Shown here: positions 1 through 64,000 of the stretch, piece by piece | Numbering within the stretch: the stretch's first letter is position 1 | Layout: each line of letters starts with the position of its first letter | Assembly: GCA_003218375.1 (NCBI GenBank) | Contig: QHNH01000012.1 | Location: 124,001-188,000, forward strand | From: Verrucomicrobiota bacterium | Lineage (GTDB): Bacteria; Verrucomicrobiota; Verrucomicrobiia; Chthoniobacterales; UBA10450 | Direction: 5' to 3' | Length of the DNA stretch: 64,000 nucleotides | Program-made: the position numbers and the translations under genes | The notes under the pieces: model-generated | Told to the model about the DNA's origin: nothing | Databases searched by the model: none | The model's input: the letters and a program-made list of their open reading frames with translations, nothing else

Positions 1-1
1 A

Positions 2-163
2 CAAAGCGGCCCGAACGGCGATCTGCGGCTGCGCGTAGAGCGCCAACTGAAGTCCGACCTCGCGCAACGCAGTTTGCGCCTCGATGTTCTTACGAAAACG
101 ATCGCGGGCTGGAAGCAGGGTCCGATTGCGAACCGCAAGGTAATGACGTCGCGCTTCCGTTAG
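2..163 (+). CDS. Possible C-terminal end of an unidentified protein (5' truncated by window edge)
   Basis: An open frame enters from the left edge and ends at a TAG at 161-163, giving about 53 residues that end in KVMTSRFR. The composition (mixed charged and hydrophobic, no low complexity) would suit a genuine C-terminus and it lies just upstream of the helicase. However, the opposite strand is also open across the same bases and reads equally protein-like, so the true strand is uncertain. No family recognised. Confidence 0.25.
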   Translation, partial: QSGPNGDLRLRVERQLKSDLAQRSLRLDVLTKTIAGWKQGPIANRKVMTSRFR

Positions 164-217
164 GCGCGAATAAGAACAGGTGCGATCCGCGCATAAACGA
201 CGATAGTCCCGGCTCTC

Positions 218-1531
218 ATGCCCTTTCGCGCACTTGAACTTTCGCCGCAGATTTTGCAGGCGGTCCGCGATGCTGGTTACACTGAGCCTACTCCGATCCA
301 GGTCGCGGCGATCCCGCCTATTCTGGCCGGCGACGATCTCATCGGCATCGCCCAGACCGGGACGGGAAAAACGGCGGCGTTCGTTTTACCGATCCTGACG
401 ATGCTCGCCGCTTCCATTCACAGCGGCGATCGGCGCGGCACCCGCGTGCTCGTGATCGCGCCGACCCGAGAGCTCGTGGTCCAGATCGAGGAGAATGTGC
501 GCGCCTACGCGAAACATCTTCCGCTGCGGATGGCCACGGTGTTTGGGGGAGTGAGCGAACGTCCGCAGCTGGCGGCGTTGCGTTCGGGCGTGGATCTTGT
601 CGTGGCCACGCCGGGCCGAATGATCGATTTGATGGGTCAACGCGCCGCGAACTTTTCCGGAATCGAATTTCTCGTGCTCGATGAAGCCGATCGCATGCTC
701 GACATGGGGTTCCTCCCGCAGATTCGCCAGATCGTGAAAGCGTTGCCGCAAAAACGCCAGACCCTCATGTTCTCCGCGTCGCTCTCGCACGAAATCGAAA
801 AGCTGACCCACGAGTTCCAGCGTTCGCCGAAGATTGTCGAGATCGGCCGGCGCGCGAACCCCGCGGAAACGGTGACGCAATTTGTTTACGAAGTGCCCTC
901 GCATCTGAAGTCCGCGCTGTTGCTTCATCTCCTGGGCGATCCGCAATTCGACACCGTCCTTGTTTTTACTCGCACCAAACATGGGGCGGATAGGATTGCG
1001 CGCCGTCTCGAAAGCAGTGGCATCAAAACGGGCACGATCCATTCGAACCGTTCCCAGAATCAGCGGCTCCGCGCCCTGAAGGATTTCAAGTCGGGCGCGG
1101 TCCGCGTCCTCGTGGCCACGGACGTCGCCGCGCGCGGGATCGACGTGGACGGAATTTCGCACGTGGTGAACTACGATTTTCCGATGCATTCGGAGGACTA
1201 CGTCCATCGCATCGGCCGGACCGGCCGCGCCCTGGCCATCGGCGACGCGATCAGTTTCATCACGCCGGAAGATCACGGGCCGTTGCGTTCGCTTGAGCGA
1301 TTCATCGGTCGCGGCATCGTCCGGAAACGCGCGGAAGGATTTGATTACAAAGCCGCCGCTCCACCGCGCGACGAGCGGGGCCGAGGACAACGCCGGCAAT
1401 CTGCGCCGAGAATGGAGCCGAAGTCACCGGGAAATTCCGCGCGCGGCAGCGGTCATCCCGCGCAACGCAACAGCGGCCGGCGTCCGCGTGGTTTTTCCTC
1501 GACCCGAAGATCCTGGGGAAGATCGCGCTGA
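218..1531 (+). CDS. rhlE: DEAD-box ATP-dependent RNA helicase, RhlE-like
   Basis: ATP-dependent RNA unwinding enzyme expected in the cytoplasm, in RNA remodelling, ribosome assembly or mRNA decay. The full set of DEAD-box motifs is present in order: Q motif (YTEPTPIQ, about residues 21-28), motif I AQTGTGKT (45-52), PTREL (82-86), TPGR (131-134), DEAD (155-158), motif III as SAS rather than the usual SAT (186-188), ATDVAARGID (300-309) and HRIGRTGR (330-337). The last roughly 70 residues are rich in Arg, Gly and Ser, the usual basic RNA-binding tail of RhlE-type proteins. Length 437 residues is normal. The start was chosen at the first ATG giving the Q-motif helix immediately. It converges with the MOSC gene, 13 bp away. 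The SAS variant is conservative. RhlE rather than another DEAD subgroup is a judgement from the short N-terminus. Confidence 0.93.
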   Translation: MPFRALELSPQILQAVRDAGYTEPTPIQVAAIPPILAGDDLIGIAQTGTGKTAAFVLPILTMLAASIHSGDRRGTRVLVIAPTRELVVQIEENVRAYAKHLPLRMATVFGGVSERPQLAALRSGVDLVVATPGRMIDLMGQRAANFSGIEFLVLDEADRMLDMGFLPQIRQIVKALPQKRQTLMFSASLSHEIEKLTHEFQRSPKIVEIGRRANPAETVTQFVYEVPSHLKSALLLHLLGDPQFDTVLVFTRTKHGADRIARRLESSGIKTGTIHSNRSQNQRLRALKDFKSGAVRVLVATDVAARGIDVDGISHVVNYDFPMHSEDYVHRIGRTGRALAIGDAISFITPEDHGPLRSLERFIGRGIVRKRAEGFDYKAAAPPRDERGRGQRRQSAPRMEPKSPGNSARGSGHPAQRNSGRRPRGFSSTRRSWGRSR

Positions 1532-1544
1532 AGCCGGAAGTTGC

Positions 1545-2336
1545 TTAGTCCAGCAACTCGACGGAATCGCCTTTGCGAATCATTCCTTCGACTAGGACGG
1601 CGCCGTAAACGCCGGCCATGCCTTCATGCGCCTGCGCGACGGCTTTCAATATCGCCGGCGTTTTTTCCGCGGTGTCGGGATCGAGCGTGATCATCATGCA
1701 ACGCGCATCGCGCTGGAGAACAGCAACGGTCACTCTTGAGCCGATGCGCAACGAGCGGCCGACGAATTTATCTTCGGCGAAACCGTTGGACGAAGGCAGA
1801 TCGACATAAATATTTGCGCGGAAGCGACGCTTATCGACGGCGACGCCGGTTTCCTCGCCCAGTCTTTTCGCCGTTTGCACGGCGAAGATCGACAGCGGAC
1901 GACAATCAGTGATTGCCTTGTCCGAGCGAAGCAATGTGAGCTTGTGATTTCCCTCGATGTTTGATCGCAGATCGTCGATCAAAGCCGGGTCATCGATCGC
2001 GAAAGTTTTCCCATCCGGCGTTTCGACATCGACCATTAATTCGGATACGTCAGCCGAGATCGGATTCAGGTTTGGAGACAATTTCTCCGCTTCACCCACG
2101 TTGACCGGCCGCGCTGCTTTTTCCGGATTTCGGAAGCGCGCGCGGTAACGAATCATTTGACGTTGGTCGCGTCCGGTAAAAAACGGGAAGCCCTTTGGAT
2201 TGGCTGAGCTTTCAAAAGCAAAAAGGCGATCACCGTAAACGCCGGGGTATCCTGCAAACATTTCCTCCATCTCTTCGCCCCGCATGCTCTTGACGGGATA
2301 CCGCCAGAGGCTCTCGACACGCCCGATGATGCTCAT
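1545..2336 (-). CDS. MOSC domain-containing protein
   Basis: A 263-residue protein beginning with the MOSC N-terminal beta-barrel signature (ESLWRYPVKSMRGE, residues 8-21) and continuing into the MOSC domain. MOSC proteins handle sulfur or molybdenum cofactor (MOCOS C-terminal family, YiiM/mARC relatives). The domain carries DKRRFRANIYVD (about residues 167-178) and QRDARCMMITLDPDT (about 209-223), whose Cys is the position expected to bind the sulfido-molybdenum cofactor. No iron-sulfur or other fused domain is seen, so it is a free-standing MOSC oxidoreductase-like protein. It is a single gene convergent with the helicase. The exact substrate cannot be read from the sequence. Confidence 0.85.
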   Translation of the reverse strand: MSIIGRVESLWRYPVKSMRGEEMEEMFAGYPGVYGDRLFAFESSANPKGFPFFTGRDQRQMIRYRARFRNPEKAARPVNVGEAEKLSPNLNPISADVSELMVDVETPDGKTFAIDDPALIDDLRSNIEGNHKLTLLRSDKAITDCRPLSIFAVQTAKRLGEETGVAVDKRRFRANIYVDLPSSNGFAEDKFVGRSLRIGSRVTVAVLQRDARCMMITLDPDTAEKTPAILKAVAQAHEGMAGVYGAVLVEGMIRKGDSVELLD

Positions 2337-2432
2337 CGGGCAAGTAGAAACGAGGAAGTGGGAACTAGAAAGATTAATGGAGCGACCGGCGACCGTTTAC
2401 GCTCGGGAGCGTCTGTGATAAGGTTTGGAGCC

Positions 2433-2621
2433 ATGGGCGCGGCTAAAATCGAGGATTACCTGCGGGAGATCGATCACAGCCTGTTGCGAGAAAACTTGAA
2501 ACTGACACCGGCGCAGCGGCTGGAAAAATTTGTGAAGTTTCGTGGCTTTACCTCCGAACTTCGCCGCGCCGGAGAAAACGCACGCCAGGGGTCTGTCACG
2601 AGAAAAACGCGCCGGTCGTGA
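2433..2621 (+). CDS. Small protein coupled to a nucleotidyltransferase
   Basis: A 62-residue protein rich in Arg, Lys and Glu with an LTPAQRLEKFVKFRGF stretch near its middle. Its stop overlaps the next gene's GTG start (GTGA, 2618-2621), so the two are almost certainly co-translated. The ATG at 2433 was preferred over an in-frame ATG at 2358 because the protein-like part begins here and an AAGG lies nine bases upstream. No family is recognised with certainty. The position, directly before an MNT/AbiEii-like nucleotidyltransferase, is the usual place for a short partner in two-gene toxin-antitoxin-like units, but that role is inference. Confidence 0.55.
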   Translation: MGAAKIEDYLREIDHSLLRENLKLTPAQRLEKFVKFRGFTSELRRAGENARQGSVTRKTRRS

Positions 2622-3106
2622 GCGCGGAGTTCGAGCGTCTTCTTCCGGAGCTCGTAAGAGGTGGCGTCGATTTCATTCTCATTGGTGGTGTCGCCGGAAT
2701 TGTGCACGGTTCTGCGCGCGTGACCTACGATGTGGACCTGCTTTATTCCCGGACGGACGACAATATCAGGCGCCTCGCCAGCGTCCTTGAGCCGCGCTCT
2801 CCGTATCTTCGCGATGCGCCGCCAGCTTTGCCATTCGCATGGGACGAAAGAACGATTCGGGCCGGTTTGAATTTCAGTCTGACAACCAATCTCGGAGATC
2901 TCGATCTCTTCGGCGAAGTCTCCGGCGGAAATAGCTACAACGACCTTCTTCCGCATTCATTCGACGTCGAAGCTTTCGGGATCCAGTTTAAGTGCGTTGA
3001 TCTTCCCACCTTGATTCGCATCAAGAAAGCAGCGGGCCGGGCGAAGGATTTGGAAGCAATTGCCGAGCTGCAGGCTCTTTTAGAAGAAAGGCAGAAGCAA
3101 CCGTAA
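2618..3106 (+). CDS. Nucleotidyltransferase-fold protein (MNT/AbiEii-like)
   Basis: A 162-residue protein with the minimal nucleotidyltransferase signature: a Gly-Gly pair in ILIGGVAGIVHG (residues 20-31) followed by the metal-binding Asp pair TYDVDLLYS (D38 and D40). A later Lys-rich helix with LPTLIRIKKAAGRAKDLEAI (about 129-148) is typical of the AbiEii/DUF6036-type branch. Family members transfer nucleotides to proteins or RNAs and many are halves of toxin-antitoxin pairs. The GTG start overlaps the upstream small gene by four bases, which fixes the start and implies coupling. A third catalytic acidic residue is likely in NLGDLDLFGEV. Target and role are unknown. Confidence 0.8.
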   Translation: MSAEFERLLPELVRGGVDFILIGGVAGIVHGSARVTYDVDLLYSRTDDNIRRLASVLEPRSPYLRDAPPALPFAWDERTIRAGLNFSLTTNLGDLDLFGEVSGGNSYNDLLPHSFDVEAFGIQFKCVDLPTLIRIKKAAGRAKDLEAIAELQALLEERQKQP

Positions 3107-3131
3107 TCGTTGCGCTTTTCGGAGCACGGAG

Positions 3132-4307
3132 TTACGCCGCCGCGGTCGCGACATGCTTCGTGTGTAGGCGCTTCAACATCACGATGCAGGCGATCGCTAT
3201 CACGATGAGAGCGATTCCCAACAGCGGCCGATAGACTATCCAGGCCACCGCGATCACCAGCAACGACACGATCGCAGAAAGGAAGAACGAGACAATGGCG
3301 AACCCCAGTTCGACGAGGGAGCCGAGGAACGGAAGGATGCGAGCCATCGCCGAGATCGGCCCGAGGACAAGCATGCCGGCAAAGAACATAGCCGCAAAAC
3401 CCACCACCCGGAGGATCCAGGTCAGGGTGCGATTCGCTGCCTGCGCATGGGCGAACATTTGCGCGGCCGAGATGTTGCCGGTTTCCACCAGCTCGATCTC
3501 GCGCTCATTCGTAGTCAGATAAGGCGTGAAGCTTTGTTTCGTCTGCGCCGCTACCACACTCAAGGTTCCCGGCCGCAGCACGCCAAAGGAAATCTTCTCG
3601 TCCCCGATCTCCGGGTTGCCTGGATCCGTGCCCAGGTAATACTGATTCCCATCGATCTTGAGCTTCGACCGAAACTTCTCCAAGACCTGGGAGAGCTGGT
3701 CGTTCGTGGCTTCCAACGTTTCGTCGCCGCTAACCTTCCCGATGATTTGCGGAGTCAACCGGAACTGACCGAGCGTGGCATCGGTGGCCACGAACTCTTT
3801 CTTCGGAATTTCGACCCGCGCGGGGTTTTGATGGTCTTCCGCGCTTTTGAACGAGCTGCTCTTGATAAGATCGGGCGACCAAACTTTCTCGTAGCTATAA
3901 GTCGTGGTCGTTTCCTTGCCGCCACCGATTTTATCGCGCGATTTGGATTCCTTCTTCTCCTTCCAAACGTAGACCTCGATGTTGCGCCTGAGCCGCAGAG
4001 CCTTTTCCGAAACGTTGAAAATGGGATCCTGAAGCGGGTCGGTTACCGAAGTCTCGCCCGTGACGTGGATGAGTTTGGACTCGTTCGCCGAATCGACGTT
4101 GTCCGCCGGCACATCAATCACGGTGGCCGCGCCTTCCCGCAGACTCTTGGCCGTGGCGACAGCGCGTCCTTCATTCCAAAAAAGCAGAATGATCGAGCCG
4201 ATGAGCAGGAGAAAACCGAAGAGCATTCCGACAATCGAGTTGCCGATCCGCCCGAAGATCGACTGGTTAGTAAGTTCTGTAATTACGTTCGCCATAGTCG
4301 ACGCCAT
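3132..4307 (-). CDS. TMEM43 family membrane protein
   Basis: A 391-residue polytopic protein. It has one N-terminal membrane helix (about residues 25-46, ending in LLFWNEGRA), a large extramembrane region of about 230 residues, then three or four closely packed helices from about 290 to 380. The N-terminal helix followed by WNEGRAV and repeated Leu-Arg-Glu-Gly elements matches the TMEM43/LUMA family, known from animal inner nuclear membranes and found sporadically in bacteria. Bacterial function is unestablished; a role in membrane organisation is family inference only. The gene is divergent from the GlxA-type regulator, with about 135 bp between. An in-frame ATG at 4295 is an alternative start. 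Confidence 0.8.
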   Translation of the reverse strand: MASTMANVITELTNQSIFGRIGNSIVGMLFGFLLLIGSIILLFWNEGRAVATAKSLREGAATVIDVPADNVDSANESKLIHVTGETSVTDPLQDPIFNVSEKALRLRRNIEVYVWKEKKESKSRDKIGGGKETTTTYSYEKVWSPDLIKSSSFKSAEDHQNPARVEIPKKEFVATDATLGQFRLTPQIIGKVSGDETLEATNDQLSQVLEKFRSKLKIDGNQYYLGTDPGNPEIGDEKISFGVLRPGTLSVVAAQTKQSFTPYLTTNEREIELVETGNISAAQMFAHAQAANRTLTWILRVVGFAAMFFAGMLVLGPISAMARILPFLGSLVELGFAIVSFFLSAIVSLLVIAVAWIVYRPLLGIALIVIAIACIVMLKRLHTKHVATAAA

Positions 4308-4442
4308 AGCAGGAGGAATCGAAAGCAGGAAGCAGAAAGTAAGAGCCCCAGGAGCGCCGCGGTGGGTAGCGGACCTCCAATGTCCTGATTCGTCGGAAGT
4401 TTGTCATTTGGGATATCCGAGTTCGAGGCTAATCTGGGCGGA

Positions 4443-5480
4443 ATGCGACCACTCCGTGTGGGGTTGATAGGATACGATGGCGTCCAGGGTTTGGATCTCG
4501 TCGGGCCTTCCGATGCGTTTACGATTGCGGCCATCCACGGTAACAACGGGACGCCGGAACGATGTTACGAAGTCACCATTATCGGTCTGACCGGTAAACC
4601 ATTTCGCGCGGAATCGGGCTTGCTCTTTCAGCCCCACGCCACTTTGCGCAATGCTTCTGCGCTCGACACGCTCGTCATTCCCGGAGGCAGAGGCGCGCGG
4701 ATCGGTCCTGCGAGTGCGACGATCGCGCGTTGGATTTCGGATCGTGCGCCGAAAATTCGCCGCATCGCTTCGGTCTGCACAGGGATCTATGCGCTCGCGC
4801 CGACGGGTCTTCTCGACGGCCGCACCGTAACGACTCATTGGCGGTTCGCCCAGGATGTGGCCCGCCGTTTCCCGAAGCTCAACGTAGATCATGACGCGCT
4901 CTTTGTGAAAGATGGATCGTTTTTCACCGCCGGTGGGATTACGGCGAGCGTGGACCTCGCCCTGGCACTCATCGAGGAAGACTTCGGACCGCGCGTCGCG
5001 GTCGCGGTCGCGCGGGAGCTGGTCGTGTATCTGAAACGACCCGGCGGGCAGAAGCAATATTCCGAGCCGCTGCAGTTTCAGTGCGATTCGTCCGATCGCT
5101 TCGCCGATCTCGCTTCCTGGATGCTGGGACATTTACGGGCCGATCTTTCGCTCGAGACCCTGGCACGGCGGGCCTGCCTTTCGCCGCGCCATTTCGCCCG
5201 GCGATTCAAGCAAACTTTCGGCGGAACCCCCGCGGCCTTTGTGGAAAATCTCCGACTCGATGACGCGCGCCGGCGACTGACCGAGCGCACTCAAACCATC
5301 GAAAGCGTCGCGGCCGCGGTCGGGTTCCAGAGCGACGATGCTTTTCGGCGCGCGTTTCAGCGGCGCTTCGGCGTGAAGCCAAGCAGTTACCGGAATCGGT
5401 TCGACGCGCGTGCGAACTCTTCGCAAAACGGAAAAGCTATCCGCAAGCGACCGAAGCAACCGGCTCGCGGGAAGAAGTAG
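4443..5480 (+). CDS. GlxA family transcriptional regulator (DJ-1/PfpI domain plus AraC HTH)
   Basis: A 345-residue regulator. Residues about 1-190 form a DJ-1/PfpI amidase-like sensor domain (RVGLIGYDGVQGLDLVGPSD near the start; IASVCTGIYALAPTGLLDG with the nucleophile-position Cys). The C-terminal 110 residues carry an AraC-type double helix-turn-helix (LETLARRACLSPRHFARRFK, then IESVAAAVGFQSDDAFRRAF and FGVKPSSYR). The start at 4443 is where the conserved fold begins; the open frame extends further upstream without protein-like sequence. It heads a same-strand run through 8994 in which another gene (6879-8012) also encodes a DJ-1/PfpI domain, so it probably regulates that run. The ligand is unknown. 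Confidence 0.92.
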   Translation: MRPLRVGLIGYDGVQGLDLVGPSDAFTIAAIHGNNGTPERCYEVTIIGLTGKPFRAESGLLFQPHATLRNASALDTLVIPGGRGARIGPASATIARWISDRAPKIRRIASVCTGIYALAPTGLLDGRTVTTHWRFAQDVARRFPKLNVDHDALFVKDGSFFTAGGITASVDLALALIEEDFGPRVAVAVARELVVYLKRPGGQKQYSEPLQFQCDSSDRFADLASWMLGHLRADLSLETLARRACLSPRHFARRFKQTFGGTPAAFVENLRLDDARRRLTERTQTIESVAAAVGFQSDDAFRRAFQRRFGVKPSSYRNRFDARANSSQNGKAIRKRPKQPARGKK

Positions 5481-5489
5481 GACGACAAC

Positions 5490-6854
5490 ATGAAAAGATA
5501 CCTAACGATAGCTCTCTTAGCGTCACTAGCTATACTTAGCCCGGCGACGGAACCAGTGTTGAAAATCTACATGTGTCCGGAGTGCGGCTGCGAAAGTGAC
5601 GCTATCGTCTTCGACAAGCCGGGCAATTGTCCGAGCAGTGGAATGGCTCTGGTCGAAGCAAAAGACCGGCATGAAGGTGAAATGCGCGCGATGCGACCAG
5701 TCACCACCTTTCATTTTCCGGATGGAAAACGGTCGGTCACGTTTCCATTCGAGCTCATAGCCAACGGGATTTATTTGTCGATGCACGTCAACGGAAAGGG
5801 GCCTTTCTCTTTCGAGCTCGACACCGGTTCTTTCAATTCCATCGTTGCTTCGGAGCTGGCGGCCGAGATGGGAATCCAGACCAGCGGAACAACTACAGGC
5901 GCTGGCGCCGGCTCAGGATCGTTTGTCGCGGGAAAGATCAAAGAACTTAAGTTCGAGTTCCCCGAGGGAGTCACTGCCTCTACCCGAGCCGGAACAAGCG
6001 TCTCGATGGCGGGGCTCTGGCCCTTGATCGCTCGTCGCGTCTACGGCGATGTCGGGCACGACATTATCCAGAATTTCGTGGTGGAGATCGATTACGAAAA
6101 GAAGCTGCTTACTTTGCATGATCCGGCAACCTACCATTATGCCGGAAAGGCCCAGGCGATCCCGTTTACTCTGTGGGGGAGCTATGATCTGCAGATCGAT
6201 GGCGAGCTCATGGTTAACGGAGAACCGCCGATTCCAGTGAAGTTCACCCTGGATACGGGCGCCGGCGGCACCGCGGTGACGACTCACATCGTAGAAGCGC
6301 ATCACTTGAAGGATAAGGTCGGCAAAGTCCTGCCTGCCTTCGATAACGGAGCCGGAGGAGGAGAAGCGAAGCTTGTCATGGCGCGTCTGGCCGCCGTCCG
6401 CATCGGGCCTTACCGCATCAACCAACCTCTGGCGGCGTTGACGAGCGACACCCAGGGATCGTTTGCGAGCAAGACTCTGGGAGTCAATCTTGGCGCTAAC
6501 ATCCTCAAGCGCTTCACTGTCATCATCGATTACTTGCACAAGCAATTGATTCTGGAGCCGAACGCGCATTTGAAAGATCCATTTAAGGCCGATGGGAGCG
6601 GTTTGGTCCTTAAAGCAGGCGATGACAACTTCAGGGTCTTCACCGTTCGCGCTCTCGTCCCGGACTCACCTGCTACCGAAGCCGGTATTCAGCCAGGCGA
6701 TCGCCTTACCGCGATCGATGGGGAACTGCTTGATCAGTATGCACTCTGGCAGGTGCAAGAGCTCCTGCAAAAGGACGGGACGACTTGCCAGCTTTCACTC
6801 GAGCGCGGAGACAAGAGACTAACCGCCGCGCTGAAGCTTCGATCGCTTTTGTAG
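5490..6854 (+). CDS. Secreted retropepsin-like aspartyl protease with Cys-rich N-terminus and PDZ domain
   Basis: A 454-residue exported protein. A signal peptide (1-20) is followed by a short Cys-rich module (YMCPECGCESDAIVFDKPG, then CPSSGM) resembling a heavy-metal-binding zinc ribbon. Two clan AA aspartyl-protease halves come next: FELDTGSFNSIV (catalytic Asp near 111) and KFTLDTGAGGTAV (near 250). A C-terminal PDZ domain contains SPATEAGIQPGDRLTAIDGE. Such proteins are periplasmic or surface proteases of the PDZ-aspartyl type. Compared with the next gene's copy of the Cys module, the last Cys is replaced by Ser (CPSS versus CPRC), so this copy may not bind metal fully. It starts 9 bp after the regulator and lies 24 bp before the PfpI gene, so probably one operon. 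Confidence 0.82.
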   Translation: MKRYLTIALLASLAILSPATEPVLKIYMCPECGCESDAIVFDKPGNCPSSGMALVEAKDRHEGEMRAMRPVTTFHFPDGKRSVTFPFELIANGIYLSMHVNGKGPFSFELDTGSFNSIVASELAAEMGIQTSGTTTGAGAGSGSFVAGKIKELKFEFPEGVTASTRAGTSVSMAGLWPLIARRVYGDVGHDIIQNFVVEIDYEKKLLTLHDPATYHYAGKAQAIPFTLWGSYDLQIDGELMVNGEPPIPVKFTLDTGAGGTAVTTHIVEAHHLKDKVGKVLPAFDNGAGGGEAKLVMARLAAVRIGPYRINQPLAALTSDTQGSFASKTLGVNLGANILKRFTVIIDYLHKQLILEPNAHLKDPFKADGSGLVLKAGDDNFRVFTVRALVPDSPATEAGIQPGDRLTAIDGELLDQYALWQVQELLQKDGTTCQLSLERGDKRLTAALKLRSLL

Positions 6855-6878
6855 CTAATGAAATAACATCACATCCAA

Positions 6879-8012
6879 ATGAAAAGATTAACTATCTTCG
6901 CTCTTCTAAGTGCGCTCTTTTCGGCGCTTACTCTCACGGCTACGCCCACGCCATCAAAACGCGTCTTTGTCTGCCCCGAATGCGGGCAGGAATGTGACAA
7001 ACTTGTCTTCGACAAACCTGGCGCGTGCCCCCGCTGCGGGATGACGCTAGTCGAGAAAGTCGATAACAAGGAGAAGCGGATCAGCGTAGCTGTGCTCTTG
7101 TTCGATGGCGCGGAAGTTATCGATTACTCCGGGCCATGGGAAGTCTTTGGCGAAGCAGGCTTCAAGGTTTATGGCGTCGCAGAAAAACGCGAGCCGATTC
7201 ATGCCAGCTTCGGGCAGAAGATCATGCCCGACTATACCTTCGCCGATAGTCCGCCGGCTGACATTCTCCTTGTCCCCGGCGGGAGTGTAAGCCAGGCGCT
7301 GGAAAATCCACAACTGATCAAGTGGGTGCAAACGAACGCGCAAGCTTCGACCCATGTCATGTCCGTGTGCACCGGCGCGTTCATTTTGTCGAAAGCCGGT
7401 TTACTCGACGGTTTGAGTGCTACGACGATTCAACACGCGATCGACAAGCTCCAAAAGGTTTCGCCCAAGACCAGGGTAGTCCACGACCAAAGATACGTCG
7501 ATAACGGCAAGATCATCACCACCGCTGGGCTTTCCTCCGGGATCGATGGAGCCTTCCACCTCGTCGCTAGAATTAACGGCGAAGGCGAAGCTCAGGCCAT
7601 CGCCTTGAACATGGAATACCGGTGGGACCCTCATTCGAAGTATGCTCGCGCTGCCTTGGCGGATCGATACTTGCCGGACTTTTCCGATCTGAAGGACGTG
7701 AAGGGAAAGATACTTTCGACCGATGGCGATCTGGATCACTGGGAAGTCAAAGCGCTGGTCTCGGAACCAAACTCGATCGAAGCGATTGCCGATCTTCTTA
7801 ACCACCAGATTACTTCGAACACGCCTTACGCAAAGGGAGCCATAACAGTGAGCCTCGCCGGGGCGAACAACTCCGCGATCAATTGGAAATTCACCGATGA
7901 GGAAGGACGCGGCTGGAACGGAGAGGGAAAGATAGATTCCGCTCCAGATCATCCAGGGCAATTTGTCGTCACACTGAAACTTGCGCGGCAACCGACTGCC
8001 AAAAGCACATGA
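6879..8012 (+). CDS. Secreted DJ-1/PfpI family protein with Cys4 zinc-ribbon-like N-terminus
   Basis: A 377-residue protein with a signal peptide (1-21), a CPEC...CPRC four-Cys module (about 27-60) and a DJ-1/PfpI domain (about 66-250; SVCTGAFILSKAGLLDG holds the conserved nucleophile Cys with the preceding VPGG loop). The remaining 120 residues are unassigned. DJ-1/PfpI proteins include glutamine amidotransferase-like hydrolases, glyoxalases and chaperones; export of one is uncommon. The Cys module is nearly the same as in the preceding protease, sharing VFDKPG...CP..GM..VE, so the two probably act together or on the same metal or substrate. Its stop overlaps the next start (ATGA at 8009). 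Confidence 0.85.
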   Translation: MKRLTIFALLSALFSALTLTATPTPSKRVFVCPECGQECDKLVFDKPGACPRCGMTLVEKVDNKEKRISVAVLLFDGAEVIDYSGPWEVFGEAGFKVYGVAEKREPIHASFGQKIMPDYTFADSPPADILLVPGGSVSQALENPQLIKWVQTNAQASTHVMSVCTGAFILSKAGLLDGLSATTIQHAIDKLQKVSPKTRVVHDQRYVDNGKIITTAGLSSGIDGAFHLVARINGEGEAQAIALNMEYRWDPHSKYARAALADRYLPDFSDLKDVKGKILSTDGDLDHWEVKALVSEPNSIEAIADLLNHQITSNTPYAKGAITVSLAGANNSAINWKFTDEEGRGWNGEGKIDSAPDHPGQFVVTLKLARQPTAKST

Positions 8013-8488
8013 ACAAGGTCCTTTCACTGTGCGTCGTGTTCTTGGGAAATGCCGCGATGTTCGCGCAAGAGACAACGATGGATGAAAGCGCGGCCATCAA
8101 GAAAACCGCGCTCAATTACATCGAAGGTTGGTACACCGGCGATGCGGCGCGGATGGAGCGTGCGCTTCATCCCGAGTTGGCAAAGCGAATGATTTCAACC
8201 GATCCGAAGACTGGCCGCAGCCAATTCAATCACATGGGAGCGATGACGCTGGTGCAGCGGACGCGGGATGGCGGCGGAACAAAGACGCCCGCTGATCGAC
8301 AATTGAAAGAGGTCACCATTCTCGATCGATTCAATAACGCGGCCGTGGTCAAGATCGTCGCGTCTGACTGGATCGATTACCTTGAAGTCGCGAAGTTCAA
8401 TGGTGATTGGAAGATCATCAATGTGCTTTGGGAGTTGAAACCGAAGGCTGCGTCCGTGGAGTCAAATGCGCCTGCGCAAAAACCATGA
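8009..8488 (+). CDS. NTF2-like / putative lumazine-binding family exported protein
   Basis: A 159-residue protein with a signal peptide (cleavage expected after AMFA) and an NTF2-like cone fold. ALNYIEGWYTGDAARMERALHPE (split here: ALNYIEGWYTGDAARM, then ERALHPE) is the hallmark of the putative lumazine-binding group, and the strand VVKIVASDWIDYLEV lies near the C-terminus. Members are small-ligand-binding or accessory proteins with no fixed reaction. ATGA overlaps on both sides couple it to the PfpI gene and the DoxX gene. The C-terminal tail after ELKPKA is short and polar. Confidence 0.82.
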   Translation: MNKVLSLCVVFLGNAAMFAQETTMDESAAIKKTALNYIEGWYTGDAARMERALHPELAKRMISTDPKTGRSQFNHMGAMTLVQRTRDGGGTKTPADRQLKEVTILDRFNNAAVVKIVASDWIDYLEVAKFNGDWKIINVLWELKPKAASVESNAPAQKP

Positions 8489-8994
8489 CTGCTCCGGACG
8501 AGACGGCCGGTAGGAGCGCGTCGAATTCGTTTCAATCCACTTCTCGCGCTTTGCTCGCATTTCTGCGGATTTATCTTGGCGTCATCCTATTCATCACGGT
8601 CCTGGGCAAGCTCACGCGTGATACTCCCTTCGCGACGGAAATGCTCGGCTTTCTTAATGGTGTGGTGCGGCGCGGAGCGCTGTCATGGTACACTGAGTTC
8701 GTCCAACAAGTCGTCATCCCGCACGCGACCCTCTTCAGTTACCTCGTCATGACCGGCGAGCTCTTCGCCGCGATCTCACTCCTCACCGGAACGGTCACCC
8801 GACTTGGCGCCCTCGTCGCGATGTCGCTTTTCCTAAACTACATGCTGGCCAAAGCCCGGATGTTTTGGTCCCCCGACAGCGAAGACGCCGCCGTCTTTTT
8901 CATAGCCCTCGTCGTCTGTCTCGCCCGCGCCGGGCGCGTCTGGGGAGTCGATGCGTTCCTTGCCAGACGCTGGCCGCGAGCGTGGCTCTGGTAG
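8485..8994 (+). CDS. DoxX family membrane protein
   Basis: A 169-residue integral membrane protein with four predicted helices (around residues 22-42, 77-100, 103-125 and 135-152). The DoxX-type signature includes RIYLGVILFITVLGKL in the first helix and TGELFAAISLLTGTVTRLGAL in the third. DoxX/TQO-small-subunit relatives sit in the cytoplasmic membrane and are linked to quinone or redox functions in several bacteria. The start at 8485 overlaps the previous stop (ATGA); the longer open frame upstream lies inside the previous gene. It is the last gene of the regulator-led run and converges with the M48 gene. Confidence 0.85.
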   Translation: MTAPDETAGRSASNSFQSTSRALLAFLRIYLGVILFITVLGKLTRDTPFATEMLGFLNGVVRRGALSWYTEFVQQVVIPHATLFSYLVMTGELFAAISLLTGTVTRLGALVAMSLFLNYMLAKARMFWSPDSEDAAVFFIALVVCLARAGRVWGVDAFLARRWPRAWLW

Positions 8995-9000
8995 GAATCG

Positions 9001-10992
9001 TTAGGCCTGCACAAACGGCGGGATCGGGCAATCGAGAGCGTCGGCGATGGCGCGGAGGAGTTCGGCTTCGCGCGGTTGGATGACGTTGTCGAAGGCGACG
9101 GTCTCGGCGCAGGCGGTGAGGACGTTCTTTTTTATTTGCGAGACCGATTGAGCGAAGCGGTCCAGGGCGGCGTCGAGATGGGTGAGGTCGCACTCGGAAG
9201 GCGGGAGCCATGGGATTTCGGCCCGGGCTATTCGGCCTAACGACTCGGCGCCCTGGGCAAAGGCGGCTCGTGCCTGGGTAGGATCGTCGGCGCCGGCATA
9301 GGCGGTGGCGGACAGGAGAATCCCGGCGTCGCGGGCGAGGGGATGCAGGTCGTAGAACTGGGTGACCGGCCGGCGCTCGGGATAGAAGCGGGTGTCCAGG
9401 TGACGCATCACGATTTTTTGCAGCATGAACTCGAAAAGATCGGTCTCCTTGTCGCTGACGATGAGCGCGTTCACCGCGCCGCGAAACTGCTCGAACTGGG
9501 AAGGCGAAAGCCGGCGCAGCGCGGGCAGGGCGAGATCGACGAGCGGGATTCGCGCGTGCGGCGGGATACCTTGCACCGCGGGCCAGATACGAGTCGTTTC
9601 CTGCCGGACCGCTTCGGAAGTAGCGCGGCCCAGTTCTTCGAGCTGTTTCTCACGCGCCGCTGCATCTGCGGCCAGGAGGAAAGCGCAGACAAGGGCATGA
9701 GCGCCTAACGGATCGTGGGCGGCAGTTTGGATCGACGGCGAAACAGCCTGGTGAAGATCGACAGCATACTGAAGGTGTGCGGTCCGCGGCTGGCCGATAT
9801 CGGCAATGATGGTTTGTTGCGCGACTGTTTCAGGAGCAACCGGCAACGGCGGAGGACGAACTATCGGTAACGGCGGAGGTTTGGCCGTTGGAAGCGGAGG
9901 CGGCGGCGGTTGCGCGTGCGATGGAGGTGGCGGAGGCGGTTGAACGAGAGGCGAAACGCCAGGCAAAGGCGGCGGGGGAGTTTCCGCGGGAGCGTCGGGC
10001 AACACGACCCGCGGGAAATTTCCATCGAAGCTTGGATCCAAGGCGCGGATGCGCTCGATCAACGGGGGATGGGTCGCGAACCCGAACAATTCGCTCTTCA
10101 AACCATTGGCGAAAAAAAAGTGGCTCACTTCTTCGGCACGATGCGATTGCAACGCGGAACCTTCACTGATACCGCCAATCTTTTTCAGGGCGCCGGCGAG
10201 TCCCGAAGGATTACGCGTGAACTGGACGGCCGATGCGTCGGCGAGAAATTCGCGCTGCCGACTCACCGCGGCCTGAATCAGGCGGCCGAACAAAACGCCG
10301 ACCCAGCCGATGATGATCAGGGCCAGTCCTAGGAGGAGGAACGGCCACGCGTTCTTTCCGCGGGCGCGAACGAGGATGCGGCCAATGACGGTGAGGCAAA
10401 GGATGCCGAAGATGAGACCCATCAGGCGCAGGTTGAGTTTCATGTCGCCGTTGAGCAGGTGGCTGAACTCGTGCGCGATCACGCCTTGCAGCTCGTCGCG
10501 GTTAAGCATGGTCATGGCTCCGCGCGTGACGCTGATGGCGGCGTCGCTGGCGGAATGGCCGGCGGCGAATGCGTTGATGCCGGCTTCGCCATCCATGACG
10601 TAGACTTGCGGGACCGGCACGCCGGAGGCGATCGCCATTTCTTCAACCACGTTCAGTAGCTTGCGCTCATGGGCGTCGGTGGAATTCGGGTTGACGAGGC
10701 GGCCGTCCAGGAGCTCGGCGACCGCGCGGCCGCCACGCGCGAGCGAGAGGGTCTTGAAGAAACTCCCAGCGGAAATAATGCCGAGCGTGCCCGCGGTGGT
10801 GGCGAGAAACATTTTGGCGTGCGACCAGGAGACTGTCGTCTCCTCTGTAGCATTCTTTAATTCGATCCCGCCGAAAATGAGCGCGACGACGAAGTAAACC
10901 GCGCCGATGAGGAGCGCGACGGCGACCACGAAATAAACGACGAGAAGGGTAGTGTGGCGTCGGGCTTTATCCTGACGCTCGAAGAAGTCCAC
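9001..10992 (-). CDS. M48 family metallopeptidase with Pro-rich linker and C-terminal extension
   Basis: A 663-residue membrane zinc protease. Two membrane helices lie near residues 17-42 and 62-80. The M48 catalytic HEFSH (H174, E175, H178) is in VIAHEFSHLLNGD, with further helices at about 188-240 and a downstream conserved RQREFLADASAV whose E is the third zinc ligand candidate. From about residue 345 a very Pro-rich linker of about 50 residues leads to a unique C-terminal region of about 270 residues, making the protein about twice the length of HtpX. HtpX-like enzymes degrade misfolded membrane proteins. LemA is encoded directly upstream (25 bp), a pairing common in bacteria, so they form one transcription unit. 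Confidence 0.9.
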   Translation of the reverse strand: MDFFERQDKARRHTTLLVVYFVVAVALLIGAVYFVVALIFGGIELKNATEETTVSWSHAKMFLATTAGTLGIISAGSFFKTLSLARGGRAVAELLDGRLVNPNSTDAHERKLLNVVEEMAIASGVPVPQVYVMDGEAGINAFAAGHSASDAAISVTRGAMTMLNRDELQGVIAHEFSHLLNGDMKLNLRLMGLIFGILCLTVIGRILVRARGKNAWPFLLLGLALIIIGWVGVLFGRLIQAAVSRQREFLADASAVQFTRNPSGLAGALKKIGGISEGSALQSHRAEEVSHFFFANGLKSELFGFATHPPLIERIRALDPSFDGNFPRVVLPDAPAETPPPPLPGVSPLVQPPPPPPSHAQPPPPPLPTAKPPPLPIVRPPPLPVAPETVAQQTIIADIGQPRTAHLQYAVDLHQAVSPSIQTAAHDPLGAHALVCAFLLAADAAAREKQLEELGRATSEAVRQETTRIWPAVQGIPPHARIPLVDLALPALRRLSPSQFEQFRGAVNALIVSDKETDLFEFMLQKIVMRHLDTRFYPERRPVTQFYDLHPLARDAGILLSATAYAGADDPTQARAAFAQGAESLGRIARAEIPWLPPSECDLTHLDAALDRFAQSVSQIKKNVLTACAETVAFDNVIQPREAELLRAIADALDCPIPPFVQA

Positions 10993-11016
10993 CGGCGCGG
11001 GGTTCCAGCGAAAGAC

Positions 11017-11610
11017 CTAGAACGAAACTTTGGGAGCTTCCTTTTGTTCCGGCTTCTCGATGACGAAAAGCTCGGCCGGCCCGAAGTTGAAGGGACCTGC
11101 GATGAGGTTGGTGGGGAAAACTTCGCGCCGCGTGTTGTAGGCCATGACGGAATCGTTGTAAGCCTGGCGCGCGAACGAGACTTTGTTTTCTGTCGAAGTC
11201 AGCTCTTCCATGAGGCTGAGCATGGTAGTGTTGGCCTTGAGATCAGGATAAGCTTCGGCGAGCGCGAACAGGCGTCCCATCACGCCGCCAAGAGCCGACT
11301 CAGCCGACGAAAGTTCTTTCATCGCGGAAGCGTCGCCTGGGTTTTGGGCAGCGCGGGTGTTGGCGGTGGCGGCGGCGTTGCGCGCGGCGATGACGGCTTC
11401 GAGGGTCCCGCGCTCATGGGCAAGGTAAGCCTTCGCCGTCTCGACCAGGTTCGGGATCAGATCGTAGCGCCGTTTCAATTGCACATCGATTTGCGAGTAG
11501 GCGTTCTTGTAACGATTGCGCAGGCTGACGAGGGAATTGTAAGCGCCGACAACAAAGATCAGCAGGAAAAGCGCGATCACCGCGATAAGACCACACGAGA
11601 GCAACATCAT
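11017..11610 (-). CDS. lemA: LemA family protein
   Basis: A 197-residue protein with an N-terminal membrane anchor (about 1-27) and the long alpha-helical LemA domain. The core NRYKNAYSQIDVQLKRRYDL (about 32-51) and IPNLVETAKAYLAHERGTLE follow, with AYNDSVMAYNTRREVFPTN near the C-terminus. LemA proteins are membrane-tethered helical bundles, usually encoded next to membrane proteases, as here with the M48 gene. A strong Shine-Dalgarno (AAAGGAAA) precedes the start; either of two adjacent ATG codons could be used. The role is unproven but envelope-related. Confidence 0.92.
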   Translation of the reverse strand: MMLLSCGLIAVIALFLLIFVVGAYNSLVSLRNRYKNAYSQIDVQLKRRYDLIPNLVETAKAYLAHERGTLEAVIAARNAAATANTRAAQNPGDASAMKELSSAESALGGVMGRLFALAEAYPDLKANTTMLSLMEELTSTENKVSFARQAYNDSVMAYNTRREVFPTNLIAGPFNFGPAELFVIEKPEQKEAPKVSF

Positions 11611-11660
11611 GAGATTTCCTTTCGAGAGTTAGCCATTGGTAGAGGAAAGGCTGTTCCGCG

Positions 11661-11704
11661 TCAAGGAGCGGCGGTTTGCAACCGCCGATTAAGAGGTTCC
11701 TTGA
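11661..11704. repeat. Palindromic repeat, GGAGCGGCGGTTT family
   Basis: An imperfect inverted repeat: TCAAGGAGCGGCGGTTTGCA facing AACCGCCG and an outer CCTTGA. The same unit recurs inside the larger repeat at 34352-34500. It overlaps the last codons of the OsmC gene and could act as a 3' stem-loop. Confidence 0.6.
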
Positions 11705-12156
11705 AGCCGGATATCGATCTCGGATTTGAGGGTGCGATGGACGGGACACTTCGCGGCCACGGCCATGAGGTGAGAGCGTTGATCGGCGGTGAGCGAGCCG
11801 GTCAGCTCGATGTCGACGGCGATCCGATCCAGCATGCCTTCTTTGGTTTCGCACTCTGCGCAATCTTTCGCGTGGATTCGCGAATGCCGGAGCGAAACGG
11901 CAATGTTCTCGAGCGGTATCTGTTTCCGGCGCGCGTACAAACCGATCGTCATCGACGTGCAAACGCCGAGCCCAATCAACAAGTAGTCGTAGGGCCCGGG
12001 CGCCGCATTGCCGCCGCCATAACTCACCGGCTCATCCGCGCGCAAGTGATGTTGGCCGGTGACGACTTCCTGGAGAAATTCACGCGCGTTCCCCCGCACG
12101 ATCACATCAGCCGCCTTGTTGTTCGTCTTTTCGTTCGCCGTCGAAATCATTTCCAT
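11689..12156 (-). CDS. OsmC family protein
   Basis: A 155-residue OsmC/Ohr-like protein. The two conserved Cys are present: GVCTSMT in the central helix and KCPVHRTL near the C-terminus. GPYDYLLIGLGVC is the typical pre-Cys motif. Family members are thiol-dependent peroxidases that reduce organic hydroperoxides; the extra Cys-rich CAECE segment between them is typical of the YhfA/OsmC-like subgroup rather than Ohr. The start at 12156 was chosen because the conserved fold begins soon after; the open frame upstream runs through the broken patatin gene on the same strand and is not protein-like. Confidence 0.85.
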   Translation of the reverse strand: MEMISTANEKTNNKAADVIVRGNAREFLQEVVTGQHHLRADEPVSYGGGNAAPGPYDYLLIGLGVCTSMTIGLYARRKQIPLENIAVSLRHSRIHAKDCAECETKEGMLDRIAVDIELTGSLTADQRSHLMAVAAKCPVHRTLKSEIDIRLQGTS

Positions 12157-12215
12157 ACCACCAGCATACTTGCTTATGCCGTTAAACGGCGAACAGAAAT
12201 GAACGGTGATGTCTT

Positions 12216-13734
12216 TTAAGGTGTAACGGGCGGCAAACTCTTTAGAATGTCGTCGATCGATTCGCCGTTGTGGATGACGCCGTCGTTCACATAGAGCTGA
12301 TTGCGCATCGCTTTCGCCGCTTCCCGCGATAGCATCCAACCGAGCGGCAAAGGCACCTCGGTCTCGCGCAGCCCAAAGTAAAGGATGTCCGGAGTGTCGG
12401 AAGGTATTTCCGCTTCGCCGGCCTTGAAGCGACGTTGCTCGCGAGCGATGGCTTTTTGGGCGTAGACGCCCCTGGCGTCGCGGGCGTTGAGCAACGCATA
12501 AAGCCAAGCTGTCAGATCGCCCAGGAATTCGCCCTCGGTCGTGACCGGGGCAGAACGTTCGGGCTGCGACGGGGATGGCGCAGGTCCCGCCTTCGCGGGA
12601 GAAATCACACTGGAACCCTTTCGCGGGTCATTGCTAATCATGATCACCTTCACATCGACATTATTCCATTGCTTCACGCGGCAAACATCCCGGATCCGAG
12701 TAATGATCTCTAACGCTGTCGTAGCACCAGAATTCTCGAAGAAACCACCATCAACTACGTGCGAGCCATCCGGGAAGCGGGCCGGCTGGAAAAAAGGGGG
12801 ATGTGCGAAAACTCATATTAACAGCGGTGCTCAGTGGTATGTTGCAGGCGGCCTTGGTTGCAGGCAGCTTATACCCGGCGAGCCTGTCGGCGGCGTCTTC
12901 CGCATCGAGAAAAATCGTAGTGAGCCGGAGATTGGTGGTGATGATGCGTTTACCTTTCTCGACGGAGCTGCCATTGAGAAACAGGGATGGCATCCATTCG
13001 CGCGAGCCGCCTTTCCAGAGATCGACGAAGGAAGCAGCGAACCGGTCATTTTTCATCGTGTTCCGCCAGCCTTTCTCCCAACCCAGTTCGAGAGCACGCG
13101 CTCGATCGAAGTGAGGAACAGGAAAGGGAAGGAACCGCTGGATGAAATCCGGATACAGCATGGAAGCTAAAGCGGGAGAAAATAAATCCTGGCCGAGGAT
13201 ATCGTCCGCCTTGCTCTTGAAGTTAAAAGACGATGGATTCGGTTCGGCTAAAAGCGCATCAAAAACGACGGCGCCCAGGCTGCCACCCGAGACGCCGCTG
13301 ATCGCGAAAAGATGTGAGGCGAAATTAGCGTTCCGATCCTGGAGCTCGCCGAGAACGGTTGCCGTCCAATAAGCAGCGCGAATTCCACTACCTTCTGTAG
13401 CGACGACAAACACCGTGTGAGGCACGCCCGCACCCTCGGTCTTTTCCGCGAGCGCGTACCAACGAGAGAAGGATTGGACAACATCGAGCCGGCTCCCCTC
13501 CTGCGGTGGCACAGTCCTGATGATGTGGTTATCGTTCAAAGGACTAACCAGACAGGCCTCGATGATCAGAATCGTGATAACAGGGAATTGCCAGCGGCCG
13601 CCGAGATAGACTAACAAGCTACCCGCACTTACCCATGAGGCCGCCGCGAGAAAGAGGATCGTTCCCATACCGAGCCATTGCGGAAGGGAGACCGGATCGA
13701 TCGCGCAGTCGACAAAGAGCAACAGCGAAACCAA
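12216..13734 (-). pseudogene. Broken patatin-like phospholipase (copy A, lipase part)
   Basis: Homologous over its whole length to the C-terminal two-thirds of the intact TM-patatin at 15594-17690. It starts in the same frame as the TIR-TM gene (13744-15024), separated from it by one TGA (13744-13746). Two membrane helices precede the lipase. The nucleophile motif GVSGGSLGA is intact. The oxyanion loop reads EGSGIRAAYW where copy B has EGGGIRAAYW. Near 12785 an extra C shifts the frame just after FFPAG; the frame is open to 12751 only. The other frame continues as RFPDGSHVVDGGFFENSG, including the catalytic Asp, and runs to 12216. Either a recent pseudogene or a sequencing error in a C-run. 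Confidence 0.8.
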
Positions 13735-13743
13735 GCATGTTAC

Positions 13744-15024
13744 TCAGCCGATAGAGGCTAACTCGATCATCCGACCTCGATCAAGTTGCCCCAAACTTTC
13801 CAATTCGCGGGCTGGCATCTTTCCCACCCATCGTCGCCGCAGAATTAGAAGTCCGTAAAAGACGATCGCCAGCACCAGGCAAACAAGCGCAAACAGCCGC
13901 AGCCAGAATATTACCGGTGACGACGAGTCATAAGCTCGCGCTGCCCCGAGAAACCCCAAGCCGATAACGAGAAACGGCGCCACACCTAGTAACCGTGGCA
14001 GCAAGGATTGGAGAGCATCAATGGTAGCGTCCCACGAAGCTGTGCTCGGCAGGCGGCGCCGGACCCCTGGAAAATCAAAGTAAAACAGCGCCCTTGCGCT
14101 ATACCAATTGCAAATCCCCCACAGCACTAGAGCGGCGAAAAATCCAAAAACCCTGGGCGCATACCATTGATCGCCCGCGTTGCCTTCGGCTACTACGCGT
14201 AATACTTCAACGCCTTGTCCCAGATACAAGAAAAAGAACGATCCGATGGCAATCGAGAGAAGACCCAAGCGGCAAGACTTGAATTCATCCCACAACTCGA
14301 TTGCCCGCCACCAAACAGTCTGCAAGAATGATCTTTGCCGCCGAGGGGACGTTCCCAATGGGTCGGGCCTCAACAACGCCGGAACGAAGACCCTCGCGGG
14401 AGTCACAGGTTTGATCGTGCCGACTTCAGGTTCTTCGCGAGAAGGGGGGGGCGTGTGTGCGCCTTTCAATGGTCCTTTTTTTTGACGGCGTTTTGAGGCT
14501 GGCTCCGGCGCAGGAGTCGGCATCGAAGGCGAAGGGACCGGCGACATATCCTGCCCGGTAGCTTCAGCAGGCCCGGCCGAGCTGAGCGCAGCCTCGATGG
14601 CCTTGGTGACCTGGACCCAGACTTCATCGCGTTCCGCGCGGGTCCTTAGTTTACCGAGCGGTCGCGAGGGATCGTTGACCGTTTGAATTTCGCTTAAATT
14701 CGAGTTGCTGAAATCGACAGGCTGCAGCACCACCGACAAGAGGACAGCTTCGTCCCTGGCGGCGGCTTCCAGGAGCGGTGGTAATTCGTTTTTGTGAATG
14801 AAGTCCGAAGCAAAGAAGTCTGCCGAGATCAAGAGGACCGCTACCCGAGCGCTTTCGACCGCCGTCTTTATTTCCTCACGCCACTTTGAACCCGCTGTAA
14901 GGCGAGTATCGTCCCACCAATCGACGCGGCCATCGCGTTCCAACGGCTTCAGGAAGACGCGGAGTCGATCGAGAAATCTTCGGTCAGCGTGACTGTAGCT
15001 GATGAAAACCTTGGTTCGAGCCAT
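13744..15024 (-). CDS. TIR domain protein fused to polytopic membrane region (copy A)
   Basis: A 426-residue protein. Residues 1-150 are a bacterial TIR domain: KVFISYSHADRRFLDRL, VDWWDDTRLTAGSKW, VAVLLISADFFAS and HKNELPPLL, whose Glu80 sits where NADase TIRs have their catalytic Glu. A polar Pro/Lys-rich linker (about 165-235) follows, then four membrane helices (about 265-400) homologous to the N-terminal helices of the TM-patatin at 15594-17690. The frame stops at a TGA, after which the homology continues in the same frame through the patatin part. Thus the ancestral product was probably a single TIR-TM-patatin chain. The start MARTKVF aligns exactly with the free TIR gene upstream. TIR domains hydrolyse NAD or make cyclic ADP-ribose signals; which applies is not visible. 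Confidence 0.85.
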   Translation of the reverse strand: MARTKVFISYSHADRRFLDRLRVFLKPLERDGRVDWWDDTRLTAGSKWREEIKTAVESARVAVLLISADFFASDFIHKNELPPLLEAAARDEAVLLSVVLQPVDFSNSNLSEIQTVNDPSRPLGKLRTRAERDEVWVQVTKAIEAALSSAGPAEATGQDMSPVPSPSMPTPAPEPASKRRQKKGPLKGAHTPPPSREEPEVGTIKPVTPARVFVPALLRPDPLGTSPRRQRSFLQTVWWRAIELWDEFKSCRLGLLSIAIGSFFFLYLGQGVEVLRVVAEGNAGDQWYAPRVFGFFAALVLWGICNWYSARALFYFDFPGVRRRLPSTASWDATIDALQSLLPRLLGVAPFLVIGLGFLGAARAYDSSSPVIFWLRLFALVCLVLAIVFYGLLILRRRWVGKMPARELESLGQLDRGRMIELASIG

Positions 15025-15089
15025 AGCTAGCGGAGAGGTCCCGAGCGCATGATCAGCGGAACGGAATGGGGTTCGGCTGCGTGTCCACT

Positions 15090-15578
15090 TTAGGTTGCGC
15101 CAGATTCTTGTGGTCCCGTTGTCCGACTCGGCGCCTGAAGGGCGGTCTCGATCGCCTGTGTGAGCTTTAACCAAACTTCATCGCGCCCCGCGGTGGTTCT
15201 TAGCTTTCCGAGCGGTCGCGCGGGATCGTTAATGGCTTGAAATTCGCCGAGTGGCGATCCGCTGAGATTCACGGGCTGCAAGATCACTGACAACAGGACG
15301 GCGTCGTCCTGGCCGGCGGCTTCGAGTAAGGGCGGCAATTCGTTGGTGTGAATGAACTCGGAAGCAAAAAAATCTGCCGAAATCAAAAGGACCGCCACTC
15401 TGGCGTTGGCGACTGCCTGCTTTATCTCTTCGCGCCAGTTTGAACCAGGCTGGAGACGGGTATCGTCCCACCAGTCGACGAGACCCTTGCGTTCAAGTGG
15501 CCTGAGAAAAACATGGAGGCGATCGAGGAGTCGCCGGTCAGCGTGGCTGTAACTGATAAAAACTTTCGTGCGCGCCAT
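15090..15578 (-). CDS. Stand-alone TIR domain protein (copy B)
   Basis: A 162-residue protein that is essentially one TIR domain, aligned end to end with residues 1-160 of the neighbouring TIR-TM fusion: KVFISYSHADRRLLDRLHVF, VDWWDDTRLQPGSNW, LLISADFFASEF, HTNELPPLLEAA. The putative catalytic Glu is residue 80. It starts 15 bp after the TM-patatin stop, so the two are probably one operon (patatin first, TIR second). The ATG was fixed by alignment with the paralogue's MARTKVF. Bacterial TIR proteins often act in anti-phage or abortive responses by NAD consumption or nucleotide signalling; that role is inference here. Confidence 0.9.
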   Translation of the reverse strand: MARTKVFISYSHADRRLLDRLHVFLRPLERKGLVDWWDDTRLQPGSNWREEIKQAVANARVAVLLISADFFASEFIHTNELPPLLEAAGQDDAVLLSVILQPVNLSGSPLGEFQAINDPARPLGKLRTTAGRDEVWLKLTQAIETALQAPSRTTGPQESGAT

Positions 15579-15593
15579 ATTGCGTTGCTAAAA

Positions 15594-17690
15594 CTATCTT
15601 GGGGGTCCTAGAAGAGACCTCCGCACTTCGTCCATGCCTTCGCCGTTCTTGATGTTGCCTTCGTTCTTGTAGAGTTGCGAGGTCATCGTCTTTGCAGCCT
15701 CGCGCGAAAGCATCCAGCCCAACGGCAAAGGCACGTCCATGTCGAGAAGGCCGAAATAGACAATGTCTTTTGTGTCTGAAGGCAGGCGGTCCGGCTCGTC
15801 AGCCTTAAAGGGACGTTGCTCGCGGCGAATCGCCTTCTGGGCATAGACGCCGCGCGCGTCGCGAGTGTTGAGCAACGCATACACCGGCGCCATCACATCG
15901 CCGAGGAACGCTCCGCGATCGGTCACTGGCTCCGTTCGACCGGGCGCGTTCGACTCAGGGCCGGGCTTGGCAGGAGCGATCGAGAGCGATGGCTTGCGCG
16001 GATCGTTACTGATCATGATGACTTTCACATCGACGTTGCGAATGCCCTCGTGGTCACACCAATCGTCGATGCGCTGGACGATCTCCAAGGCCGTGATGGC
16101 GCCGGAGTTTTCGAAATAACCGCCGTCCACGACGTGGGTGCCGCCACGGAAACGGCCGGCCGGACTTACGTAGGTGAACCGGGCGCTCATGTCGGCGGCG
16201 GTGCTGAGCGGAATGTTGCAGGTCGCCTTCGTTGCGGGAAGCTTGCCGGAGGCGAGGGTGTCGGCAGCGTCTTCGGCATCGAGGAACACGTTAGTCAGGC
16301 GCAGGTTGGTCGTAATGATGCGGTGGCCTTTCTCGACGGAAGTGCCGTTAAGAAAAAGCGCCGGCATCCATTCCCGCACGCCGGGTTTCCAAAGCTCGAC
16401 GAACGAGCCGGCTAGCCGGTTGTTTCCCATGACTTGTTCCCATCCTCGCTCCCAGCCCAGCTCGAGCGCGCGGCCGCGATCGAAGTAAGCGACCGGAAAG
16501 GGGAGAAAGCGCTGGATGAAATCGGGGTAGAGCATCGAGCCGAGGGCAGGAGAAAGGAAGTCCTGGCCGAGGATCGCGTCCGCCTTTTCCCTAAGCTTGC
16601 CATTCGCTGTGGGCTCGGCCAGCAACGCATTGAAAACGACGGCGCCCAGGCTGCCGCCCGATACTCCGCTGATGGCGAAGAGATGCGAAGCAAAACCCGG
16701 ATTCTTGTCTTGCAACTCGCCGAGCACCGTCGCTGTCCAGTACGCGGCGCGAATTCCGCCACCCTCGGTCGCGACAACATAAAGCGGATGGACGACTCCG
16801 GCGCCGTCATTCTTCTCGGCGAAGTCGTACCATTGTCTAAATGATTTGATAACGTCGGGACGATCGCCGTCCTCGCGCGCAACGGTCCGGATGATATGGT
16901 TGTCGTTCAACGGGCTTACGAGGCACGCTTCCACGACCAGGACTGTAATCACTGGGAATTGCCAGCGGCCGCTCAGGTAAACGAGAAAGCTTCCCACGCT
17001 GACCCAGCAGGCAGCCGCGAGAAACAGGATCGTGCCCATCCCGAGCCATTGCGGAATAGTCACTGGATTGATGGCGAAAACGATGAAGAGAATCAACGAC
17101 GCCAGTAACATGATGATGACGGCTCTGATCGTCGCCGGTCCCAGATCTCTGATGCGTTTGACATGCTGTGCGGACCCGACCCATCGGCGGCGCAAAATGA
17201 GGAGCACATAAAATACGATCGCCAGAACGACGCAAAGTCCGGCGAGGAGGTGCATCAAGAACTTCGCCGGCGAGCTGCTGGCGTACGGCGCAGCCGCGAC
17301 GATGAAACCCCAGCCCACGATCAACATGGGTGCGATGCCGAGCAGCCGAGGGACATGCGTCTCGGCCCATTTCGAATAGGAACCGCCGCGCGCCGCATTC
17401 GGAAAATCGACGTAAAGAAGGACGCGCGCCGCGTACCAACTGCAAGTCGCCCAGATCACAAGGGTGGCGAAAAATCCGCAGACGCGTGGCCCGTAGGAAT
17501 ACCCGAGGGTCATGCCTTCACCTACGGTGCGCAGGATCTCAGTGCCTTGCGCGACAGAAAGGAAAACCAGACAGGTCAGGAGTGCGACGATGAAACTGAA
17601 GCGGCACGGCTTCAGTTCGCGGTAAAGGTCGCGAATAATCCACCAGAGGCGTTGCAGCCAGGTGCCGGAGTGAGTGTCGGAATTATTCAT
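15594..17690 (-). CDS. Polytopic membrane protein with C-terminal patatin-like phospholipase (copy B)
   Basis: A 698-residue protein. About seven membrane helices occupy residues 30-260, then a patatin-like lipase domain (about 295-690). Catalytic elements are complete: oxyanion loop EGGGIRAAYW (about 309-318), nucleophile GVSGGS with Ser344, and catalytic Asp522 in HVVDGGYFENSG. Patatins hydrolyse acyl esters of membrane lipids, and several bacterial defence systems use them as membrane-attacking effectors. Here the enzyme is built into the membrane. The TIR gene follows by 15 bp. The start MNNSDTHSG was preferred over an upstream in-frame ATG at 17987 because that extension is not protein-like and overlaps the divergent gene's promoter region. 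Confidence 0.88.
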   Translation of the reverse strand: MNNSDTHSGTWLQRLWWIIRDLYRELKPCRFSFIVALLTCLVFLSVAQGTEILRTVGEGMTLGYSYGPRVCGFFATLVIWATCSWYAARVLLYVDFPNAARGGSYSKWAETHVPRLLGIAPMLIVGWGFIVAAAPYASSSPAKFLMHLLAGLCVVLAIVFYVLLILRRRWVGSAQHVKRIRDLGPATIRAVIIMLLASLILFIVFAINPVTIPQWLGMGTILFLAAACWVSVGSFLVYLSGRWQFPVITVLVVEACLVSPLNDNHIIRTVAREDGDRPDVIKSFRQWYDFAEKNDGAGVVHPLYVVATEGGGIRAAYWTATVLGELQDKNPGFASHLFAISGVSGGSLGAVVFNALLAEPTANGKLREKADAILGQDFLSPALGSMLYPDFIQRFLPFPVAYFDRGRALELGWERGWEQVMGNNRLAGSFVELWKPGVREWMPALFLNGTSVEKGHRIITTNLRLTNVFLDAEDAADTLASGKLPATKATCNIPLSTAADMSARFTYVSPAGRFRGGTHVVDGGYFENSGAITALEIVQRIDDWCDHEGIRNVDVKVIMISNDPRKPSLSIAPAKPGPESNAPGRTEPVTDRGAFLGDVMAPVYALLNTRDARGVYAQKAIRREQRPFKADEPDRLPSDTKDIVYFGLLDMDVPLPLGWMLSREAAKTMTSQLYKNEGNIKNGEGMDEVRRSLLGPPR

Positions 17691-17822
17691 AGGGACAGGG
17701 TAGGGTTGGATGGTGTTGGGAGACGGGAGGATTCCGGTGGCGGACTGGCTGAGCCTGCACAGTTTGGAATCGGTTTGTAAAGAGCATTGTTGCGGGAGCG
17801 ACGCCGAGGTAGATTCCGATTC

Positions 17823-18488
17823 ATGCGGGACCTGCCGGCCATTACCGAGATTGAACGTCTCCCTTCTCCCGCTCCCACCCCGCAAGCGCTCACTTGGCAC
17901 CGGGGCGAACTCTGGTTTGGTTCGCGTGATCTCCAGCGCGTCTATCGAATGGACCGCAAAAACTGGAAGGTAGCCGAGGAGAGGCAAGCGCCGGGGACGC
18001 CGTGGGCCGCGGTGTCCACCAGTGATTCCCTTTGGTTCACCCTGGGCGAAGGCGACGAGGACGATCGCTATTTGCGGCGATACATTGCCGGGAAAGGATT
18101 TTCCGAGTCGGACCGGATCGCGTGCCCGGAGTTTACGGGATCTTACCTAAGCTATGACGGCAAGCACCTCTACCTCAGCCAATGGTATAAACATAGGATC
18201 CTGAAGCTCGATGCCGCGGGAAATATTTTACTCGAGATCGCGGTTGGAGCCGAGATCAGCGGCCACGTGTTTGTCGATGGGGTGATCTACGTCTTGCGAG
18301 GGACGGAGCAAAACGGAGGCGACTGGCGTCTGGCCCGTCTCGATCCGCGGGAAGCGGCGCCTGCTATCGAAGAGCTCGCGCGAGTGCCCTTTCAATGCCG
18401 GTCGCTCGCGTTCGATGGCGAACGGTTGTGGTCGAACCATCGCGACGCGGATCGGATTGTCTGTTTTGCGATTCCGAAGGAGCACTAG
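17823..18488 (+). CDS. Beta-propeller-like protein of unknown function
   Basis: A 221-residue protein with repeated short beta-blade-like segments (ALTWHRGELWFGSRDLQRVY, HLYLSQWYKHRILKLDAAGN, SLAFDGERLWSNHRDADRI). The pattern of W/Y-G, D-x-x-G-N turns resembles NHL, SMP-30 or glutamine cyclotransferase-like propellers, but is too short to assign. No signal peptide is seen. It ends 3 bp before the DHFR-like gene, with which it is probably co-transcribed. It is divergent from the TM-patatin gene. Confidence 0.65.
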   Translation: MRDLPAITEIERLPSPAPTPQALTWHRGELWFGSRDLQRVYRMDRKNWKVAEERQAPGTPWAAVSTSDSLWFTLGEGDEDDRYLRRYIAGKGFSESDRIACPEFTGSYLSYDGKHLYLSQWYKHRILKLDAAGNILLEIAVGAEISGHVFVDGVIYVLRGTEQNGGDWRLARLDPREAAPAIEELARVPFQCRSLAFDGERLWSNHRDADRIVCFAIPKEH

Positions 18489-18491
18489 GAC

Positions 18492-19046
18492 ATGCGGAAA
18501 GTAACCTTCGGCGGCGCACCCAGCCTGGATGGCTACTTCGCGCGGAAAGACGACGCGGTGGATTGGCTCATGTGGTCGAAAGAAGCGGCCACGATTATGA
18601 GCGACTACTGGAAGACGATCGATACCATCGTAATGGGTCGCAAGACTTACGAGGCCGGGCTCAAAATGAGCAAGGGAAAGGACAATCTTTACTCGGGGAT
18701 GAAGACCTATGTGTTTTCTCGGACCCTCAAACCGCACAAACAAGGTAATCTTGAGGTCGTTTCCGGTGATGCCGTCCAGTTCATGAAGCGATTGAAAAAA
18801 GCGGACGGCAAGGACATTTGCGTCATGGGAGGAGGCGACCTGGCGCGCTCCCTGTTCGACGCGGGACTTATCGATGAGATTGGGTTCAACATTCATCCCG
18901 TGTTACTCGGCTCGGGGATCCCGCTCTTTCACGAGATGAAACGGCAAATCAACCTTGAGTTACTCGAATGTAAACGTTTCCAGAACGGCTGCGTTTACGT
19001 TTCCTATCGCGTGAAGCCGACCAAGGTTCGGCGCAGCAGAAAATAG
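18492..19046 (+). CDS. Dihydrofolate reductase family protein (RibD C-terminal type)
   Basis: A 184-residue NAD(P)H-dependent reductase-like protein. It has the pattern of the bacterial DHFR-like RibD_C group: SLDGYFARKDDAVDWLMW near the N-terminus, TIVMGRKTYE (about 51-60), and ICVMGGGDLARSLFDAGLID (about 111-130) with the nucleotide-binding Gly cluster. The protein is not a folA-type essential DHFR; this branch has many unassigned reductases. The gene converges with the PH-domain gene. Confidence 0.88.
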   Translation: MRKVTFGGAPSLDGYFARKDDAVDWLMWSKEAATIMSDYWKTIDTIVMGRKTYEAGLKMSKGKDNLYSGMKTYVFSRTLKPHKQGNLEVVSGDAVQFMKRLKKADGKDICVMGGGDLARSLFDAGLIDEIGFNIHPVLLGSGIPLFHEMKRQINLELLECKRFQNGCVYVSYRVKPTKVRRSRK

Positions 19047-19066
19047 CAAGAACTGGCGCCGCCGGG

Positions 19067-19774
19067 TTAGCGTCCTTCGGAGCTGCTTTGGACTAGTTGA
19101 ATGACATCGCGAAAAAGCAAAGGCGCGGCAATCGTCGCGAAAGATTCGGACGAGCCGCCTGTGCCGCGGATCTCGACGGTCCCGTAATTCAAGAGCCGGC
19201 CGAGCACGCTCTGGAACACGGCGACCGATTCGATCTTCGAGATAAACATTTCGAAGGTGTGGCGCTGGATGAAACCAACTTTGATGATGACGCGCCGGTC
19301 GGTGATGACCAGCTCGCTCGTCTTCACCGTCACCGCCGCGGAGAGCAAGATCCCGGCGGGGATGACGAGAAGCAGCCACGCCCAATAAAAGTCGCGCCAG
19401 GCAGCGAACATCGCCATCGGCACGATAACGATGAGCGAAAGGACGGCGCCGATGACTGAGCCGCTCAGCGCCATCCAATGGATCGTTGTCTGGTGCAGCG
19501 GACGTTCGTCTGGCTGCAAGGTAGCGGCGGTGTAAGAGCCAAGGTCTTGGACCGGCAACGCCGGCCTGGTCAGGAAAGGCTGCGCTTCGCTCGGAGGCGG
19601 CTGGTGATAGCTCGTCGCAAATTGCGGGAAGGCGGAGAGCGGCGCCCATTCCGTCGCGCCTTCACCGAGGCCCGGGTCCGAAAGCGCGAACGTGCCGGCA
19701 ACAAGGCGGCTTCTCACCTCGGCCTCGGAATAGGGTCCAAGGTCGCGGCCGTCGCGGCGAATCATAAACTCCAT
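19067..19774 (-). CDS. GYF-like / bacterial PH domain membrane protein
   Basis: A 235-residue protein. The N-terminus (MIRRDGRDLGPYSEAEVRSR, then WAPLSAFPQF) matches the GYF_2 domain found at the start of many bacterial membrane proteins. Two membrane helices (about 105-150) are followed by a bacterial PH (YdbS-like) domain containing VIKVGFIQRHTFEMFISKIE and a core near RVIIK. PH proteins of this class are membrane-anchored with unknown ligands. The ATG at 19774 was retained since the GYF fold starts at residue 4. It is divergent from the FAD oxidase gene. Confidence 0.82.
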   Translation of the reverse strand: MEFMIRRDGRDLGPYSEAEVRSRLVAGTFALSDPGLGEGATEWAPLSAFPQFATSYHQPPPSEAQPFLTRPALPVQDLGSYTAATLQPDERPLHQTTIHWMALSGSVIGAVLSLIVIVPMAMFAAWRDFYWAWLLLVIPAGILLSAAVTVKTSELVITDRRVIIKVGFIQRHTFEMFISKIESVAVFQSVLGRLLNYGTVEIRGTGGSSESFATIAAPLLFRDVIQLVQSSSEGR

Positions 19775-19899
19775 GGCGCCCTTTCAGATAATCTCGCCAT
19801 CCCCGATGTAAAGCGATTGCCTGCGGCCACGAGATGCTTGACGCGACCCGGGCGCTCGCTCTTGTGCAGCGGCATGTTACTTCTAAGGCTGAGGCCCGG

Positions 19900-21048
19900 A
19901 TGACCTACGATGTAGCAATAGCCGGCCTCGGCGGAATAGGCAGCGCGATCGCGGCCCAATGTGCGGCGCGCGGAGCGTCGGTGATCGCGGTCGAGCAATT
20001 CGGGCCGGCGCACGATCTCGGTTCGTCCCACGGCAAATGCCGGATGATCCGGAAAGCTTACTTCGAAGATGCAGCCTACGTGCCGCTCGTTCTACGCAGC
20101 TATGAATTGTGGCGCGCCCTCGAACGCGAAACGGGCGAGCAATTGTTGCGCACCACCGGCGTGCTGTCGGTAGGCGAGGAGGGGAGCGATATCATTTCGG
20201 GAACGAAACGGGCCGCGGCGGAGCACGATCTTCCCATGCAAGCATGGAGCCGGGAGCGAGTGCGGGAGTGCTATCCAACTCTGATGTTGTTGGAAAACGA
20301 AGTGGCCCTGTTCGAGCCGGATGGCGGCGTCCTGAATCCCGAGGGCGCGGTGCGCGCGCATTTGAAGGCGGCGCAGACAGCCGGAGCGGAGCTGCGCTTT
20401 GAGACAACCATGCAAAGCTGGGAAGCGAACGATCATGCGGTCCAGCTTCACCTGGCGGACGGCACGCGGCTTTCAGCCAAGGCGCTTGTTCTCTCGTTAG
20501 GCCCATGGTTCAAGGAAACGCTCGAAGCGCTTGGCGTTTCCCTGCGCGTGCAACGAAACGTGCAGGCGTGGTTTTCCCCCAGCACGAATCTTTACGCCGC
20601 TGATCGCTTCCCGGCGTTTCTTCTGGGTCGGGCCGGATTGCCCGCGCCGCTTTATGGGTTCCCCGATTTCGGCGATGGGCTCAAGGTCGCCTTTCATGGA
20701 CTCGGCCAGATAACTACGGCGGACGCGATCGATCGCGAGGTGGACATCGCCCGCGATGTAACGCCGATCGCGCAAGTCCTCGAGGCATGGATGCCCGGCG
20801 CCGCGACTACTTTTCGCGAAGCGACGCCGTGCATGTACAGTCTCACGCCCGATGGCAACTTCGTGATCGACCGGCATCCCGCGCATTCGAATGTGGTCTT
20901 GTGCGGTGGCTTTTCAGGACACGGTTTCAAGTTCGCACCCGTCATCGGAGAAATCGCGGCGGACCTGGCGTTGGATGGTGGATCGCGTCATCGGATCGAT
21001 TTTCTTTCCCTGGAAAGGTTCCGTGGGCCGCAGGGGCCGAATGGTTGA
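19900..21048 (+). CDS. FAD-dependent oxidase, N-methyl-tryptophan oxidase / sarcosine oxidase (MSOX) family
   Basis: A 382-residue flavoenzyme. The N-terminal FAD-binding Rossmann motif GLGGIGSAIAAQCAARGASV (about 9-28) is followed by GSSHGKCRMIRKAYFED (about 45-61), the hallmark of monomeric sarcosine oxidase and N-methyl-L-tryptophan oxidase. CGGFSGHGFKFAPVIGE (about 345-361) near the C-terminus carries the second FAD contact. These enzymes oxidise N-methyl amino acids to aldehyde plus hydrogen peroxide. The substrate cannot be chosen from sequence. Start at 19900, where the Rossmann fold begins 7 residues later; an upstream in-frame ATG at 19834 adds an unlikely tail. Confidence 0.9.
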   Translation: MTYDVAIAGLGGIGSAIAAQCAARGASVIAVEQFGPAHDLGSSHGKCRMIRKAYFEDAAYVPLVLRSYELWRALERETGEQLLRTTGVLSVGEEGSDIISGTKRAAAEHDLPMQAWSRERVRECYPTLMLLENEVALFEPDGGVLNPEGAVRAHLKAAQTAGAELRFETTMQSWEANDHAVQLHLADGTRLSAKALVLSLGPWFKETLEALGVSLRVQRNVQAWFSPSTNLYAADRFPAFLLGRAGLPAPLYGFPDFGDGLKVAFHGLGQITTADAIDREVDIARDVTPIAQVLEAWMPGAATTFREATPCMYSLTPDGNFVIDRHPAHSNVVLCGGFSGHGFKFAPVIGEIAADLALDGGSRHRIDFLSLERFRGPQGPNG

Positions 21049-21085
21049 ACCCATGCGGACCCTGCATGAAACTATTCCGCAACGG

Positions 21086-21553
21086 ATGAGTACGGTGAAA
21101 AACAGAATCCTCATTGGCCTGACAATAGCCGCGCTCTGCTTGCCCGTGAATCCGGTCCTGGCGGGTTCGCTGGGCGATTTCTTCAAGGCGCTCGGAAACT
21201 CAATTGCTCATCCGGGACAGAATCGAAAGCCGAAGCCGCCGCCGCAAAGCAAGCGGCCGAAGACGAAAGGATCGGAACAAAACGCGGCGGATTACCCTCC
21301 TTCGTCTACTGCGCCGCCGCCGCCAACGCCTACTCCTACCGCCACGTTAAGCCAGCCCTCGGTTCGCCTCGCTTCCGCGCCGCCGCAAAAAAATTCAAAG
21401 CGTGATATTCCCTACGCCATCCCGGTCCCGAATAAGCCGGGATTTGTCACCAGCCCGTATGCACCGAAATCCGGCTACGTCGATGTCCGCGGTTTTCCCA
21501 GCGGCACCGAAGTCAAAGATCCGTATTCGGGAAAAATCTTTCTGACGCCGTAG
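21086..21553 (+). CDS. Small secreted Pro-rich protein of unknown function
   Basis: A 155-residue exported protein: signal peptide (about 1-26, ending VNPVLAGS), a Pro/Lys/Thr-rich middle (about 45-105), and a C-terminal module beginning RDIPYAIPVPNKPGFVTSPY and ending GYVDVRGFPSGTEVKDPYS with GKIFLTP. That C-terminal pattern reads as a short conserved tail rather than a known domain. An in-frame ATG at 21053 would add eleven residues. No function assigned. Confidence 0.7.
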   Translation: MSTVKNRILIGLTIAALCLPVNPVLAGSLGDFFKALGNSIAHPGQNRKPKPPPQSKRPKTKGSEQNAADYPPSSTAPPPPTPTPTATLSQPSVRLASAPPQKNSKRDIPYAIPVPNKPGFVTSPYAPKSGYVDVRGFPSGTEVKDPYSGKIFLTP

Positions 21554-21572
21554 GGTCAGAGGAGCAGACTCG

Positions 21573-22244
21573 CTAAGGGGCAATGGCGCGCACGGCAAAG
21601 TTATCGAAGCGCACATCCATGGGTTCGCTTTTTGGCTGGGTAGTCACCGCCAGGCCAACCAGGCCTCCTGAGAATGAGTTATCTGTCGTTTCCAGGACCT
21701 TCTCGCCGTTGACGTAGAAGGTAAGCTTGCCGCTAGAGCAATCGGCGCGCAGACGATTGGTCGAATTGCCGGGCTTGATCGCCTTCGAGCCGCGGCCGCT
21801 TGCGATCGCATCCCAGAAGGTCGGGCTGGTCCGCTTGAGGATGGCAAAGACACCATCGGCGCGGATCGCGAAGATGTAAGCTTTACTGGCGTTACTCTCA
21901 TTAGCTTCCGCCCGGCAAAGAATGCCGAAGACACCGTTCGCCGGGCCGGAGACAAGGCGCGCATCTACTTCCACGGAGACATTATCAAATTTCTGCCGGG
22001 GCAGAATCGAGTAGGTATTGAAATCAGGTTTAACGAGATGGATTCGATATTCTCCGTCGCTGTAACCAAACTCGGCGTAGTCGGTCTTGGCGACGGTCCA
22101 GCCGTTCGCGGGTTTCGAGAAATCGTCCTGGAACAGGATGGTTCCCGCAGCTCCCGAAGTTTGTGGGTGCACTTCCGTTTGTCCGTGGCTGGCGCGGAAC
22201 GGCACGAAGAGCGCGATAAGTAGGACTAACGAAGCTGGTCTCAT
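21573..22244 (-). CDS. Secreted concanavalin A-like (LamG/DUF1080-type) protein
   Basis: A 223-residue exported protein with a signal peptide (about 1-21) and one jelly-roll domain. ILFQDDFSKPANGWTVAK opens it, with NVSVEVDARLVSG, GILCRAEANES and GKLTFYVNGEKVLETTDNSF in the order expected for a concanavalin A-like beta sandwich used in carbohydrate or matrix binding. A clear Shine-Dalgarno (GGGAGA) precedes the chosen ATG at 22244; the frame upstream overlaps the next gene. It follows the AlgJ-like gene by 26 bp on the same strand. Confidence 0.8.
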   Translation of the reverse strand: MRPASLVLLIALFVPFRASHGQTEVHPQTSGAAGTILFQDDFSKPANGWTVAKTDYAEFGYSDGEYRIHLVKPDFNTYSILPRQKFDNVSVEVDARLVSGPANGVFGILCRAEANESNASKAYIFAIRADGVFAILKRTSPTFWDAIASGRGSKAIKPGNSTNRLRADCSSGKLTFYVNGEKVLETTDNSFSGGLVGLAVTTQPKSEPMDVRFDNFAVRAIAP

Positions 22245-22270
22245 AGCAGGATCTCCCTTTAGTCGAACAG

Positions 22271-23425
22271 TTACATGCCAAGAGCCGTTCGCAAATGCGG
22301 AACGAGACGTTTCGTGAATTCCACGGAGTCGCCGGCGGATAGATGGGACCATTCAGGGCAATTGAATCCCGACAGCTCGGGAAAATCTGAATAGTAAATT
22401 CCCGGCGCACCTGTGCTGTTGATCAGGGGATCCCAGGTCTTGGCGCGCGGCGATAAACGATCTTCCAGGTTCTTTAGCTCGCCGCTGTGCGGAAAACGAA
22501 CAAAGACAATCTTGCCGCCGCGGGCCCGAAGCTTGTTGACCGCGGCCACAGTGTCGCGAAATCGCGCTTCGACGGCCTTGCCCATCTGTTCCATGAAAAT
22601 TTCTCTCGGCACAAAGCTCGGTGGCGGCGGTGGAGTAAAGAGCGGCAGCCAGATTTGCCGGATTCTGGTCTGCAGCTCGCCGGGCTGCGCACAGTTTTCC
22701 GTCATGCGCATGCGGCGTTCATGGTCCACGGTTTGAAAATCGGGCGGGAAAGTCGGAGGCACCTGCGCATTCGGGCGATTCGGGATAGGCAATTTCGCGA
22801 GAAGCCTCTCCAAAGTAAGATCTTCTTGTTTAAGAAAGGCGATATGTTCTTCCAGGAACATGCCCAGGTGATGACTTGCGCGCTGGGCGACCGTCTGGGT
22901 GCGGTAACGCTTGAGAGCTTTCTCGGATGTCTCCAGGAGCGGGCCGCCGGGCATGAAGAACATCCCGGGGACGATGCTGCAAATCACGGTGCCATGAAAT
23001 TTGTCGTCGTTGATCAGGTCGGCGAGGACGGGATAGGCGCAGCTGCCGGCCAGCGCGATCTGGATCGGCCGTTTCCCGAGTCCTTTCTCCAACTCATCCA
23101 AGTCCAGGTCGAAGAGCGGCCGAGAGTCTCCTACTATAACTAGTGACTCCGGCTGAACCCGGCGGCGGACTTGCGTCCAAAGGTCTTCGGTGTCGTTCAG
23201 AGTAGGTGTGTAACCGACCGAGCGCACATGGAGTTCCCAGGCGAAGGTTGCGGCCCAGACAATCAAGACTGCGATCACCGTCATTCCGCGCCAGGGTAAG
23301 GCCGGGATCGGTCGCTCGAATTCAAGGGGTGGCCCGCCGTGCACACTTTCTGCCGGTGTCGGCTTCCGGAAGAACAAGCGCGGCAGCCGCAGGATGCGTT
23401 TAAAATTGGAAGTAGATGAAGGCAT
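22271..23425 (-). CDS. AlgJ/SGNH-like membrane-anchored protein paired with MBOAT
   Basis: A 384-residue protein with one N-terminal membrane helix (about 50-67) and a large extracytoplasmic domain. LVIVGDSRPLFDLDLDELEK (about 95-114) gives the GDS block expected of SGNH hydrolases, and HLSAGDSVEF near the C-terminus could provide the DxxH-like catalytic end. It overlaps the MBOAT gene by 26 bp. AlgI-type MBOAT acyltransferases usually have an SGNH partner of the AlgJ/X kind that moves the acyl group onto a secreted polysaccharide. Substrate polymer is unknown. Confidence 0.75.
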   Translation of the reverse strand: MPSSTSNFKRILRLPRLFFRKPTPAESVHGGPPLEFERPIPALPWRGMTVIAVLIVWAATFAWELHVRSVGYTPTLNDTEDLWTQVRRRVQPESLVIVGDSRPLFDLDLDELEKGLGKRPIQIALAGSCAYPVLADLINDDKFHGTVICSIVPGMFFMPGGPLLETSEKALKRYRTQTVAQRASHHLGMFLEEHIAFLKQEDLTLERLLAKLPIPNRPNAQVPPTFPPDFQTVDHERRMRMTENCAQPGELQTRIRQIWLPLFTPPPPPSFVPREIFMEQMGKAVEARFRDTVAAVNKLRARGGKIVFVRFPHSGELKNLEDRLSPRAKTWDPLINSTGAPGIYYSDFPELSGFNCPEWSHLSAGDSVEFTKRLVPHLRTALGM

Positions 23426-24821
23426 TGCTGCTTCCCTGAGTAAGAATGATGGCGCAGGCCATCAGGGCCCAGGCGCCGGTGACCGTCCAGCGCGGCAGGC
23501 GGGTGACGGCTGTTTCGATGTTGCTATCCCGGAGGAGTGTGTGCACCAGGAGCATGGAGAGAGTTACAATCGCCACCTGCAACATTTCGCGCGTGGAAAG
23601 GATGGCGTCACCGCTGGCGTGCCGGCCGAACATTCCGCTTAACATGCGCGAAGCTAAGGCGAAATCGGAGGCACGGAAAAAGACCCAGGCGATGCAAACC
23701 GCCGCGTAGGTGGCCACCCCGGCGAGAAAACGGATGCCGAAGTTATTCGCCCACGCCTTCTCTTCGAAGAAAATCCGAAGCACGCGCTCGATGACGAGGT
23801 AGGAGCCGTGGAGTAATCCCCACACGACAAAGGTCCAGGCAGCGCCATGCCAGAGGCCGCCGAGAAACATTACGATTACCAGGTTGAGCGCGACCCGGAA
23901 AGGGCGGACCTGGTTGCCACCGAGCGGAATGTAGAGGTAGTCGCGCAGGAACGTAGAAAGCGAGATGTGCCAGCGCCGCCAAAAATCGGAAAACCCGATG
24001 GCCGCGTAGGGGAAACGGAAATTATCCTTGAGATGAAACCCAAGACACAAGGCCGCGCCGATTGCGCAAATGGAATAGCCGGCAAAATCGAAGAAGATCT
24101 GACCGGCGAACGCGATGACGCCGAGCCAGCTATCGAGCGCAATTAAAGGTCCCGGATAAGTGAAGGTCCGGTCGGCTGCGCCGGAGAGCATCGTATCCGC
24201 GAGCACTATCTTCTCGAACAAGCCCAGAGTCATGAGAAGCACTCCCCAAAGGAACTGGCCCACACGCAAACCGGGCGCGCGAACCAGTTGAGGCAGAAAA
24301 TCTCCCGCGCGCACAATGGGTCCCGCGACGAGCTGGGGGAAGAAGGAAACCGCGAGGACGAAATCGCGGAGCGACTTTGTCGGCTGGAGGACACCGCGAT
24401 AAATGTCGAGCGTGTAAGAGAGCGAGTGAAAGGTGTAGAACGAAATGCCTACCGGCAGAAGGATGTCGAGATGTGGCGGCTGGTAAATGATGCCAAGGCG
24501 CGCCATGAACCACTGGAAGTTCTCCAGGAGAAAATTCCCATACTTGAAGAATCCGAGCATGCTCAAGTTCATGGCTACGCTGCCGACGAGCCACAGCTTC
24601 CGCGAACGCCGTCCCTGCGCCCGGGCGATGCGTGCCCCGAGCCAGTAGTCCATCGCCGTCGTCGAGAAAAGCAGCGCCGCGAACGGCGGATTCCAGGCCC
24701 CGTAGAAAATGTAGCTGGCGGTCACCAGCAGATTTTTCCGCGCGTTCCAGGAGCGAATGCTCCAGTAGAGCGTGACGACCACGGCGAAGAAAACGACGAA
24801 CGTGAGCGAATTGAACAGCAT
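23400..24821 (-). CDS. MBOAT family O-acyltransferase (AlgI-like)
   Basis: A 473-residue polytopic membrane protein. The AlgI/DltB-type core is clear: DFWRRWHISLSTFLRDYLYI (about 272-291), then PLGGNQ, and the catalytic region MFLGGLWHGAAWTFVVWGLL (about 310-329) whose His is the conserved active-site residue of MBOATs. The N-terminal VSFFPQLVAGPIVRAGDFLP is also typical. These enzymes take acyl groups across the membrane to acetylate exopolysaccharides. It is the first gene of an operon with the AlgJ-like protein (26-bp overlap). No polysaccharide biosynthesis genes are in the window. Confidence 0.93.
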   Translation of the reverse strand: MLFNSLTFVVFFAVVVTLYWSIRSWNARKNLLVTASYIFYGAWNPPFAALLFSTTAMDYWLGARIARAQGRRSRKLWLVGSVAMNLSMLGFFKYGNFLLENFQWFMARLGIIYQPPHLDILLPVGISFYTFHSLSYTLDIYRGVLQPTKSLRDFVLAVSFFPQLVAGPIVRAGDFLPQLVRAPGLRVGQFLWGVLLMTLGLFEKIVLADTMLSGAADRTFTYPGPLIALDSWLGVIAFAGQIFFDFAGYSICAIGAALCLGFHLKDNFRFPYAAIGFSDFWRRWHISLSTFLRDYLYIPLGGNQVRPFRVALNLVIVMFLGGLWHGAAWTFVVWGLLHGSYLVIERVLRIFFEEKAWANNFGIRFLAGVATYAAVCIAWVFFRASDFALASRMLSGMFGRHASGDAILSTREMLQVAIVTLSMLLVHTLLRDSNIETAVTRLPRWTVTGAWALMACAIILTQGSSNAFIYFQF

Positions 24822-24849
24822 GCGAAGGCGGCTTTCCTAGCGGCTTCAT

Positions 24850-25373
24850 GCGGCCTCGGCAAGCCCGATCTGGCGAAAAATCATTTCCTACCGATCACCG
24901 CGATCCAGCAAATGATAAACCGCTCCCGGGGAACTCGTCACCCGTTACATGTCACTCGTCACTGGCTTCGAAAATGTCGAGATTCACAGACTGAGCCCTT
25001 CTGCTGTCTTCATTCGACATTGGGCGTTCGACGTTGGGCGTTGGGCGTTTTCTTCTGCCCTCTCCTGTAGCCGCCTCGCTGCGTCGAGGCGTCGGCCTGC
25101 CGCGCTCATCCCATTGGAGCGCGCCGGTGCCGGCGCCGATCTGCCCACTCCGCCCACCTTGCCTGGGCCTGTGACTGCTGGCGGCTCCCGTGCAATCTTC
25201 CGGCACATAGCGGGTGCCGGTCACGTTGCTGACTCGCTTCGTAGTTATCCCGTGGCTGAAAGAGGCCTTGAGCGGGAAGCGTGGTTGACGAGGACAGCCG
25301 ATGGAGTGGGTGGACCTTTGGTTGCAACGCCTGGTTGATAAGAGCTTCGCACGGTCATGCGTTGGTTGCCTCA
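24850..25373. other. Intergenic region without a confident gene
   Basis: No frame here looks protein-like. It contains short tandem-like text near 25016-25052 (repeats of TTGGGCGTT/TTCGACG) and a half copy of the CTGTAGCCGC repeat family (25063-25091). The right part lies directly downstream of the orphan RHS fragment and could be a decayed variable RHS tail, but nothing supports a product. Confidence 0.5.
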
Positions 25374-26222
25374 TTAGTCGTAGTAGTGGTAGGCCAGCAG
25401 GCCAGTAGTAGAATTATAGCTCTGCACGATTTCATCCACTCGCGCGCCATTGATGTAGAACCGCGTCGGAGTCCACGGGCTGGTTCCTTCCTGCACCAGG
25501 TTCCAGCCGTCGTAATAAAAATAGGTCGCTGTCCCGCTGTCGGCGCTCGGACCGATCACGCGTTTTACGCACCGGCCCAAAGGATCGTACCCAAACCCCA
25601 TCCAGTTGCCCGTCACCCAGGTGGCAAAGCTCCCAATTGCCACCGGTTGATTTAAAGCGTTATAGCTGGCCACGATCCAACCATCCGCCATTGTCACTCC
25701 GTTGCCAGGGAAACTCGTGTGTGGCGCCCAAGGGCTGTTATCATCGTAAAAAATCCCCGAGCCCCAATGCCCGGGCGGATTGGGCTGATTGTTCTCCCAA
25801 CTACTGTATTGGTTGAGCCCGTTGTCGCGCCGCGCGAAATTCATCCAGCCGCGATTGGCCAGCCAGTCCCAACCGAACCGGTTCCCCAGGGCGTCATAGG
25901 AGAAGTGATCTTCCCGGACGTAACTGTGAGGGTTCATCGCCGGATCAATCGCTCCGTAGTCGGCGTCGGTCAATTGCCCTTCCGCGTCGTACCAATAATG
26001 ATCCCCCCGGCCGTCCTCCATCGGATTGGTGGGGTTGCCGCTCCCTTTCTGGAAGGAGGTGATCCGGTCGCGTTCATCGCGAGCGTAAGTGCGTAGCGCA
26101 TAACTCTCGAACAGCGTGGCTCGCTGATGATGCACCACCTGCGTCATCCCACGTGCATCGTGGGCGAACGCGGTCACCACTCCATTGCCATAGGTCTGAT
26201 GCTCCGCTTTCCCGTATTCCAT
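25374..26222 (-). pseudogene. Orphan RHS repeat fragment
   Basis: A 282-residue piece strongly similar to part of the intact RHS protein at 27019-31797: DERDRITSFQKGSGN, DGRGDHYWYDAEGQL, RFYINGARVDEI. Its last residues YHYYD sit exactly where the intact protein continues into ASGHC and its RHS-associated core, but here two stops follow. It therefore lacks the core and any toxin domain and has no signal peptide. It is probably a duplicated, truncated RHS block, as found next to RHS loci where tails are exchanged. The first residues after the ATG are poorly matched and the start is arbitrary. Upstream (about 26225-26255) is a short GGGGTCAGAGCTTACTATTG motif on the minus strand, like one often seen beside mobile-element scars. 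Confidence 0.75.
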
Positions 26223-26305
26223 TGTGTCAATAGTAAGCTCTGACCCCTGATAGATCCCTCTCAGCGCTCAGGCGTGATCGCCGACTTTGGCGATGACGCC
26301 GGCTG

Positions 26306-27010
26306 CTACTTCTTGCGTCCGCTAGTTGATGCAACTCGTGCGAGCAGGTTCGATGTGTTTTTCTTGATCTTACGCGTGAGTTCCGCACGTTTTGGAGCGG
26401 GTGCATCGCAGTAGTCCAGCAACGAAGCCGCGATGCTGATTAACGCCTTTGTGTTGTGTCTTCGAGATGTCGCGCTTTCGCCTTCCAAAACGATGCCGCT
26501 CGAGTTCGTAGCCGAAAAAATTTCACTACTGCTGTCCACGACGATTTCATTGGATTTCTGCTGCGGTCGCGACCGTGACAACATGGTCAGCCAGACCTTG
26601 TGCAGTGCGAGCGCGGTCGCCTCGGCTATGGGAGCATCACATCTTTCAACGCGTATGGTTTGCGGATCGACGCGATCTTCGGGGCCCGGTGCAACGCAGT
26701 TCCAAAGTCGCTCAGACGCTTGCGTCACCGTTACCCAATAATCACCGGGAAGAGAATTTTCTTTCCCGGGGGCTTTGTAAACCGATATTGCAGTTTCCAC
26801 ACCGACGGTCCCAGGTAAACTGACGAACCTTGCAGTTTCTCCAGGAGTAAGCAGCAGCTTCCGTTGCCAAAGTTCCTGATAAGCAGCACTTGAGCCGACC
26901 ACTTCCTCTACCGGGACCAAATGATCTTCATCTGGCCGAGATGCGCGGCATTCCAGTGATATAACCACACAGAGTGCGAGGACTATTTGCGTCACGAACG
27001 ATGGTGTCAT
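26306..27010 (-). CDS. Exported protein directly downstream of RHS, candidate immunity or partner protein
   Basis: A 234-residue protein of no recognised family. A signal peptide is likely (about 1-22, ALCVVISLECRA; the Cys could also be a lipoprotein Cys). The middle has SLPGTVGVETAISVYKAP and DYWVTVTQASERLWNC; the C-terminus is Lys/Arg-rich. It starts 8 bp after the RHS stop, the position where RHS-toxin immunity proteins are encoded. That role is inference; a periplasmic immunity protein would imply the RHS tail acts outside the cytoplasm. The codon pattern looks less GC-biased than the RHS gene, as tail-module genes often do. Confidence 0.65.
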   Translation of the reverse strand: MTPSFVTQIVLALCVVISLECRASRPDEDHLVPVEEVVGSSAAYQELWQRKLLLTPGETARFVSLPGTVGVETAISVYKAPGKENSLPGDYWVTVTQASERLWNCVAPGPEDRVDPQTIRVERCDAPIAEATALALHKVWLTMLSRSRPQQKSNEIVVDSSSEIFSATNSSGIVLEGESATSRRHNTKALISIAASLLDYCDAPAPKRAELTRKIKKNTSNLLARVASTSGRKK

Positions 27011-27018
27011 GATTGCGG

Positions 27019-30000
27019 TTACGGCGACACAGGCCTTATTGTGGGTTCATCTCGATAATCCACTTGTGGTGTCAGTCGCAATATCTGGCTTGGATTCGAT
27101 TCGTTCACTTTGTAGACCGGAATACCCGGTTCTGTCTTCGAACCTCTAGCTGAGCCGTAGTCGGCTCGGGTAAAGTTCGGATCTGCTTTGCCAGTCTTGT
27201 CCATGTGAGCGTGGCCGACTCCCACCGGTTTATGCCCCGGGTCGACAGGCGCTCTTTCTTCTTGCGTGGTAATAGTTTGGAGCCGTCCCCCTATCATTCT
27301 TTTTTCCGTCGTCGTGGAACCTTTGGCGATTTTACTACCTAGCGACCGTTTCCCATCTTTTTCTTGCACCGCTTGTGATCTGCCAGTGTGGTCGCCCGCG
27401 TCTTTAGCTGCCTTCAAGGAATTTTGGGACGCTTCAATGCCTTTCTTGTCCAGGTCTTTGTCGATGTCTCTATCGATCAGCCCGAAAGGGTCGCTTCGGT
27501 TAACCGGATCATTGTGGCAATAACGATACAGGTTGTAGTCTCCTGCTCCAAACTCTTTCGGGTCGGGCTGGAGGAAGCGGCCTAGCTCGGGCTGATACAT
27601 CCGGTTCCGGTAGTCGTAGAGGCGCAGCTCGCTCAGCCACTCTCTTCCGGTAAACAGAAAGCGATTTCCGTGTGGCGAATAACCCAGCCAGTTGCCCGAC
27701 CCATTGTAGAAATACGGGTAGCCAAAGGCGTCATAGTAGTATTGCTCCATGATGTTGCCATTCAAATCGGTCAAAAGCGTGCAATGCCCCGACGCGTCGT
27801 AGTAATGGTAGGCCAGCACGCCTGTGGCAGAATTATAGCTCTGCGCGATTTCATCCACTCGCGCGCCATTGATGTAGAACCGCGTCGGACTCCACGGGCT
27901 GTAGCCTTCCTGGACCAGGTTCCATCCGTCATAGACGAAGTACATCGGCGCGCTCGGCGCTGAGCCGTCCCCCTGCGCATACCAGCGTTTCACGCATCGT
28001 CCCAGCGGATCGTAGCCCAACCACAGGAAAGCGCCACCTGAGTTGCTCGCGCTCCAGATCAATTTCGGCTGGTTCAGCGCGTTGTATCCCGCCGTGATCC
28101 AGCCGTCCTGCATGAGCACCCCATTGGCCGCGCCTGGCGTCCCCCACGGCAGCCCGAGATCGTCATCGTGATTGATGATCGAATAGTTCCACCACGCCCG
28201 ATACTGGTTTAGGCCATTGTCCTTCCGGGCAAAGTTCAACCAGCCCTTGCTTGTCACCAGGTTCCACCCAAGCCGGTTCCCCAGCTCGTCGTAGGGGAAA
28301 TAATCGACCCGCACCGGATTATTGGGATTGTTCACCGGGTCGATGGCGCCGTAGTAGGCGTCGGTCAATTGGCCTTCGGCATCGTACCAATAATGGTCGC
28401 CGCGCCCATCCTCCATCGGATTGACGGGGTTTCCGCTCCCTTTCTGGAAGGAGGTGATCCGGTCGCGTTCATCGCGGTAATAGTTGCGGCGGGTGAACTC
28501 TTGCCCGGACGACGGACTAAAATTGTGCACCTGACTGGTGAAACCGCGTCCATCGTAACCAAACAGGGTTTGGATGCCAGACCCGTGGTTTTTGTAATTT
28601 AGTTTGCCATCCGCCAGATAATGGTACTCGACGGGCACGTTCCAACTGTTGCCCCAGTTCTGGTAGATCCGCTCGAGCTGCCCTCTGGCGTTGTAATCGT
28701 GGCGGACCCAGATGCCATTCGGATATTGCATGTGAGAGACGTTGCCGTCGGGATAACGCAGGTAATTGACGTGAGTGTAGTTCCCGGAGCCGACGATCGT
28801 GGTCCCTTCGTACTTTGGCTGTCCCGCATCATCGTACTGGTAATCGAGGCTAGCGACGGAGTTGGAGATCGCACTGAGGCGGTTGGCATTGTCCCAGGTG
28901 CGGCTGATCCCCGGCGTATCGTCACTCCAGGTATGGCTTACCTCGCGGCCGCGCGGATCGTAAGTAATGGTCTTGACCTGGCCCTTGCGCGTCTTCCAGG
29001 TCTTGAGCTGGCCAAATTCATAACTGCTCGCTTCGTCACTCCCATCGGGGAAAATTACTCGCGTCGGCCGCCCCATGGGGTCGGACCAAAACACGGTGGG
29101 CTGATCTTCAATCCCACCCGCATCCTTGCTGCGGTGGGTCGTCACCGTGCAAAGCTTCTTCATCGGGCCCCAGCAATAACCTAGGTTCGTGGTGTTGCCG
29201 CGCTCATCGATGAAGCGGCCGGGTTGGCCGAAGGCATCGTAGTCCAGCCATTGCTGGCTGCGTTGGCCAGCGGCTTCTACCGGGAAGTTCATCCGGGTCT
29301 TGTTGCCGACATAGTCGTAAAGCGTTTCGGTCGTCCGGGGCACGGTGTTAACCGTTTCGTTCGTCTTCCAAGGGCGGTTGCGCAGGTCGTAATCGTAAGT
29401 GGTGATGCGGTTCAGCGGGTCGGTGTAACTGCTTTTCTGTCCGTTCTGGTCGTAAGTGAAGTAGTGGGTTTCGATATCCGGTCCGGCAAACCAGTAACCG
29501 GTCGGCGCGTTGCAGGGTTGGACCCAACCGGCCTGTTCGAGCACAACCCTGTTTTGCAGGTCGTGCCAGCGCGCCGTCACTCGCCGCTCGCAGGCTCCAT
29601 TGTATATCGGCTCAATCTGCACCCGCCATTCATTCTTGGTGTGGCTCGAAGCGTCGCGCAAGCCGATCCCATCGATGTAACGATCGTAGATCCAATCCCA
29701 GCGGCGCGAAGGAACGTTCGCCCCGCCGTTCCAATCCGGAGCATTCAGCGGTTCCGTATAAGAGAGGCAGCGACGGTAGTCGTCATACTCGTACGAGCTG
29801 GGATGACCAAGTTCATCTGTGATCGACGTGCAGTTCCCGTTACCATCGTAGCCATAGCGCACAATCGGGTTATCCGGCGCGTTATTCATCCCCGCATATT
29901 CCACCGTAAGAATCTGATGACGCCCGTTGTAGGTCATTCGCGTGCTAAAATCCTTCCACGCGCTCCGGGACCGCCCGTCCGAGACTCTCCAGACGCGATC

Positions 30001-31797
30001 GAGACTGTCGTAGGTGTATTCCTTCCGGGCGTCCCAGCCATCGATCGAATTGGACTCGCGCTGGAGAAGGCCACGGGCATCGTAAAAGTAAGTGACAACC
30101 GCGCCGCTGGGCAGAGTGTGGCTGGTGACCTGGTTAAAGTTATTGTAGGCGAAAATTTCCGCGCTCCCATCCGGGTAATCGATTCGCGCGACGCGCCGCC
30201 GAGAATCCCGTGTGTAAATCGTAGTCTGATTCCGTTCGTCCGTGTGACTAAAGAGCCAATGATTGAAAGGATTGTGGATCAGGAGTGGGTCTCGTGCCTC
30301 CGAGTTGCCGGCGTTAGTGCGGTCATAATAGCTGGCGCTGCCATCTGCTCCGGTGTGGTGGATTTCAGTCGGCTGCCCGCTCCCATCCGCATAAACAAAC
30401 CGGCTGTGAATATTGCGCCCATCCCACACATCGCTGGGCTCGTTGCCGCCCCGTTGGCGCTCAAAAGGAGGGTTCGGAGAGTTGGTAAAATCGGTCAGCC
30501 TGACTAACTGATAGCCCGCGCTGTTTACCTCCGTTGACTGGGTGGAGCGGCCAAAGTTAAAAAAGCGCCAGGCGCCGAATCCGCTGGTTTCCGAGCGCGT
30601 CCCGGTAAAACAACCGATGACGAAACTGGAGACAGTGATTCCAGTGTCGCCGCTTTTTTCCGCACTAATCGCGCTCTCCGGGGCGAGATAATAATCGAAT
30701 TTAGCACCTTCGTAGGCCTCCGGCGGGTGGTCCTGGATTTGGCAGGCGCTTCCGCGGTAGGTATAGCGGATCTTCGTCATGGCTCCGGCATAGTGTGGGT
30801 CTTGAGCGACCTTGAGCAAGGGAACGGCTGAATCGTTCGTGCTACAGGGGTAGTCTCCGTAACAATTGGCATAGGTATAAACCGCCTGCGCGCCTTCCGG
30901 GTAATCCACGGTGCTCAGCGTCAACCAAACCGCGCCCGGAATATCGGGGTATTGATAGATAACCGTTTGTGAGCCACCAGACCCACCGTTGCTCACGCTG
31001 TGGATGGCCCACCCGAGGTTCCCGTAGCTGCTCCACTCAATGTTCAGAGACCGGCCGCCGTCCTGTGTCACCGTCCTGAGGTGACCGTTGCCATCGTAAT
31101 CAAGTTGCGTGCGCAGGCCGTGGGGGTCAAAGACCTCAGTGGCATAATAAACCGATGGGCCATTGATGAAATGGACCGCGCCGCCATCGGCCAGATCGAG
31201 CCAGAACTGCGAGCCATCCGGCGCCATGTCTCTTAGTAAATCGTGCACCGACCCGCCAATGAGAAATCCGTTTTGCTCCGCGGCTGTGTAGGGCGGGCCG
31301 TATTGCCAGGGGGTGAACTGTCCTACGTGTCCTTGGTTGGAACGGGTGATTTTATATCTGTTGGCGTGACCGTCTGGAAAAGTGATCGTTATTGCAGTAG
31401 TGAAGATTTCTTCACTGTTGTCGTCCATCGGGTCTATCTTTTCGCTTGTATCCTCTTCGTAGGCATACCAACCCCAGGAATGGGACCAGCCGGAGAAGCC
31501 AAAGTCGGTCGGTAGCTGCGCGTAGGGATTGTCATGGTCGTTGGGAATTGAGTTCCAGTAGCGGGTAAAATCCAGACCGTAGACCCCCAGCGCCCCCGGA
31601 ACATGGAGATCGTTGACGATGCGAGTGGCATTGCCACTGTGAGCATCGTACGAAGCGCCAGTAGTAACCTGCGCTTTGAGCGCTCCAGTATTTCCCTCAG
31701 GATTCTCATCCGGTGTGGCGGCGGGTGTCTGCGCTACGACCGAACCGGCGCCGAGACCAACGAGACAAATACCAGCAAGAAAAAGCAGCTTCTTCAT
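27019..31797 (-). CDS. Secreted RHS repeat protein with RHS-associated core and variable C-terminal domain
   Basis: A 1592-residue protein. A signal peptide (about 1-22) precedes a DUF6531-like start (YDAHSGNATRIVNDLHVPGA), then dozens of YD/RHS repeats (for example YDSLDRVWRVSD and YDPRGREVSHTW). The RHS-associated core ends in LGRFLQPDPKEFGAGDYNLY and DPFGL (about 1425-1455). The last roughly 135 residues are the variable tail, with GVGHAHMDKTG and TRADYGSA: an HxH followed by T-x-x-D resembles a JAB/MPN metal-binding motif or the DUF4329 tail. Repeats form a shell that encloses the released tail. The ATG overlaps the upstream Pro-rich gene's stop (ATGA), so translation is coupled. The tail's activity is a guess. 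Confidence 0.9.
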   Translation of the reverse strand: MKKLLFLAGICLVGLGAGSVVAQTPAATPDENPEGNTGALKAQVTTGASYDAHSGNATRIVNDLHVPGALGVYGLDFTRYWNSIPNDHDNPYAQLPTDFGFSGWSHSWGWYAYEEDTSEKIDPMDDNSEEIFTTAITITFPDGHANRYKITRSNQGHVGQFTPWQYGPPYTAAEQNGFLIGGSVHDLLRDMAPDGSQFWLDLADGGAVHFINGPSVYYATEVFDPHGLRTQLDYDGNGHLRTVTQDGGRSLNIEWSSYGNLGWAIHSVSNGGSGGSQTVIYQYPDIPGAVWLTLSTVDYPEGAQAVYTYANCYGDYPCSTNDSAVPLLKVAQDPHYAGAMTKIRYTYRGSACQIQDHPPEAYEGAKFDYYLAPESAISAEKSGDTGITVSSFVIGCFTGTRSETSGFGAWRFFNFGRSTQSTEVNSAGYQLVRLTDFTNSPNPPFERQRGGNEPSDVWDGRNIHSRFVYADGSGQPTEIHHTGADGSASYYDRTNAGNSEARDPLLIHNPFNHWLFSHTDERNQTTIYTRDSRRRVARIDYPDGSAEIFAYNNFNQVTSHTLPSGAVVTYFYDARGLLQRESNSIDGWDARKEYTYDSLDRVWRVSDGRSRSAWKDFSTRMTYNGRHQILTVEYAGMNNAPDNPIVRYGYDGNGNCTSITDELGHPSSYEYDDYRRCLSYTEPLNAPDWNGGANVPSRRWDWIYDRYIDGIGLRDASSHTKNEWRVQIEPIYNGACERRVTARWHDLQNRVVLEQAGWVQPCNAPTGYWFAGPDIETHYFTYDQNGQKSSYTDPLNRITTYDYDLRNRPWKTNETVNTVPRTTETLYDYVGNKTRMNFPVEAAGQRSQQWLDYDAFGQPGRFIDERGNTTNLGYCWGPMKKLCTVTTHRSKDAGGIEDQPTVFWSDPMGRPTRVIFPDGSDEASSYEFGQLKTWKTRKGQVKTITYDPRGREVSHTWSDDTPGISRTWDNANRLSAISNSVASLDYQYDDAGQPKYEGTTIVGSGNYTHVNYLRYPDGNVSHMQYPNGIWVRHDYNARGQLERIYQNWGNSWNVPVEYHYLADGKLNYKNHGSGIQTLFGYDGRGFTSQVHNFSPSSGQEFTRRNYYRDERDRITSFQKGSGNPVNPMEDGRGDHYWYDAEGQLTDAYYGAIDPVNNPNNPVRVDYFPYDELGNRLGWNLVTSKGWLNFARKDNGLNQYRAWWNYSIINHDDDLGLPWGTPGAANGVLMQDGWITAGYNALNQPKLIWSASNSGGAFLWLGYDPLGRCVKRWYAQGDGSAPSAPMYFVYDGWNLVQEGYSPWSPTRFYINGARVDEIAQSYNSATGVLAYHYYDASGHCTLLTDLNGNIMEQYYYDAFGYPYFYNGSGNWLGYSPHGNRFLFTGREWLSELRLYDYRNRMYQPELGRFLQPDPKEFGAGDYNLYRYCHNDPVNRSDPFGLIDRDIDKDLDKKGIEASQNSLKAAKDAGDHTGRSQAVQEKDGKRSLGSKIAKGSTTTEKRMIGGRLQTITTQEERAPVDPGHKPVGVGHAHMDKTGKADPNFTRADYGSARGSKTEPGIPVYKVNESNPSQILRLTPQVDYRDEPTIRPVSP

Positions 31798-32486
31798 CGC
31801 GCGCCCGCCGCGGTTGCGTTTTCGTTCGCCTGCACCTTTGCCAGAGAATTACGCGACAAGGGCAGCGTCGTCATCAGCCCGCCACAGTGGAAGGTTAGAT
31901 GAGCCCGCGGCGCATTCTCCAGCAGGCGCACCGTCACCACGCATTCTCCGGTCGGCCGGACCTGCAAAACTTCCGTAGGTGGATCGAGAATGGCGCCTTT
32001 ACCCGGTCTCACGACAACCGTTTTGCCCCGAGCCAGCGGATCGAATTGCAGCCGCACCATGACCGGCTGGTTATCGGCGATAAAGGCAGGCGCGACATAT
32101 CTGCCATGGCGCAATGGCACCTGAGGCGATAGCGCGCCCGCGCGCCAGACTTCCACGATAGGAGTCAAGCGCTGGATTTCGGCGGCGGAGGGTGCTGAAG
32201 AAGGTTGCGCCAGAAGCGGAAGCGGCGGCGGCGGCAAGATCAGCGCAGGGTTAGGCGCCGGGGGCACCGGCGGCGGCGACACTGCCGGCGGGGCGCTCCC
32301 GGTCGGTTGAACTGCCGGAACCGGCGGCACCGATGGGGGCGGTAACGGTGGCGGAGTACTATTCGAAACGGGGGGAAGGGTTGGGTTGGGATTCGGAAGC
32401 GGCGGCGCCTGCCCTTGCAATGAATCGTTCGATGCCGTCAAAACGCTGACGCACCATACCAGGCAGAGGAACCTGCGAGGGGACAT
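31794..32486 (-). CDS. Secreted Pro-rich protein translationally coupled to RHS
   Basis: A 230-residue exported protein: signal peptide (about 1-25), about 85 residues of Pro-rich low-complexity linker, and a C-terminal domain (about 105-230) with RHGRYVAPAFIADNQPVMVR, LDPPTEVLQVRPTGE and HCGGLMTTLPLSRNS. No known family is recognised. Its stop overlaps the RHS start by four bases (ATGA). A long Pro linker followed by a beta-rich domain suits a cell-envelope protein that presents or anchors the RHS polypeptide; this is inference. The 21-bp repeat array begins about 50 bp upstream. Confidence 0.78.
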   Translation of the reverse strand: MSPRRFLCLVWCVSVLTASNDSLQGQAPPLPNPNPTLPPVSNSTPPPLPPPSVPPVPAVQPTGSAPPAVSPPPVPPAPNPALILPPPPLPLLAQPSSAPSAAEIQRLTPIVEVWRAGALSPQVPLRHGRYVAPAFIADNQPVMVRLQFDPLARGKTVVVRPGKGAILDPPTEVLQVRPTGECVVTVRLLENAPRAHLTFHCGGLMTTLPLSRNSLAKVQANENATAAGAR

Positions 32487-32538
32487 GAACCCGAATTAAA
32501 GCCAAAGAGAGATATCGCAGGCAAGAACTTTTTGTTCC

Positions 32539-32832
32539 GAGCGCTGCTTCGCGACCGTTAAAGCGTCTCGGTTTGGCTGCAAACAGAGTCGCTTTTTCCT
32601 AAGAGCGATTTGCTTCGATCTCGAACGGACTTGCTTTGACGCAAAAGCGGCTCGCTTTGACCACAAACAGACTTGCTTTGCCTGCAAGCAGAGTCGGTTT
32701 TTTCTAAAACCGAGTTGCTTTGACCTCGACACGACTTGCTTTGACGACAAACAGAGTCGTCTTACCTCCAAAGCGAGCTGCTATCCGAGTAAAGCGTCCT
32801 GCTTTTAGGGAAAACAGAGTTGCTGGCACGGA
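32539..32832. repeat. Array of about fourteen degenerate 21-bp direct repeats
   Basis: Units of exactly 21 bp follow each other without spacers. Clear units start at 32560, 32581, 32602, 32623, 32644, 32665, 32686, 32707, 32728, 32749, 32770, 32791 and 32812, with a weaker one at 32539. Approximate consensus: AAACAGAGTTGCTTTGACCTC, the most constant part being GCTTTGAC. Similarity decays toward both ends. It lies upstream of the Pro-rich/RHS operon (start 32486). The spacing is two helical turns, so each core falls on the same DNA face. On the minus strand it reads as a heptapeptide repeat with SKQ, which is a by-product. Confidence 0.9.
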
Positions 32833-33136
32833 AAGGAGACCCGATTTTTTGCTTTGACGGATGGCTCCGTTTGTCCAGCATATCTCTCGGGAGACGGCAA
32901 AACCTATTCGCCAGCGGCTGGCGGCTATTCTTTCGAAGCCGTGCGCTCGTGAGAGGGCCCTCGTTCGGCCAATGCCAGCTTGACGCGTGAGCGTTCGGGG
33001 AGGATCGGCTCGCAGCCAGCCTTGAGACGTTCTGGTCGTCGCGCCAAGCCGCGTAATCTCCGGCCGTGATGGAATGCCGGCTGCTTAATAACGCAGATTG
33101 TGTGGGATCGCTTCACGCCCACCTCTATCCCAATCC
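32833..33136. other. Intergenic region between repeat array and REC gene
   Basis: No protein-like frame. It contains a hairpin (CGCCAGCGGCTGGCGGCT near 32911-32928) and moderate GC. The promoter of the REC gene should lie here, but no strong -35/-10 pair was evident. Confidence 0.5.
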
Positions 33137-33676
33137 ATGAATTCCGAACCTGAACAGATCGATCAACGGTGGCTGCCGAACGCGGCGCTCTTTGCGAAAA
33201 TGAGAATTGTCGTGATCGATGACGAGCCGGCGAATGTCGCTCTGCTGGAGGCGATGCTCGCCGAAGGCGGTTACACCCGCGTCAAAGCGGTGACCGATTC
33301 TCGCCTGGCCATGGAGACCTGCGTCAGCTTCGAGCCCGACCTTGTCCTGCTCGACCTGATGATGCCGCATGTGGACGGCTTTACGGTTCTCGAATCGCTT
33401 CGGGCTGCCGCTGGCGAAAGCTTCCTGCCCATCATCGTCCTCACGGCCGATGCAAACGAAACGACCAAGCTCCGAGCCCTGCGCGCCGGCGCGACCGATT
33501 TCCTTCTCAAGCCTTTCGACCAACTCGAAGTGCTCCTTCGCATGAGTAACCTGCTCGAGACGCGACGGCTCCACTTGCAGCTCGACATGCAGCTTGCCGC
33601 CTACGCCGACGCCGTCCGCGAAAGGACGTCCGAGCTTCGCGAAGCTCAACTGCAGTTACAGAAGACCGAATGCTAG
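33137..33676 (+). CDS. Response regulator receiver (REC) protein, possibly truncated
   Basis: A 179-residue protein. Residues 20-145 form a REC domain: IVVIDDEPANVALLEAML with the acidic pair, the phospho-acceptor Asp in LVLLDLMMPHVDG, the Thr in IIVLTADAN and the Lys in DFLLKPFD. After it comes the start of a coiled coil (ERTSELREAQLQLQK) and then a stop. In most proteins of this layout the coiled coil leads into an HD-GYP, GGDEF or kinase output domain, so the output may have been lost. The stop overlaps the convergent TonB gene by four bases. The ATG at 33137 avoids a poor upstream extension from 33098. Confidence 0.85.
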   Translation: MNSEPEQIDQRWLPNAALFAKMRIVVIDDEPANVALLEAMLAEGGYTRVKAVTDSRLAMETCVSFEPDLVLLDLMMPHVDGFTVLESLRAAAGESFLPIIVLTADANETTKLRALRAGATDFLLKPFDQLEVLLRMSNLLETRRLHLQLDMQLAAYADAVRERTSELREAQLQLQKTEC

Positions 33677-34290
33677 TAGGCTGCGCCGGTGAGCGTGAAG
33701 GTCACGGGGCATGTCACCGAGGAAACGGTCCCCGGCCTGAAACGCCACCGCTTGAATCCAGTCACCGCGGCATTATCCAGGAACGGGCTGCCGGTTGTCT
33801 TCGAAAGGGAGGCGCTGGTTATGTTGCCGGTGACGGGATCAACTGTCATGACGACGATTCCATCACCGGTGATCTTCTGCCGTCTTGCTTCATAAGGATA
33901 CTCTGGCCGCGGAGCGCTGACGGCAAACACCTTCGCCGATGACAAAGGCAATGAGCCAGGATGAGTGTTGGTGTTTGGTCTTACGATCGGCGTGAACTTG
34001 CTGGCCTGTCTTCGCACGGGCGGAGGAGTGGATCGCTCCTCTGGAAACGACTGCTCAGTCGGAGGAGGAGTCGGCAGCGGATCGGATAAGTCTGTCGGTG
34101 GATCAGGAATCCGTTCGGCTGGCTCCAACGCTACCTCAGTCGGTTCGCCCGAGAAGTTGGGCGGACCGGCCGGGGTTGGACTGTGATTGTTAGCGAAACC
34201 AAGAGCAGCCAGATGAATCACTGTCGCGGCGCCCAAGGCCACCCCGAGACGCCATTTATGTTGCGACTGGTAGAGTAAAGCTCGTGTCAT
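33673..34290 (-). CDS. TonB family energy transducer
   Basis: A 205-residue protein with a cytoplasmic start, one membrane helix (about 15-36), a Pro/Glu-rich periplasmic spacer (about 40-105) and a TonB C-terminal domain (about 120-205): PEYPYEARRQKITGDGIVVM and FLDNAAVTGFKRWRFRPG. TonB proteins couple inner-membrane proton-motive force (through ExbB/ExbD) to outer-membrane receptors. No exbBD or receptor is nearby. A good Shine-Dalgarno (AAAGGA, 7 bp) supports the start at 34290 instead of the upstream ATG at 34305. Confidence 0.88.
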   Translation of the reverse strand: MTRALLYQSQHKWRLGVALGAATVIHLAALGFANNHSPTPAGPPNFSGEPTEVALEPAERIPDPPTDLSDPLPTPPPTEQSFPEERSTPPPVRRQASKFTPIVRPNTNTHPGSLPLSSAKVFAVSAPRPEYPYEARRQKITGDGIVVMTVDPVTGNITSASLSKTTGSPFLDNAAVTGFKRWRFRPGTVSSVTCPVTFTLTGAAY

Positions 34291-34351
34291 AACTAGTCCT
34301 TTCACCAGTCAGACACGCGAAAGCTTGGGAACTTAAGGTGCAACTCCCAGG

Positions 34352-34500
34352 ACCCTCAAGCTTGCCCTCTCCCTCAGGGAGAGGAGAAATCCAAGGAGCG
34401 GCGATTTCCAAATCGCCGACCCACCGACACGGCGGTTTAGAAACCGCCGCTCCTTGAAGCCAGTTCCTTCTCCCTGAGGGAGAAGGTTAGGATGAGGGTC
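34352..34500. repeat. Composite inverted repeat (CCCTCTCCCT outer, GGAGCGGCGATTT inner)
   Basis: Outer arms GCCCTCTCCCTCAGGGAGAG and CCTTCTCCCTGAGGGAGAAG flank a smaller palindrome, GGAGCGGCGATTTCCAAATC and GGCGGTTTAGAAACCGCCG with CTCCTTG. It lies between the TonB and M13 genes. Related arms appear at 44810-45028 and related inner text at 11661-11704. Confidence 0.8.
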
Positions 34501-34518
34501 AAAGAGGCTGCGCATTTC

Positions 34519-36588
34519 CTACCAGATCCGCACGCGCGCTTTCGGGTCTACGAACAACTTCTCCTCGGGCTTCACCTTGAAGGCGTCGTACCAGGCGTCG
34601 ATGTTTCGCATCACACCGTTGACTCGATATTGCCGCGGCGAATGCGGATCGCTCACGACTTGGCGGCGGACTGCATCGTCGCGCAACTTGCCGCGCCACG
34701 CCTGCGCCCAGCCCAGGAACACACGCTGCTCGCCGGTCAGTCCGTCGATTACCGGCGCCGCTTTGCCTTTAAGCGACGCGCGATAGGCATCGAGCGCGAT
34801 CACCACTCCACCGAGATCGGCAATGTTCTCGCCCATGGTCAGCTCGCCGTTCACCTTCGCGCCGGGTAACGGCTCGAACTTGGAATACTGATCGCCCAGG
34901 ACTTTGGCCCGCGCTTCAAAGGTCTTGGCGTCCTCCGCCGTCCACCAGTCGTTGAGCTTGCCTTCCGCGTCGAACTTGCGGCCCTGGTCGTCGAACCCGT
35001 GCGTTAGCTCGTGACCGATCACGGCACCGATGGCACCGTAGTTCACCGCCGGATCGGCGTTGGCATCGAACATGGGCGGTTGGAGAATGCCCGCCGGGAA
35101 AACAATGTCGCGCAGCGAACCGTTGTAAGCGTCATTCGTCTGCGGAGTCATGCCCCAGTCCGACATGTCCACCGGTCCCGGCAGTCGCTGGACGTAGAAC
35201 GCCCAATCGGCGACCGCGGCCCGGCGCACATTACCGATGAGATCGTCGTCGCGAATCTCAACGCCGGAGTAGTCGCGCGGCTTATCCGGATAACCCACCT
35301 TGATGTTGTAAGTATCGAGCTTCTTCAACGCCTGCGCCTTGGTCGCTTCTCCCATCCAATCGAGACCTTTGATACGCTCGTGCATCGCGATCTTCAGGTT
35401 TGCGACCAGCTCTTCGATCTTCGCCTTTGCCGCCGGCGGAAAGTATTTCGCGCTGTAGAGTTGGCCCACCGCCCAGCCGAGATTGCCGAACCGATCATAA
35501 CGATCTCCAGCCCCGTAGTCACCACCGCTTACCGCCTGCACTCCACGCTTCCACCGGACCTTTTGTTCCGCCTGGCCGGAGAGTGTCTTGTTCCGCATCT
35601 CGAACAAGGCATCGACGAAAGCTTTCGAAAGATAAGGGGCCGCGTGATCGGCGATGTTGAAAGCCTGCCACGCTTGCAGTGTTTCCAGCGATGTCTTGTC
35701 GAAGATGTCCGCGATTTTCGGGAACGCCGACTTTTCTCCCACCACCACTCGCTCGACCTTCCCGAGGCCGGCCTCGGCAAGGAATGGTCGCCACGCAAAC
35801 TTCGGCGCGAGCGTTTCCAGCTCAGCGATCGACATGGCATTGTAAGTCGCGATCGGATCCCGCTGCTGGGTCTTAGTCCAACTGGCATCCGCGATCTTCG
35901 TTTCGAAGTCGACCACTTCGGCCGCGCGCTTGTCCGCGTCCGGCCACTCCAATAACCGAAGCAGTTGCGCCGCGTAAGCCTGATACTTCTCCTTCTTCGC
36001 CGCGAAATCCGGCTTCAGGTAGTAGTCGCGGTCCGGCAGGCCAAGTCCCGCTTGCCCGAGATAGACCGCGTAGTGCTTGGGATCCTTGATATCGACATCG
36101 ATGAAAATGCCGAAGATCCCGCCGTGGAAATCGGCGTTCTGCCGCCCCATCAATGCCGCCAGCGCCTCGCGGGTCTTGGCTGATTGAATCTCGGCCAGCT
36201 TGTCCTTGAGCGAAGAAGCACCGGCCTTCTCGATCCGCGCCTCGTCCATGAACGATTTGTAAAATTCGCCTACCTTGCCTTCGATCGTCGCCGGCTTTGG
36301 TTCCGCCTTCTTCGCATTCTCTTCCATCAGATCATGGAGCCGTTGCTCGGTCAGGTCGCTCATCGCCAGTCGCAGGCTATAGGCCGCTTTGTCCGCAGGA
36401 ATTTGGACCCGGTCCAGCCAGGCGCCGTTCGCGTAGCGGAAGAAATCGTCGCCCGGCTTGGACTTCAAATCGGCACCGGCGGCATCGAAACCCCAGGCGC
36501 CATATTGCGGTTTGCCCTCGGTTTCAGCCCGGGAACCGGAGACCGCCAAAGTTACGATGGAAAATATTGCAGCGACCAGGAATCTCAT
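34519..36588 (-). CDS. M13 family zinc metallopeptidase (neprilysin/PepO-like)
   Basis: A 689-residue exported peptidase. Signal peptide (about 1-21). The M13 core is complete: the conserved NDAYNGSLRDIVFPAGILQ block, catalytic HExxH in GHELTHGFDDQG (about 515-526), and GENIADLGG with the third zinc ligand Glu (about 580). The C-terminus has the typical NMPxF-like PHSPRQYRVNG...NIDAWYDAF region ending VRIW. M13 enzymes cleave oligopeptides in the periplasm or at the surface. The start MRFLVAAIF at 36588 was chosen because it begins the signal peptide; the frame upstream overlaps the divergent SPFH region. Single gene. Confidence 0.93.
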   Translation of the reverse strand: MRFLVAAIFSIVTLAVSGSRAETEGKPQYGAWGFDAAGADLKSKPGDDFFRYANGAWLDRVQIPADKAAYSLRLAMSDLTEQRLHDLMEENAKKAEPKPATIEGKVGEFYKSFMDEARIEKAGASSLKDKLAEIQSAKTREALAALMGRQNADFHGGIFGIFIDVDIKDPKHYAVYLGQAGLGLPDRDYYLKPDFAAKKEKYQAYAAQLLRLLEWPDADKRAAEVVDFETKIADASWTKTQQRDPIATYNAMSIAELETLAPKFAWRPFLAEAGLGKVERVVVGEKSAFPKIADIFDKTSLETLQAWQAFNIADHAAPYLSKAFVDALFEMRNKTLSGQAEQKVRWKRGVQAVSGGDYGAGDRYDRFGNLGWAVGQLYSAKYFPPAAKAKIEELVANLKIAMHERIKGLDWMGEATKAQALKKLDTYNIKVGYPDKPRDYSGVEIRDDDLIGNVRRAAVADWAFYVQRLPGPVDMSDWGMTPQTNDAYNGSLRDIVFPAGILQPPMFDANADPAVNYGAIGAVIGHELTHGFDDQGRKFDAEGKLNDWWTAEDAKTFEARAKVLGDQYSKFEPLPGAKVNGELTMGENIADLGGVVIALDAYRASLKGKAAPVIDGLTGEQRVFLGWAQAWRGKLRDDAVRRQVVSDPHSPRQYRVNGVMRNIDAWYDAFKVKPEEKLFVDPKARVRIW

Positions 36589-36758
36589 AGCGCCCGAGAT
36601 TAGCGCGATCAGAAATGGGAGCAAACGGATTCCGAACGCACATCCTGGTTCGCAATCCACAGGGGAACGGTGCTCTCCGAAGCGCGTTCTCATGTGATTT
36701 GATTTCCAGAGCCCGCTCTTCGATGCTTCCTGTCAACCCTTGGAGAGTGCCCCAAATT

Positions 36759-37715
36759 ATGAACATCCCGATGCTTGCTGCGATCGATCCGACCTGGCTC
36801 CCCTGGCTCCCCTGGCTCGGCGGAGCGGTCCTTCTTCTCTTCCTGCTTTTCTTTCTGCCGCGCTTGCTCGGTATCGTTTACATCCCACATACCCAGGTTG
36901 GGACGATCGAGAAAATCTGGAGCGGGAAAGGCTCGCTTAAGGAAGGGCAAATTATAGCACGCAACGGTGAGGCAGGATTTCAAGCCAGGTTTCTGCGCGG
37001 CGGAATTCATTTCGGGCTTTACCCATGGCAGTACCGCATTCACAAGGAGCCGCTGGTCGTAGTAGGCGAGGGGAAGATGGCTTACGTCTATGCGCGCGAC
37101 GGTGTGCCGCTGGAGCCGACTCAAACCTTGGGCAGGAACGTTGCTGCGAACCATTTTCAAGATGCCGTAAAGTTTCTTGAGTCGGGCGGACAACGCGGAC
37201 GCCAGCGCGGGATTCTGCGAGAGGGCGTTTATGCGATCAACCTGGCGCTCTTCGTCGTCATTAGCGACGAGCGAGTCTTCTCGGGGCCTGTGCGCGAAGC
37301 GGCGGAACGTTATGAGTCCTGGAAAGCGCAACTGGCTTCCTTGCAGGCCTTCGACCCGGTCGTGATAGGTTCGGCCGCGAGAGGCCGCGGCCGTGATCGT
37401 GTGAGTTTGACCGATGGGATCGCGAGCGAGGCTGGGTCAAAGGAGCCGCAGGCAGTCGCAGGCACTGACTTTAATCCGGACGTCGACACGATAGGCGTGG
37501 TCAGCATTCAGGATGGACCTACCATCCCTTCTGGCGAAATCATCGCCCCGGAAGTGAAGTCGCCCGATGGCTCGCGGGATCATAATTACTTCCAGGATCC
37601 TGAAGCTTTCCTGGAACTGGGCGGGCGGCGCGGCAAACAACTGCAAGTCCTGACGGACGGGACATTTTTCATTAACCGGTGGTTTGGAACGGTGGAAAAG
37701 CGATACGACCGGTGA
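36759..37715 (+). CDS. SPFH/band 7 (flotillin-like) protein, N-terminal part, frame broken
   Basis: A 318-residue frame that begins a flotillin-like membrane protein: an N-terminal hydrophobic segment (about 10-45), GIVYIPHTQVGTIEKIW, and then two Gly-rich repeats with ILREGVYAINLALFVVIS and LTDGTFFINRWFGTVE. The frame then runs to KRYDR and stops. The following gene begins with the homologous continuation TTGDAFRYGEQVEAG in another frame. Comparing with the layout of complete family members, about 25 codons that should join them are missing, so a deletion that also shifted the frame broke the gene. The protein normally scaffolds membrane microdomains. It could still be translated as a truncated product. 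Start at 36759 by a weak GGAG-type site. Confidence 0.8.
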   Translation: MNIPMLAAIDPTWLPWLPWLGGAVLLLFLLFFLPRLLGIVYIPHTQVGTIEKIWSGKGSLKEGQIIARNGEAGFQARFLRGGIHFGLYPWQYRIHKEPLVVVGEGKMAYVYARDGVPLEPTQTLGRNVAANHFQDAVKFLESGGQRGRQRGILREGVYAINLALFVVISDERVFSGPVREAAERYESWKAQLASLQAFDPVVIGSAARGRGRDRVSLTDGIASEAGSKEPQAVAGTDFNPDVDTIGVVSIQDGPTIPSGEIIAPEVKSPDGSRDHNYFQDPEAFLELGGRRGKQLQVLTDGTFFINRWFGTVEKRYDR

Positions 37716-38901
37716 CGCTTTCCGTTATGGCGAGCAAGTCGAAGCGGGAAAGCGCGGTGTTTGGCGCTCAGCTTTGGCCCCCGGCAAGTATGCGCTCAAC
37801 CCTTATGCGGTGAAGGTCGAGCTGGTTCCGACGATCAATTTCGTTCTCCGCTGGATCAGTGGCCGGACGGAGGCGCATCGCTACGATGAGAATCTCACCA
37901 GCATAGATTTGATCACGGCCGATGGTTACGAACCGTTTCTGCCTTTGTCCTTGGTCCTTCATATCGATTACCAGAAGGCGCCATCGGTCGTGCAGCGTTT
38001 TGGTGACGTGAAGCGGCTTATCACTCAAACGCTCGATCCGATTCTGACCGCTTACTTCCGCGACGTCGCGCAGACATCTAACATGCTCGACTTGCTGACT
38101 AAGCGAGAGGAAATCCAAAAGGAGGCGACCGAAGCCCTCGGAGAGCGTTTCAAGAACTACGACATCAACGTCGTGGCGGTCTTAATCGGGCGGCCCGAGT
38201 CGGAAGCCGTCGTAGGCGAAGGGGACCCAATTGATGTCCTGTTCGATCAGTTGCGACTCAGAAGGCTGGCCGACGAACAGCGGACCACATTTAACAAACA
38301 GGAGGAAGCGGCCCAGCAGCAGGTGAAGCTGAATCAAGCACAAGCGAAGGCCCAAAGGCAAACCGAGTTGACCCAAAGTGCGATTGCGATCGAGATCGCG
38401 GCCAACAAGGGCCAGGCCGAATTTGCCGAAGCGGAACAGTTAGCCAAGAAGCAAGTCACCCTGGCGGAAGGCGAGGCGCGCTCGAAAGAGCTTATCGGCA
38501 AAGGCGAATCGTCCCGTATAGCTCAAGTGGGTCTTGCGGAAGCGGCCGTTACGTTGCAAAAAGTAGGCGCGTACCGCGATCCTCGTCTCTACGCCCTGAA
38601 CATCTTTGCCGAACAATTTTCAAAAAGCGTGCAGCCGCTAGTCCCCCAGCGTCTGTTCATTAGCGGAGGTGCTGGCAAAGGCGAAGGTCAGACTGGGGGC
38701 AGTGTCTTGGAGACTTTATTGAACTTACTTCTGAGTGAGAAAGCCGGGATCAATCTTCAGGAGAACGCAGCTACATCCAAGCCGCTCGAAGAGTTTATCC
38801 GGCAATTCACGGCGGGTGCCTCATCAGGTGGAAGTAAATCGAATGGGCCGGCTGAGTCCGCTTCATCGACAGCTAGCGGAAAGAAGCCCGCGGCGGGATA
38901 A
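37684..38901 (+). CDS. SPFH/band 7 protein, C-terminal part
   Basis: A 405-residue frame opening at a TTG (37684) and carrying the rest of the flotillin-like protein: the SPFH domain (GKYALNPYAVKVELVPTINF, then LPLSLVLHIDYQKAPSVVQR), a long Gln/Glu/Ala-rich coiled coil (about 200-290, AQQQVKLNQAQAKAQRQ), and a Gly/Ser-rich tail. It overlaps the first fragment by 32 bp in a different frame. A new start would have to be used for it to be made. Most likely both pieces are remains of one gene, or the assembly has an error. Confidence 0.78.
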   Translation: MERWKSDTTGDAFRYGEQVEAGKRGVWRSALAPGKYALNPYAVKVELVPTINFVLRWISGRTEAHRYDENLTSIDLITADGYEPFLPLSLVLHIDYQKAPSVVQRFGDVKRLITQTLDPILTAYFRDVAQTSNMLDLLTKREEIQKEATEALGERFKNYDINVVAVLIGRPESEAVVGEGDPIDVLFDQLRLRRLADEQRTTFNKQEEAAQQQVKLNQAQAKAQRQTELTQSAIAIEIAANKGQAEFAEAEQLAKKQVTLAEGEARSKELIGKGESSRIAQVGLAEAAVTLQKVGAYRDPRLYALNIFAEQFSKSVQPLVPQRLFISGGAGKGEGQTGGSVLETLLNLLLSEKAGINLQENAATSKPLEEFIRQFTAGASSGGSKSNGPAESASSTASGKKPAAG

Positions 38902-38907
38902 ATCCGG

Positions 38908-39186
38908 CTAGCCGACTTCGACGCCGTTCCAAAAGGCGACGTAGTTCTTGATGTTGGCTGCGGCCGGCTTCGGGTCGGGGTAGAACCAGGCGGCGTCCTT
39001 GTTGATCTCGCCGTTCACGACCAAGTCGTAGTAACTGGCTTCGCCCTTCCATCCGCACGTCGTGTGGATCTCGCTTTCGGTAAAATGCGTGCGGTCGATC
39101 GAGTCGGGCGGGAAATAGTGATTGCCTTCCACCACGATGGTCTGCTCGCTCTCGGCCAGAGTTGTTCTGCGCCAGGTGGCTTTCAT
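38908..39186 (-). CDS. DUF427 domain protein
   Basis: A 92-residue single-domain protein with the DUF427 pattern: VVEGNHYFPPDS, a CGWKGEASYYDLVVNG core (about 43-58) and AWFYPDPKPAAANIKNYVAF. The family is small, widespread and without a proven activity. The ATG at 39186 (MKATWRR) marks the start of the conserved domain. It lies 7 bp downstream of the glutamate-receptor-like gene and is probably co-transcribed with it. Confidence 0.85.
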   Translation of the reverse strand: MKATWRRTTLAESEQTIVVEGNHYFPPDSIDRTHFTESEIHTTCGWKGEASYYDLVVNGEINKDAAWFYPDPKPAAANIKNYVAFWNGVEVG

Positions 39187-39193
39187 TTGCCAG

Positions 39194-40279
39194 TTATTCT
39201 GGAGTCGAGCCGAACCATTTCTTTTGCAGCTCGTCCATGAAGCCGCGCTCATTCAGGGCCAGCAACGCGCGGTTGATCGGAAGCCGCAATGGACTGTCCT
39301 GTTGAAGCCCAATCCCGTAAAACTGTTTCTCGAACGTCGGGCCCACCAGCCGAAGGCGTGTTCCGGTTCTTTTCGAGAGATAGTAGCGAAGAACCGGCGC
39401 ATCATAGACGACCGCCTTTAACTCACCGGAGTTGAGGGCAGCGACCGCGCTCGGAACATCGGGGTAAGGCGAGACCTTTGCCTTGTTCTTGCGGAGCCAG
39501 GACTCAGCGGTGCTGCCCGCGATCGTGCCGACTTTCACGCCCGGCAAATCGCCCGGGCCGCTGATGTCGCCGGTCAGACTCTTCACGGTCATTTCTGTCG
39601 TCACGACCGCGGTGAAGTAGGCGATGAGGATGATGCTGGCTACCATCCAGAGAATGGCCAGGAGCCGCGCGGGCACGCCCATGGGTCCTTTGGCTTCGCA
39701 TCCGCCGGAGAGCAGCATGCTATTAGTCCACCAAAAGGATTCCCATACTCCGGCGCCATAAGCTTCCGGGTACATCTCCGCGTTCTTTCGCCGCTCGAAC
39801 CACCACACCAAATGCGAGATGACGAGCATGACGAGAAGCAGGCCACCTACGACCTTCACGGTTGTCCAGCTCAAAAAGGTCCGCGCTAAATTCGCGCTCA
39901 GGCTTCCGCTGCCTTGGGTATTCGTGGCCACGAGAATTTGAAGGCCGGAATCATAATACGGCTGGGAAAAATCCATGAACGCGTGGCGCTCGGCGGTAAT
40001 GCTGATCGCGGCGATGGCGACATCGGCCTGACGATTCTTCAGCGTGTCGAGCATTTGCGGAACGGTCTCGACATTTCGCGTCTCGAATTGGAAACCGGCT
40101 TCCTTGGCCACGGCTTCCCAGAGATCGATGCTAAAGCCCATCAGCTTCCCGTTCTCGGTAAAGGAAAACGGCTGCACCGGCTTCGTCACGACCCGGATTT
40201 TTTGCTGGGCGAACGCGGAACCGGCAAGGAAGCAACCGCACGCGATGGCGACGATGATCCAGCGGTAGCTTCTATTCAC
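39194..40279 (-). CDS. Ionotropic glutamate receptor-like ligand-gated channel
   Basis: A 361-residue protein. A signal peptide (ending FAQQ) precedes a periplasmic amino-acid-binding fold in two halves. The first half (about 22-125, KPVQPFSFTENGKLMGFSID) leads into a membrane helix (about 140-160), a re-entrant pore loop (WESFWWTNSMLLSGGCEAKG) and a second helix (ILLVASIIL-like; ending AYFTAVVTTEMTV). The second binding half follows. This is the layout of prokaryotic glutamate receptors (GluR0). The potassium-filter motif TVGYG is absent; the loop instead resembles animal receptors (QQGCD, SYTANL). Start: GTG at 40279 for the signal peptide; TTG at 40315 is possible. The ligand is not determined. 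Confidence 0.82.
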   Translation of the reverse strand: MNRSYRWIIVAIACGCFLAGSAFAQQKIRVVTKPVQPFSFTENGKLMGFSIDLWEAVAKEAGFQFETRNVETVPQMLDTLKNRQADVAIAAISITAERHAFMDFSQPYYDSGLQILVATNTQGSGSLSANLARTFLSWTTVKVVGGLLLVMLVISHLVWWFERRKNAEMYPEAYGAGVWESFWWTNSMLLSGGCEAKGPMGVPARLLAILWMVASIILIAYFTAVVTTEMTVKSLTGDISGPGDLPGVKVGTIAGSTAESWLRKNKAKVSPYPDVPSAVAALNSGELKAVVYDAPVLRYYLSKRTGTRLRLVGPTFEKQFYGIGLQQDSPLRLPINRALLALNERGFMDELQKKWFGSTPE

Positions 40280-40339
40280 CCCGAAGGGATAAGTCTGTCC
40301 GGCCCGTCGTGTCAATCACCGCGGCTGCATGCGCCGCTT

Positions 40340-40420
40340 CTTCTGTAGCCGCTTCGCTGTGCGAAGCGCGAGAGTTGCATTGCATGCACCGACGCCGCCC
40401 AAGGGCGGCGGCTACAGAAG
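40340..40420. repeat. Inverted repeat, TTCTGTAGCCGC family
   Basis: Arms TTCTGTAGCCGC and GCGGCTACAGAAG face each other around an about 55-bp spacer with the inner palindrome GCTTCGCTGTGCGAAGC. The same family appears at 40635-40718 and 58761-58843, and in half at 25063-25091. Confidence 0.8.
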
Positions 40421-40440
40421 AGATGCGCTGCTCCGTGCTG

Positions 40441-40629
40441 ATGCTAGATTCACCCGTGGCAGAATCCGAAAAAACGAAACCCGAAGACGAGGCTCGCGCG
40501 CGAAAGAAGGAGAGCGAGACCGAAGAGACCGGTGCGGTGCAGCCGTCATCGGAAAAAATTCCCGAGGGCGCCGATAATTTGCGCCGTCGCGCGGATTGGT
40601 TCCAAAAGCGGACTGGGAAAACGGAGTAA
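40441..40629 (+). CDS. Small highly charged protein
   Basis: A 62-residue acidic/basic protein ending EGADNLRRRADWFQKRTG, a pattern that recurs in short proteins of soil bacteria. Lies between two copies of the TTCTGTAGCC repeat. An open frame extends upstream to 40309 but through repeat sequence, so the ATG at 40441 is preferred. No Shine-Dalgarno is obvious. Function unknown. Confidence 0.5.
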   Translation: MLDSPVAESEKTKPEDEARARKKESETEETGAVQPSSEKIPEGADNLRRRADWFQKRTGKTE

Positions 40630-40634
40630 GCTTT

Positions 40635-40718
40635 CTTCTGTAGCCGGGGGCCCTGTGGGCCGCGTGAGAGCGAACGTGGCCTGATCCCCACGCTTCGCAT
40701 AGCGAAGCGGCTACAGGA
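40635..40718. repeat. Inverted repeat, TTCTGTAGCCGC family (second copy)
   Basis: CTTCTGTAGCCGGGGGCCCT opens it; GCATAGCGAAGCGGCTACAG closes it. Its reverse complement aligns along its whole length with the copy at 58761-58843, including the GGCCCTGTGGGCCGCGTGAG segment. Confidence 0.8.
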
Positions 40719-40733
40719 ATCGCATTCGCAGCG

Positions 40734-43010
40734 CTAGTTCGCGCCGCGCACCTTCAGCCGCCAAAGACTCCGGCCATAAGTCGCGGTGGTCAGCGTCCCG
40801 GCGCCTTGATGGAAGACGAGGTCGACGCACATCGTATTAGGCAGATTGCGTTTCAGGCTGCTCCAGGTTCCACCAAGATCGTGCGAGACGTAAACCCCTG
40901 CGTCGCTCCCGACGTACACCGTCCGCGGATCATCCGGCGAAACGACCACCGCGTGATGCGGCACATCCGGGAGCCGGCCACCATCGACATCGTTCCAGTG
41001 CGCGCCGCCGTCATCGGAGCGAAAGACATGCGAGTTCCCGAAGTTCGCGACCGTTGCGAAAAGGACATTCGCTTTCGTCGGACTCGATTCCAAACGCGTG
41101 ATCGTCACTCCCGGCAGTTCCGGTCCCGCCATGTTCGGGCTCCAGGTCGTGCCGCCATCGAGGCTGCGAAAGAAACCGCCGTTCTCGGTCGCGACATAGA
41201 TTCGTTGCGAATCCGCCGGCGCCACTTCGATGGCGCTGATCGCGCTGCCATCGAGAGAAGCCGAAACCGCCTTCCACGTATCGCCGTCATCCTTCGAACG
41301 CCACACTCGGGTGGAACCGGTGAACACTGTTGCCGGCTTGTTGGGATCGAGCGTGATGTAGACCATCCAGACGCTTCCCTTTTCGCTGTCCGACGCCGGC
41401 GGCGAGACGTCGCGCGACTGCTGCCCGCGAAAGCGGAAGATGTTCATGTTGTAATAAGAGGCGTAGACCTGGTTCGCCTTCGCCGGGTGGTAAACCATCC
41501 AGCCGCCATCGCCGCCAAGGATTTCGAAATGATCGTTGCTCCCGCCGGTCGTTGTCACCAGCGTGCCGTTGTCCTGGGCGCCGCCGCCGAAACTCAGCGG
41601 ATCGCTCGGCGCCACGTCGAGGTCGTAATACATCGTGCACCCGAGGCCGACACTGCGGTTTTGCCAGGTGCCGCCGCCATCATCACTCACATCCATGCCG
41701 CCATCGTTGCCATCGTAAACGCGGCCCGGCAGCGCCGCCGGCATGAGCAGCGCATGATGATCGGCATGTGCGTAATCCGGCTTGCCGCGGTCCGCGTCCC
41801 AGCGCGTGACCTTTTGCCACTTGGTGCCGCCATTGGTCGTTAGGTGCAAATCCACCCCGCCGCAGAGCACGTAGTTCGGATCGGTGGGATGAACCACGAT
41901 CGAATTGCCGTAGGTCATCTGCCCTTCTTTGGCGAAATGAGTGCCGGCGATGCTCTTCCAAGTGTTACCGCCGTCGCTCGTGCGGAAGATGCCGAGCACA
42001 TTCTCGCTCGTGGCGGCGACTTGAAGGTAGAGGACGTTTGGATCGGATGGCGCCAGCGCGATGATGGAGCGATTGAACTGGGCCGGCGCCGGCAAACCAT
42101 TCGTTAGGTGCGACCAGGTCGCGCCCCCATCCGTCGAGCGCCAGATTCCGTTGCTCACCCCCTGGGCCGTGAACGTGGCGAAAATTCGTTGCGGCTGCGT
42201 CGGATGAAAAACGATCGAGTGACACCAATAGTTCTGGGCCGAGATGAAAGTCTCGCGCGTCCAGGTCTTGCCTGCGTCGCGCGAAGTATACATCCCGCCA
42301 AATCCGTGTTCCTGCGGGCTGACCTTGCCGAACCCAATCCCGCCGATCCGAATGTGATCGGGGTCGTGCGGATCGATCGCGATTACCCCGATGCGACTCG
42401 GGATTCCCGCTTTGTCCGAGGAAGCGAGCAGCGTCCAGGTCTTGCCGCCGTTCGTTGTGCGGTAAATTCCGACGCCCGCGTAGGAATCGGCGGAGAGATT
42501 GGCTTCGCCGGTTCCGCAATAGAGGATTTTCGGATTTGTCGGATGAATCGCGAGCGAGCCGACGTTGAGCACGTCTTGCAAATGCCAGAGCGCTTTCCAA
42601 GTCCGGCCCGCATCCGTGCTTTGCCAGACGCCGCCGCCCGCCGCTCCGGCCCAGATCCGATTCGGTTTTGCCGGATCGCAGACCAGACTCGTGATGCGGC
42701 CGCCGATATTAGTCGGCCCAATATTTTCCCATTGCGCCGTTCCCGGGGCCGGCGCGAATTCCTTCTCCGCCCGCGCGCGCTCGGCCACCAGTTTTCCCAC
42801 GCATGCCTCGCGGAGTGGCCATGACGCCCGCGCCTGGAACCAGACGGCGCGCCGTTTGTGATTGCGCGAGATGTGCCCGAGTTTCCCCTGGAGCTTGTTC
42901 TTCCGCGGTCCCGGAGCGAGCTGCGCATTCGTCTGTTGTGGTTTTCGCGACACCGGCTTGGCCTTTTTGCCGCGCGATTTCGTTGCCGTCTTCTTAGTGC
43001 GCTTAGCCAC
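40734..43010 (-). CDS. BNR-repeat (sialidase/Vps10-like beta-propeller) protein
   Basis: A 758-residue protein with a strongly basic N-terminus (about 1-60: Lys/Arg-rich, KRTKKTATKSRGKKAKPVSR) and then many BNR/Asp-box repeats, S/T-x-D-x-G-x-T-W: STDAGRTWKAL, TTNGGKTWTLL, SRDAGKTWTRE, SDDGGGTWQNR, SKDDGDTWKAV, SLDGGTTWSPN, SDDGGAHWNDV. This builds one or two beta-propellers like those of sialidases, Vps10 and plant HCF136-like factors, but no sialidase catalytic set was seen. No signal peptide. The role is unknown; the basic head might bind nucleic acid. Confidence 0.88.
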   Translation of the reverse strand: MAKRTKKTATKSRGKKAKPVSRKPQQTNAQLAPGPRKNKLQGKLGHISRNHKRRAVWFQARASWPLREACVGKLVAERARAEKEFAPAPGTAQWENIGPTNIGGRITSLVCDPAKPNRIWAGAAGGGVWQSTDAGRTWKALWHLQDVLNVGSLAIHPTNPKILYCGTGEANLSADSYAGVGIYRTTNGGKTWTLLASSDKAGIPSRIGVIAIDPHDPDHIRIGGIGFGKVSPQEHGFGGMYTSRDAGKTWTRETFISAQNYWCHSIVFHPTQPQRIFATFTAQGVSNGIWRSTDGGATWSHLTNGLPAPAQFNRSIIALAPSDPNVLYLQVAATSENVLGIFRTSDGGNTWKSIAGTHFAKEGQMTYGNSIVVHPTDPNYVLCGGVDLHLTTNGGTKWQKVTRWDADRGKPDYAHADHHALLMPAALPGRVYDGNDGGMDVSDDGGGTWQNRSVGLGCTMYYDLDVAPSDPLSFGGGAQDNGTLVTTTGGSNDHFEILGGDGGWMVYHPAKANQVYASYYNMNIFRFRGQQSRDVSPPASDSEKGSVWMVYITLDPNKPATVFTGSTRVWRSKDDGDTWKAVSASLDGSAISAIEVAPADSQRIYVATENGGFFRSLDGGTTWSPNMAGPELPGVTITRLESSPTKANVLFATVANFGNSHVFRSDDGGAHWNDVDGGRLPDVPHHAVVVSPDDPRTVYVGSDAGVYVSHDLGGTWSSLKRNLPNTMCVDLVFHQGAGTLTTATYGRSLWRLKVRGAN

Positions 43011-43314
43011 GGCGGTACCCTCCGGTTTTCACGCTGCCTTCAATGTCGGAGGGACGTGCTTCCGCACGTCCCACTCGTTCACGGTAATCGCTGAGAAGTC
43101 GGACGTGCGGAAGCACGTCCCTCCGGTGATGGGTGAGTTGCCACGCCTTGCTCAACACCCAACTGAACACGTACCAGGTCGCGAGAAACGCCAGGCACTC
43201 GATGGTGAATGAATGAAATCGATAAAACATTTCGGCAACGACAAGCGCGCAAGTGCCGGCCGGCAGTTCCTGTGCCGCCAGCCGCAGTCCGCGCGATCTG
43301 GTGAGGTAATACAT
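43003..43314 (-). CDS. Small membrane protein
   Basis: A 103-residue protein with one membrane helix (about 36-56, FTIECLAFLATWYVFSWVLS) after an N-terminus MYYLTRSRGLRLAAQELPAG. It has a good Shine-Dalgarno (AGGAGA) seven bases before the ATG. The C-terminal 40 residues are encoded by the inverted repeat at 43047-43125, so the original stop has probably been displaced by repeat insertion. Overlaps the BNR gene's start by eight bases. No family recognised. Confidence 0.6.
   Translation of the reverse strand: MYYLTRSRGLRLAAQELPAGTCALVVAEMFYRFHSFTIECLAFLATWYVFSWVLSKAWQLTHHRRDVLPHVRLLSDYRERVGRAEARPSDIEGSVKTGGYRRG
43047..43125. repeat. Inverted repeat, GGAGGGACGTGCTTCCGCACGTCCC family
   Basis: Two copies of CGGAGGGACGTGCTTCCGCA face each other around about 30 bp. 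It lies in the 3' part of the small membrane protein gene. A second copy is at 52267-52342. Confidence 0.85.
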
Positions 43315-43434
43315 GGGAGTTCTCCTAGGGTTGTGTGAGGGATGAGGGATGAAGGGAAATCGGGGAGGGAATCATGCTGCGGCAAAGCCGGCTGGCATGT
43401 CAAAACAATAAGTGTCGTTAGGCCGCAGCCCTGT

Positions 43435-44736
43435 CTATGGCGCTTTCAAAATTGGGATGATCTCGATCTGGATGGGTTGGCCGGTGACTTCGATGTCTTT
43501 GTCGCCGACGTAGACGTCGATCTCGGAGCGGACGCCGAACTTGCCTTCCTGGTAGATGCCTGGCTCGATGGAAAAACAAACGCCGGCGGTGATGAAACGC
43601 GAATCGCGCGTCTCGAAGTTATCGATGTTCACGCCGTTGCCGTGGCCTTCCTCGCCGATCGAGTGGCCGGTGCGATGGGTGAATTGTTCGCCGTACCCGG
43701 CGCGCTTGATCACGCCGCGCGAGACATCGTCGACTTCCGCGCCGTGAATTCGTTTTCCTTCACGCACATTTTTGCGGACGAATTCCGTCGCGGCATCCCG
43801 CGCTTCCCGGACGATGTTGAAGATGCGGACGTATTCTTCCGGCACGGTGTCTCCGACGAAGCCGGTCCAGGTCTGGTCGGTGTAGATCGCGCCCGGCTGG
43901 CGGAGTTTGCCAACGATATCGAGCAGGACGAAGTCGCCGCGCTTGATCGGCGACGCCGTCTCGCGCGTTGGGAAATAATGCGGGTTCGCGGTATTTGCGT
44001 TCACGGCGACGATGCCGTCCTCTTTCGTCATTCCTTCCTCGTCGAGCCGCCGCGAGATGAATTGCTGGATGTCGTATTCGGTGATCGGCTTTTCAGCGCG
44101 AATGCTCCGGCCGATCTCGGCGAATGCTTCCATCAGGACGCGGTGCAATTTGTCGGACGCGTCGATGTGCGATTGCTTTTGGGCCGGGGTCAGGACCGCT
44201 TCGAATTGCTGGACCAGTTCCGCGCTGGTGACGACTTGGACGCCAAACGACCGGATTAGTTCCACCGTGCCGGCATCGACTCGTGAGATGTAAGGAATGT
44301 CGTTGTTCGGCGAATATTGCATCGCGACTCGTTTCTCGACGTGGTTCCGAGGGCGACTCTCGGCCGGTCCATGGATGGCGCCGGCGACGAGCGCACGCTG
44401 TTCTTCCCAGCCTCGGTAGATGACGCGCTGGCCCGGGAGCGCGTCGAGCTTCGCCCGCTCAATCGAATGAACGATCTTCGTTGGTTCGCCGGTAGCGGGA
44501 ATGAAATAGAACCAGCGCCGCGAACCGGAGGCGTGGTCGCCCAATCTCAAGATGCGCGCCGCGAGCGGATCGCTCCCGCGGAAATCGTAGAAGAGCCAGC
44601 CGTCCAATTTCGCGGCCTGGAGCGCCTTTTGGATTTCAGCGACCCGTTCGGCAGGAGTGGGCTCGGCACGCATGGGTGATGGAAAGATCGAATAAAGAGC
44701 GAACGCTGCCACCGCAAAGAATCGCGTCGGTTTCAT
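43435..44736 (-). CDS. M24 family metallopeptidase (Xaa-Pro aminopeptidase-like), exported
   Basis: A 433-residue protein with a signal peptide (about 1-24) and a creatinase-type N-terminal domain, then the M24 pita-bread fold from about 190. The metal ligands are distributed as expected: LLDIVGKLRQPGAIYTDQTW with the two Asp (about 280-299), HRTGHSIGEEGHGNG (about 367-381) and GVCFSIEPGIYQEGKFGVRS (about 396-415). M24 enzymes remove N-terminal residues before proline or degrade dipeptides. Export makes peptide scavenging likely. Single gene. Confidence 0.9.
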   Translation of the reverse strand: MKPTRFFAVAAFALYSIFPSPMRAEPTPAERVAEIQKALQAAKLDGWLFYDFRGSDPLAARILRLGDHASGSRRWFYFIPATGEPTKIVHSIERAKLDALPGQRVIYRGWEEQRALVAGAIHGPAESRPRNHVEKRVAMQYSPNNDIPYISRVDAGTVELIRSFGVQVVTSAELVQQFEAVLTPAQKQSHIDASDKLHRVLMEAFAEIGRSIRAEKPITEYDIQQFISRRLDEEGMTKEDGIVAVNANTANPHYFPTRETASPIKRGDFVLLDIVGKLRQPGAIYTDQTWTGFVGDTVPEEYVRIFNIVREARDAATEFVRKNVREGKRIHGAEVDDVSRGVIKRAGYGEQFTHRTGHSIGEEGHGNGVNIDNFETRDSRFITAGVCFSIEPGIYQEGKFGVRSEIDVYVGDKDIEVTGQPIQIEIIPILKAP

Positions 44737-45071
44737 AGAGGCATGCAGATTACGCCATGCAGGTGCGGGTCTTCAATGCGGAGCTTTCGCCCATTCCTCT
44801 CGCGCAATGGCCCTCATCCTAACCTTCTCCCTCAGAGAGAAGGAACTTTCGGGGAGCGGTGTCGGCATTCATTGTTGCGTTGTCATTTTGAGCGGAGCGA
44901 AGCGCAGTCGAAAAATCTCTAGCTTCCGCGAGCGTCAGCGAGGAGAGGCAAAGTGAGAGATCCCTCGACAAGCTCGGGATGACAACGAAAGCTTCCTCTC
45001 CCTAAGGGAGAGGGGAGGGTGAGGGTCAGCAAGGGACGCTCCGCAGGCAGAATCCGTTCGGGAGCCCGTAG
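44737..45071. other. Intergenic region holding nested repeats
   Basis: About 330 bp without a gene. Most of it is the repeat at 44810-45028. The promoter of the NTF2-like gene follows. Confidence 0.6.
44810..45028. repeat. Nested inverted repeat (CCCTCATCCTAACCTTCTCC outer, TGTCATTTTGAGC inner)
   Basis: Outer arms GGCCCTCATCCTAACCTTCT and AGGGAGAGGGGAGGGTGAGG match those at 34352-34500. Inside are arms GTTGTCATTTTGAGCGGAGC (about 44879) and AAGCTCGGGATGACAAC (about 44968-44984), a type of palindrome common in intergenic DNA of many bacteria. One repeat has evidently inserted in another. Confidence 0.75.
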
Positions 45072-45100
45072 TTGACCGCTACTCCCGATTCCGATCTAAT
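45072..45100 (+). promoter_or_regulatory. Candidate sigma-70-type promoter for the NTF2-like gene
   Basis: TTGACC, a 17-base spacer, then TCTAAT, ending 26 bases before the ATG at 45127. Both boxes differ from consensus by one base. Confidence 0.5.
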
Positions 45101-45126
45101 GCCGGCCAATCTAACAAAAGGAACCT

Positions 45127-45549
45127 ATGAAAAAGCTAATCGCACTTGCCCTGGTCACACTCTTCGCCACTTCCGCCGCTGTGCTGGCGGCGGACAAAGA
45201 CGCCCTTGTCATGGCGGAGAAGAACGCCTGGCAAAATATCAAGGACAAGAAGTGGGACGACTTTAAAAAGATCTTCTCCGCCGATTTCCGCGGCGTTTAT
45301 GCAAGCGGCATCAATAAGCTCGACAAGGAGATGACCGAGGTGAAGACGCTCGACCTGAAATCGTATACCCTGGGCGAAATCGACGTCGTCTTCATCGACA
45401 AGGATGCTGCGTTGCTCACCTATCCGGTGACGTTCGAAGGAACTGAAGGCGGCAAAGATGCCTCCGGCAAAATGAACGCGGCGTCGATCTGGAAAAAGGA
45501 AGGGAACGACTGGCGTTGCGTCTTCCATACCGACATGAAGGCCGAATAG
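45127..45549 (+). CDS. NTF2-like (SnoaL/DUF4440-type) exported protein
   Basis: A 140-residue protein with a signal peptide (about 1-20, LFATSAAVLA) and a DUF4440-like cone fold: ALVMAEKNAWQNIKDKKWDD (about 26-45), SADFRGVYASG, and VVFIDKDAALLTYPVTF, IWKKEGNDWRCVFH. Members bind small molecules or act as accessory domains. A clear Shine-Dalgarno (AAGGAA, five bases before ATG) and an upstream promoter support the start. A second NTF2-like gene is at 8009-8488. Confidence 0.88.
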   Translation: MKKLIALALVTLFATSAAVLAADKDALVMAEKNAWQNIKDKKWDDFKKIFSADFRGVYASGINKLDKEMTEVKTLDLKSYTLGEIDVVFIDKDAALLTYPVTFEGTEGGKDASGKMNAASIWKKEGNDWRCVFHTDMKAE

Positions 45550-45565
45550 CGCATCCATTGATCTT

Positions 45566-45630
45566 TTGTAGGGCGGGCGCGCCGCCTGCCGCAGGTACCA
45601 ATCGCGGCCAGCGAAGCGCTCGCCCTACAA
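45566..45630. repeat. Inverted repeat, TTGTAGGGCG family
   Basis: Arms TTGTAGGGCGGGCGCG and GCGCTCGCCCTACAA around about 35 bp. It sits between the NTF2-like gene and the flavoprotein gene and could form a terminator-like stem. Confidence 0.7.
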
Positions 45631-45650
45631 TCGTCGCCCCTGATAACCCA

Positions 45651-46178
45651 ATGGCTAAATATCTTGTCGTCAGCACCAGCGGAAATCCGGATAGCAACAG
45701 CCGCCGGATGGGCCGGATTGCTTTTGCGCATTTGGAAAAGGCGAAGGTCCAGGGTGCGTGGCTCGACATCAGCGAGCTGGGTTTGCCCTTGTGTGACGCC
45801 GATAAGTGTTATACCCAACCAGCCGCCCAGAAGGTAAGCACGGCGGTCGAATCCGCGGACGGCATTCTGATTGCGACCCCGATCTATAATTACGATGTCG
45901 CCGCCGCGGCCAAGAATTTCGTCGAGCTGACCGGCAGTGCCTGGGAAGACAAGGTAGTCGGGTTTCTTTGCGCCGCGGGGGGCATGAACAGCTACATGTC
46001 GGTCATGGCGTTCGCCAACAGCCTTATGCTCGATTTTCGCTCCGTCATCATCCCGCGTTTTGTCTATGCCACCGGCCGCGCCTTCGAAGGCGACGAGTTA
46101 AAGGACAAGGAAGTCGGCCAACGGATCGCGGAGCTCGCAGACGAGCTGGTTCGCTTCACGGAAGCGTTGCGCGGCTAG
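45651..46178 (+). CDS. NADPH-dependent FMN reductase-like flavoprotein
   Basis: A 175-residue flavodoxin-fold protein. LVVSTSGNPDSNSRRMGRIA (about 5-24) is the FMN phosphate loop; DGILIATPIYNYDVAAAAKN (about 71-90) and VGFLCAAGGMNSYMSVMA complete the fold. Members reduce quinones, azo compounds or FMN. The ATG at 45651 follows the repeat directly; the upstream frame runs through the repeat and is dismissed. Confidence 0.88.
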   Translation: MAKYLVVSTSGNPDSNSRRMGRIAFAHLEKAKVQGAWLDISELGLPLCDADKCYTQPAAQKVSTAVESADGILIATPIYNYDVAAAAKNFVELTGSAWEDKVVGFLCAAGGMNSYMSVMAFANSLMLDFRSVIIPRFVYATGRAFEGDELKDKEVGQRIAELADELVRFTEALRG

Positions 46179-46196
46179 GCGATCGAGATTACGGCC

Positions 46197-47063
46197 GTGA
46201 CTGAGCCAGCCGCGAGAGTCTGGAAGAAGATCGCGCTCTTTTACGCGCTCACTCTTCTCTTCAGCAATGTCTTCAACGCTTTCGTCCTGTTCGGGGGTCG
46301 AATGGACGCCGGCAATTTGCTCTATGTCACCGGCGCAATGTGGAGCCCCGGCCTGGCCGCGCTCGCCACGAAAAGATTTTTTCGGGAACCGATCGCCGAT
46401 CTCCCCTGGAAGTGGGGCGGCGCGCGCCCTGCCTGGCTCGCTTACCTTATTCCACTGGCTTATGCCTTGCCCGTCTATCTCATCGTCTGGCTCACACCGC
46501 TCGGCGGGTTCCTTGACGCCGATTTTCTCAAACGCACTGCCGAACAATTCGGCTGGTCGAACCTGCCTCCAACACTCGTCCTGGTCTTGTTCGTAATTTT
46601 CACCGCCACGCTGGGCCTTGTCGGCAAAACTTCGCGCGCGCTCGGCGAAGAGATCGGTTGGCGCGGTTTTCTGGTCCCGGAATTAAACAAGGTCGTCGGC
46701 TTCACCGGAGTGGGATTGATCAGCGGCCTGATGTGGGCCGTCTACCATTTCCCCGTGTTACTCTTTGCCGACTACAACAAAGGCGCATCAGCCTGGTACA
46801 GCCTTATCTGCTTCACCCTCATGGTCATTGCTGACAGCTTCATCATGGCCTGGCTAACTCTCCGTTCCAAAAGCCTTTGGCCCGCCGCCATCTTCCACGG
46901 CAGTCACAACCTTTTCATCCAATCCATCTTCACCCCGCTCACCCGCGACACCGGCCCCACCAAATACATCATCGACGAATTCGGGCTCGGCCTCGTCATT
47001 ACCATCGCGATTGGCGCCTTCCTGGTCTGGCGTTCGTTCGCGCGGCCCGAGCCTACTCAGTAG
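46197..47063 (+). CDS. CPBP family intramembrane metalloprotease
   Basis: A 288-residue polytopic protein (about eight helices). The ABI/CPBP motifs are present: LGEEIGWRGFLVPEL (about 150-164) gives EExxxR, LMWAVYHFPVLLF provides the second conserved His, and FHGSHNLFIQ (about 235-244) the third. Related eukaryotic Rce1 cleaves CAAX proteins; bacterial members process peptides or are linked to immunity to bacteriocins. A GTG start overlaps the 18-bp gap after the flavoprotein gene, so the two may be one operon. Confidence 0.9.
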   Translation: MTEPAARVWKKIALFYALTLLFSNVFNAFVLFGGRMDAGNLLYVTGAMWSPGLAALATKRFFREPIADLPWKWGGARPAWLAYLIPLAYALPVYLIVWLTPLGGFLDADFLKRTAEQFGWSNLPPTLVLVLFVIFTATLGLVGKTSRALGEEIGWRGFLVPELNKVVGFTGVGLISGLMWAVYHFPVLLFADYNKGASAWYSLICFTLMVIADSFIMAWLTLRSKSLWPAAIFHGSHNLFIQSIFTPLTRDTGPTKYIIDEFGLGLVITIAIGAFLVWRSFARPEPTQ

Positions 47064-47101
47064 CCAGTTCTTCTCCTCCGCCTCTAGCGTTGCGGAAACA
47101 A

Positions 47102-47161
47102 GGACTAGGACGTAGATCAAATCGGTTAGGTGTTTGGCGGGCAATCGTCACGACCTAGTCC
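47102..47161. repeat. Inverted repeat GGACTAGGACG / CGACCTAGTCC
   Basis: Eleven-base arms with one mismatch, 38 bases apart. The interior holds GTTAGGT (47125-47131), a sequence that fits the integron core-site pattern GTTRRRY. It could be a degenerate attC for the methyltransferase cassette, or simply a terminator-like stem after the CPBP gene. Confidence 0.45.
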
Positions 47162-47290
47162 CGTGGGAGCGATAGGACAATAAACGGTGGATCTGGACTT
47201 TCCGTCTTTCATGGCTTTAACGTCAAACAAGCTCGTCGAGTCCGAAAGCGTTTTAGTCTCGCTGCAATGTCTCGCGAAACGGCTTTACCG

Positions 47291-47938
47291 TCATCGGGGG
47301 AATGGCAAAAGGGCTGGAACTTCGCGCTGAAAACGCTCGTAGGATGCCCCAAAGGCTGTGACTAGCATTTCCTCCTCAACCCGGATTCGGTAGGTGTAGG
47401 CTGTAATCGTCGCGACTAGTGTCGCCAGGAAAACCACAGTGTTGCCGGAGGCCAAGCCCAAGCCGTTGAGACAAAGGAGAGAACCAAGATAACCTGGATG
47501 CCGAACCAGCTTATACGCACCGCCACGCTCGACCAGGTGACCTTCATCCACGCGCAACGTTCGGGTATATCGGTGCCGCAAGGTGAGAAGTGCCCATAAC
47601 CGCAAGAGCAGCCCGGTCACCCCGAGCCCGACACCGACCCACGCAATCAGCGGCATGCCCGGCAGGGTGGCGGGATCGCGCAGCCAAAGGGGCAGAGTGC
47701 GCAGAAGCGCGGACCTCTCTCCACGCATTGCAAGGATGAAACCGATCACCGGCACGCATGACGCGATGGAAACCGCGATCGTGCTCCAACGGTCAGCCGG
47801 CCCTGCAGCCATGGTGCGTGCTTTCGCGCCGAACCGGATTTCCGATTCGATCGCATAGAGCAAAAGGACCCCCAAAGCAGCAAGGCCGTGCACGGGAAGA
47901 CTTTTGAATTCAGCGAGGAAGTCTTGGATGTAATTCAT
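47291..47938 (-). CDS. Isoprenylcysteine methyltransferase (ICMT)-like membrane protein
   Basis: A 215-residue membrane protein with about five helices. The C-terminal part carries the phospholipid/isoprenylcysteine methyltransferase pattern: YKLVRHPGYLGSLLCLNGLG (about 145-164), TYRIRVEEEMLVTAFG (about 185-200) and YERFQREVPALLPF. Members use SAM to methylate small hydrophobic or lipid substrates. An attC-like site (47947-48013) lies directly upstream, so it may be the first recognised cassette gene of the array. Start MNYIQDFLAEF at 47938; an in-frame ATG 18 bases upstream is less suitable. Confidence 0.82.
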   Translation of the reverse strand: MNYIQDFLAEFKSLPVHGLAALGVLLLYAIESEIRFGAKARTMAAGPADRWSTIAVSIASCVPVIGFILAMRGERSALLRTLPLWLRDPATLPGMPLIAWVGVGLGVTGLLLRLWALLTLRHRYTRTLRVDEGHLVERGGAYKLVRHPGYLGSLLCLNGLGLASGNTVVFLATLVATITAYTYRIRVEEEMLVTAFGASYERFQREVPALLPFPR

Positions 47939-47946
47939 TCGGCGTG

Positions 47947-48013
47947 GCCTAACCATGCGATGACAGCGAACTCCGAAAGCATTCGGAGCCGCTGATCTTC
48001 TGTCTCGTTAGAC
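47947..48013 (-). other. attC-like recombination site 1
   Basis: On the minus strand: R' GTCTAAC (48013-48007) and R'' GTTAGGC (47953-47947), 67 bp overall, both matching the consensus exactly. A central stem CTCCGAAAGCATTCGGAG gives the extended hairpin expected. It follows the secreted-protein gene's stop by 17 bp and precedes the next start by 8 bp. Confidence 0.7.
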
Positions 48014-48030
48014 ACAAACAAGCAACCTTT

Positions 48031-48582
48031 CTATTGGTCATCGTCGAGATAGGGCTTTGCCCAGTCTGGCGTCTGCTCAGGATAATCACTGCCAGAGCAA
48101 CTGGCCACGAGCTCGCCTGTCGCAATTCGATATTGCTCGATCCACGAAGGCCCATGGATGTTGCGAGAGCGCATCACCACGCAGCTGTCATGCTCGGTAA
48201 AAGCCCAAAGCTCAATGAATGCGCGGGCGGCGTCAAAACGAGTGATGTCGTTTCTGCTCGTCGCGATGCATAAGACCTCGTTCATCCAGGCGCCCCGAGA
48301 GTGGCGTCCAGCTGCGTAGGTCCAGCCAACAACGCCGGAAGCGGAGACTTTCGGAAGCTCGCATCGCAGGCTGCGCGTCCAAGTCTCTCGGTGACCGTCG
48401 GAAAACGTGACCTGCACATTCCCGACGACGTCGCCGAACCGGTCCTTTGTCGCCGGGTGACCATGGCGATCTATGATCCGAACGGCGACTGGCCGCACTG
48501 GTGCGCGGCCAGAAGCGGTTGAAGCGATGACAAGAACACCCGCGGCCAAGATTATCAAGGGCGGTCGTAAGATTGTGGGCAT
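48031..48582 (-). CDS. Exported protein of unknown function (cassette gene)
   Basis: A 183-residue protein with a signal peptide (about 1-25) and no recognised domain. VQVTFSDGHRETWTRSLRCE, DAARAFIELWAFTEHDSC and PSWIEQYRIATGELVASC suggest a small beta-rich extracytoplasmic domain. It lies between two attC-like sites and therefore reads as a self-contained gene cassette. Base use is similar to its neighbours. Confidence 0.7.
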   Translation of the reverse strand: MPTILRPPLIILAAGVLVIASTASGRAPVRPVAVRIIDRHGHPATKDRFGDVVGNVQVTFSDGHRETWTRSLRCELPKVSASGVVGWTYAAGRHSRGAWMNEVLCIATSRNDITRFDAARAFIELWAFTEHDSCVVMRSRNIHGPSWIEQYRIATGELVASCSGSDYPEQTPDWAKPYLDDDQ

Positions 48583-48613
48583 CTCGAGTGGTAATGAGCC
48601 TAAGGAGACACAC

Positions 48614-48719
48614 GCTCAACGACCGCTACCGGAGGCAACCTTTCTTTCCGATAACAGATAACTCTGACAATGAACTAGACTTCCTTTCGGTGGCCGTTCG
48701 CTGCAGGGCATCGTTAGGC
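48614..48719 (-). other. attC-like recombination site 2
   Basis: On the minus strand: R' GCCTAAC (48719-48713) and R'' GTTGAGC (48620-48614), both fitting RYYYAAC/GTTRRRY; total 106 bp. The inner segments GAACGGCCACCGAAAGG and CGGTAGCGGTCG pair partly. Its interior (GTTATCTGTTATCGGAAAGA) aligns with that of the site at 50339-50443, so the two are relatives. It lies 7 bp after the ankyrin gene's stop. Confidence 0.7.
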
Positions 48720-48726
48720 CGTGTCG

Positions 48727-49260
48727 TCATCTTGTTGCTCCGTAACGTTTAAGAAGCTCGTCAATACGGTCGTCCCCCGACGGATATTCCACCGCGCTGA
48801 CGTCCGCCCCGGCCTTGAGCAAAGCTTCGATGACTCGAACCTGATCTGGCTTTGGCTCATGAATGGCTGACCACACGGTGCAGCCCAAGACGGTTCCATG
48901 ATACATGTTTAACGTTTCAAGTGGAGCGTTGTTCTGGATAAGAATCTCGACGATCTTCAATTGTCCCCGATTCGCCGCCCAATGGAATGCATTCAGGCCG
49001 GTATTGATTCCGCCGCTGGGATTAATTCCCCTTGCAAGAAAATATTCGACGACATGGGTGTAGCCATTGAAACAAGCGCACGTGAATGCCTCCGCCAGCG
49101 CCTGCGGTTCACTGCCGAAGAGGCCCTCTTCATACCAATTAATGACCGGACAAGGCAAACCATCGGAGGGAGTATCAAAGAGCGGCGCAAGCCGGGAAAA
49201 GTCCCCAGCCATAAACCCGCGCACCGCGTCTTGGAATGACATATTACTCTGGCTTTTCAT
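48727..49260 (-). CDS. Ankyrin repeat protein (cassette gene)
   Basis: A 177-residue protein with three or four ankyrin-like repeats: FNGYTHVVEYFLARGINPSG (about 62-81), NAFHWAANRGQLKIVEILIQ (about 88-107) and VRVIEALLKAGADVSAVEYP. Ankyrin repeats bind other proteins. No signal peptide. Flanked by an attC-like site downstream and half of one upstream. The start at 49260 (MKSQSN) was chosen since the frame upstream is not protein-like. Confidence 0.82.
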   Translation of the reverse strand: MKSQSNMSFQDAVRGFMAGDFSRLAPLFDTPSDGLPCPVINWYEEGLFGSEPQALAEAFTCACFNGYTHVVEYFLARGINPSGGINTGLNAFHWAANRGQLKIVEILIQNNAPLETLNMYHGTVLGCTVWSAIHEPKPDQVRVIEALLKAGADVSAVEYPSGDDRIDELLKRYGATR

Positions 49261-49292
49261 TGTTTTTATGGTTGCGAGAACGCATGGATGCG

Positions 49293-49299
49293 GCCTAAC
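49293..49299 (-). other. Half attC site (R'' GTTAGGC) after the beta-lactamase-like gene
   Basis: GCCTAAC on the plus strand reads GTTAGGC on the minus strand, as expected at the far end of the beta-lactamase cassette's attC. ACTTTCGGGTA (about 49308) and AGCCCGAAGGGT (about 49371) could form its inner stem. No clear R' partner is seen, so the site is degenerate. Confidence 0.45.
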
Positions 49300-49494
49300 G
49301 AGACCGGACTTTCGGGTAGTGGGGCAGAGGGCTACAATGGAACGGACTAGCAAGCCGTGACATAGACGGGAAGCCCGAAGGGTAAACGAGTGGCATGAGT
49401 GAATCAACACGATCAGTCACCACTGGTGCCTGAGCGAGCTCTACCATGATTAACTGAAAACGAATAACAATTAACTCACGCATTTGCGGCAGCG

Positions 49495-50301
49495 TCATTT
49501 AGAGGGCGTGGAAGGCAACGCCTTGATCGAATGTAGGATCGCCCGCACGACGGCCTCTCTCTTGGGAAGGTCCTCGAATCTCTTGGGCGTGTCGATATTC
49601 AGCGCGAAGAAGACCGGACCCGTCGGCCGCTCAACCCATCCGACCCACCAACCCACCTTTCCACTCCACCCGGTCTTCGCGCGCAGGATCCAGCCGCGTC
49701 CTGCCTCCACGATCATGATGTCTTTAACCAGGCGTTGATGCTCGACTCGAAAGGGCAGCTCGTTCCGGTAAAGGCCACGAAGAAACGCAATTTGTTCCTC
49801 GGCTGAAATCCGGAGATTTCCGTCTACCCAAAATGGATCGGCTCCGGAAGGATCGGCGTTTCCATAGTTGATCTTGCGCAGATATTGTCCCTCCCGCTCT
49901 TGGCCGATCTCTCGCGCGAACTGCTGATACACCCACACCACCGAGTAACGCATCGACGAGCGCAGGTCCTGGTCGTGGTTCCAAGTCTCGATGGCATTGA
50001 CCTTGCCATCCCACTTGAAGACTTGGAACTCGTCGCGCACCACTCCGGCGTCGAGCGCGAAGAGGGCATGCGGGATTTTGAAGGTCGAGGCCGGCGGATA
50101 GCGTTTCCGGGAACGCGCTTCTTCATAGGTTCCCGTGCCTCCGCCATCCGGCCGCTCATCTGCCACTACGATTGTCCCTGCGGCGTCCGCCTCCTTGAAA
50201 AAATGCGCCCAATCGGGACGCTCCTGCCCCTTCTCCTCTGCTGACAAAATGGGCGACAACGCTAACGTCGCGATCCATAACCATGGAATATAGAGTTTCA
50301 T
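49495..50301 (-). CDS. Class D (OXA-type) beta-lactamase-like protein (cassette gene)
   Basis: A 268-residue exported protein: signal peptide about 1-21, then the serine beta-lactamase/penicilloyl-recognition fold of class D. All active-site motifs are present: STFK (Ser72, Lys75 in PPASTFKIPHAL), SVV (Ser120-Val122 in RYSVVWVYQ), YGN (146-148) and KTG (209-211), followed by WWVGWVE. The length is typical for OXA enzymes. It should hydrolyse beta-lactams in the periplasm, though class D-like BlaR sensors share these motifs and substrate range cannot be read. The ATG at 50301 has a GAGG eight bases upstream; ATG 50316 is an alternative. Lies between attC-like sites. Confidence 0.88.
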   Translation of the reverse strand: MKLYIPWLWIATLALSPILSAEEKGQERPDWAHFFKEADAAGTIVVADERPDGGGTGTYEEARSRKRYPPASTFKIPHALFALDAGVVRDEFQVFKWDGKVNAIETWNHDQDLRSSMRYSVVWVYQQFAREIGQEREGQYLRKINYGNADPSGADPFWVDGNLRISAEEQIAFLRGLYRNELPFRVEHQRLVKDIMIVEAGRGWILRAKTGWSGKVGWWVGWVERPTGPVFFALNIDTPKRFEDLPKREAVVRAILHSIKALPSTPSK

Positions 50302-50338
50302 TATGTGGATCCTCATAGCAACGCCTGCCGAGACAAAA

Positions 50339-50443
50339 GCTCAGCGTCGGCCACCGGGGTGTGCTTTCTTCCCGGTAACAGATAACTCATAACGATTAAC
50401 CAGGCTTCGACCTGCAGCCGTTCGCGGCATCGCCTGGTTTGGC
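50339..50443 (-). other. attC-like recombination site 3 (degenerate)
   Basis: On the minus strand: R' GCCAAAC (50443-50437) and R'' GCTGAGC (50345-50339), each one base off consensus, 105 bp. It aligns with site 2 along its length, sharing GATGC, GCGAACGG, GAGTTATCTGTTA and the GGGAAGAAAG/CGGAAAGAAAG segment. It also has the inner palindrome CCAGGC/GCCTGG. It lies upstream of the beta-lactamase-like gene, where the preceding cassette would end. Confidence 0.6.
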
Positions 50444-50546
50444 CCTTTCCGGAGCTTGACCGTCACAGTACCGAGCGACGGAGCCTTCCGGTCTACGACT
50501 TCTCCGGGCTTGAACCTGACTGAACGAAGAGGAGTAGTTACATCGG

Positions 50547-50696
50547 TCACTTCCCGAGCAGGATCATTATGCCTGCGACCAAGGCCAAAATACCGGTGAC
50601 GATGGCAGGTATCCCTAGCGTGGGGATGAGTGAGATTATGCCGACGAGGATGAGGTAAATGGCGAGCAGCAGCATGCCGATGTTTTTGGTGATCAT
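50547..50696 (-). CDS. Small hydrophobic membrane protein
   Basis: A 49-residue protein, MITKNIGMLLLAIYLILVG through LVAGIMILLGK, made of two hydrophobic helices separated by SLIPTLGIP. Very small proteins of this pattern are common beside membrane or stress genes. Its stop overlaps a GTG that opens a 69-residue frame running through attC site 3, which I do not count as a gene. Function unknown. Confidence 0.6.
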   Translation of the reverse strand: MITKNIGMLLLAIYLILVGIISLIPTLGIPAIVTGILALVAGIMILLGK

Positions 50697-50814
50697 GCGG
50701 CGATCCTGAGGCATTAAAAGGGATTGTCACGCGCGAAGAGATCGGAGGGCAGAGGTCGGAGGTCAGAGCAAACCGATTTGTTTTTCTCGCAGGAAGAGCC
50801 GAAATGATTCGCCG

Positions 50815-51570
50815 ATGGCCAAACCCGACTACGAATGGATTGCTGCGGGCGAGGAATGGTCGGAGCCGTGGGGCGGGTCGGCGGCCCAGTGGTTTGGGAG
50901 CATTCTGCCGCGGATCCAGACGGTGCTTCCGGCGAATGCGATCGTGGAAATCGCTTCGGGATTTGGACGGTGGAGTTCTTACCTGATGCAGCATTGCAAT
51001 CATCTGCATCTCGTGGAGCCGGACGCGCAAGGCATGGATGCTTGCCGGCGGCGGTTCGGCTCGGATCCAAAAATAAGCTACCACCTGAATGATGGCCGCA
51101 GTCTCGAAATGATCCCGGATGGGACGATCGATTTCATTTTTAGCTTCGATTCGCTGGTCCACGTGCGCCGGGAAACGATTGAGGCTTATGTGAGCCAGTT
51201 CGCGGCGAAGTTGACCACGAATGGCATGGCTTTCATCCATCATTCGAACCTTGGACAATTCGCGGCATCGGTGTCGCGGCGGGCACGGGCGCTGGTGAGT
51301 CGACGAAAGATTGCCGGCGCGGATCATCAGCGTGATCCGGAAATGACAGTCGAGTTGTTTCGCGAGCTTTGCGAGCAGAACGGTTTGAAGTGTCTTTGCC
51401 AGGAGTTGGTAAACTGGCGCGGCCGGCGCTTGATCGATTGCTTTTCGACGGTGGCGCGCAAGAATTCGAAATGGCAGGAAGCGCCGGGACCTTACCGAAA
51501 TCCCGATTTCATGCGCGAAGCTGAGTTGATTCGACGCGTAGCGCAGCATTATCCCCAAATCACAGCATGA
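50815..51570 (+). CDS. Class I SAM-dependent methyltransferase
   Basis: A 251-residue protein. ANAIVEIASGFGRWSSYLMQ (about 41-60) is motif I (E-x-x-x-G-x-G variant: EIASGFGR), LHLVEPDAQGMDACRRRF holds the acidic residue that binds the SAM ribose, and TIDFIFSFDSLVHV is motif IV. The product type is not evident; FxxFW-like or sugar methyltransferase relatives are possible. The stop overlaps the next gene's start (ATGA). Confidence 0.85.
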   Translation: MAKPDYEWIAAGEEWSEPWGGSAAQWFGSILPRIQTVLPANAIVEIASGFGRWSSYLMQHCNHLHLVEPDAQGMDACRRRFGSDPKISYHLNDGRSLEMIPDGTIDFIFSFDSLVHVRRETIEAYVSQFAAKLTTNGMAFIHHSNLGQFAASVSRRARALVSRRKIAGADHQRDPEMTVELFRELCEQNGLKCLCQELVNWRGRRLIDCFSTVARKNSKWQEAPGPYRNPDFMREAELIRRVAQHYPQITA

Positions 51571-52265
51571 ATCACTGGATCGGCACCTCAGGTTTTCAAT
51601 ACCCGGAGTGGAAAGGAACGTTTTACCCGGAGGATTTGCCAACGAGCAAGATGCTGCCGTTTTACGCGGAGCGCTTTGCAACCACCGAAATCAATTACAG
51701 CTTCCGGCGGATCCCGAGCGCGAAGACGATCCAGAATTGGTGGGACGCGACGCCGGAGCGGTTCAAGTTCAGCTTAAAGGCGCCGCAGAAGGTGACGCAC
51801 TTCGCGAAGCTGCGCGATTGCGGCGATACAATGCGTTACTTTTGCCAGGTCATCGCGGACCTCGAAGCGAAGCTGGGTCCAGTGCTGTTCCAGTTACCGC
51901 CGGCGTTCAAGAAGGACACCGCGCTGCTGGCGGCTTTTCTGGAAGATATTCCGGCGGGATTGCGCGCGGCCTTTGAGTTTCGGCATCCGTCCTGGTTCGA
52001 CGAGGAAGTCTTTGCGCTGTTGAACGGGAAGAACATCGCGCTTTGTATCGCGGAAAGCGCGGACCTGAGCACGCCGGTGGTGGCGACGGCTGACTATGGC
52101 TATCTGCGTTTGCGGCGCGAGGATTACACGGAAGCCGATATGGCGCGATGGGCGAAGGCGATCGGAGACAACGAGAAGGTGTGGCCGGATGTGTTCGTCT
52201 ATCTCAAGCACGAAGAAAGCGGGATTGGGCCGAGATTGGCAAAGCAGTTGACGGGGATGCTTTGA
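51567..52265 (+). CDS. DUF72 family protein
   Basis: A 232-residue TIM-barrel-like protein of the DUF72/YecE family: HWIGTSGFQYPEWKGTFYPE (about 3-22), FATTEINYSFRRIPSAKTIQ, VTHFAKLRDCGDTMRYF and LRAAFEFRHPSWFDEEVFAL. Its activity is unproven. The ATGA overlap with the methyltransferase gene implies a two-gene operon. It converges with Ku across an inverted repeat. Confidence 0.92.
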   Translation: MNHWIGTSGFQYPEWKGTFYPEDLPTSKMLPFYAERFATTEINYSFRRIPSAKTIQNWWDATPERFKFSLKAPQKVTHFAKLRDCGDTMRYFCQVIADLEAKLGPVLFQLPPAFKKDTALLAAFLEDIPAGLRAAFEFRHPSWFDEEVFALLNGKNIALCIAESADLSTPVVATADYGYLRLRREDYTEADMARWAKAIGDNEKVWPDVFVYLKHEESGIGPRLAKQLTGML

Positions 52266-52266
52266 T

Positions 52267-52342
52267 CGGAGGGACGAGCTTCCGCACGTCCCAAATTTCA
52301 AAATCCGGCCAAGAGTGGGACGTGCGGAAGCACGTCGCTCCG
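52267..52342. repeat. Inverted repeat, GGAGGGACG family (second copy)
   Basis: Arms CGGAGGGACGAGCTTCCGCA and GTGCGGAAGCACGTCGCTCC around about 35 bp. Same family as 43047-43125. Its position between convergent genes (DUF72 and Ku) suits a two-way transcription stop. Confidence 0.85.
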
Positions 52343-52357
52343 AAGAAGGAGTCGCAA

Positions 52358-53215
52358 CTATGCGGCGACGCGGCGCTTTTGTTTGACGAGCGTGGCAGTC
52401 GAACGGCTGCTTGGCGATCTAGCGCCATTTCGTTTCGGCTTGAGCGATTGGTTCCGGTTCAGGCTTTCCTGGAGCACCTTGACCAGATCGACAACGTTCG
52501 TGACGCGGACCGTGGTCTCAGGCTTCTTCGCGATCTCCTTGTGCTGCGCTTTTTGCTCGATGATTTCCATCATCGCGTTGCGGTATTCGTCGCGATACTT
52601 CTCGGGCTCCCACGCAACGGACATACTCTCGACGAGGGACTGGGCCATCTTCAATTCCTTGTCGGTAATCGCCGTCGCGCTGCCATTCTTTAGTTCTTCC
52701 GGAGTCAAAATTTCAGAGGCGAAGTGCATGAGGTCGAGGACGAGAAACAATCCATCCGGCTTCACCGAGGCAAGATACTCGCGATTGCTGATCACGACTT
52801 TCGCGATCCCGATCTTCCCGGTGCCAGAAAGCGCCTTGTGTAAAAGCGCGTAGGCTTTCTCGCCGCCCTTTTGCGGCTCGAGGAAATACGGTTTGTAGAA
52901 AAACTTCGGATCGACCTGGGTGAGATCGACGAAATCGGTAATGTCGATCGAATGAGTAGACTCGATCCGGACCTTGGAAAAATCCTCCTCCTTGAGGACG
53001 ATGTAACGCCCGCGCTCGTACTCGAACCCCTTCACAATCTGGTCCGCGGTAACTTCCTTTTGGTCCACGTCCGCGACTTTTTTGTAACGGATCGGACTCA
53101 GGTCGGTGGCCCGGAGCTGGCGGAAACTGAGTTTCTCTTCCCGGGTCGCCGGATAGACCGCTATCGGAATGTAAACGAGACCGAAGCTGATACTTCCCTT
53201 CCAAATCGCACGCAT
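52358..53215 (-). CDS. ku: Bacterial Ku protein (non-homologous end joining)
   Basis: A 285-residue Ku: AIWKGSISFGLVYIPIAVYP (about 3-22) opens the beta-barrel, GRYIVLKEEDFSKVRIESTH (about 71-90) and ALLHKALSGTGKIGIAKVVI (about 128-147) follow, and PEKYRDEYRNAMMEIIEQKA ends the core. Ku dimers bind broken DNA ends and recruit LigD. The C-terminus is basic (KPKRNGARSP, KQKRR), as in other bacterial Ku proteins. No ligD is in the window. On the minus strand TTGACA (53254-53249) and TAAGAT (53230-53225) lie 18 bases apart very close to the ATG, which would give a leaderless transcript. Confidence 0.95.
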   Translation of the reverse strand: MRAIWKGSISFGLVYIPIAVYPATREEKLSFRQLRATDLSPIRYKKVADVDQKEVTADQIVKGFEYERGRYIVLKEEDFSKVRIESTHSIDITDFVDLTQVDPKFFYKPYFLEPQKGGEKAYALLHKALSGTGKIGIAKVVISNREYLASVKPDGLFLVLDLMHFASEILTPEELKNGSATAITDKELKMAQSLVESMSVAWEPEKYRDEYRNAMMEIIEQKAQHKEIAKKPETTVRVTNVVDLVKVLQESLNRNQSLKPKRNGARSPSSRSTATLVKQKRRVAA

Positions 53216-53308
53216 AGTGAAGCGATCTTATTCACAACCGGGCCCTAATGTCAATCCGAGCAGCGTCTTGAGAGCTGTTAAGTATTTTCGCAAAGCGCGT
53301 TTTCAAGC

Positions 53309-53337
53309 TTGCCAGGAAAACTTCCGGTTGTTAAACT
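53309..53337 (+). promoter_or_regulatory. Candidate promoter giving a leaderless transcript for the trypsin-like protease gene
   Basis: TTGCCA, a 17-base spacer, then TAAACT, with the -10 box ending only six bases before the ATG at 53344. If used, transcription would begin at or next to the A of the ATG. Confidence 0.4.
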
Positions 53338-53343
53338 ACGCTC

Positions 53344-54441
53344 ATGATAACCCCACGTCAGTTCCTCCGTGCTCTTGCAGCACTATCGGCCGGAATTCTT
53401 TCCGGACTTGTTTCCCTTACCGCTTTCGCAGGTCCGCCTGCGGGTGTGCTCGATGAGACTCATGCAAATGTCAGGGCCGTTATGGCCGTACAGCGTGAAG
53501 TCACTGCAGACTGGATGCGCCAGCCGGAAGTGCTCGGCACAGCGGTCGGCATCGATGCGTCCGGCAATACTTCGTTGCTGGTCTATGTAGACCAGGATGC
53601 GAGTAATGCCGGTGAAGTAATCCGTAGTCTTCCGCGGACCCGTCGCGGAGTAAACGTGCAGGTGGAACTCACCGATAAGTTCCGCTCCATGGCCAAACTC
53701 GCGGCCGGCACCAGCCACACCGCGATACAGACTCCGCCCATCCAACTCGGCACCTCCGGTGGCTGGCGCTACGATCTCGCCAACGGCTTTTGCTGTGGCG
53801 GGACGCTCGGCTCGCTTGTCTCGATCAGCGGAGTGCAGCATATCCTCAGCAACTATCACGTCTTCGAGTCGGACATTGTCCCAGGCGGCAACAGCAGGGT
53901 TGCGATGACCGGCGACCCGGTGATTCAGCCAGGTCTCATTGATGTAAGTTGCAACGCCGCCAACGCACAAGACGTGGCCCTTCTGGTAAAAAGAAGCTCC
54001 CTCCCCGCCAGCAACGTCGATTGCGCAATCGCGGCGGTAATTCCCGGCCAGGTCCGCACCGACGGCGCGATCCTGGAGATTGGGACGATCTCATCGCAAA
54101 CCGTCGCCGCTTTCATAAATCAGCCGGTGAAAAAAAGCGGACGCACCACGGGTTTGACCCGCAGCAAGGTCTCCGGTTTGAATGCGACCATCAGCGTTCA
54201 GTACGACAACGAGTGCGCGGGCGGCGTGGCTTTCACCAAGACCTTCACCGGTCAGATCGTCATCGCCAACCGGGGAAGCAGATTCCTGAACAGCGGCGAT
54301 TCCGGATCCCTCATGGTGGAAGACATAACGACGAATCCGCGGGCCGTCGGCTTGCTCTTCGCCGGCAGCAGCTCGACTGCTATCGCCAATCCGATCGGTG
54401 AGGTGCTGACTTTTCTCGGCGCGACCATGGTCGGAAACTAA
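53344..54441 (+). CDS. Exported trypsin-like serine protease (Nal1-like fold)
   Basis: A 365-residue protein with a signal peptide (about 1-29, ending SLTAFAGP). Residues about 40-115 are a small N-terminal domain with EVLGTAVGIDASGNTSLLVY and DQDASNAGEVIRSLPRTR. The protease follows: CCGGTLGSLVSISGVQHILS then NYHVF gives the catalytic His (about 177), DVALLVKRSSLPASNVDCAI region the Asp, and LNSGDSGSLMVEDITT the catalytic Ser (about 320). The layout resembles plant Nal1-like and bacterial relatives. The next gene encodes a free copy of the N-terminal domain. Substrate unknown. Confidence 0.82.
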   Translation: MITPRQFLRALAALSAGILSGLVSLTAFAGPPAGVLDETHANVRAVMAVQREVTADWMRQPEVLGTAVGIDASGNTSLLVYVDQDASNAGEVIRSLPRTRRGVNVQVELTDKFRSMAKLAAGTSHTAIQTPPIQLGTSGGWRYDLANGFCCGGTLGSLVSISGVQHILSNYHVFESDIVPGGNSRVAMTGDPVIQPGLIDVSCNAANAQDVALLVKRSSLPASNVDCAIAAVIPGQVRTDGAILEIGTISSQTVAAFINQPVKKSGRTTGLTRSKVSGLNATISVQYDNECAGGVAFTKTFTGQIVIANRGSRFLNSGDSGSLMVEDITTNPRAVGLLFAGSSSTAIANPIGEVLTFLGATMVGN

Positions 54442-54466
54442 ACGCTAACCTCAACCTGAAACTTCG

Positions 54467-54505
54467 AAGCACCCGTTCGTTCGCGCGAATGGGTGCTTTT
54501 GTTTT
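54467..54505 (+). terminator. Terminator-like hairpin spanning the next gene's start
   Basis: AAGCACCCGTTCG pairs with CGAATGGGTGCTT (one G-T pair) around a six-base loop and is followed by TTTTGTTTT. This is a good intrinsic terminator for the protease gene. Unusually, the only ATG of the downstream gene lies in the descending arm, so the hairpin could also control that gene. Confidence 0.65.
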
Positions 54506-54797
54506 CGCCGCGCTTATCGCTTGTGCGATTCTACCGAGTCAAACCATGGCACAACAGAACTCAGCCACACCGCGGCGCGACATCAACGACGTCCTGCGCG
54601 CGCACGACAAGGAATTGCTGGCCATTCCCGGCGTGGTCGGCGTTTACGTCGGCATCCTAGAGAACGGGAAAACGCCATGCCTCAAAGTGATGCTCGCGCG
54701 GAAATCGCCGGAGGCTGAACGCGCGGTCCCAAGAACGCTGGAAGGTTATCCCGTGGTGATCGAAGTGACCGGCGAGATCCGGCCGCTCGAAAAATAG
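54489..54797 (+). CDS. Small exported protein resembling the protease's N-terminal domain
   Basis: A 102-residue protein with a hydrophobic signal (MGAFVFAALIACAILPSQ) and a domain like residues 40-115 of the preceding protease: IPGVVGVYVGILENGKTPCL aligns with EVLGTAVGIDASGNTSLLVY, and PRTLEGYPVVIEVTGEI with PRTRRGVNVQVEL. It could be a stand-alone inhibitor or chaperone-like propeptide. A longer start at a CTG (54456) would add a basic n-region, so the true start is uncertain. The ATG sits inside a terminator-like hairpin. Confidence 0.65.
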   Translation: MGAFVFAALIACAILPSQTMAQQNSATPRRDINDVLRAHDKELLAIPGVVGVYVGILENGKTPCLKVMLARKSPEAERAVPRTLEGYPVVIEVTGEIRPLEK

Positions 54798-54798
54798 C

Positions 54799-54885
54799 AG
54801 TGGCCGGGTCTGTATTACCGGAGGGACCGGTTACATCGGGGCGCGGTTGATCCCGCTCCTTGCGAATCGGAGCCATCAAGTGAAG
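54799..54885 (+). pseudogene. Remnant of an NAD(P)-binding Rossmann protein (N-terminus)
   Basis: In the frame starting at 54799: GRVCITGGTGYIGARLIPLL, then ANRSHQVKL, a clear GxxGxxG start of an NmrA/epimerase-like (extended SDR) protein. It has no good start codon and is cut off exactly where the AAGCTCC repeat begins at 54883. The rest of the gene is absent. Confidence 0.6.
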
Positions 54886-55008
54886 CTCCAAGCTCCAAGC
54901 TCCAAGCTCCAGAGAAACACCAAACATCAAAGCTCCAAAATGGCCCGGATTCAGCATTCTTTGATTATTGGAGCTTCTCTGGTGCTTGGTGCTTGGAGCT
55001 TGGAGCTT
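54883..55008. repeat. Inverted repeat made of AAGCTCC units
   Basis: AAGCTCCAAGCTCCAAGCTC CAGAGAA at the left and TTCTCTGGTGCTTGGTGCTT GGAGCTTGGAGCTT at the right, facing each other around about 65 bp. It truncates the Rossmann remnant and supplies the last codons of the aldehyde dehydrogenase gene. Confidence 0.85.
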
Positions 55009-56392
55009 CCGGCCGGTCACCGGCCGGACCGGCCACCGACACCGTCTTGATATTCACGAACTCGCGGATGCCTTCCGCGCCCAATTCGCGGCCGAAGCCT
55101 GAACGCTTGGCGCCGCCAAATGGCAGCCGCGGATCGGAAGCGACCATGCTATTGATGAACACCATCCCGGCCTCGAGCGCCCGGGCGAAAAGTTCCTTCT
55201 CCGCCGAATCGTTCGTCCAGGCGCTCGCTCCCAGACCGAAAGAACTGTCATTCGCGATCTCGATGGCTTCGGCTGCGTCTTTTGCTCGGAAAAAGCAGGC
55301 GACGGGTCCGAAAATTTCTTCGCGATATGCCGGCGAATCGCGCGGAATGTCGGCGAGCACCGTCGGCTCGTAGAAAAATCCGGGCCGATCGATTCGTTTC
55401 CCGCCGCTGAGTAATTTCGCGCCTGCCGCAATTGATTTTTGAACCTGCTCGTCGACTCCACGCAAAATCGCTTCGGTGGCGAGTGGCCCGATTTCCGTCG
55501 CCGGATCCAGAGGATCGCCGACCTTAAGCGCGCGCATCTTCGCCACGAAGTCCGCGATGAACTGATCGTAGATTTTTTCCGCCACAATAAAACGCTTGGC
55601 CGCGATGCAGGATTGGCCGGCATTCTGGATGCGCGCGGCTACGCCGGTCTTGAGCGCGGCTTCCAGATTTGCGCTCGCCATGAGGAGGAACGGATCGCTT
55701 CCGCCCAGCTCCAGGACGCTCTTTTTGATCTGGCGCGCAGCAGCGCTGGCGACCTCGCTCCCTGCGCGTTCGCTGCCCGTGAGCGTGACCGCTTTAACTC
55801 GCGGGTCGTCAATCAGGCTGCGCACTGCGTCTGTCTCGATCAGCAAAGTTTGGACGACGCCATCCGGAAAGCCCGCGCGGCGGAAGACATCTTCGATGGC
55901 AAGCGCGCACTGCGGAACATTCGCGGCGTGTTTAAGGAGCACCACGTTGCCCGCCATCAAAGCCGGGGCCGCGAAACGAAAGACCTGCCAGAACGGAAAG
56001 TTCCACGGCATGATCGCGAGCACGGGCCCGATCGGCTCGTAACGAACATAATTGCGGGCGGTCTCGGTCGGAATTTCCTGTTGCGATAAAAATCGTTCCG
56101 CGTTCTCGGCGTAGAACCGGCAACCCTTAACGCACTTCGTGATCTCGTCCTCAGCCGCGCCCAGGAGCTTGCCCATCTCGAGTGTCATCATCCGCGCAAG
56201 CTGGGTTTTCTCTTTTTCGAGCAAATCCGCGGCGGCGCCCAGCCAGTTTGCCCGCTCTTCGAATGAACTCTTGCGATGCGATTGAAACGCACGCCCCGCA
56301 CTCGCCAGTTTCTCATCGATCTGGCGCGAATCGATCGCCGCAAATTCCTTTAGCGTCTCGCTGGTCGTTGGATTGATGGAGGCAATGGGCAT
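54965..56392 (-). CDS. NAD(P)-dependent aldehyde dehydrogenase (succinate-semialdehyde dehydrogenase-like)
   Basis: A 475-residue enzyme of the ALDH superfamily. MPWNFPFWQVFRFAAPALMA (about 129-148) binds the cofactor, LTGSERAGSEVASAAARQIK with VLELGGSDPFLL (about 225-236) carries the catalytic Glu, and NAGQSCIAAKRFIV (about 257-270) the catalytic Cys. FGGAKRSGFGRELG near the C-terminus is typical of the SSADH/GabD branch. The last about 18 residues (RPEAPSSKHQAPEKLQ) are encoded by the AAGCTCC inverted repeat, so the original C-terminus has been replaced. Confidence 0.92.
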   Translation of the reverse strand: MPIASINPTTSETLKEFAAIDSRQIDEKLASAGRAFQSHRKSSFEERANWLGAAADLLEKEKTQLARMMTLEMGKLLGAAEDEITKCVKGCRFYAENAERFLSQQEIPTETARNYVRYEPIGPVLAIMPWNFPFWQVFRFAAPALMAGNVVLLKHAANVPQCALAIEDVFRRAGFPDGVVQTLLIETDAVRSLIDDPRVKAVTLTGSERAGSEVASAAARQIKKSVLELGGSDPFLLMASANLEAALKTGVAARIQNAGQSCIAAKRFIVAEKIYDQFIADFVAKMRALKVGDPLDPATEIGPLATEAILRGVDEQVQKSIAAGAKLLSGGKRIDRPGFFYEPTVLADIPRDSPAYREEIFGPVACFFRAKDAAEAIEIANDSSFGLGASAWTNDSAEKELFARALEAGMVFINSMVASDPRLPFGGAKRSGFGRELGAEGIREFVNIKTVSVAGPAGDRPEAPSSKHQAPEKLQ

Positions 56393-56485
56393 GGTGGATC
56401 GGGCGCTCCGCGCGCGATGGTTAGAATACCGCCGAAAGCTTTCGGCGCATTAGTTAACATCGAGCGACGGAGCGCTCGATCCACC
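56393..56485. repeat. Inverted repeat, GGTGGATCGAGCGCTCCG family
   Basis: Arms GGTGGATCGGGCGCTCCG and GGAGCGCTCGATCCACC around about 58 bp that contain the palindrome CGCCGAAAGCTTTCGGCG (56431-56448). It lies between the aldehyde dehydrogenase and the ABC transporter genes. Confidence 0.85.
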
Positions 56486-57969
56486 TACAGCCGCAGCCCT
56501 TTCGGAATCAGCAGGCGATCAAGCAGATCGAAGCCCCATTGCACGAGCAGCGCGAGGACCGCGGCGGGAATCGCGCCCTGCAAGATCGTGACATGATCGT
56601 TTAGATTCAACCCGCTCAGGATCGGCTCGCCCAAACCGCCGGCGCCGATGAGCGCGGCGAGGGTCGCGGTCCCGATGTTGATTACCGCGCTGGTTTTGAT
56701 TCCGCCCAGGATCGAACGCGATGCCATCGGCAGATAAATTTTCCAGAGCCGTGTCGAAGGCTCGAGCCCAAGCGCGATCGCGGATTCGCGCACAGGCTGA
56801 GCGATGTCCTGCAATCCGGTCGCCGTGTTTCGGACGATCGGGAGCAGACCGTAGAGAAACAATGCCGCGATCGCGGTGCGCACGCTGATTCCGAAAAACG
56901 GAAGCGGCACGAGCAGTGCGAGGAGTGCGAGCGACGGAATGGTTTGGATGGCGCCTGTAAATCCGAGGATCACCTGGCCGATTACTCCGCCGCGGCTGGC
57001 CGCGATCCCCAGCGGAATCCCGATCAGGATCGAGAGCAGCAACGAGATTCCGGCCAACTGAAGGTGGCGCAAGGTCCAGCGCCGAAGCTTGTGCCCGAAT
57101 GGTTCGCCGAAGCTCGTCCCCCGCGGTGAACCATCGTCATGAAAGTAGAGATCGGCGGCGCGCGCGTAGTTTTTCGTTCGTTCCGCTTCGGCGTTGAGCT
57201 GAATCATGCGCTTCTCGTCGAGGGTTCCTTCCATCCGGCGCAAAACCGTGACGACTCCGGGAGGAAGATTGAGTCGATAAAGAAAAACGGCCTTGTAGCG
57301 GGGGAAGTATTGGAGGTCGTCCTCCAGGACGACGAGATCGTTCTCGCCGATTTTTGCGTCGGTGGAATAGGCGTCCTTCACGTCGATGGAACGGTTGCGC
57401 AGCGCCTCGTAACCGAGCCCGTGATCGATCCCGATGATGTTCTGCGTCGGGAGCTGGTATTTTTCGGCCAGTGGCTGCCAGCCGTCGCGCCGGTCGAGAA
57501 ACTCGTGGGTGAGCCCGAACTTCAGCTCGGGATGATTCCGCAGATCACCGATCGTGCGAATCGCTTTTTCTTCGGCGGTCGCCCGCCGCATGACGAGCGC
57601 ATAAGTGTTGTTGAATCCGAGTTCGCCTGTCATGCCGACGCCGAATTTCGCAAGTTGCTCGCGCATTTCCCCGGCGCTAATGGACGGCGGAGCCTTGAGA
57701 ATCTCTTCGCTGATTGTTCCCGTGTATTCGGGATAGAGAGCGATCTGCTCGCCGCGCAACGCCTGCCAAAGAATGATGGTGCCGCCCATTCCCTGACGAT
57801 GCTCGGTGGAGACGCCGGTGTTCTCGATCGCGCGCTTCGCGATCTCGGCGAGAACGTAGGACTCCGTGAACTTCTTGGAGCCGATCAGGATCGGCTCGGC
57901 GTTTACCGCGTGAGCCAGCAAGCCAATCACAATAGGACCTATGAGACCCATGCGACCTATTGTTCTCAT
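56485..57969 (-). CDS. Glycine betaine/osmoprotectant ABC transporter, binding protein fused to permease
   Basis: A 494-residue fusion. A signal or membrane segment (about 7-24) leads into an OsmF/OpuCC-like binding domain (about 25-285): ILIGSKKFTESYVLAEIAKR, GMGGTIILWQALRGEQIALY with PEYTGT, and LNLPPGVVTVL. Then a ProW/OpuCB-type permease of about six helices (about 310-490) with the EAA-like loop SAIALGLEPSTRLWKIYLPM. In most fusions of this family the permease is first and the binding domain last; here the order is reversed. The start at 57969 overlaps the ATPase gene (ATGA). The long open frame upstream to 58824 is a shadow of the ATPase gene. Confidence 0.9.
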   Translation of the reverse strand: MRTIGRMGLIGPIVIGLLAHAVNAEPILIGSKKFTESYVLAEIAKRAIENTGVSTEHRQGMGGTIILWQALRGEQIALYPEYTGTISEEILKAPPSISAGEMREQLAKFGVGMTGELGFNNTYALVMRRATAEEKAIRTIGDLRNHPELKFGLTHEFLDRRDGWQPLAEKYQLPTQNIIGIDHGLGYEALRNRSIDVKDAYSTDAKIGENDLVVLEDDLQYFPRYKAVFLYRLNLPPGVVTVLRRMEGTLDEKRMIQLNAEAERTKNYARAADLYFHDDGSPRGTSFGEPFGHKLRRWTLRHLQLAGISLLLSILIGIPLGIAASRGGVIGQVILGFTGAIQTIPSLALLALLVPLPFFGISVRTAIAALFLYGLLPIVRNTATGLQDIAQPVRESAIALGLEPSTRLWKIYLPMASRSILGGIKTSAVINIGTATLAALIGAGGLGEPILSGLNLNDHVTILQGAIPAAVLALLVQWGFDLLDRLLIPKGLRL

Positions 57970-58709
57970 GTGAGCGCGACACTCCTTTGCGCCGTGATGA
58001 AGTCGCTCACGAACGAGCCGGCCGGTTTCGTGCGCAGATCGTCGAGCGTTCCGCGCTGGACGACCCGGCCTTCGCTCATGAGCACGATTTCGTCTCCGAG
58101 ATAGGCGGCTTCGGCCAAATCGTGCGTAACGAGAATCGCGGTTTGGTTGAGCCGCGTAAAAATTTCTTTCAGGTCTTTTTGCAAGGCGGCGCGGACGAGC
58201 GGGTCGAGCGCGCCGAGAGGTTCGTCGAGGAGCAGCAGCTCGGGCGAAAGCATGAGGGCGCGCATCAGGCTGATGCGCTGGCGTTGACCGCCGGAAAGTT
58301 CGAGCGGAAAACGATCGAGCGCGAGTTTCGGGAAGCGGGTGAGGGCGCAGAGTTCCGCAAGCCGGCTCTGCATCTTTTCCATCGGCCATTTCAGGTAAGC
58401 GGCCATGAGCAGGATATTCTTGCGCGCGGTGAGATGGGGAAAGAGGCCGCCATCCTGGATGACGTAACCGATCCGCCGTCGTAGCTCGGCAATGTTTGCT
58501 GCGGTGACGGGGGCGCCGTCGAAGCGAATCGTGCCGGCGTCCGGATCGAGGAGGCGAATGATGAGTCGAAGGAGCGTGGACTTTCCGCAGCCGCTCGGAC
58601 CGATGAGGGCGCTGGTTCTGCCGCGCGGGAAGTCGAGATCGGTAGGATGAAGGGCGACGGCGTCGCCGTAGCTTTTGCTGACGCCAGAAAGCTGAACGAG
58701 CGCGTTCAC
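57966..58709 (-). CDS. Osmoprotectant-type ABC transporter ATP-binding protein
   Basis: A 247-residue ATPase with Walker A GPSGCGKST (about 37-45), Q-loop QDGG, signature LSGGQRQR (about 137-144), Walker B LLLLDEPLGALD (about 157-168) and the switch His in LVTHD. The family is OpuCA/ProV-like, lacking CBS domains. Its stop overlaps the fused permease gene, giving a complete two-gene importer. Likely substrates are betaine or choline-type compounds. Confidence 0.93.
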   Translation of the reverse strand: MNALVQLSGVSKSYGDAVALHPTDLDFPRGRTSALIGPSGCGKSTLLRLIIRLLDPDAGTIRFDGAPVTAANIAELRRRIGYVIQDGGLFPHLTARKNILLMAAYLKWPMEKMQSRLAELCALTRFPKLALDRFPLELSGGQRQRISLMRALMLSPELLLLDEPLGALDPLVRAALQKDLKEIFTRLNQTAILVTHDLAEAAYLGDEIVLMSEGRVVQRGTLDDLRTKPAGSFVSDFITAQRSVALT

Positions 58710-58760
58710 GTTTTGTTTTTAGCGAAGCCTGAACGTCGCGGCGAAGCCTTTCTGTAGCTT

Positions 58761-58843
58761 CTTCTGTAGCCGCTTCGCTGTGCGAAGCGTGAGGAGAAGC
58801 GATGACCACTCTCACGCGGCCCACAGGGCCGCGGCTACAGAAG
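58761..58843. repeat. Inverted repeat, TTCTGTAGCCGC family (third copy)
   Basis: CTTCTGTAGCCGCTTCGCTG opens and GGCCGCGGCTACAGAAG closes it. Its reverse complement aligns with the copy at 40635-40718. Confidence 0.85.
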
Positions 58844-58852
58844 AGAAGCGCG

Positions 58853-59830
58853 CTATTCCGCGACGGCGAAATGGAAGATGGCGAACAATTGCTGCGGATC
58901 GGTCCAAACGCGGGAAGCTTCGCGGAAACCGGCGGAGACGGCTAGTCGTGCGAAACCTTCCACGGTGTGTTTGTAGGAAAATTCCGTGATGATTTTTTCG
59001 CCATCGGCAAAAGCGAATTCCCGGCCACCGACATGGACGGCTTGTTTGCCGGCGCTGAGGAGATGCATCTCGATCCGGCCTTCGTTTTCATTGTAAACCG
59101 CGCGGTGTTGCCAACTCGCCAGGTCGAAGTCCGCGCCCAGCTCGCGATTTGCCCTAACGAGTAAGTTCAGGTTGAACTCGGCCGTCACGCCAGCGCTGTC
59201 GTTATAGGCCGCTTCCAGGACTTCGCGACTTTTTTGGAGATCGATGCCGATGATTAGTCCGCCGCTCTGACCACATAATCGGCAGACGCGCCGCAAAAAC
59301 TCCGCGGCGACGGGCGGCTCGAGATTGCCGATGGTCGAGCCGGGAAAAAAAACGGCGACATGATCGGGTTTGCGCAGCGGCTTGGGAAATTGCAGCTCCT
59401 GCAAATAATCCGCGCAGACCGGCAGGATCTCGAGCGCCGGCATGGCGTGGCTTAGCTCAATGGCGGAATCGAGCAGGCGCTGCTTCGAAATATCAACCGG
59501 GATGTAGGCGATCGGGTTCTGGAGATGCTCGAGCAACAGGCGCGTCTTGATCCCCGCGCCGGTGCCGAAACCAATCAGGGCGGCGTTCGGCCCGATCGAT
59601 TCGGCGATGTCGGGCGCGTAGCGGCGCAACAGCTCAGTCTCGGTGCGGGTGATGTAATACTCGGGCAGGTCGCAGATTTTTTGGAACAGATCCGCGCCGC
59701 GCTCATCGTAGAAAAATTTGCACGGCAGGGTGCGGGGCGAGCTCGACAGGCCGGCGAGAACTTCGGCGAGAAAGTCTGCGTTGACCGGCTCGAGATCGAG
59801 CACGGTCACCCTGCCGGGGACACCGCTCAT
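58853..59830 (-). CDS. egtD: L-histidine N-alpha-methyltransferase EgtD
   Basis: A 325-residue SAM methyltransferase of the EgtD family: KFFYDERGADLFQKICDLPE (about 38-57), YYITRTETELLRRYAPDIAE, FGTGAGIKTRLLLEHL (SAM loop), VFFPGSTIGNLEP and LIIGIDLQKSREVLEAAYND. EgtD trimethylates histidine to hercynine, the first step of ergothioneine synthesis. The start overlaps EgtB's stop (ATGA), which fixes it; the frame continues upstream through egtB as a shadow. Ergothioneine is a sulfur antioxidant. Other genes of the pathway (egtC, egtE) are not in the window. Confidence 0.95.
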   Translation of the reverse strand: MSGVPGRVTVLDLEPVNADFLAEVLAGLSSSPRTLPCKFFYDERGADLFQKICDLPEYYITRTETELLRRYAPDIAESIGPNAALIGFGTGAGIKTRLLLEHLQNPIAYIPVDISKQRLLDSAIELSHAMPALEILPVCADYLQELQFPKPLRKPDHVAVFFPGSTIGNLEPPVAAEFLRRVCRLCGQSGGLIIGIDLQKSREVLEAAYNDSAGVTAEFNLNLLVRANRELGADFDLASWQHRAVYNENEGRIEMHLLSAGKQAVHVGGREFAFADGEKIITEFSYKHTVEGFARLAVSAGFREASRVWTDPQQLFAIFHFAVAE

Positions 59831-61155
59831 GAGAGATCGCGCGCGAGACGAATGCCGGTGAACTGCCAGCGTTTTTCTGGCTGAAAGAAATTGCGGTAAG
59901 TCGGCCGGATATGATCGCGAGACGTGGCGCACGATCCGCCGCGCAGCACCATCTGGTTGCACATGAACTTGCCGTTGTATTCGCCGAGCGCGCCCGGGCC
60001 CGCGCGATAACCGGGGTAGGGGAGGTAAGCGCTCCGGGTCCATTCCCAAACGTCGCCGAACATTTGTTGCAGTTCGCTGTTTGAGGACGGGACTGCCGCT
60101 GCTGGATGGAAGCGCTGATCGTCGACAAAATTTCCACTGATTGGCAAATCGGCAGCGGCGCGTTCCCATTCGAACTCTGTCGGCAAACGCGCGCCCGCCC
60201 AGTTCGCATACGCATCCGCTTCGAAATAGCTGAGGTGCGTAACCGGTTCTGCTTCGTCGACCGGACGAAAACCGGAGAGTGTGAAATTCCACCACGCGCC
60301 ATCGCGTTCGACCCAGTAGAAGGGCGCGCGCCAGCGCTGCTCGTTGATCGTTGTCCACCCGAGCGAAAGCCAATATTCAGACCGCGTGTAACCGCCGGCT
60401 TCCATGAACGCCAGGTATTCGCCGTTCGTGATCAAGCGATTCGAAAGCGAAAATGCCGGGACCAAGGCGCGATGCCGTGGCCCTTCGTTGTCATACGAGA
60501 ATTCGGAGCCATCGTGGCCGATCAATACCGTCGCTTCATCGAACTCGACGAAGCGCTGTGAGGCGACGCGGCTGGTTTGGCTGTCCGACGCGACTTCTTC
60601 AAACACCGGGTAGAGCGGATTCTGCGCGAACACGTGTTTGATATCGGTGAGGAGAAGTTCCTGGTGCTGCTGTTCGTGATGCAGGCCGAGGGTCAGGACG
60701 GGTTCGATCTCGGCGAGCTGCCGCTCGTCCGCTCCCTCGAGTAATTGCGTCAGGCACTGATCGATCGATTCGCGGAAGCGATACGTCTCCGCGACGGTCG
60801 GTCGCGAGATCAAGCCGCGCAGATCGCGGCGATGCATGTCGCCGGCGGCATTGTAGTAGGAATTAAAAAGATAGGCGTACTGCGGAACTTCCGAGCGATA
60901 GCGCGGCATCCAGACTTTCAAGACGAACGTTTCGAAAAACCAGCTGGTGTGTGCCAGGTGCCACTTCGTCGGGCTCACGTCCGGCATCGATTGCACGACG
61001 TAATCCTCCGGCTGGAGATTCCGGCAAAGGCGCGCCGTGAAATCGCGCACCCGCCGATAGCGCTCGATCAAACGCTCCCTCTGCCCGACGCTGTTGTCGG
61101 CAACTTCGTCCTGGCCAAGCGGTGCCTCGGCCACGAGAGTGTCGGGCGCCTTCAA
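59827..61155 (-). CDS. egtB: Ergothioneine biosynthesis sulfoxide synthase EgtB
   Basis: A 442-residue iron enzyme joining hercynine with a thiol (gamma-glutamylcysteine or cysteine). The DinB-like N-terminal domain carries TKWHLAHTSWFFETF (about 63-77) and the iron-binding HxxxHxE in GLHHEQQHQELLL (His160, His164). The C-terminal FGE-sulfatase domain has TNGEYLAFMEAGGYTRSEYW, NWAGARLPTEFEWERAA and FGDVWEWTRSAYLPYPG. It is first of the egtB-egtD pair (ATGA overlap) and starts 6 bp after the 127-residue gene, so the three form one operon. Confidence 0.95.
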   Translation of the reverse strand: MKAPDTLVAEAPLGQDEVADNSVGQRERLIERYRRVRDFTARLCRNLQPEDYVVQSMPDVSPTKWHLAHTSWFFETFVLKVWMPRYRSEVPQYAYLFNSYYNAAGDMHRRDLRGLISRPTVAETYRFRESIDQCLTQLLEGADERQLAEIEPVLTLGLHHEQQHQELLLTDIKHVFAQNPLYPVFEEVASDSQTSRVASQRFVEFDEATVLIGHDGSEFSYDNEGPRHRALVPAFSLSNRLITNGEYLAFMEAGGYTRSEYWLSLGWTTINEQRWRAPFYWVERDGAWWNFTLSGFRPVDEAEPVTHLSYFEADAYANWAGARLPTEFEWERAAADLPISGNFVDDQRFHPAAAVPSSNSELQQMFGDVWEWTRSAYLPYPGYRAGPGALGEYNGKFMCNQMVLRGGSCATSRDHIRPTYRNFFQPEKRWQFTGIRLARDLS

Positions 61156-61161
61156 AATGGC

Positions 61162-61545
61162 TCAGCCTTCCTGCTCCAGCTCTTCCTTGCGGGCCTCGAC
61201 CATCTGGTCATGCGCCGCTTCCTGAATTCCGTCTTCGACCAGATGTTCGCCCACGTTCTCTTCGTCTTCCACCCGCGGTGCGCGGTGGCCCGCCGATGAC
61301 GCCACCACATTCCATTCCTCTACCACTTCGGCGTTGTCGTCGGTTTCTTCCGGAGCATTCGACATTTGCGTGCCCAGGAGTTCGCGCCGGGCCTGGGCCC
61401 AATCGGCATCCGTAAACTCATCTGGATCGCGTTCCGCAATAAGCGCGATTTCGCGCGCTCGCTTTTCCACAGCGTCGGGCGAGGGAGTGCCGACGCCGTT
61501 GCCATGCACAGAAATTTTGCCTGCCGGATGTGGGTTATCGTTCAT
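61162..61545 (-). CDS. Small acidic protein upstream of egtB
   Basis: A 127-residue soluble, strongly acidic protein. PDAVEKRAREIALIAERDPD (about 23-42) and FTDADWAQARRELLG form a helical N-terminal half like those of short DUF2934-type stress proteins; the second half is Glu/Asp-rich and probably disordered. It begins the egt operon (6 bp before egtB), so an oxidative-stress link is plausible. No domain is certain. Confidence 0.65.
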   Translation of the reverse strand: MNDNPHPAGKISVHGNGVGTPSPDAVEKRAREIALIAERDPDEFTDADWAQARRELLGTQMSNAPEETDDNAEVVEEWNVVASSAGHRAPRVEDEENVGEHLVEDGIQEAAHDQMVEARKEELEQEG

Positions 61546-61638
61546 ATGAGTAAATACGAAGGAGAGAAGGGCTGTGTCTGCATCGAATTATTCATTATCC
61601 GACCCGCTGCCGCGAAAGGCAAACTTCGTTTCTGATTG

Positions 61639-62511
61639 ATGAGCCATCGAACTGAGATGCTGGTTCTGCCGCATGGCGCCACCATCGCGCTGAGCGAATA
61701 TGGCGATCCGGCTGGCGCGCCGGTTTTCTTTTGTCACGGCTGGCCGAGTTCACGCACCATGGCGGAGCTGGCGGATGACGCGGCGCGCGATCTGGGCGTG
61801 CGCATCATCTCGCCCGATCGGCCGGGCATTCGCGACTCGCAATTTCAGGCGGACCGCCGGCTCATCGATTGGCCGCCGTTCTTGAACGAAATCGCGGACC
61901 GTCTGGGGATCGAGCGCTTCCGTATTCTCGCGATCTCGGGCGGAGCGCCTTATGCCTACGCGAGCGCGTGGATGACGCCGGAGCGCGTGGAAAAAATCGC
62001 GGTAGTGAGCGGCGCGCCGCCGCTCGATGAGGTGGATGACCTGGACGGGCTTCTCCCGATCCATCGGCGGATGCTCGTGCTGCGGCAGTCACGGCCGCGC
62101 CTGCTTAAGATTCTGTTTCAGTTGGCGCGGCCGTTCGTCGCCCTGCGCATGCCGATCCGGTTGCGCCCGCTCCTGCTAAAGTTCCTTCAGCCTTGCGACG
62201 CAAATGTCCTGCGCGAATCTCGTGCGTTCGATATCTGCTTTGAAAGTGCGCGGCAGGCATGGCGCTCATCGGCGGCCGGAGTGATGGTGGATGCGGATAT
62301 CTATGCTACGCCCTGGGGATTTCCCCTCGAAGAAGTGCGGGCGCCAATCGCTCTCTGGCATGGAACAAAAGATCGCACCTTCGCGCCTCGTCTCGCCGAA
62401 AACGTCGCGGCGCGGTTGCCGAACTGCGAATTTCATTTGGTCGAAGGCGCCGGGCATTATTCGCTGCCGATCCGTTACATCCGGGAGATTCTCGCCGACC
62501 TGATGACGTAA
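61639..62511 (+). CDS. Alpha/beta hydrolase
   Basis: A 290-residue alpha/beta hydrolase. VFFCHGWPSSRTMAELADDA (about 29-48) is the oxyanion region HG-W, RILAISGGAPYAYASAWMTP (about 93-112) contains the nucleophile Ser in an A-I-S-G-G elbow, IALWHGTKDRTF the acidic residue and EGAGHYSLPIRY the catalytic His. Substrate unknown. The frame opens at a TTG (61636) immediately before the ATG at 61639, which is preferred. Confidence 0.9.
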   Translation: MSHRTEMLVLPHGATIALSEYGDPAGAPVFFCHGWPSSRTMAELADDAARDLGVRIISPDRPGIRDSQFQADRRLIDWPPFLNEIADRLGIERFRILAISGGAPYAYASAWMTPERVEKIAVVSGAPPLDEVDDLDGLLPIHRRMLVLRQSRPRLLKILFQLARPFVALRMPIRLRPLLLKFLQPCDANVLRESRAFDICFESARQAWRSSAAGVMVDADIYATPWGFPLEEVRAPIALWHGTKDRTFAPRLAENVAARLPNCEFHLVEGAGHYSLPIRYIREILADLMT

Positions 62512-62559
62512 CCAAAAATTTCCCCGTGCGCTTCCGCGAGGCATGGCCGAAACTTCGCG

Positions 62560-63633
62560 GTGGAAGATTTTACCGCAGGCGCTACCCACGACCAGCCGTC
62601 GCGCCGCCAATCATCGATCGATCCGCCTTTCGACGAACGGGTGCGCCAGCTCGTGGCGGATTGGGGCACGGAAAAATCCCCGGAGCTGATCGAGGAGATG
62701 ATCATCACCGCGCTCAAAATGGCGCGGGACAAAATGGGCACCGGCGACCTGAAGCTGATGAACCGGTCGCTGAAGGAAATGCGCTACGCCGCGAAAGTGT
62801 TTTCCAATTACCGCGCCTTCCGCAAAGTGTGCGTCTTCGGTTCTGCCCGGACGCCGCCGAGTGAGGCGCAATACGAAGTCGCGGAAGAATTCGCGCGGAC
62901 GATGGTCGCGCACGATTACATGGTCATCACTGGCGGCGGCGACGGGATCATGGGCGCGGCCCAGAAAGGCGCGGGCCGCGAGCATGGGTTTGGTCTCAAT
63001 ATCCGCCTCCCGTTCGAGCAGCGAGCGAACCCGATCATCGAAGGCGACCCGAAGCTGATCAATTTCAATTACTTCTTCACCCGCAAACTGAATTTCGTGA
63101 AGGAGACCCACGCCTTCGCGCTTTTTCCCGGCGGCTTCGGCACGATGGATGAAGGCTTCGAAGTCCTGACCCTCATGCAGACCGGCAAGGCGCGCATCAT
63201 TCCGGTTGTCCTGCTCGATCGGCCGGGCGGGACCTATTGGGAAACCTGGATGAAATTCCTCACCGACCATCTTTTCAAATTTGGATACATCGGGCCGGAG
63301 GATTTTCACTTTTTCAAGATCGTTCCGGACGTGCCGGCAGCGGTCGCGGAAATCGTCGGGTTCTATCGCGTCTACCAATCCTCCCGGTGGGTCGGACAAG
63401 AGCTCGTCATTCGCCTTTCGCAAAAGCTTTCGCGCAAAGCGCTCTCGGAATTGAATCAACAGTTCGCCGATATCGTCCGGACCGGCGAGATCGTTCAGGG
63501 GACAGCGTTGCGCCAGGAAAAAAACGAGCCTGAGATCTGGGATTTGCCGCGGCTGATTCTCACCCCACATCGGCGCAGCTTCGGCCGGTTCCGCGAACTC
63601 ATCGACGCGATCAATCTCGCGGACTCGGCCTAG
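62560..63633 (+). CDS. LOG family (TIGR00730-like) Rossmann-fold protein
   Basis: A 357-residue protein with the LOG core: VCVFGSARTPPSEAQYEVAE (about 90-109), MVITGGGDGIMGAAQKGAGR (about 121-140) and the catalytic PGGFGTMDEGFEVLTLMQTG (about 189-208), which corresponds to the PGGxGTxxE motif. Proteins of this family release cytokinin-type bases from nucleotides or act on AMP. It is longer than simple LOG enzymes because of N- and C-terminal extensions of about 80 and 90 residues. Starts at a GTG (62560); no better start was seen. Confidence 0.9.
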   Translation: MEDFTAGATHDQPSRRQSSIDPPFDERVRQLVADWGTEKSPELIEEMIITALKMARDKMGTGDLKLMNRSLKEMRYAAKVFSNYRAFRKVCVFGSARTPPSEAQYEVAEEFARTMVAHDYMVITGGGDGIMGAAQKGAGREHGFGLNIRLPFEQRANPIIEGDPKLINFNYFFTRKLNFVKETHAFALFPGGFGTMDEGFEVLTLMQTGKARIIPVVLLDRPGGTYWETWMKFLTDHLFKFGYIGPEDFHFFKIVPDVPAAVAEIVGFYRVYQSSRWVGQELVIRLSQKLSRKALSELNQQFADIVRTGEIVQGTALRQEKNEPEIWDLPRLILTPHRRSFGRFRELIDAINLADSA

Positions 63634-63636
63634 CCC

Positions 63637-64000
63637 TCAGCGCAACCGCAATTCGCGTCTCTTAAAAACCGCGCAAGCGAGCAGGAAAACAGCGCCGGTG
63701 TAGAGGAGATTCTCGCCGAGCACCTGCACGTAAAGAAGATACTTCGGATCGACCATCTCCTTCTTGAAACTGTCGCTGATGAGATCGACTGGCAAATGTG
63801 CCGGCGCGAGATAATAGGCGGCCGTCGCGAGGCTGCGCAAAATCCATCGCGGATGCCCCATGGCGTTCTGGACCATCAGGGGCAGGATCGTCAGCAGAAA
63901 GGCGGCGGGACCCGCGGCTGCCGGCGGAAGGACAACGCTCAATCCAAGACTGACGCCGCTAAGGAAGATCGCCTTGACGAACAGCTCGGCGACGCCCAGC
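63637..64000 (-). CDS. Membrane protein C-terminus, ABC-2 permease-like (runs off window)
   Basis: The C-terminal 120 or so residues of a polytopic protein, open to the right edge. Helices at VKAIFLSGVSLGLSVVLPPA, AAFLLTILPLMVQNAMGHPR and VLGENLLYTGAVFLLACAVF, ending in FKRRELRLR with a positive tail, fit the last helices of an ABC-2-type or similar export permease. The name is tentative. It is convergent with the LOG gene, three bases away. Confidence 0.6.
   Translation of the reverse strand, partial: LGVAELFVKAIFLSGVSLGLSVVLPPAAAGPAAFLLTILPLMVQNAMGHPRWILRSLATAAYYLAPAHLPVDLISDSFKKEMVDPKYLLYVQVLGENLLYTGAVFLLACAVFKRRELRLR

Follow-up and report, generated by a model that had tools for sequence, protein, structure and literature searches.

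Exported DJ-1/PfpI proteins fused to YHS or HMBD metal modules, and an operon-like gene run that encodes the HMBD form

A YHS metal domain is present on exported DJ-1/PfpI relatives from nine phyla, and a protein of this kind from a soil bacterium carries a different metal module, HMBD, instead. Judged from sequence, this suggests metal-responsive DJ-1 enzymes on the cell surface, with copper as one possible metal. The HMBD-bearing protein is encoded in an operon-like run of five + strand genes at positions 4443-8994 of the 64,000-nucleotide stretch of DNA that we analysed, hereafter the window. The DJ-1 superfamily is much studied and the true substrates of its members are disputed. Extracytoplasmic members that are widespread and have metal modules built in would make the question of metal control of DJ-1 enzymes tractable in bacteria.

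The five genes (Table 1) are separated by gaps of 9 and 24 nt and then joined by two ATGA overlaps, and the flanking genes on either side lie on the opposite strand. Proteins are called exported here on the basis of signal-peptide-like N-termini judged by eye. A promoter scan found 0 promoters, a terminator scan found 6 terminators, a number not above that in shuffled sequences, and base composition did not shift sharply across the five-gene block. A plasmid search returned only general DJ-1 and GlxA matches, with less than 60% identity and none covering 80% of the query. The first-pass annotation had described a run that opens with a GlxA regulator containing its own DJ-1 domain and ends, through ATGA overlaps, with NTF2-like and DoxX genes; it had also described a short module that opens two neighbouring exported proteins and has lost its last Cys in one of them. 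The open reading frame calls and Pfam matches agree with the first description, and the motif positions and HMBD scores with the second.

Table 1. Genes and domains of the five-gene run (positions in the window)
Feature	Position	Strand	Evidence
GlxA/AraC regulator, DJ-1/PfpI domain and AraC HTH	4443..5480	+	Pfam HTH_18 4e-24, DJ-1_PfpI 1.5e-19
Aspartyl protease, clan AA, N-terminal HMBD and PDZ, signal-like N-terminus	5490..6854	+	Pfam Asp_protease_2 8.2e-16 (two stretches), PDZ_6 1.2e-11, HMBD 3.3e-6
HMBD copy 1 (protease), CPECGC...CPSSGM, last Cys lost	5568..5657	+	30.6 bits, above cut-off
DJ-1/PfpI protein, signal-like N-terminus, HMBD, DJ-1 core, own C-terminal domain	6879..8012	+	DJ-1_PfpI (PF01965) 1.9e-27, HMBD 4.4e-5
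HMBD copy 2 (DJ-1 protein), CPECGQEC...CPRCGM, two CPxCG knuckles	6966..7058	+	25.3 bits, above cut-off
DJ-1 core	7083..7565	+	Asp82 (7122-7124), nucleophile Cys164 (7368-7370), Thr165; isocyanide hydratase alignment
C-terminal domain of the DJ-1 protein, without known family	7641..8009	+	common to G047, G031, G010
NTF2-like (Lumazine_bd_2) protein, signal-like N-terminus	8009..8488	+	Pfam 2.3e-18
DoxX membrane protein	8485..8994	+	Pfam 1.4e-9

The module shared by the protease and the DJ-1 protein is a variant of HMBD. Both N-terminal ends contain CPECG...VFDKPG.CP..GM, with Ser in place of the last Cys in the protease copy (CPSSGM versus CPRCGM). The likeness is not due to chance, because the N-terminal 66 residues of one protein retrieved the other in a genome-wide search (E 1.4e-12, 48% identity) and each module alone passed the HMBD cut-off. 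Against HMBD (PF19335) the full proteins scored 27.4 and 23.8 bits, barely above the curated cut-off of 23.6 bits, and the modules alone scored 32.0 and 28.5 bits; these matches rule out the module as a new domain. HMBD was the only metal family tested that exceeded its curated cut-off, and the DJ-1 copy also had weak zinc-ribbon matches. Both window copies have C-x2-C (CPEC) and lack the C-x2-H of their relatives, most of which have CPMH or CVMH. In a comparison with 30 other HMBDs, each window copy was most similar to the other, and their sequences therefore look like the product of a local duplication. The variant was found only in its own genome, and the HMBD family itself is common, a widespread add-on to efflux adaptors, P-type-ATPase-sized proteins, and lipoproteins. 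The single match to the module elsewhere in the phylum (G445) was a CusB-type adaptor with three HMBDs and was set aside.

The core of the DJ-1 protein resembles isocyanide hydratase. Asp82, Cys164 (in the nucleophile elbow, SVCTGA), and Thr165 align with Asp17, Cys101, and Thr102 of that enzyme, in which roles of Asp17 and Cys101 are described (PMC10971408). The active-site Asp was present in 78 of the 82 rows of our alignment and the Cys in 81; the position of Thr165 was Thr in 56 rows and Asn in 22. The GlxA regulators also keep the Asp and Cys, and these residues therefore do not demonstrate isocyanide activity. With its Cys nucleophile, acidic partner, and Thr beside the Cys, the window protein could belong to an isocyanide-hydratase-like subgroup, an assignment as tentative as the overall explanation given below. 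A search with its C-terminal domain across 387 genomes of the phylum found only its own genome, and a PHROG scan with that domain gave no match. The enzyme does not require the metal module, since its nearest relative over the full length (G047, 44% identity) and the congener versions in two genomes (G003 and G007) go without it.

Most exported DJ-1 relatives that we compared had a YHS domain. An earlier contig search that used the single window protein as the query gave no matches; a search with an alignment as the query gave 328 relatives, and the best 80 were kept. Pfam placed YHS (PF04945) at the C-terminus of 74 of these best 80 of 328, a proportion inflated by their having been picked for likeness to a mostly YHS-bearing alignment. 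A looser motif rule found YHS in 66 of the same 80, and the YHS Cys columns were retained in 74-77 of the 82 alignment rows. Pfam found no YHS in the window DJ-1 protein and no HMBD in any of the best 80 of 328 relatives, which rules out HMBD as typical of the group. The window protein fell outside the YHS branch in a tree labelled by simple motif rules (several GlxA rows, and one relative with YHS by Pfam, L200, were labelled 'none'), and HMBD was therefore joined separately, making two metal modules on one kind of enzyme. A Tat-like RR motif was present in 35 of the best 80 of 328 relatives. An N-terminal HMA domain, suspected by eye in two Phycisphaerales DJ-1 proteins (L201 and L202), had no support from Pfam.

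The genes near those of the exported DJ-1 relatives included copper-type genes and GlxA regulators. CusF-SCO1 proteins (L184 and L218), an HMA protein (L202), and a CusF-YHS lipoprotein (L212) were encoded beside DJ-1-YHS genes at four of the best 80 of 328 loci, in three lineages, a small raw count taken without a control set. A GlxA gene was within 1.5 kb of the exported DJ-1 gene at 30 of the best 80 of 328 loci, in several phyla. We found no mention of DJ-1/PfpI fusions with YHS or HMBD in the open-access library that was searched, in which most subscription journals are missing, and among the papers listed by a literature search on GlxA/DJ-1 and DoxX/DJ-1 there was no account of such a system.

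We observed the domains, the duplication of the module, the gene order, and two kinds of module on one type of enzyme. Our best explanation, which as a whole we hold only tentatively, is that the five genes form one operon that is headed by the GlxA-type regulator and would be transcribed together, and that its central product is a metal-responsive, extracytoplasmic, isocyanide-hydratase-like DJ-1/PfpI enzyme. The thiol-rich module, an N-terminal HMBD in the window protein and a C-terminal YHS in most relatives, would bind copper, or else zinc, on the extracytoplasmic side, and would thereby make the activity, folding, or location of the enzyme metal-dependent. The target may be a reactive small molecule that arises under metal or electrophile stress, and the GlxA regulator, whose DJ-1 domain resembles the enzyme, may sense that molecule or one related to it. 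The NTF2-like and DoxX proteins would have accessory roles, and the protease, having gained its module by local duplication, may have been drawn to the enzyme's location or to its metal. More speculatively, and in our view improbably as a complete account, bacteria of many phyla could export an isocyanide-hydratase-like DJ-1 enzyme whose fused YHS or HMBD lets copper switch it and whose gene is often under a GlxA regulator that has a DJ-1 sensor domain to match. Its substrates may be isonitriles that bind copper, or comparable reactive metal ligands from neighbours.

The module could instead have a structural role as a small zinc ribbon, or serve as an interaction tag; it would then steady the two N-termini or dock both proteins to one partner, with no sensing or gating. 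Paired CPxCG knuckles are typical of structural zinc ribbons, and the DJ-1 copy has two of them along with its weak zinc-ribbon matches; one knuckle Cys is missing from the protease copy, and close relatives have no such module. We consider this somewhat unlikely, given that only HMBD exceeded its cut-off among these metal families and that YHS, the C-terminal domain through which copper activates a Mycobacterium phlei adenylyl cyclase (PMC4626032), was joined separately to this kind of enzyme, pointing to metal rather than mere structure.

A role in thiol-redox or electrophile detoxification in the cell envelope, with the modules serving as redox thiols and DoxX and the DJ-1 enzyme handling quinones or aldehydes, appears less probable again. 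DoxX is a membrane family with a redox link, and the best NCBIfam names for the window protein were thiosulfate:quinone oxidoreductase and HvfX, both far under cut-off; the DJ-1 fold also has a reactive-type Cys. However, the modules match metal-binding families, and copper-type proteins adjoin the four DJ-1-YHS loci described above.

Part of the gene order was conserved. Of 213 genomes searched in the order, 8 have the NTF2-like gene, and in all 8 a GlxA gene lies nearby; DJ1, GlxA, NTF2, and DoxX genes occurred together in two genomes (G026 and G055). The five genes were not found together elsewhere and did not hold up as a conserved unit: the protease gene adjoined none of the other cluster genes in 98 relatives and is a cluster member only here, and at the matching flanking site in four congeners the GlxA, protease, DJ1, and NTF2 genes were absent, with DoxX kept in one. 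These absences, together with NTF2 proteins that are 78-84% identical between genomes beside regulators that are about 40% identical, as if the cluster were a mosaic, fit a domain duplication and chance assembly of the protease, the DJ-1 enzyme, and an NTF2-DoxX tail in one lineage with no common pathway, which we regard as improbable because NTF2 is always near GlxA in the order and the pairing of GlxA with exported DJ-1 recurs in several phyla. The single extracytoplasmic pathway, perhaps metal- or redox-linked, that the first-pass annotation suggested survives in part. The operon-like run, HMBD, YHS on the relatives, and the recurring GlxA-DJ-1-NTF2-DoxX association favour it, and its metal theme is strengthened because the exported DJ-1 relatives carry YHS; a conserved five-gene pathway is not favoured. 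A search for other fusions of the module showed the HMBD family to be a general add-on, which counts against that suggestion, but gene order was partly conserved, which does not.

Several components depart from their closest known counterparts. Like bacterial retropepsin-like aspartyl proteases of clan AA with PDZ, the window protease has two DTG motifs (ELDTGSF and TLDTGAG, in the two Pfam stretches) and a PDZ domain, but it has an N-terminal HMBD and the others compared have none. The regulator has the layout of GlxA family AraC regulators, a DJ-1 domain and HTH, but scores under the FtrA (238.8 bits, cut-off 425) and GbdR equivalog cut-offs. The window HMBDs keep the PG.CP.CGM core of PF19335, but their first half has CPEC rather than CPMH and is 4-5 residues longer, and the proteins that carry them are a protease and a DJ-1 enzyme, in contrast to efflux adaptors and P-type-ATPase-sized proteins. 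The isocyanide (isonitrile) hydratase InhA (PDB 3NON, 6NI5) is the best solved match to the DJ-1 protein (sequence 3.9e-26, fold 1.1e-17), which differs from it by a signal-like N-terminus, a metal module, an extra C-terminal domain, and a GlxA operon. The YHS adenylyl cyclase of M. phlei (PMC4626032) likewise has a small transition-metal module on an enzyme and provides a model for metal gating, with a cyclase and YHS there and a DJ-1 enzyme and HMBD in the window.

The Cys-rich module shared by two neighbouring exported proteins, an aspartyl protease (AspP) and a DJ-1/PfpI protein, is the putative metal-binding domain HMBD (Pfam PF19335). Scores were 27.4 and 23.8 bits for the full proteins and 32.0 and 28.5 bits for the modules alone, all above the curated cut-off of 23.6 bits, bearing out the shared module proposed in the first-pass annotation. 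The two genes belong to a five-gene block, found on the + strand at the positions that annotation had claimed; the first three genes are separated by 9 and 24 nt, and each of the last two overlaps the gene before it by ATGA. Both flanking genes are opposite in strand. Pfam identified the products as a GlxA-type regulator (DJ-1 plus AraC HTH), an aspartyl protease with PDZ, DJ-1/PfpI, Lumazine_bd_2 (NTF2-like) and DoxX, and the block may be co-transcribed. Further along the window, a patatin-like stretch (GSGIRAAYWT/GGGIRAAYWT) is common to two adjacent long membrane proteins, one of which seems split and has a TIR-like N-terminal part (VFISYSHADRRF); these names were given by eye.

Features in the window and at fetched loci (L-handles)
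Feature	Position	Strand	Remark
TMEM43-like gene	3132-4307	-	named from sequence, no family scan
GlxA	4443-5480	+	
AspP	5490-6854	+	module 5568-5657
DJ-1	6879-8012	+	module 6966-7058
NTF2-like	8009-8488	+	
DoxX	8485-8994	+	
M48 peptidase gene	9001-10992	-	named from sequence, no family scan
Patatin-like membrane proteins	12751-17987	-	by eye
TIR-like part	13744-15174		by eye
DoxX-M48-LemA-OsmC	L233:5993-10990		genome G005
GlxA running into DJ-1	L107:10467-11443		G010:C163
Split GlxA	L116:7201-8248; L165:8895-9819		beside DJ-1-YHS
HMA-domain lipoprotein	L202:7191-7789		by eye, then Pfam
CusF-YHS lipoprotein	L212:9773-10498		by eye, then Pfam
LytTR-type regulator, kinase-like gene	L174, L179: about 6000-8500	-	Duganella, Massilia

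The two modules arose by duplication. They scored 130 against each other and at most 87 against 30 other HMBD-like modules of fetched loci, and both have CPECG instead of CPMHP, with a longer first half. Two CPxCG knuckles are present in the DJ-1 copy, whereas the one in AspP has lost its last Cys but carries an additional Cys behind the first knuckle (CPECGC). The duplication was not recent, because the N-terminal coding DNA is just 66.5% identical over aligned bases.

Searching with the module alone, as the first-pass annotation had suggested, did reveal HMBD on other protein types, but the best match outside the window's own genome was 3.3e-8 and most matches spanned just the PG.CP.CGM half. 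A two-row profile had some match in 60 of 98 relatives, and the carriers, among the matches listed, were mostly adaptor-sized and ATPase-sized proteins and lipoproteins. The own genome has five HMBD matches above the cut-off, three of them outside the block, in reading frames 710, 419 and 203 aa long, with modules that start CPMH, CTMH or CVMH. In a sample of 387 genomes from across the phylum, matches passing 5e-7 were confined to the own genome and a single efflux adaptor with three HMBDs.

HMBD is mostly absent from exported-looking relatives in the same DJ-1 family, which instead have a C-terminal YHS domain, also putatively metal-binding. Searching 84,980 species with a 14-row alignment gave 328 relatives. 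Among the best 80 of these, 74 had a YHS match and none an HMBD match, a YHS share too high for all 328 because the query alignment was mostly YHS-bearing. Those without YHS include cut-off contigs (e.g. L196) and short proteins (e.g. L220, L223). Judged by their titles, the relatives, many from MAGs, come from Verrucomicrobiota, Acidobacteriota, Pseudomonadota (Duganella, Massilia, Rugamonas, Pseudoduganella, Zoogloea), Planctomycetota, Myxococcota, Bacteroidota, Eremiobacterota, Eisenbacteria and Actinomycetota. A rule-based Tat-like RR motif was present in 35 of the best 80; among the remainder are N-termini like those of lipoproteins or of ordinary signal peptides, and the Micromonospora proteins apparently have no signal.

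In a tree of 74 DJ-1 cores, the window protein paired with a module-free protein (L105; support 100/96), beside a weakly supported clade (98/53) of every YHS row and some module-free rows. The YHS rows required two changes, one from a mislabelled row (L200). The window protein's place outside the YHS clade argues that HMBD joined this enzyme type independently of YHS. We found no report of a DJ-1 enzyme joined to either domain in the open-access papers searched. The main interest of the system is this recurrent fusion of exported DJ-1 enzymes with metal modules.

The nearest solved structures to the window DJ-1 protein are isocyanide hydratases (sequence, 3.9e-26; predicted fold, 1.1e-17). Mean pLDDT of the model was 79, mostly above 95 in the core and 50-70 in the module. 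Asp82, Cys164 and Thr165 correspond to Asp17, Cys101 and Thr102 of isocyanide hydratase, in which roles for Asp17 and Cys101 are described in PMC10971408. Among 82 aligned proteins, the Asp is present in 78 (4 gaps), the Cys in 81 (1 gap), and the third position is Thr in 56 and Asn in 22. The DJ-1 domains of GlxA regulators also have these residues, which therefore do not prove isonitrile activity. The last 123 residues had no Pfam or PHROG match; this domain was found in just three relatives (G047, and fragments in G031 and G010) and, among the 387 phylum genomes, matched the own genome alone. The G047 protein is 44% identical across residues 66-377. In G010, a GlxA gene 73% identical to that of the window leads through overlapping frames into the latter half of a DJ-1 gene of the window type; a deletion (or misassembly) joining the two DJ-1 domains would give such an arrangement.

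The block's genes occur together elsewhere in part. GlxA adjoins DJ-1-YHS in all 20 loci L146-L165 and in 30 of 80 overall. Five of the 98 relatives matched the NTF2-like gene, as did 8 of 213 genomes from the order (three of the eight are fragments); GlxA was near it in all eight, adjacent or with one 615-aa frame between (G060, G186), and DJ-1 in seven, the contig of the eighth (G176) beginning inside GlxA. DoxX follows NTF2-like in G026, G055, G060 and G186 (a fragment in the last two), and G176 has a more distant DoxX (36%). DoxX matched at 1e-15 in 7 of 98 relatives, beside GlxA/DJ-1 in the own genome, G055, G010, G023 and G060 and without them in G005 and G007. The best AspP matches in relatives were just 29-31% identical, none adjoined a GlxA/DJ-1 cluster, and none of the 29 loci read (L046-L074) had the module. 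The single extracytoplasmic pathway proposed in the first-pass annotation is partly supported, by the partial association of GlxA, DJ-1, NTF2-like and DoxX; a conserved pathway of all five genes, AspP included, is not supported, and chance assembly of the block is a less likely alternative. Two GlxA genes beside DJ-1-YHS are broken up over two or three frames, suggesting either decay or MAG sequencing errors. In place of GlxA, Duganella and Massilia have genes for a LytTR-type response regulator and a kinase-like protein divergent to DJ-1-YHS, which there seems to be coupled to a different type of regulator.

The flanking M48 gene is present in 5 of 8 genus genomes, including the own. None of the four other sites (11-14 kb fetched each) had GlxA, AspP, DJ-1 or NTF2 matches, and only G005 had DoxX (80% identity). 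G003 and G007 have GlxA (57-60% identity) beside a module-free, Tat-like DJ-1 gene away from the M48 site. The empty sites, with GlxA/DJ-1 at other places, argue that the arrangement of the window block is specific to its lineage, although its genes repeatedly come together in other groupings. In G005, DoxX-M48-LemA-OsmC is kept and the TMEM43-like gene lies beside LemA, not upstream of GlxA; the region was therefore rearranged besides gain or loss of the block.

Neighbouring genes are suggestive of a metal link. A Pfam survey of 147 proteins neighbouring 42 DJ-1 loci beyond the close family showed response regulators (9) and AraC regulators (7) to be the commonest. Copper-type neighbours, at 4 of 80 loci with no control set, are a CusF-SCO1 protein immediately downstream of DJ-1-YHS in each of two related Acidobacteriaceae (L184, L218), an HMA-domain lipoprotein before it in a Phycisphaerales genome and a CusF-YHS lipoprotein about 1 kb downstream in an Opitutaceae genome. 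A structural zinc site in the module and thiol redox chemistry are both less likely alternatives. Most likely, the block would encode an extracytoplasmic DJ-1 enzyme under GlxA control, its state set by copper or zinc bound to the attached thiol-rich module, with NTF2-like and DoxX as putative accessories and, in the window lineage, a protease bearing the same module. The model for such gating is an adenylyl cyclase that, according to PMC4626032, is activated by 1-10 uM copper through its C-terminal YHS domain.

Follow-up and report, generated by a model that had tools for sequence, protein, structure and literature searches.

The locus described here raises the question of the route by which RHS proteins exported through Sec reach other cells when their Gram-negative producers have no T6SS. 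It lies in a window of 64,000 nucleotides, the whole stretch of DNA that was analysed, and encodes a proline-rich exported protein, an RHS protein and a 234-residue exported protein, here called the partner. We consider it rather probable that this is a Sec-exported RHS polymorphic toxin locus with a JAB/DUF4329-like tail that would act in the envelope and be neutralised by the exported partner.

Gene order and the constant part of the locus

The three open reading frames of the initial annotation were recovered in place, all on the minus strand (Table 1), and both junctions can be read directly: the stop of the proline-rich gene and the start of the RHS gene share 4 nt (CGCG-ATGA-AGAAG), and 8 nt separate the RHS stop from the partner start (GTCGCCG-TAA-CCGCAATC-ATG). 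The RHS protein matches RHS_repeat (PF05593, E=8.5e-25, 6 stretches) and Rhs_assc_core (TIGR03696, E=2.4e-18), and thus has the RHS/YD repeats followed by an RHS-associated core toward the C-terminus that characterise RHS polymorphic toxins. Its N-terminus, MKKLLFLAGICLVGLGAGSVVA-Q, resembles a signal peptide, as annotated; signal peptides were judged throughout by eye and with a simple hydrophobicity score. The annotated absence of VgrG and PAAR genes nearby also held for the ten neighbours scanned (MBOAT, response regulator, TonB, M13 peptidase etc.), and the sheath protein VipB, the sole genome-wide T6SS marker used, had no match in the genome, which is 98% complete. The locus shares an RHS core, swapped toxin tips and displaced tips downstream with T6SS PAAR-Rhs effectors, but it has a Sec-type signal instead of the PAAR/VgrG link and, as judged from VipB, the T6SS in the genome that define such effectors. 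Scans of the locus with Rfam and with PADLOC gave no match. Just beyond the partner gene lie two elements that had been overlooked, a tail-less RHS fragment, 60% identical to RHS residues 1064-1334 and ending before the tail, and a 357-bp repeat that recurs at nearly full length (97%) only behind two further RHS loci of this genome.

Table 1. Features of the RHS locus in window coordinates; residues of the tail are numbered from position 27480.
Feature	Position	Strand	Remarks
Pro-rich exported protein	31794..32486	-	230 aa; ATGA shared with RHS start
RHS protein, 1592 aa, signal-peptide-like N-terminus	27019..31797	-	RHS_repeat and core profile matches
RHS signal-peptide-like N-terminus	about 31732-31797	-	by eye and hydrophobicity heuristic
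RHS-associated core domain, aa 1367-1440	27478..27699	-	TIGR03696; ends RSDPFGL, boundary to variable tail
Variable C-terminal tail, 153 aa, candidate toxin domain (JAB/DUF4329-like)	27019..27480	-	unique in own genome; homologue in G159
Glu75 of tail, putative catalytic Glu	27256..27258	-	conserved ~15 residues before HxH
H-A-H motif of tail (H90, H92)	27205..27213	-	both His invariant vs L031
T-R-A-D motif of tail (T104-R-A-D107)	27160..27171	-	S-R-D-D in L031; D107 invariant
Exported 234-aa partner, predicted immunity protein	26306..27010	-	unique in genome; 8 homologues; polyimmunity fusion
Partner signal-peptide-like N-terminus	about 26942-27010	-	by eye and hydrophobicity heuristic
Displaced RHS fragment, 282 aa	25374..26222	-	sequence comparison with window RHS
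357-bp repeat, end of locus	25004..25360	not assigned	copies elsewhere in genome

The proline-rich protein consists of a signal peptide, a stretch of ~80 residues with 41% proline and a conserved C-terminal domain of ~120 residues, and it matches no family searched. Its family counts 10 members, most of which precede RHS genes whose tails differ. In the close subfamily the ATGA overlap with the RHS start recurs at every locus with a readable junction (8/8), the tails of these eight loci differ, and this recurrence is more than chance. Since the gene is constant across tails, it is not part of the tail cassette, and we dropped it as a member. The proposed coupled three-gene unit is thus sound as to layout but not as an equal partnership: the proline-rich gene is a constant of the platform, whereas the tail and the downstream gene form the variable cassette. 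A small exported protein that is translationally coupled to the RHS gene and independent of the tail makes a concrete candidate for the delivery component that is missing.

The variable tail and its downstream partner

The tail is unique within its own genome and, by sequence comparison, matches no family searched, Pfam and NCBIfam included. It contains the HAH and T-x-x-D residues noted initially, as HAH-x11-TRAD. A homologue with 36% identity (E=3e-21) occurs at locus L031 of genome G159, which belongs to another taxonomic family, and a tail profile run against 387 genomes of the phylum matched only the own genome (G000) and G159. Scans of viral_contigs found no relatives. A weak tail match was also seen in G053 (L025/L032). 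The initial assignment to a JAB/MPN or DUF4329 metal site is only suggestive: the motif is conserved, and hhalign places it in register with DUF4329 (P=1.6e-4, Prob 50%, to be read against a tail with no family match and an unusable fold prediction), but neither PF14220 (DUF4329, Tox-JAB-2) nor PF15659 (Tox-JAB-1 / Toxin-JAB1; E<=5, also searched in G000) matches. The structure prediction proposed as a check was run with AlphaFold on two sequences and gave no usable fold (pLDDT 48). Tail and DUF4329 have in common H-x-H, [ST]xxD and a following G-x-P-x-Y; the N-terminal E-[YH]-C/G-G block of DUF4329 is absent from the tail.

The partner begins with MTPSFVTQIVLALCVVISLECRAS, which resembles a signal peptide. 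It occurs once among the 13 RHS cores of its genome and is absent at the other RHS loci; it is therefore not a general RHS companion, and that candidate role was dropped. The homologous loci show that the downstream gene is not kept regardless of the tail, the case that the initial annotation had named as a refutation: a clear homologue stands behind only 3/31 RHS cores of the genus (one as a fusion domain), plus a remote one behind an HxH tail. Altogether eight homologues were found. In other genomes homologues of tail and partner (30-46% protein identity) are adjacent and in the same order, which on sequence evidence is more than chance. At L031 the related tail is followed by an about 40%-identical partner and preceded by a gene of the proline-rich type. 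Partner homologues also lie directly behind the RHS genes of L026, L027 and L029, whose tails show no demonstrable homology to the window tail (hhalign P 0.06-0.26), the one of L027 being without the first His. A remote homologue in G026 (L065/L091; hmmsearch E=3.6e-5, hhalign E=1.1e-7) follows an HxH/TPLD tail, that of L065 likewise without demonstrated homology to the window tail. The motif HxH..[STE]xxD is present in 5/6 partner-linked tails vs 2/25 others (Fisher p=7e-4) and the strict [ST] form annotated initially in 4/6 vs 2/25 (p=0.006), both comparisons being partly post hoc. Matches at L030 (G025:C112), L043, L037 and L038 were judged spurious or fragmentary.

Three homologues (L040, L041, L042) are orphans without a neighbouring RHS gene. 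Moreover, G022 encodes a 555-residue polyimmunity protein in which residues 193-375 are the partner domain and residues 379-527 another exported RHS-immunity domain, known as the exported protein behind C80-like tails in two genomes (tails 50%, partners 40% identical). Like the polyimmunity proteins and loci described previously (PMC3482391) it joins at least two immunity domains, but it has a signal-peptide-like N-terminus. Two hallmarks of RHS polymorphic toxins are thus present: a tail-specific gene lies directly downstream, and the paralogues share a conserved core while their C-terminal tails are exchanged. Co-occurrence with the tail, absence at other RHS loci, the orphans and the fusion agree with the predicted exported immunity factor of the initial annotation, and the downstream gene most likely makes the matching antidote to the tail. 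The partner has no Pfam/NCBIfam match and no canonical lipobox by eye, gave chance matches only in a profile search against PDB, and was not modelled usably by AlphaFold (three sequences, pLDDT 43); the putative immunity family matches no family searched.

Site of action and alternative explanations

In the genus 31 RHS cores were counted, most of them bearing tails unrelated to one another, and displaced tips are also present. Partners are exported for a sibling M15 peptidase tail (PF13539, E=1.5e-9) and for the C80-like tails, whereas the partner of a GIY-YIG-looking nuclease tail (87 residues) has no signal peptide. This fits a compartment rule, and the paralogue set allows testing whether the location of an immunity protein predicts the compartment of its toxin. 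Since the antidote is itself exported, the tail may attack the envelope of neighbouring bacteria, an envelope site being the natural reading of an exported partner. The constant proline-rich protein and RHS shell are translated as a coupled pair. We assume that the shell would carry its tail over the outer membrane, onto the cell surface or beyond it, and hand it on to a cell nearby. Probably set free behind the DPFGL end of the core, the tail would act in the target's envelope as a JAB/DUF4329-like metallohydrolase, while the partner would sit in the producer's periplasm and neutralise it there. The bacterial envelope is free of ubiquitin, and the system offers a test of what a JAB-like domain does there.

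The theme of a Tox-JAB with an exported Imm65 was described in 2012 by Zhang et al. (PMC3482391), who proposed that Tox-JAB is nuclease-like and acts in the cytoplasm. Transferred to the present locus, a cytoplasmic tail would be paired with an exported partner that keeps the toxin from being taken up or from passing the envelope and does not inhibit the enzyme at its target. The same study argues that JAB domains of toxins may act as nucleases, and its Imm65, the immunity protein of Tox-JAB-1, is a lipoprotein despite the nuclease function proposed; the sibling loci speak against such a reading of the present locus, with an unexported partner for the GIY-YIG-like tail and an exported one for the peptidoglycan-peptidase tail, and we regard a cytoplasmic site as unlikely. 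Tox-JAB-1/Imm65 resembles our locus in its signal-peptide RHS protein, C-terminal HxH...S/T..D JAB-like tail and exported downstream protein, at our locus a predicted immunity factor. However, Imm65 is described as a Bacteroidetes lipoprotein with a YxC motif, whereas the window partner has neither a canonical lipobox by eye nor a Pfam match, and the Toxin-JAB1 model misses the tail. For Tox-JAB-2/DUF4329 the immunity is listed as Imm-NTF2 family 2 (PMC3482391).

The partner's export, its tail specificity and its translation immediately behind the RHS gene would also suit a chaperone for export, or a processing factor, dedicated to this tail, which appears quite improbable because orphan copies and a fusion with the partner of another tail fit immunity. 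We give similarly little credence to an adhesin, or a surface protein of the teneurin type, whose variable tips serve recognition instead of killing and whose partner is a structural cap: the RHS signal peptide and the absence of a secretion apparatus at the locus would suit it, but sibling M15 peptidase and C80/zincin-like tails have dedicated partners, polyimmunity occurs, and excerpts of PMC13018210 report toxic C-termini and downstream immunity genes for bacterial teneurin-like proteins themselves. A remnant whose tail or partner no longer functions and is retained by chance seems most improbable; the adjoining displaced RHS fragment and repeats do show recombination, and expression cannot be read from a genome sequence alone, but the three reading frames are intact, and motif and partner are conserved against a different family.

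According to those excerpts, the teneurin-like proteins are also exported RHS/YD shells with a variable C-terminal toxin and a downstream immunity gene, and one of their C-terminal domains is toxic only with a signal peptide; they mention no ATGA-coupled proline-rich upstream gene, and the likeness is drawn at the level of the genes. Compared with our preferred reading of an envelope-acting tail with an exported antidote, a wider one is put forward tentatively and with less than even confidence: the locus may represent an RHS weapon platform of three genes that is specific to the lineage and does without a contractile injection system, in which a constant ATGA-coupled exported proline-rich protein (possibly a surface or outer-membrane delivery factor) is combined with interchangeable tails and with immunity genes that follow a compartment code (exported for wall or envelope enzymes, cytoplasmic where the tail is a nuclease); a JAB-like envelope toxin and an exported immunity family, both new, would belong to it.

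The RHS locus and its partner gene

As proposed in the initial annotation, three ORFs adjoin on the minus strand, with an ATGA junction between the Pro-rich and RHS genes and a gap of 8 nt between the RHS gene and its downstream partner, and the N-termini agree with the exported character ascribed to all three proteins. Nothing unusual stands among the neighbouring genes, which include MBOAT, TonB, response regulator and M13 peptidase genes. A search of the window's genome for VipB, the sheath protein of T6SS, found none. Repeat ORFs resembling the tandem repeat upstream of the Pro-rich gene occur at two other RHS loci, ahead of L013 and behind L029 (G019).

Features of the RHS locus and its surroundings (window coordinates)
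Feature	Position	Strand	Remarks
21-bp tandem repeat	32610-32755		imperfect, 7 copies; upstream of Pro-rich gene
Pro-rich protein, 230 aa	31794-32486	-	ORF; signal-peptide-like start
RHS protein, 1592 aa	27019-31797	-	ORF; signal-peptide-like start; RHS repeats and RHS-associated core by curated models
Partner, 234 aa	26306-27010	-	ORF; signal-peptide-like start
Tail-less RHS fragment	25374-26222	-	60% identical to RHS residues 1064-1334; just behind partner
357-bp repeat	25004-25360	n/a	beyond RHS fragment
MBOAT acyltransferase gene	23400-24821		directly downstream of RHS locus

The partner is present once in the window's genome, at one of its 13 RHS cores. Homologues were found in 5 of 83 genomes of the family; a sample of 387 genomes of the phylum yielded three further genomes, G159 (two copies), G424 and G458. 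In four loci (L026, L027, L029, L031) the homologue directly follows an RHS gene. L031 lies in G159, which belongs to another taxonomic family of the same order. Its tail, the variable C-terminus of the RHS protein, shares 36% identity with that of the window (E=3e-21), and its partner about 40%. The downstream gene varies with the tail and travels with a related one, as expected if it encodes the suspected immunity factor. A remote homologue in G026 (hmmsearch E=3.6e-5 among 1731 ORFs; hhalign E=1.1e-7) sits after a displaced RHS tip whose tail has HYH...TPLD, and three orphans (L040, L041, L042) have no adjoining RHS gene. Behind a zincin-like (HESGH) RHS tail, L028:482-2149 (G022:C6) encodes an exported protein of 555 residues that comprises an N-terminal domain without assignment, a domain matching the window partner (residues 193-375, 33%, E=1e-21) and a Sel1-like immunity domain matching the exported protein behind C80-like tails (residues 379-527, 53%, E=3e-54); it is a polyimmunity protein. 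We read the partner as an immunity protein because its orphans, tail-specificity and polyimmunity fusion fit the marks of such proteins (PMC3482391). Judged from these sequence comparisons, tail and partner very probably form a toxin-immunity pair. In L041 (G424:C168) the orphan stands beside small genes, one of which encodes an exported putative metallopeptidase of HELFH type; this may be an immunity island.

Nature of the tail

Between the tails of the window and L031, H90-x-H92 and D107 do not vary; position 104 is Ser or Thr, and Glu75 precedes HxH by about 15 residues. The motif HxH..[STE]xxD is found in 5 of the 6 partner-linked tails and in 2 of the other 25 (Fisher p=7e-4; both the extension to E and the tail set were chosen post hoc); the strict [ST] form occurs in 4 of 6 versus 2 of 25 (p=0.006, set chosen after looking). 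A two-sequence profile of the window and L031 tails matched genuine DUF4329 tails of the same phylum with P=1.6e-4 (Prob 50%), the HxH, SxxD and G-x-P-x-Y motifs falling in register. As single sequences, the window tail gave P 0.038 and the L031 tail 0.009, compared with P 0.02-0.55 for seven decoy tails. L031 apart, homology of the partner-linked tails to the window tail is not demonstrable; those of L027 and L029 are related to one another (E=6e-5). The conserved HxH and [ST]xxD residues and the in-register match are suggestive of the JAB/DUF4329-like metal site proposed initially. Tail, partner and Pro-rich protein have no match in Pfam or NCBIfam. Since the profile match is of this strength, AlphaFold of tail and partner was uninformative and homology is limited to L031, we call the tail JAB-like and do not claim JAB membership; it may well be a metal-dependent JAB-like hydrolase.

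Sec-exported RHS polymorphic toxins, Tox-JAB tails and, for one of these, the exported immunity protein Imm65 have been described (PMC3482391). As far as the libraries were searched, four things are new: the tail family, the family of exported immunity proteins, the polyimmunity fusion in an exported protein, and the Pro-rich gene, which is constant and coupled by ATGA; a limited literature search found nothing on the last of these.

Compartments and proposed mechanism

Of the 31 RHS cores in the genus (8 genomes), G026 has 11; three genomes have none. Thirty tails, read along with the genes behind them, are mostly unrelated to one another. By a simple hydrophobicity heuristic, the protein encoded directly behind is an exported or membrane protein in about 20 loci and lacks such a segment in 5; in 6 none could be named. 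A displaced tip in the window's genome (L011:3941-5062, G000:C42) has an M15/VanY-type peptidoglycan peptidase tail (PF13539, E=1.5e-9, above cut-off) and its own exported downstream protein of 195 residues. C80-like cysteine-peptidase tails in L011 and L055 (PF11713 weak, E=0.028) are 50% identical, and the exported proteins behind them 40%. By contrast, the tail of L067, GIY-YIG-looking by eye, precedes an 87-residue protein without signal peptide. From this difference, which concerns few cases, we assume that the window tail probably acts in the envelope. In the same phylum, the RHS tails of L079, L081 and L085 are DUF4329 tails, genuine or borderline, and they too have signal-peptide-like proteins downstream; exported immunity may thus be common for JAB-type tails.

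A Pro-rich C-terminal-domain profile found ten members in the loci read; nine stand ahead of RHS genes whose tails vary, and the tenth lies at the edge of its sequence stretch. Pro-rich stop and RHS ATG overlap as ATGA in the eight closest cases with a readable junction (window, L028, L091, L094, L092, L011, L096, L013), and a spacing of 2 to 34 nt separates them in a second subfamily (L015, L016, L026, L093) and in L031. The family's recurrence upstream of varying tails, with ATGA recurring, makes the Pro-rich gene part of the platform; its product may help to expose the RHS shell on the surface or to bring it through the outer membrane.

Coupling, gene order, tail-partner co-occurrence, absence elsewhere and polyimmunity are the observations behind the following model. 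The RHS shell would be exported by Sec and presented on the surface together with the Pro-rich protein. The tail would be freed after the DPFGL core end, and release at this point is known for other RHS effectors. It would then act in the envelope of a neighbouring cell, the producer presumably being protected by the exported partner, which would neutralise the tail. A precedent is BiTLP-CTD, an RHS tip with signal-dependent toxicity (PMC13018210).

Turnover and chromosomal position

The RHS fragment behind the partner stops before the core/tail boundary and contains one 138-bp stretch of 91% identity at the DNA level. The only near-full-length copies of the 357-bp repeat in the genome (97%; C47:140024-140378 and C1:44360-44682) lie at the 3' ends of two other RHS loci, L016, which has a displaced RHS tip at its end as well, and L013, which ends in a short RHS-like remnant; about 28 further matches represent a short dispersed repeat of 30-50 bp. 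The 357-bp repeat is a possible recombination boundary of RHS cassettes, that is, tails with the genes behind them. Cassette insertion by core recombination is known for Rhs loci, and the fragment and repeats agree with it. An MBOAT gene 74% identical to that of the window directly follows the RHS locus in a second genus (L029:6799-8220); the chromosomal position is conserved and the tail has diverged. As the RHS-partner pair of G019 precedes the same gene, the position of the locus is older than the tail sequences.
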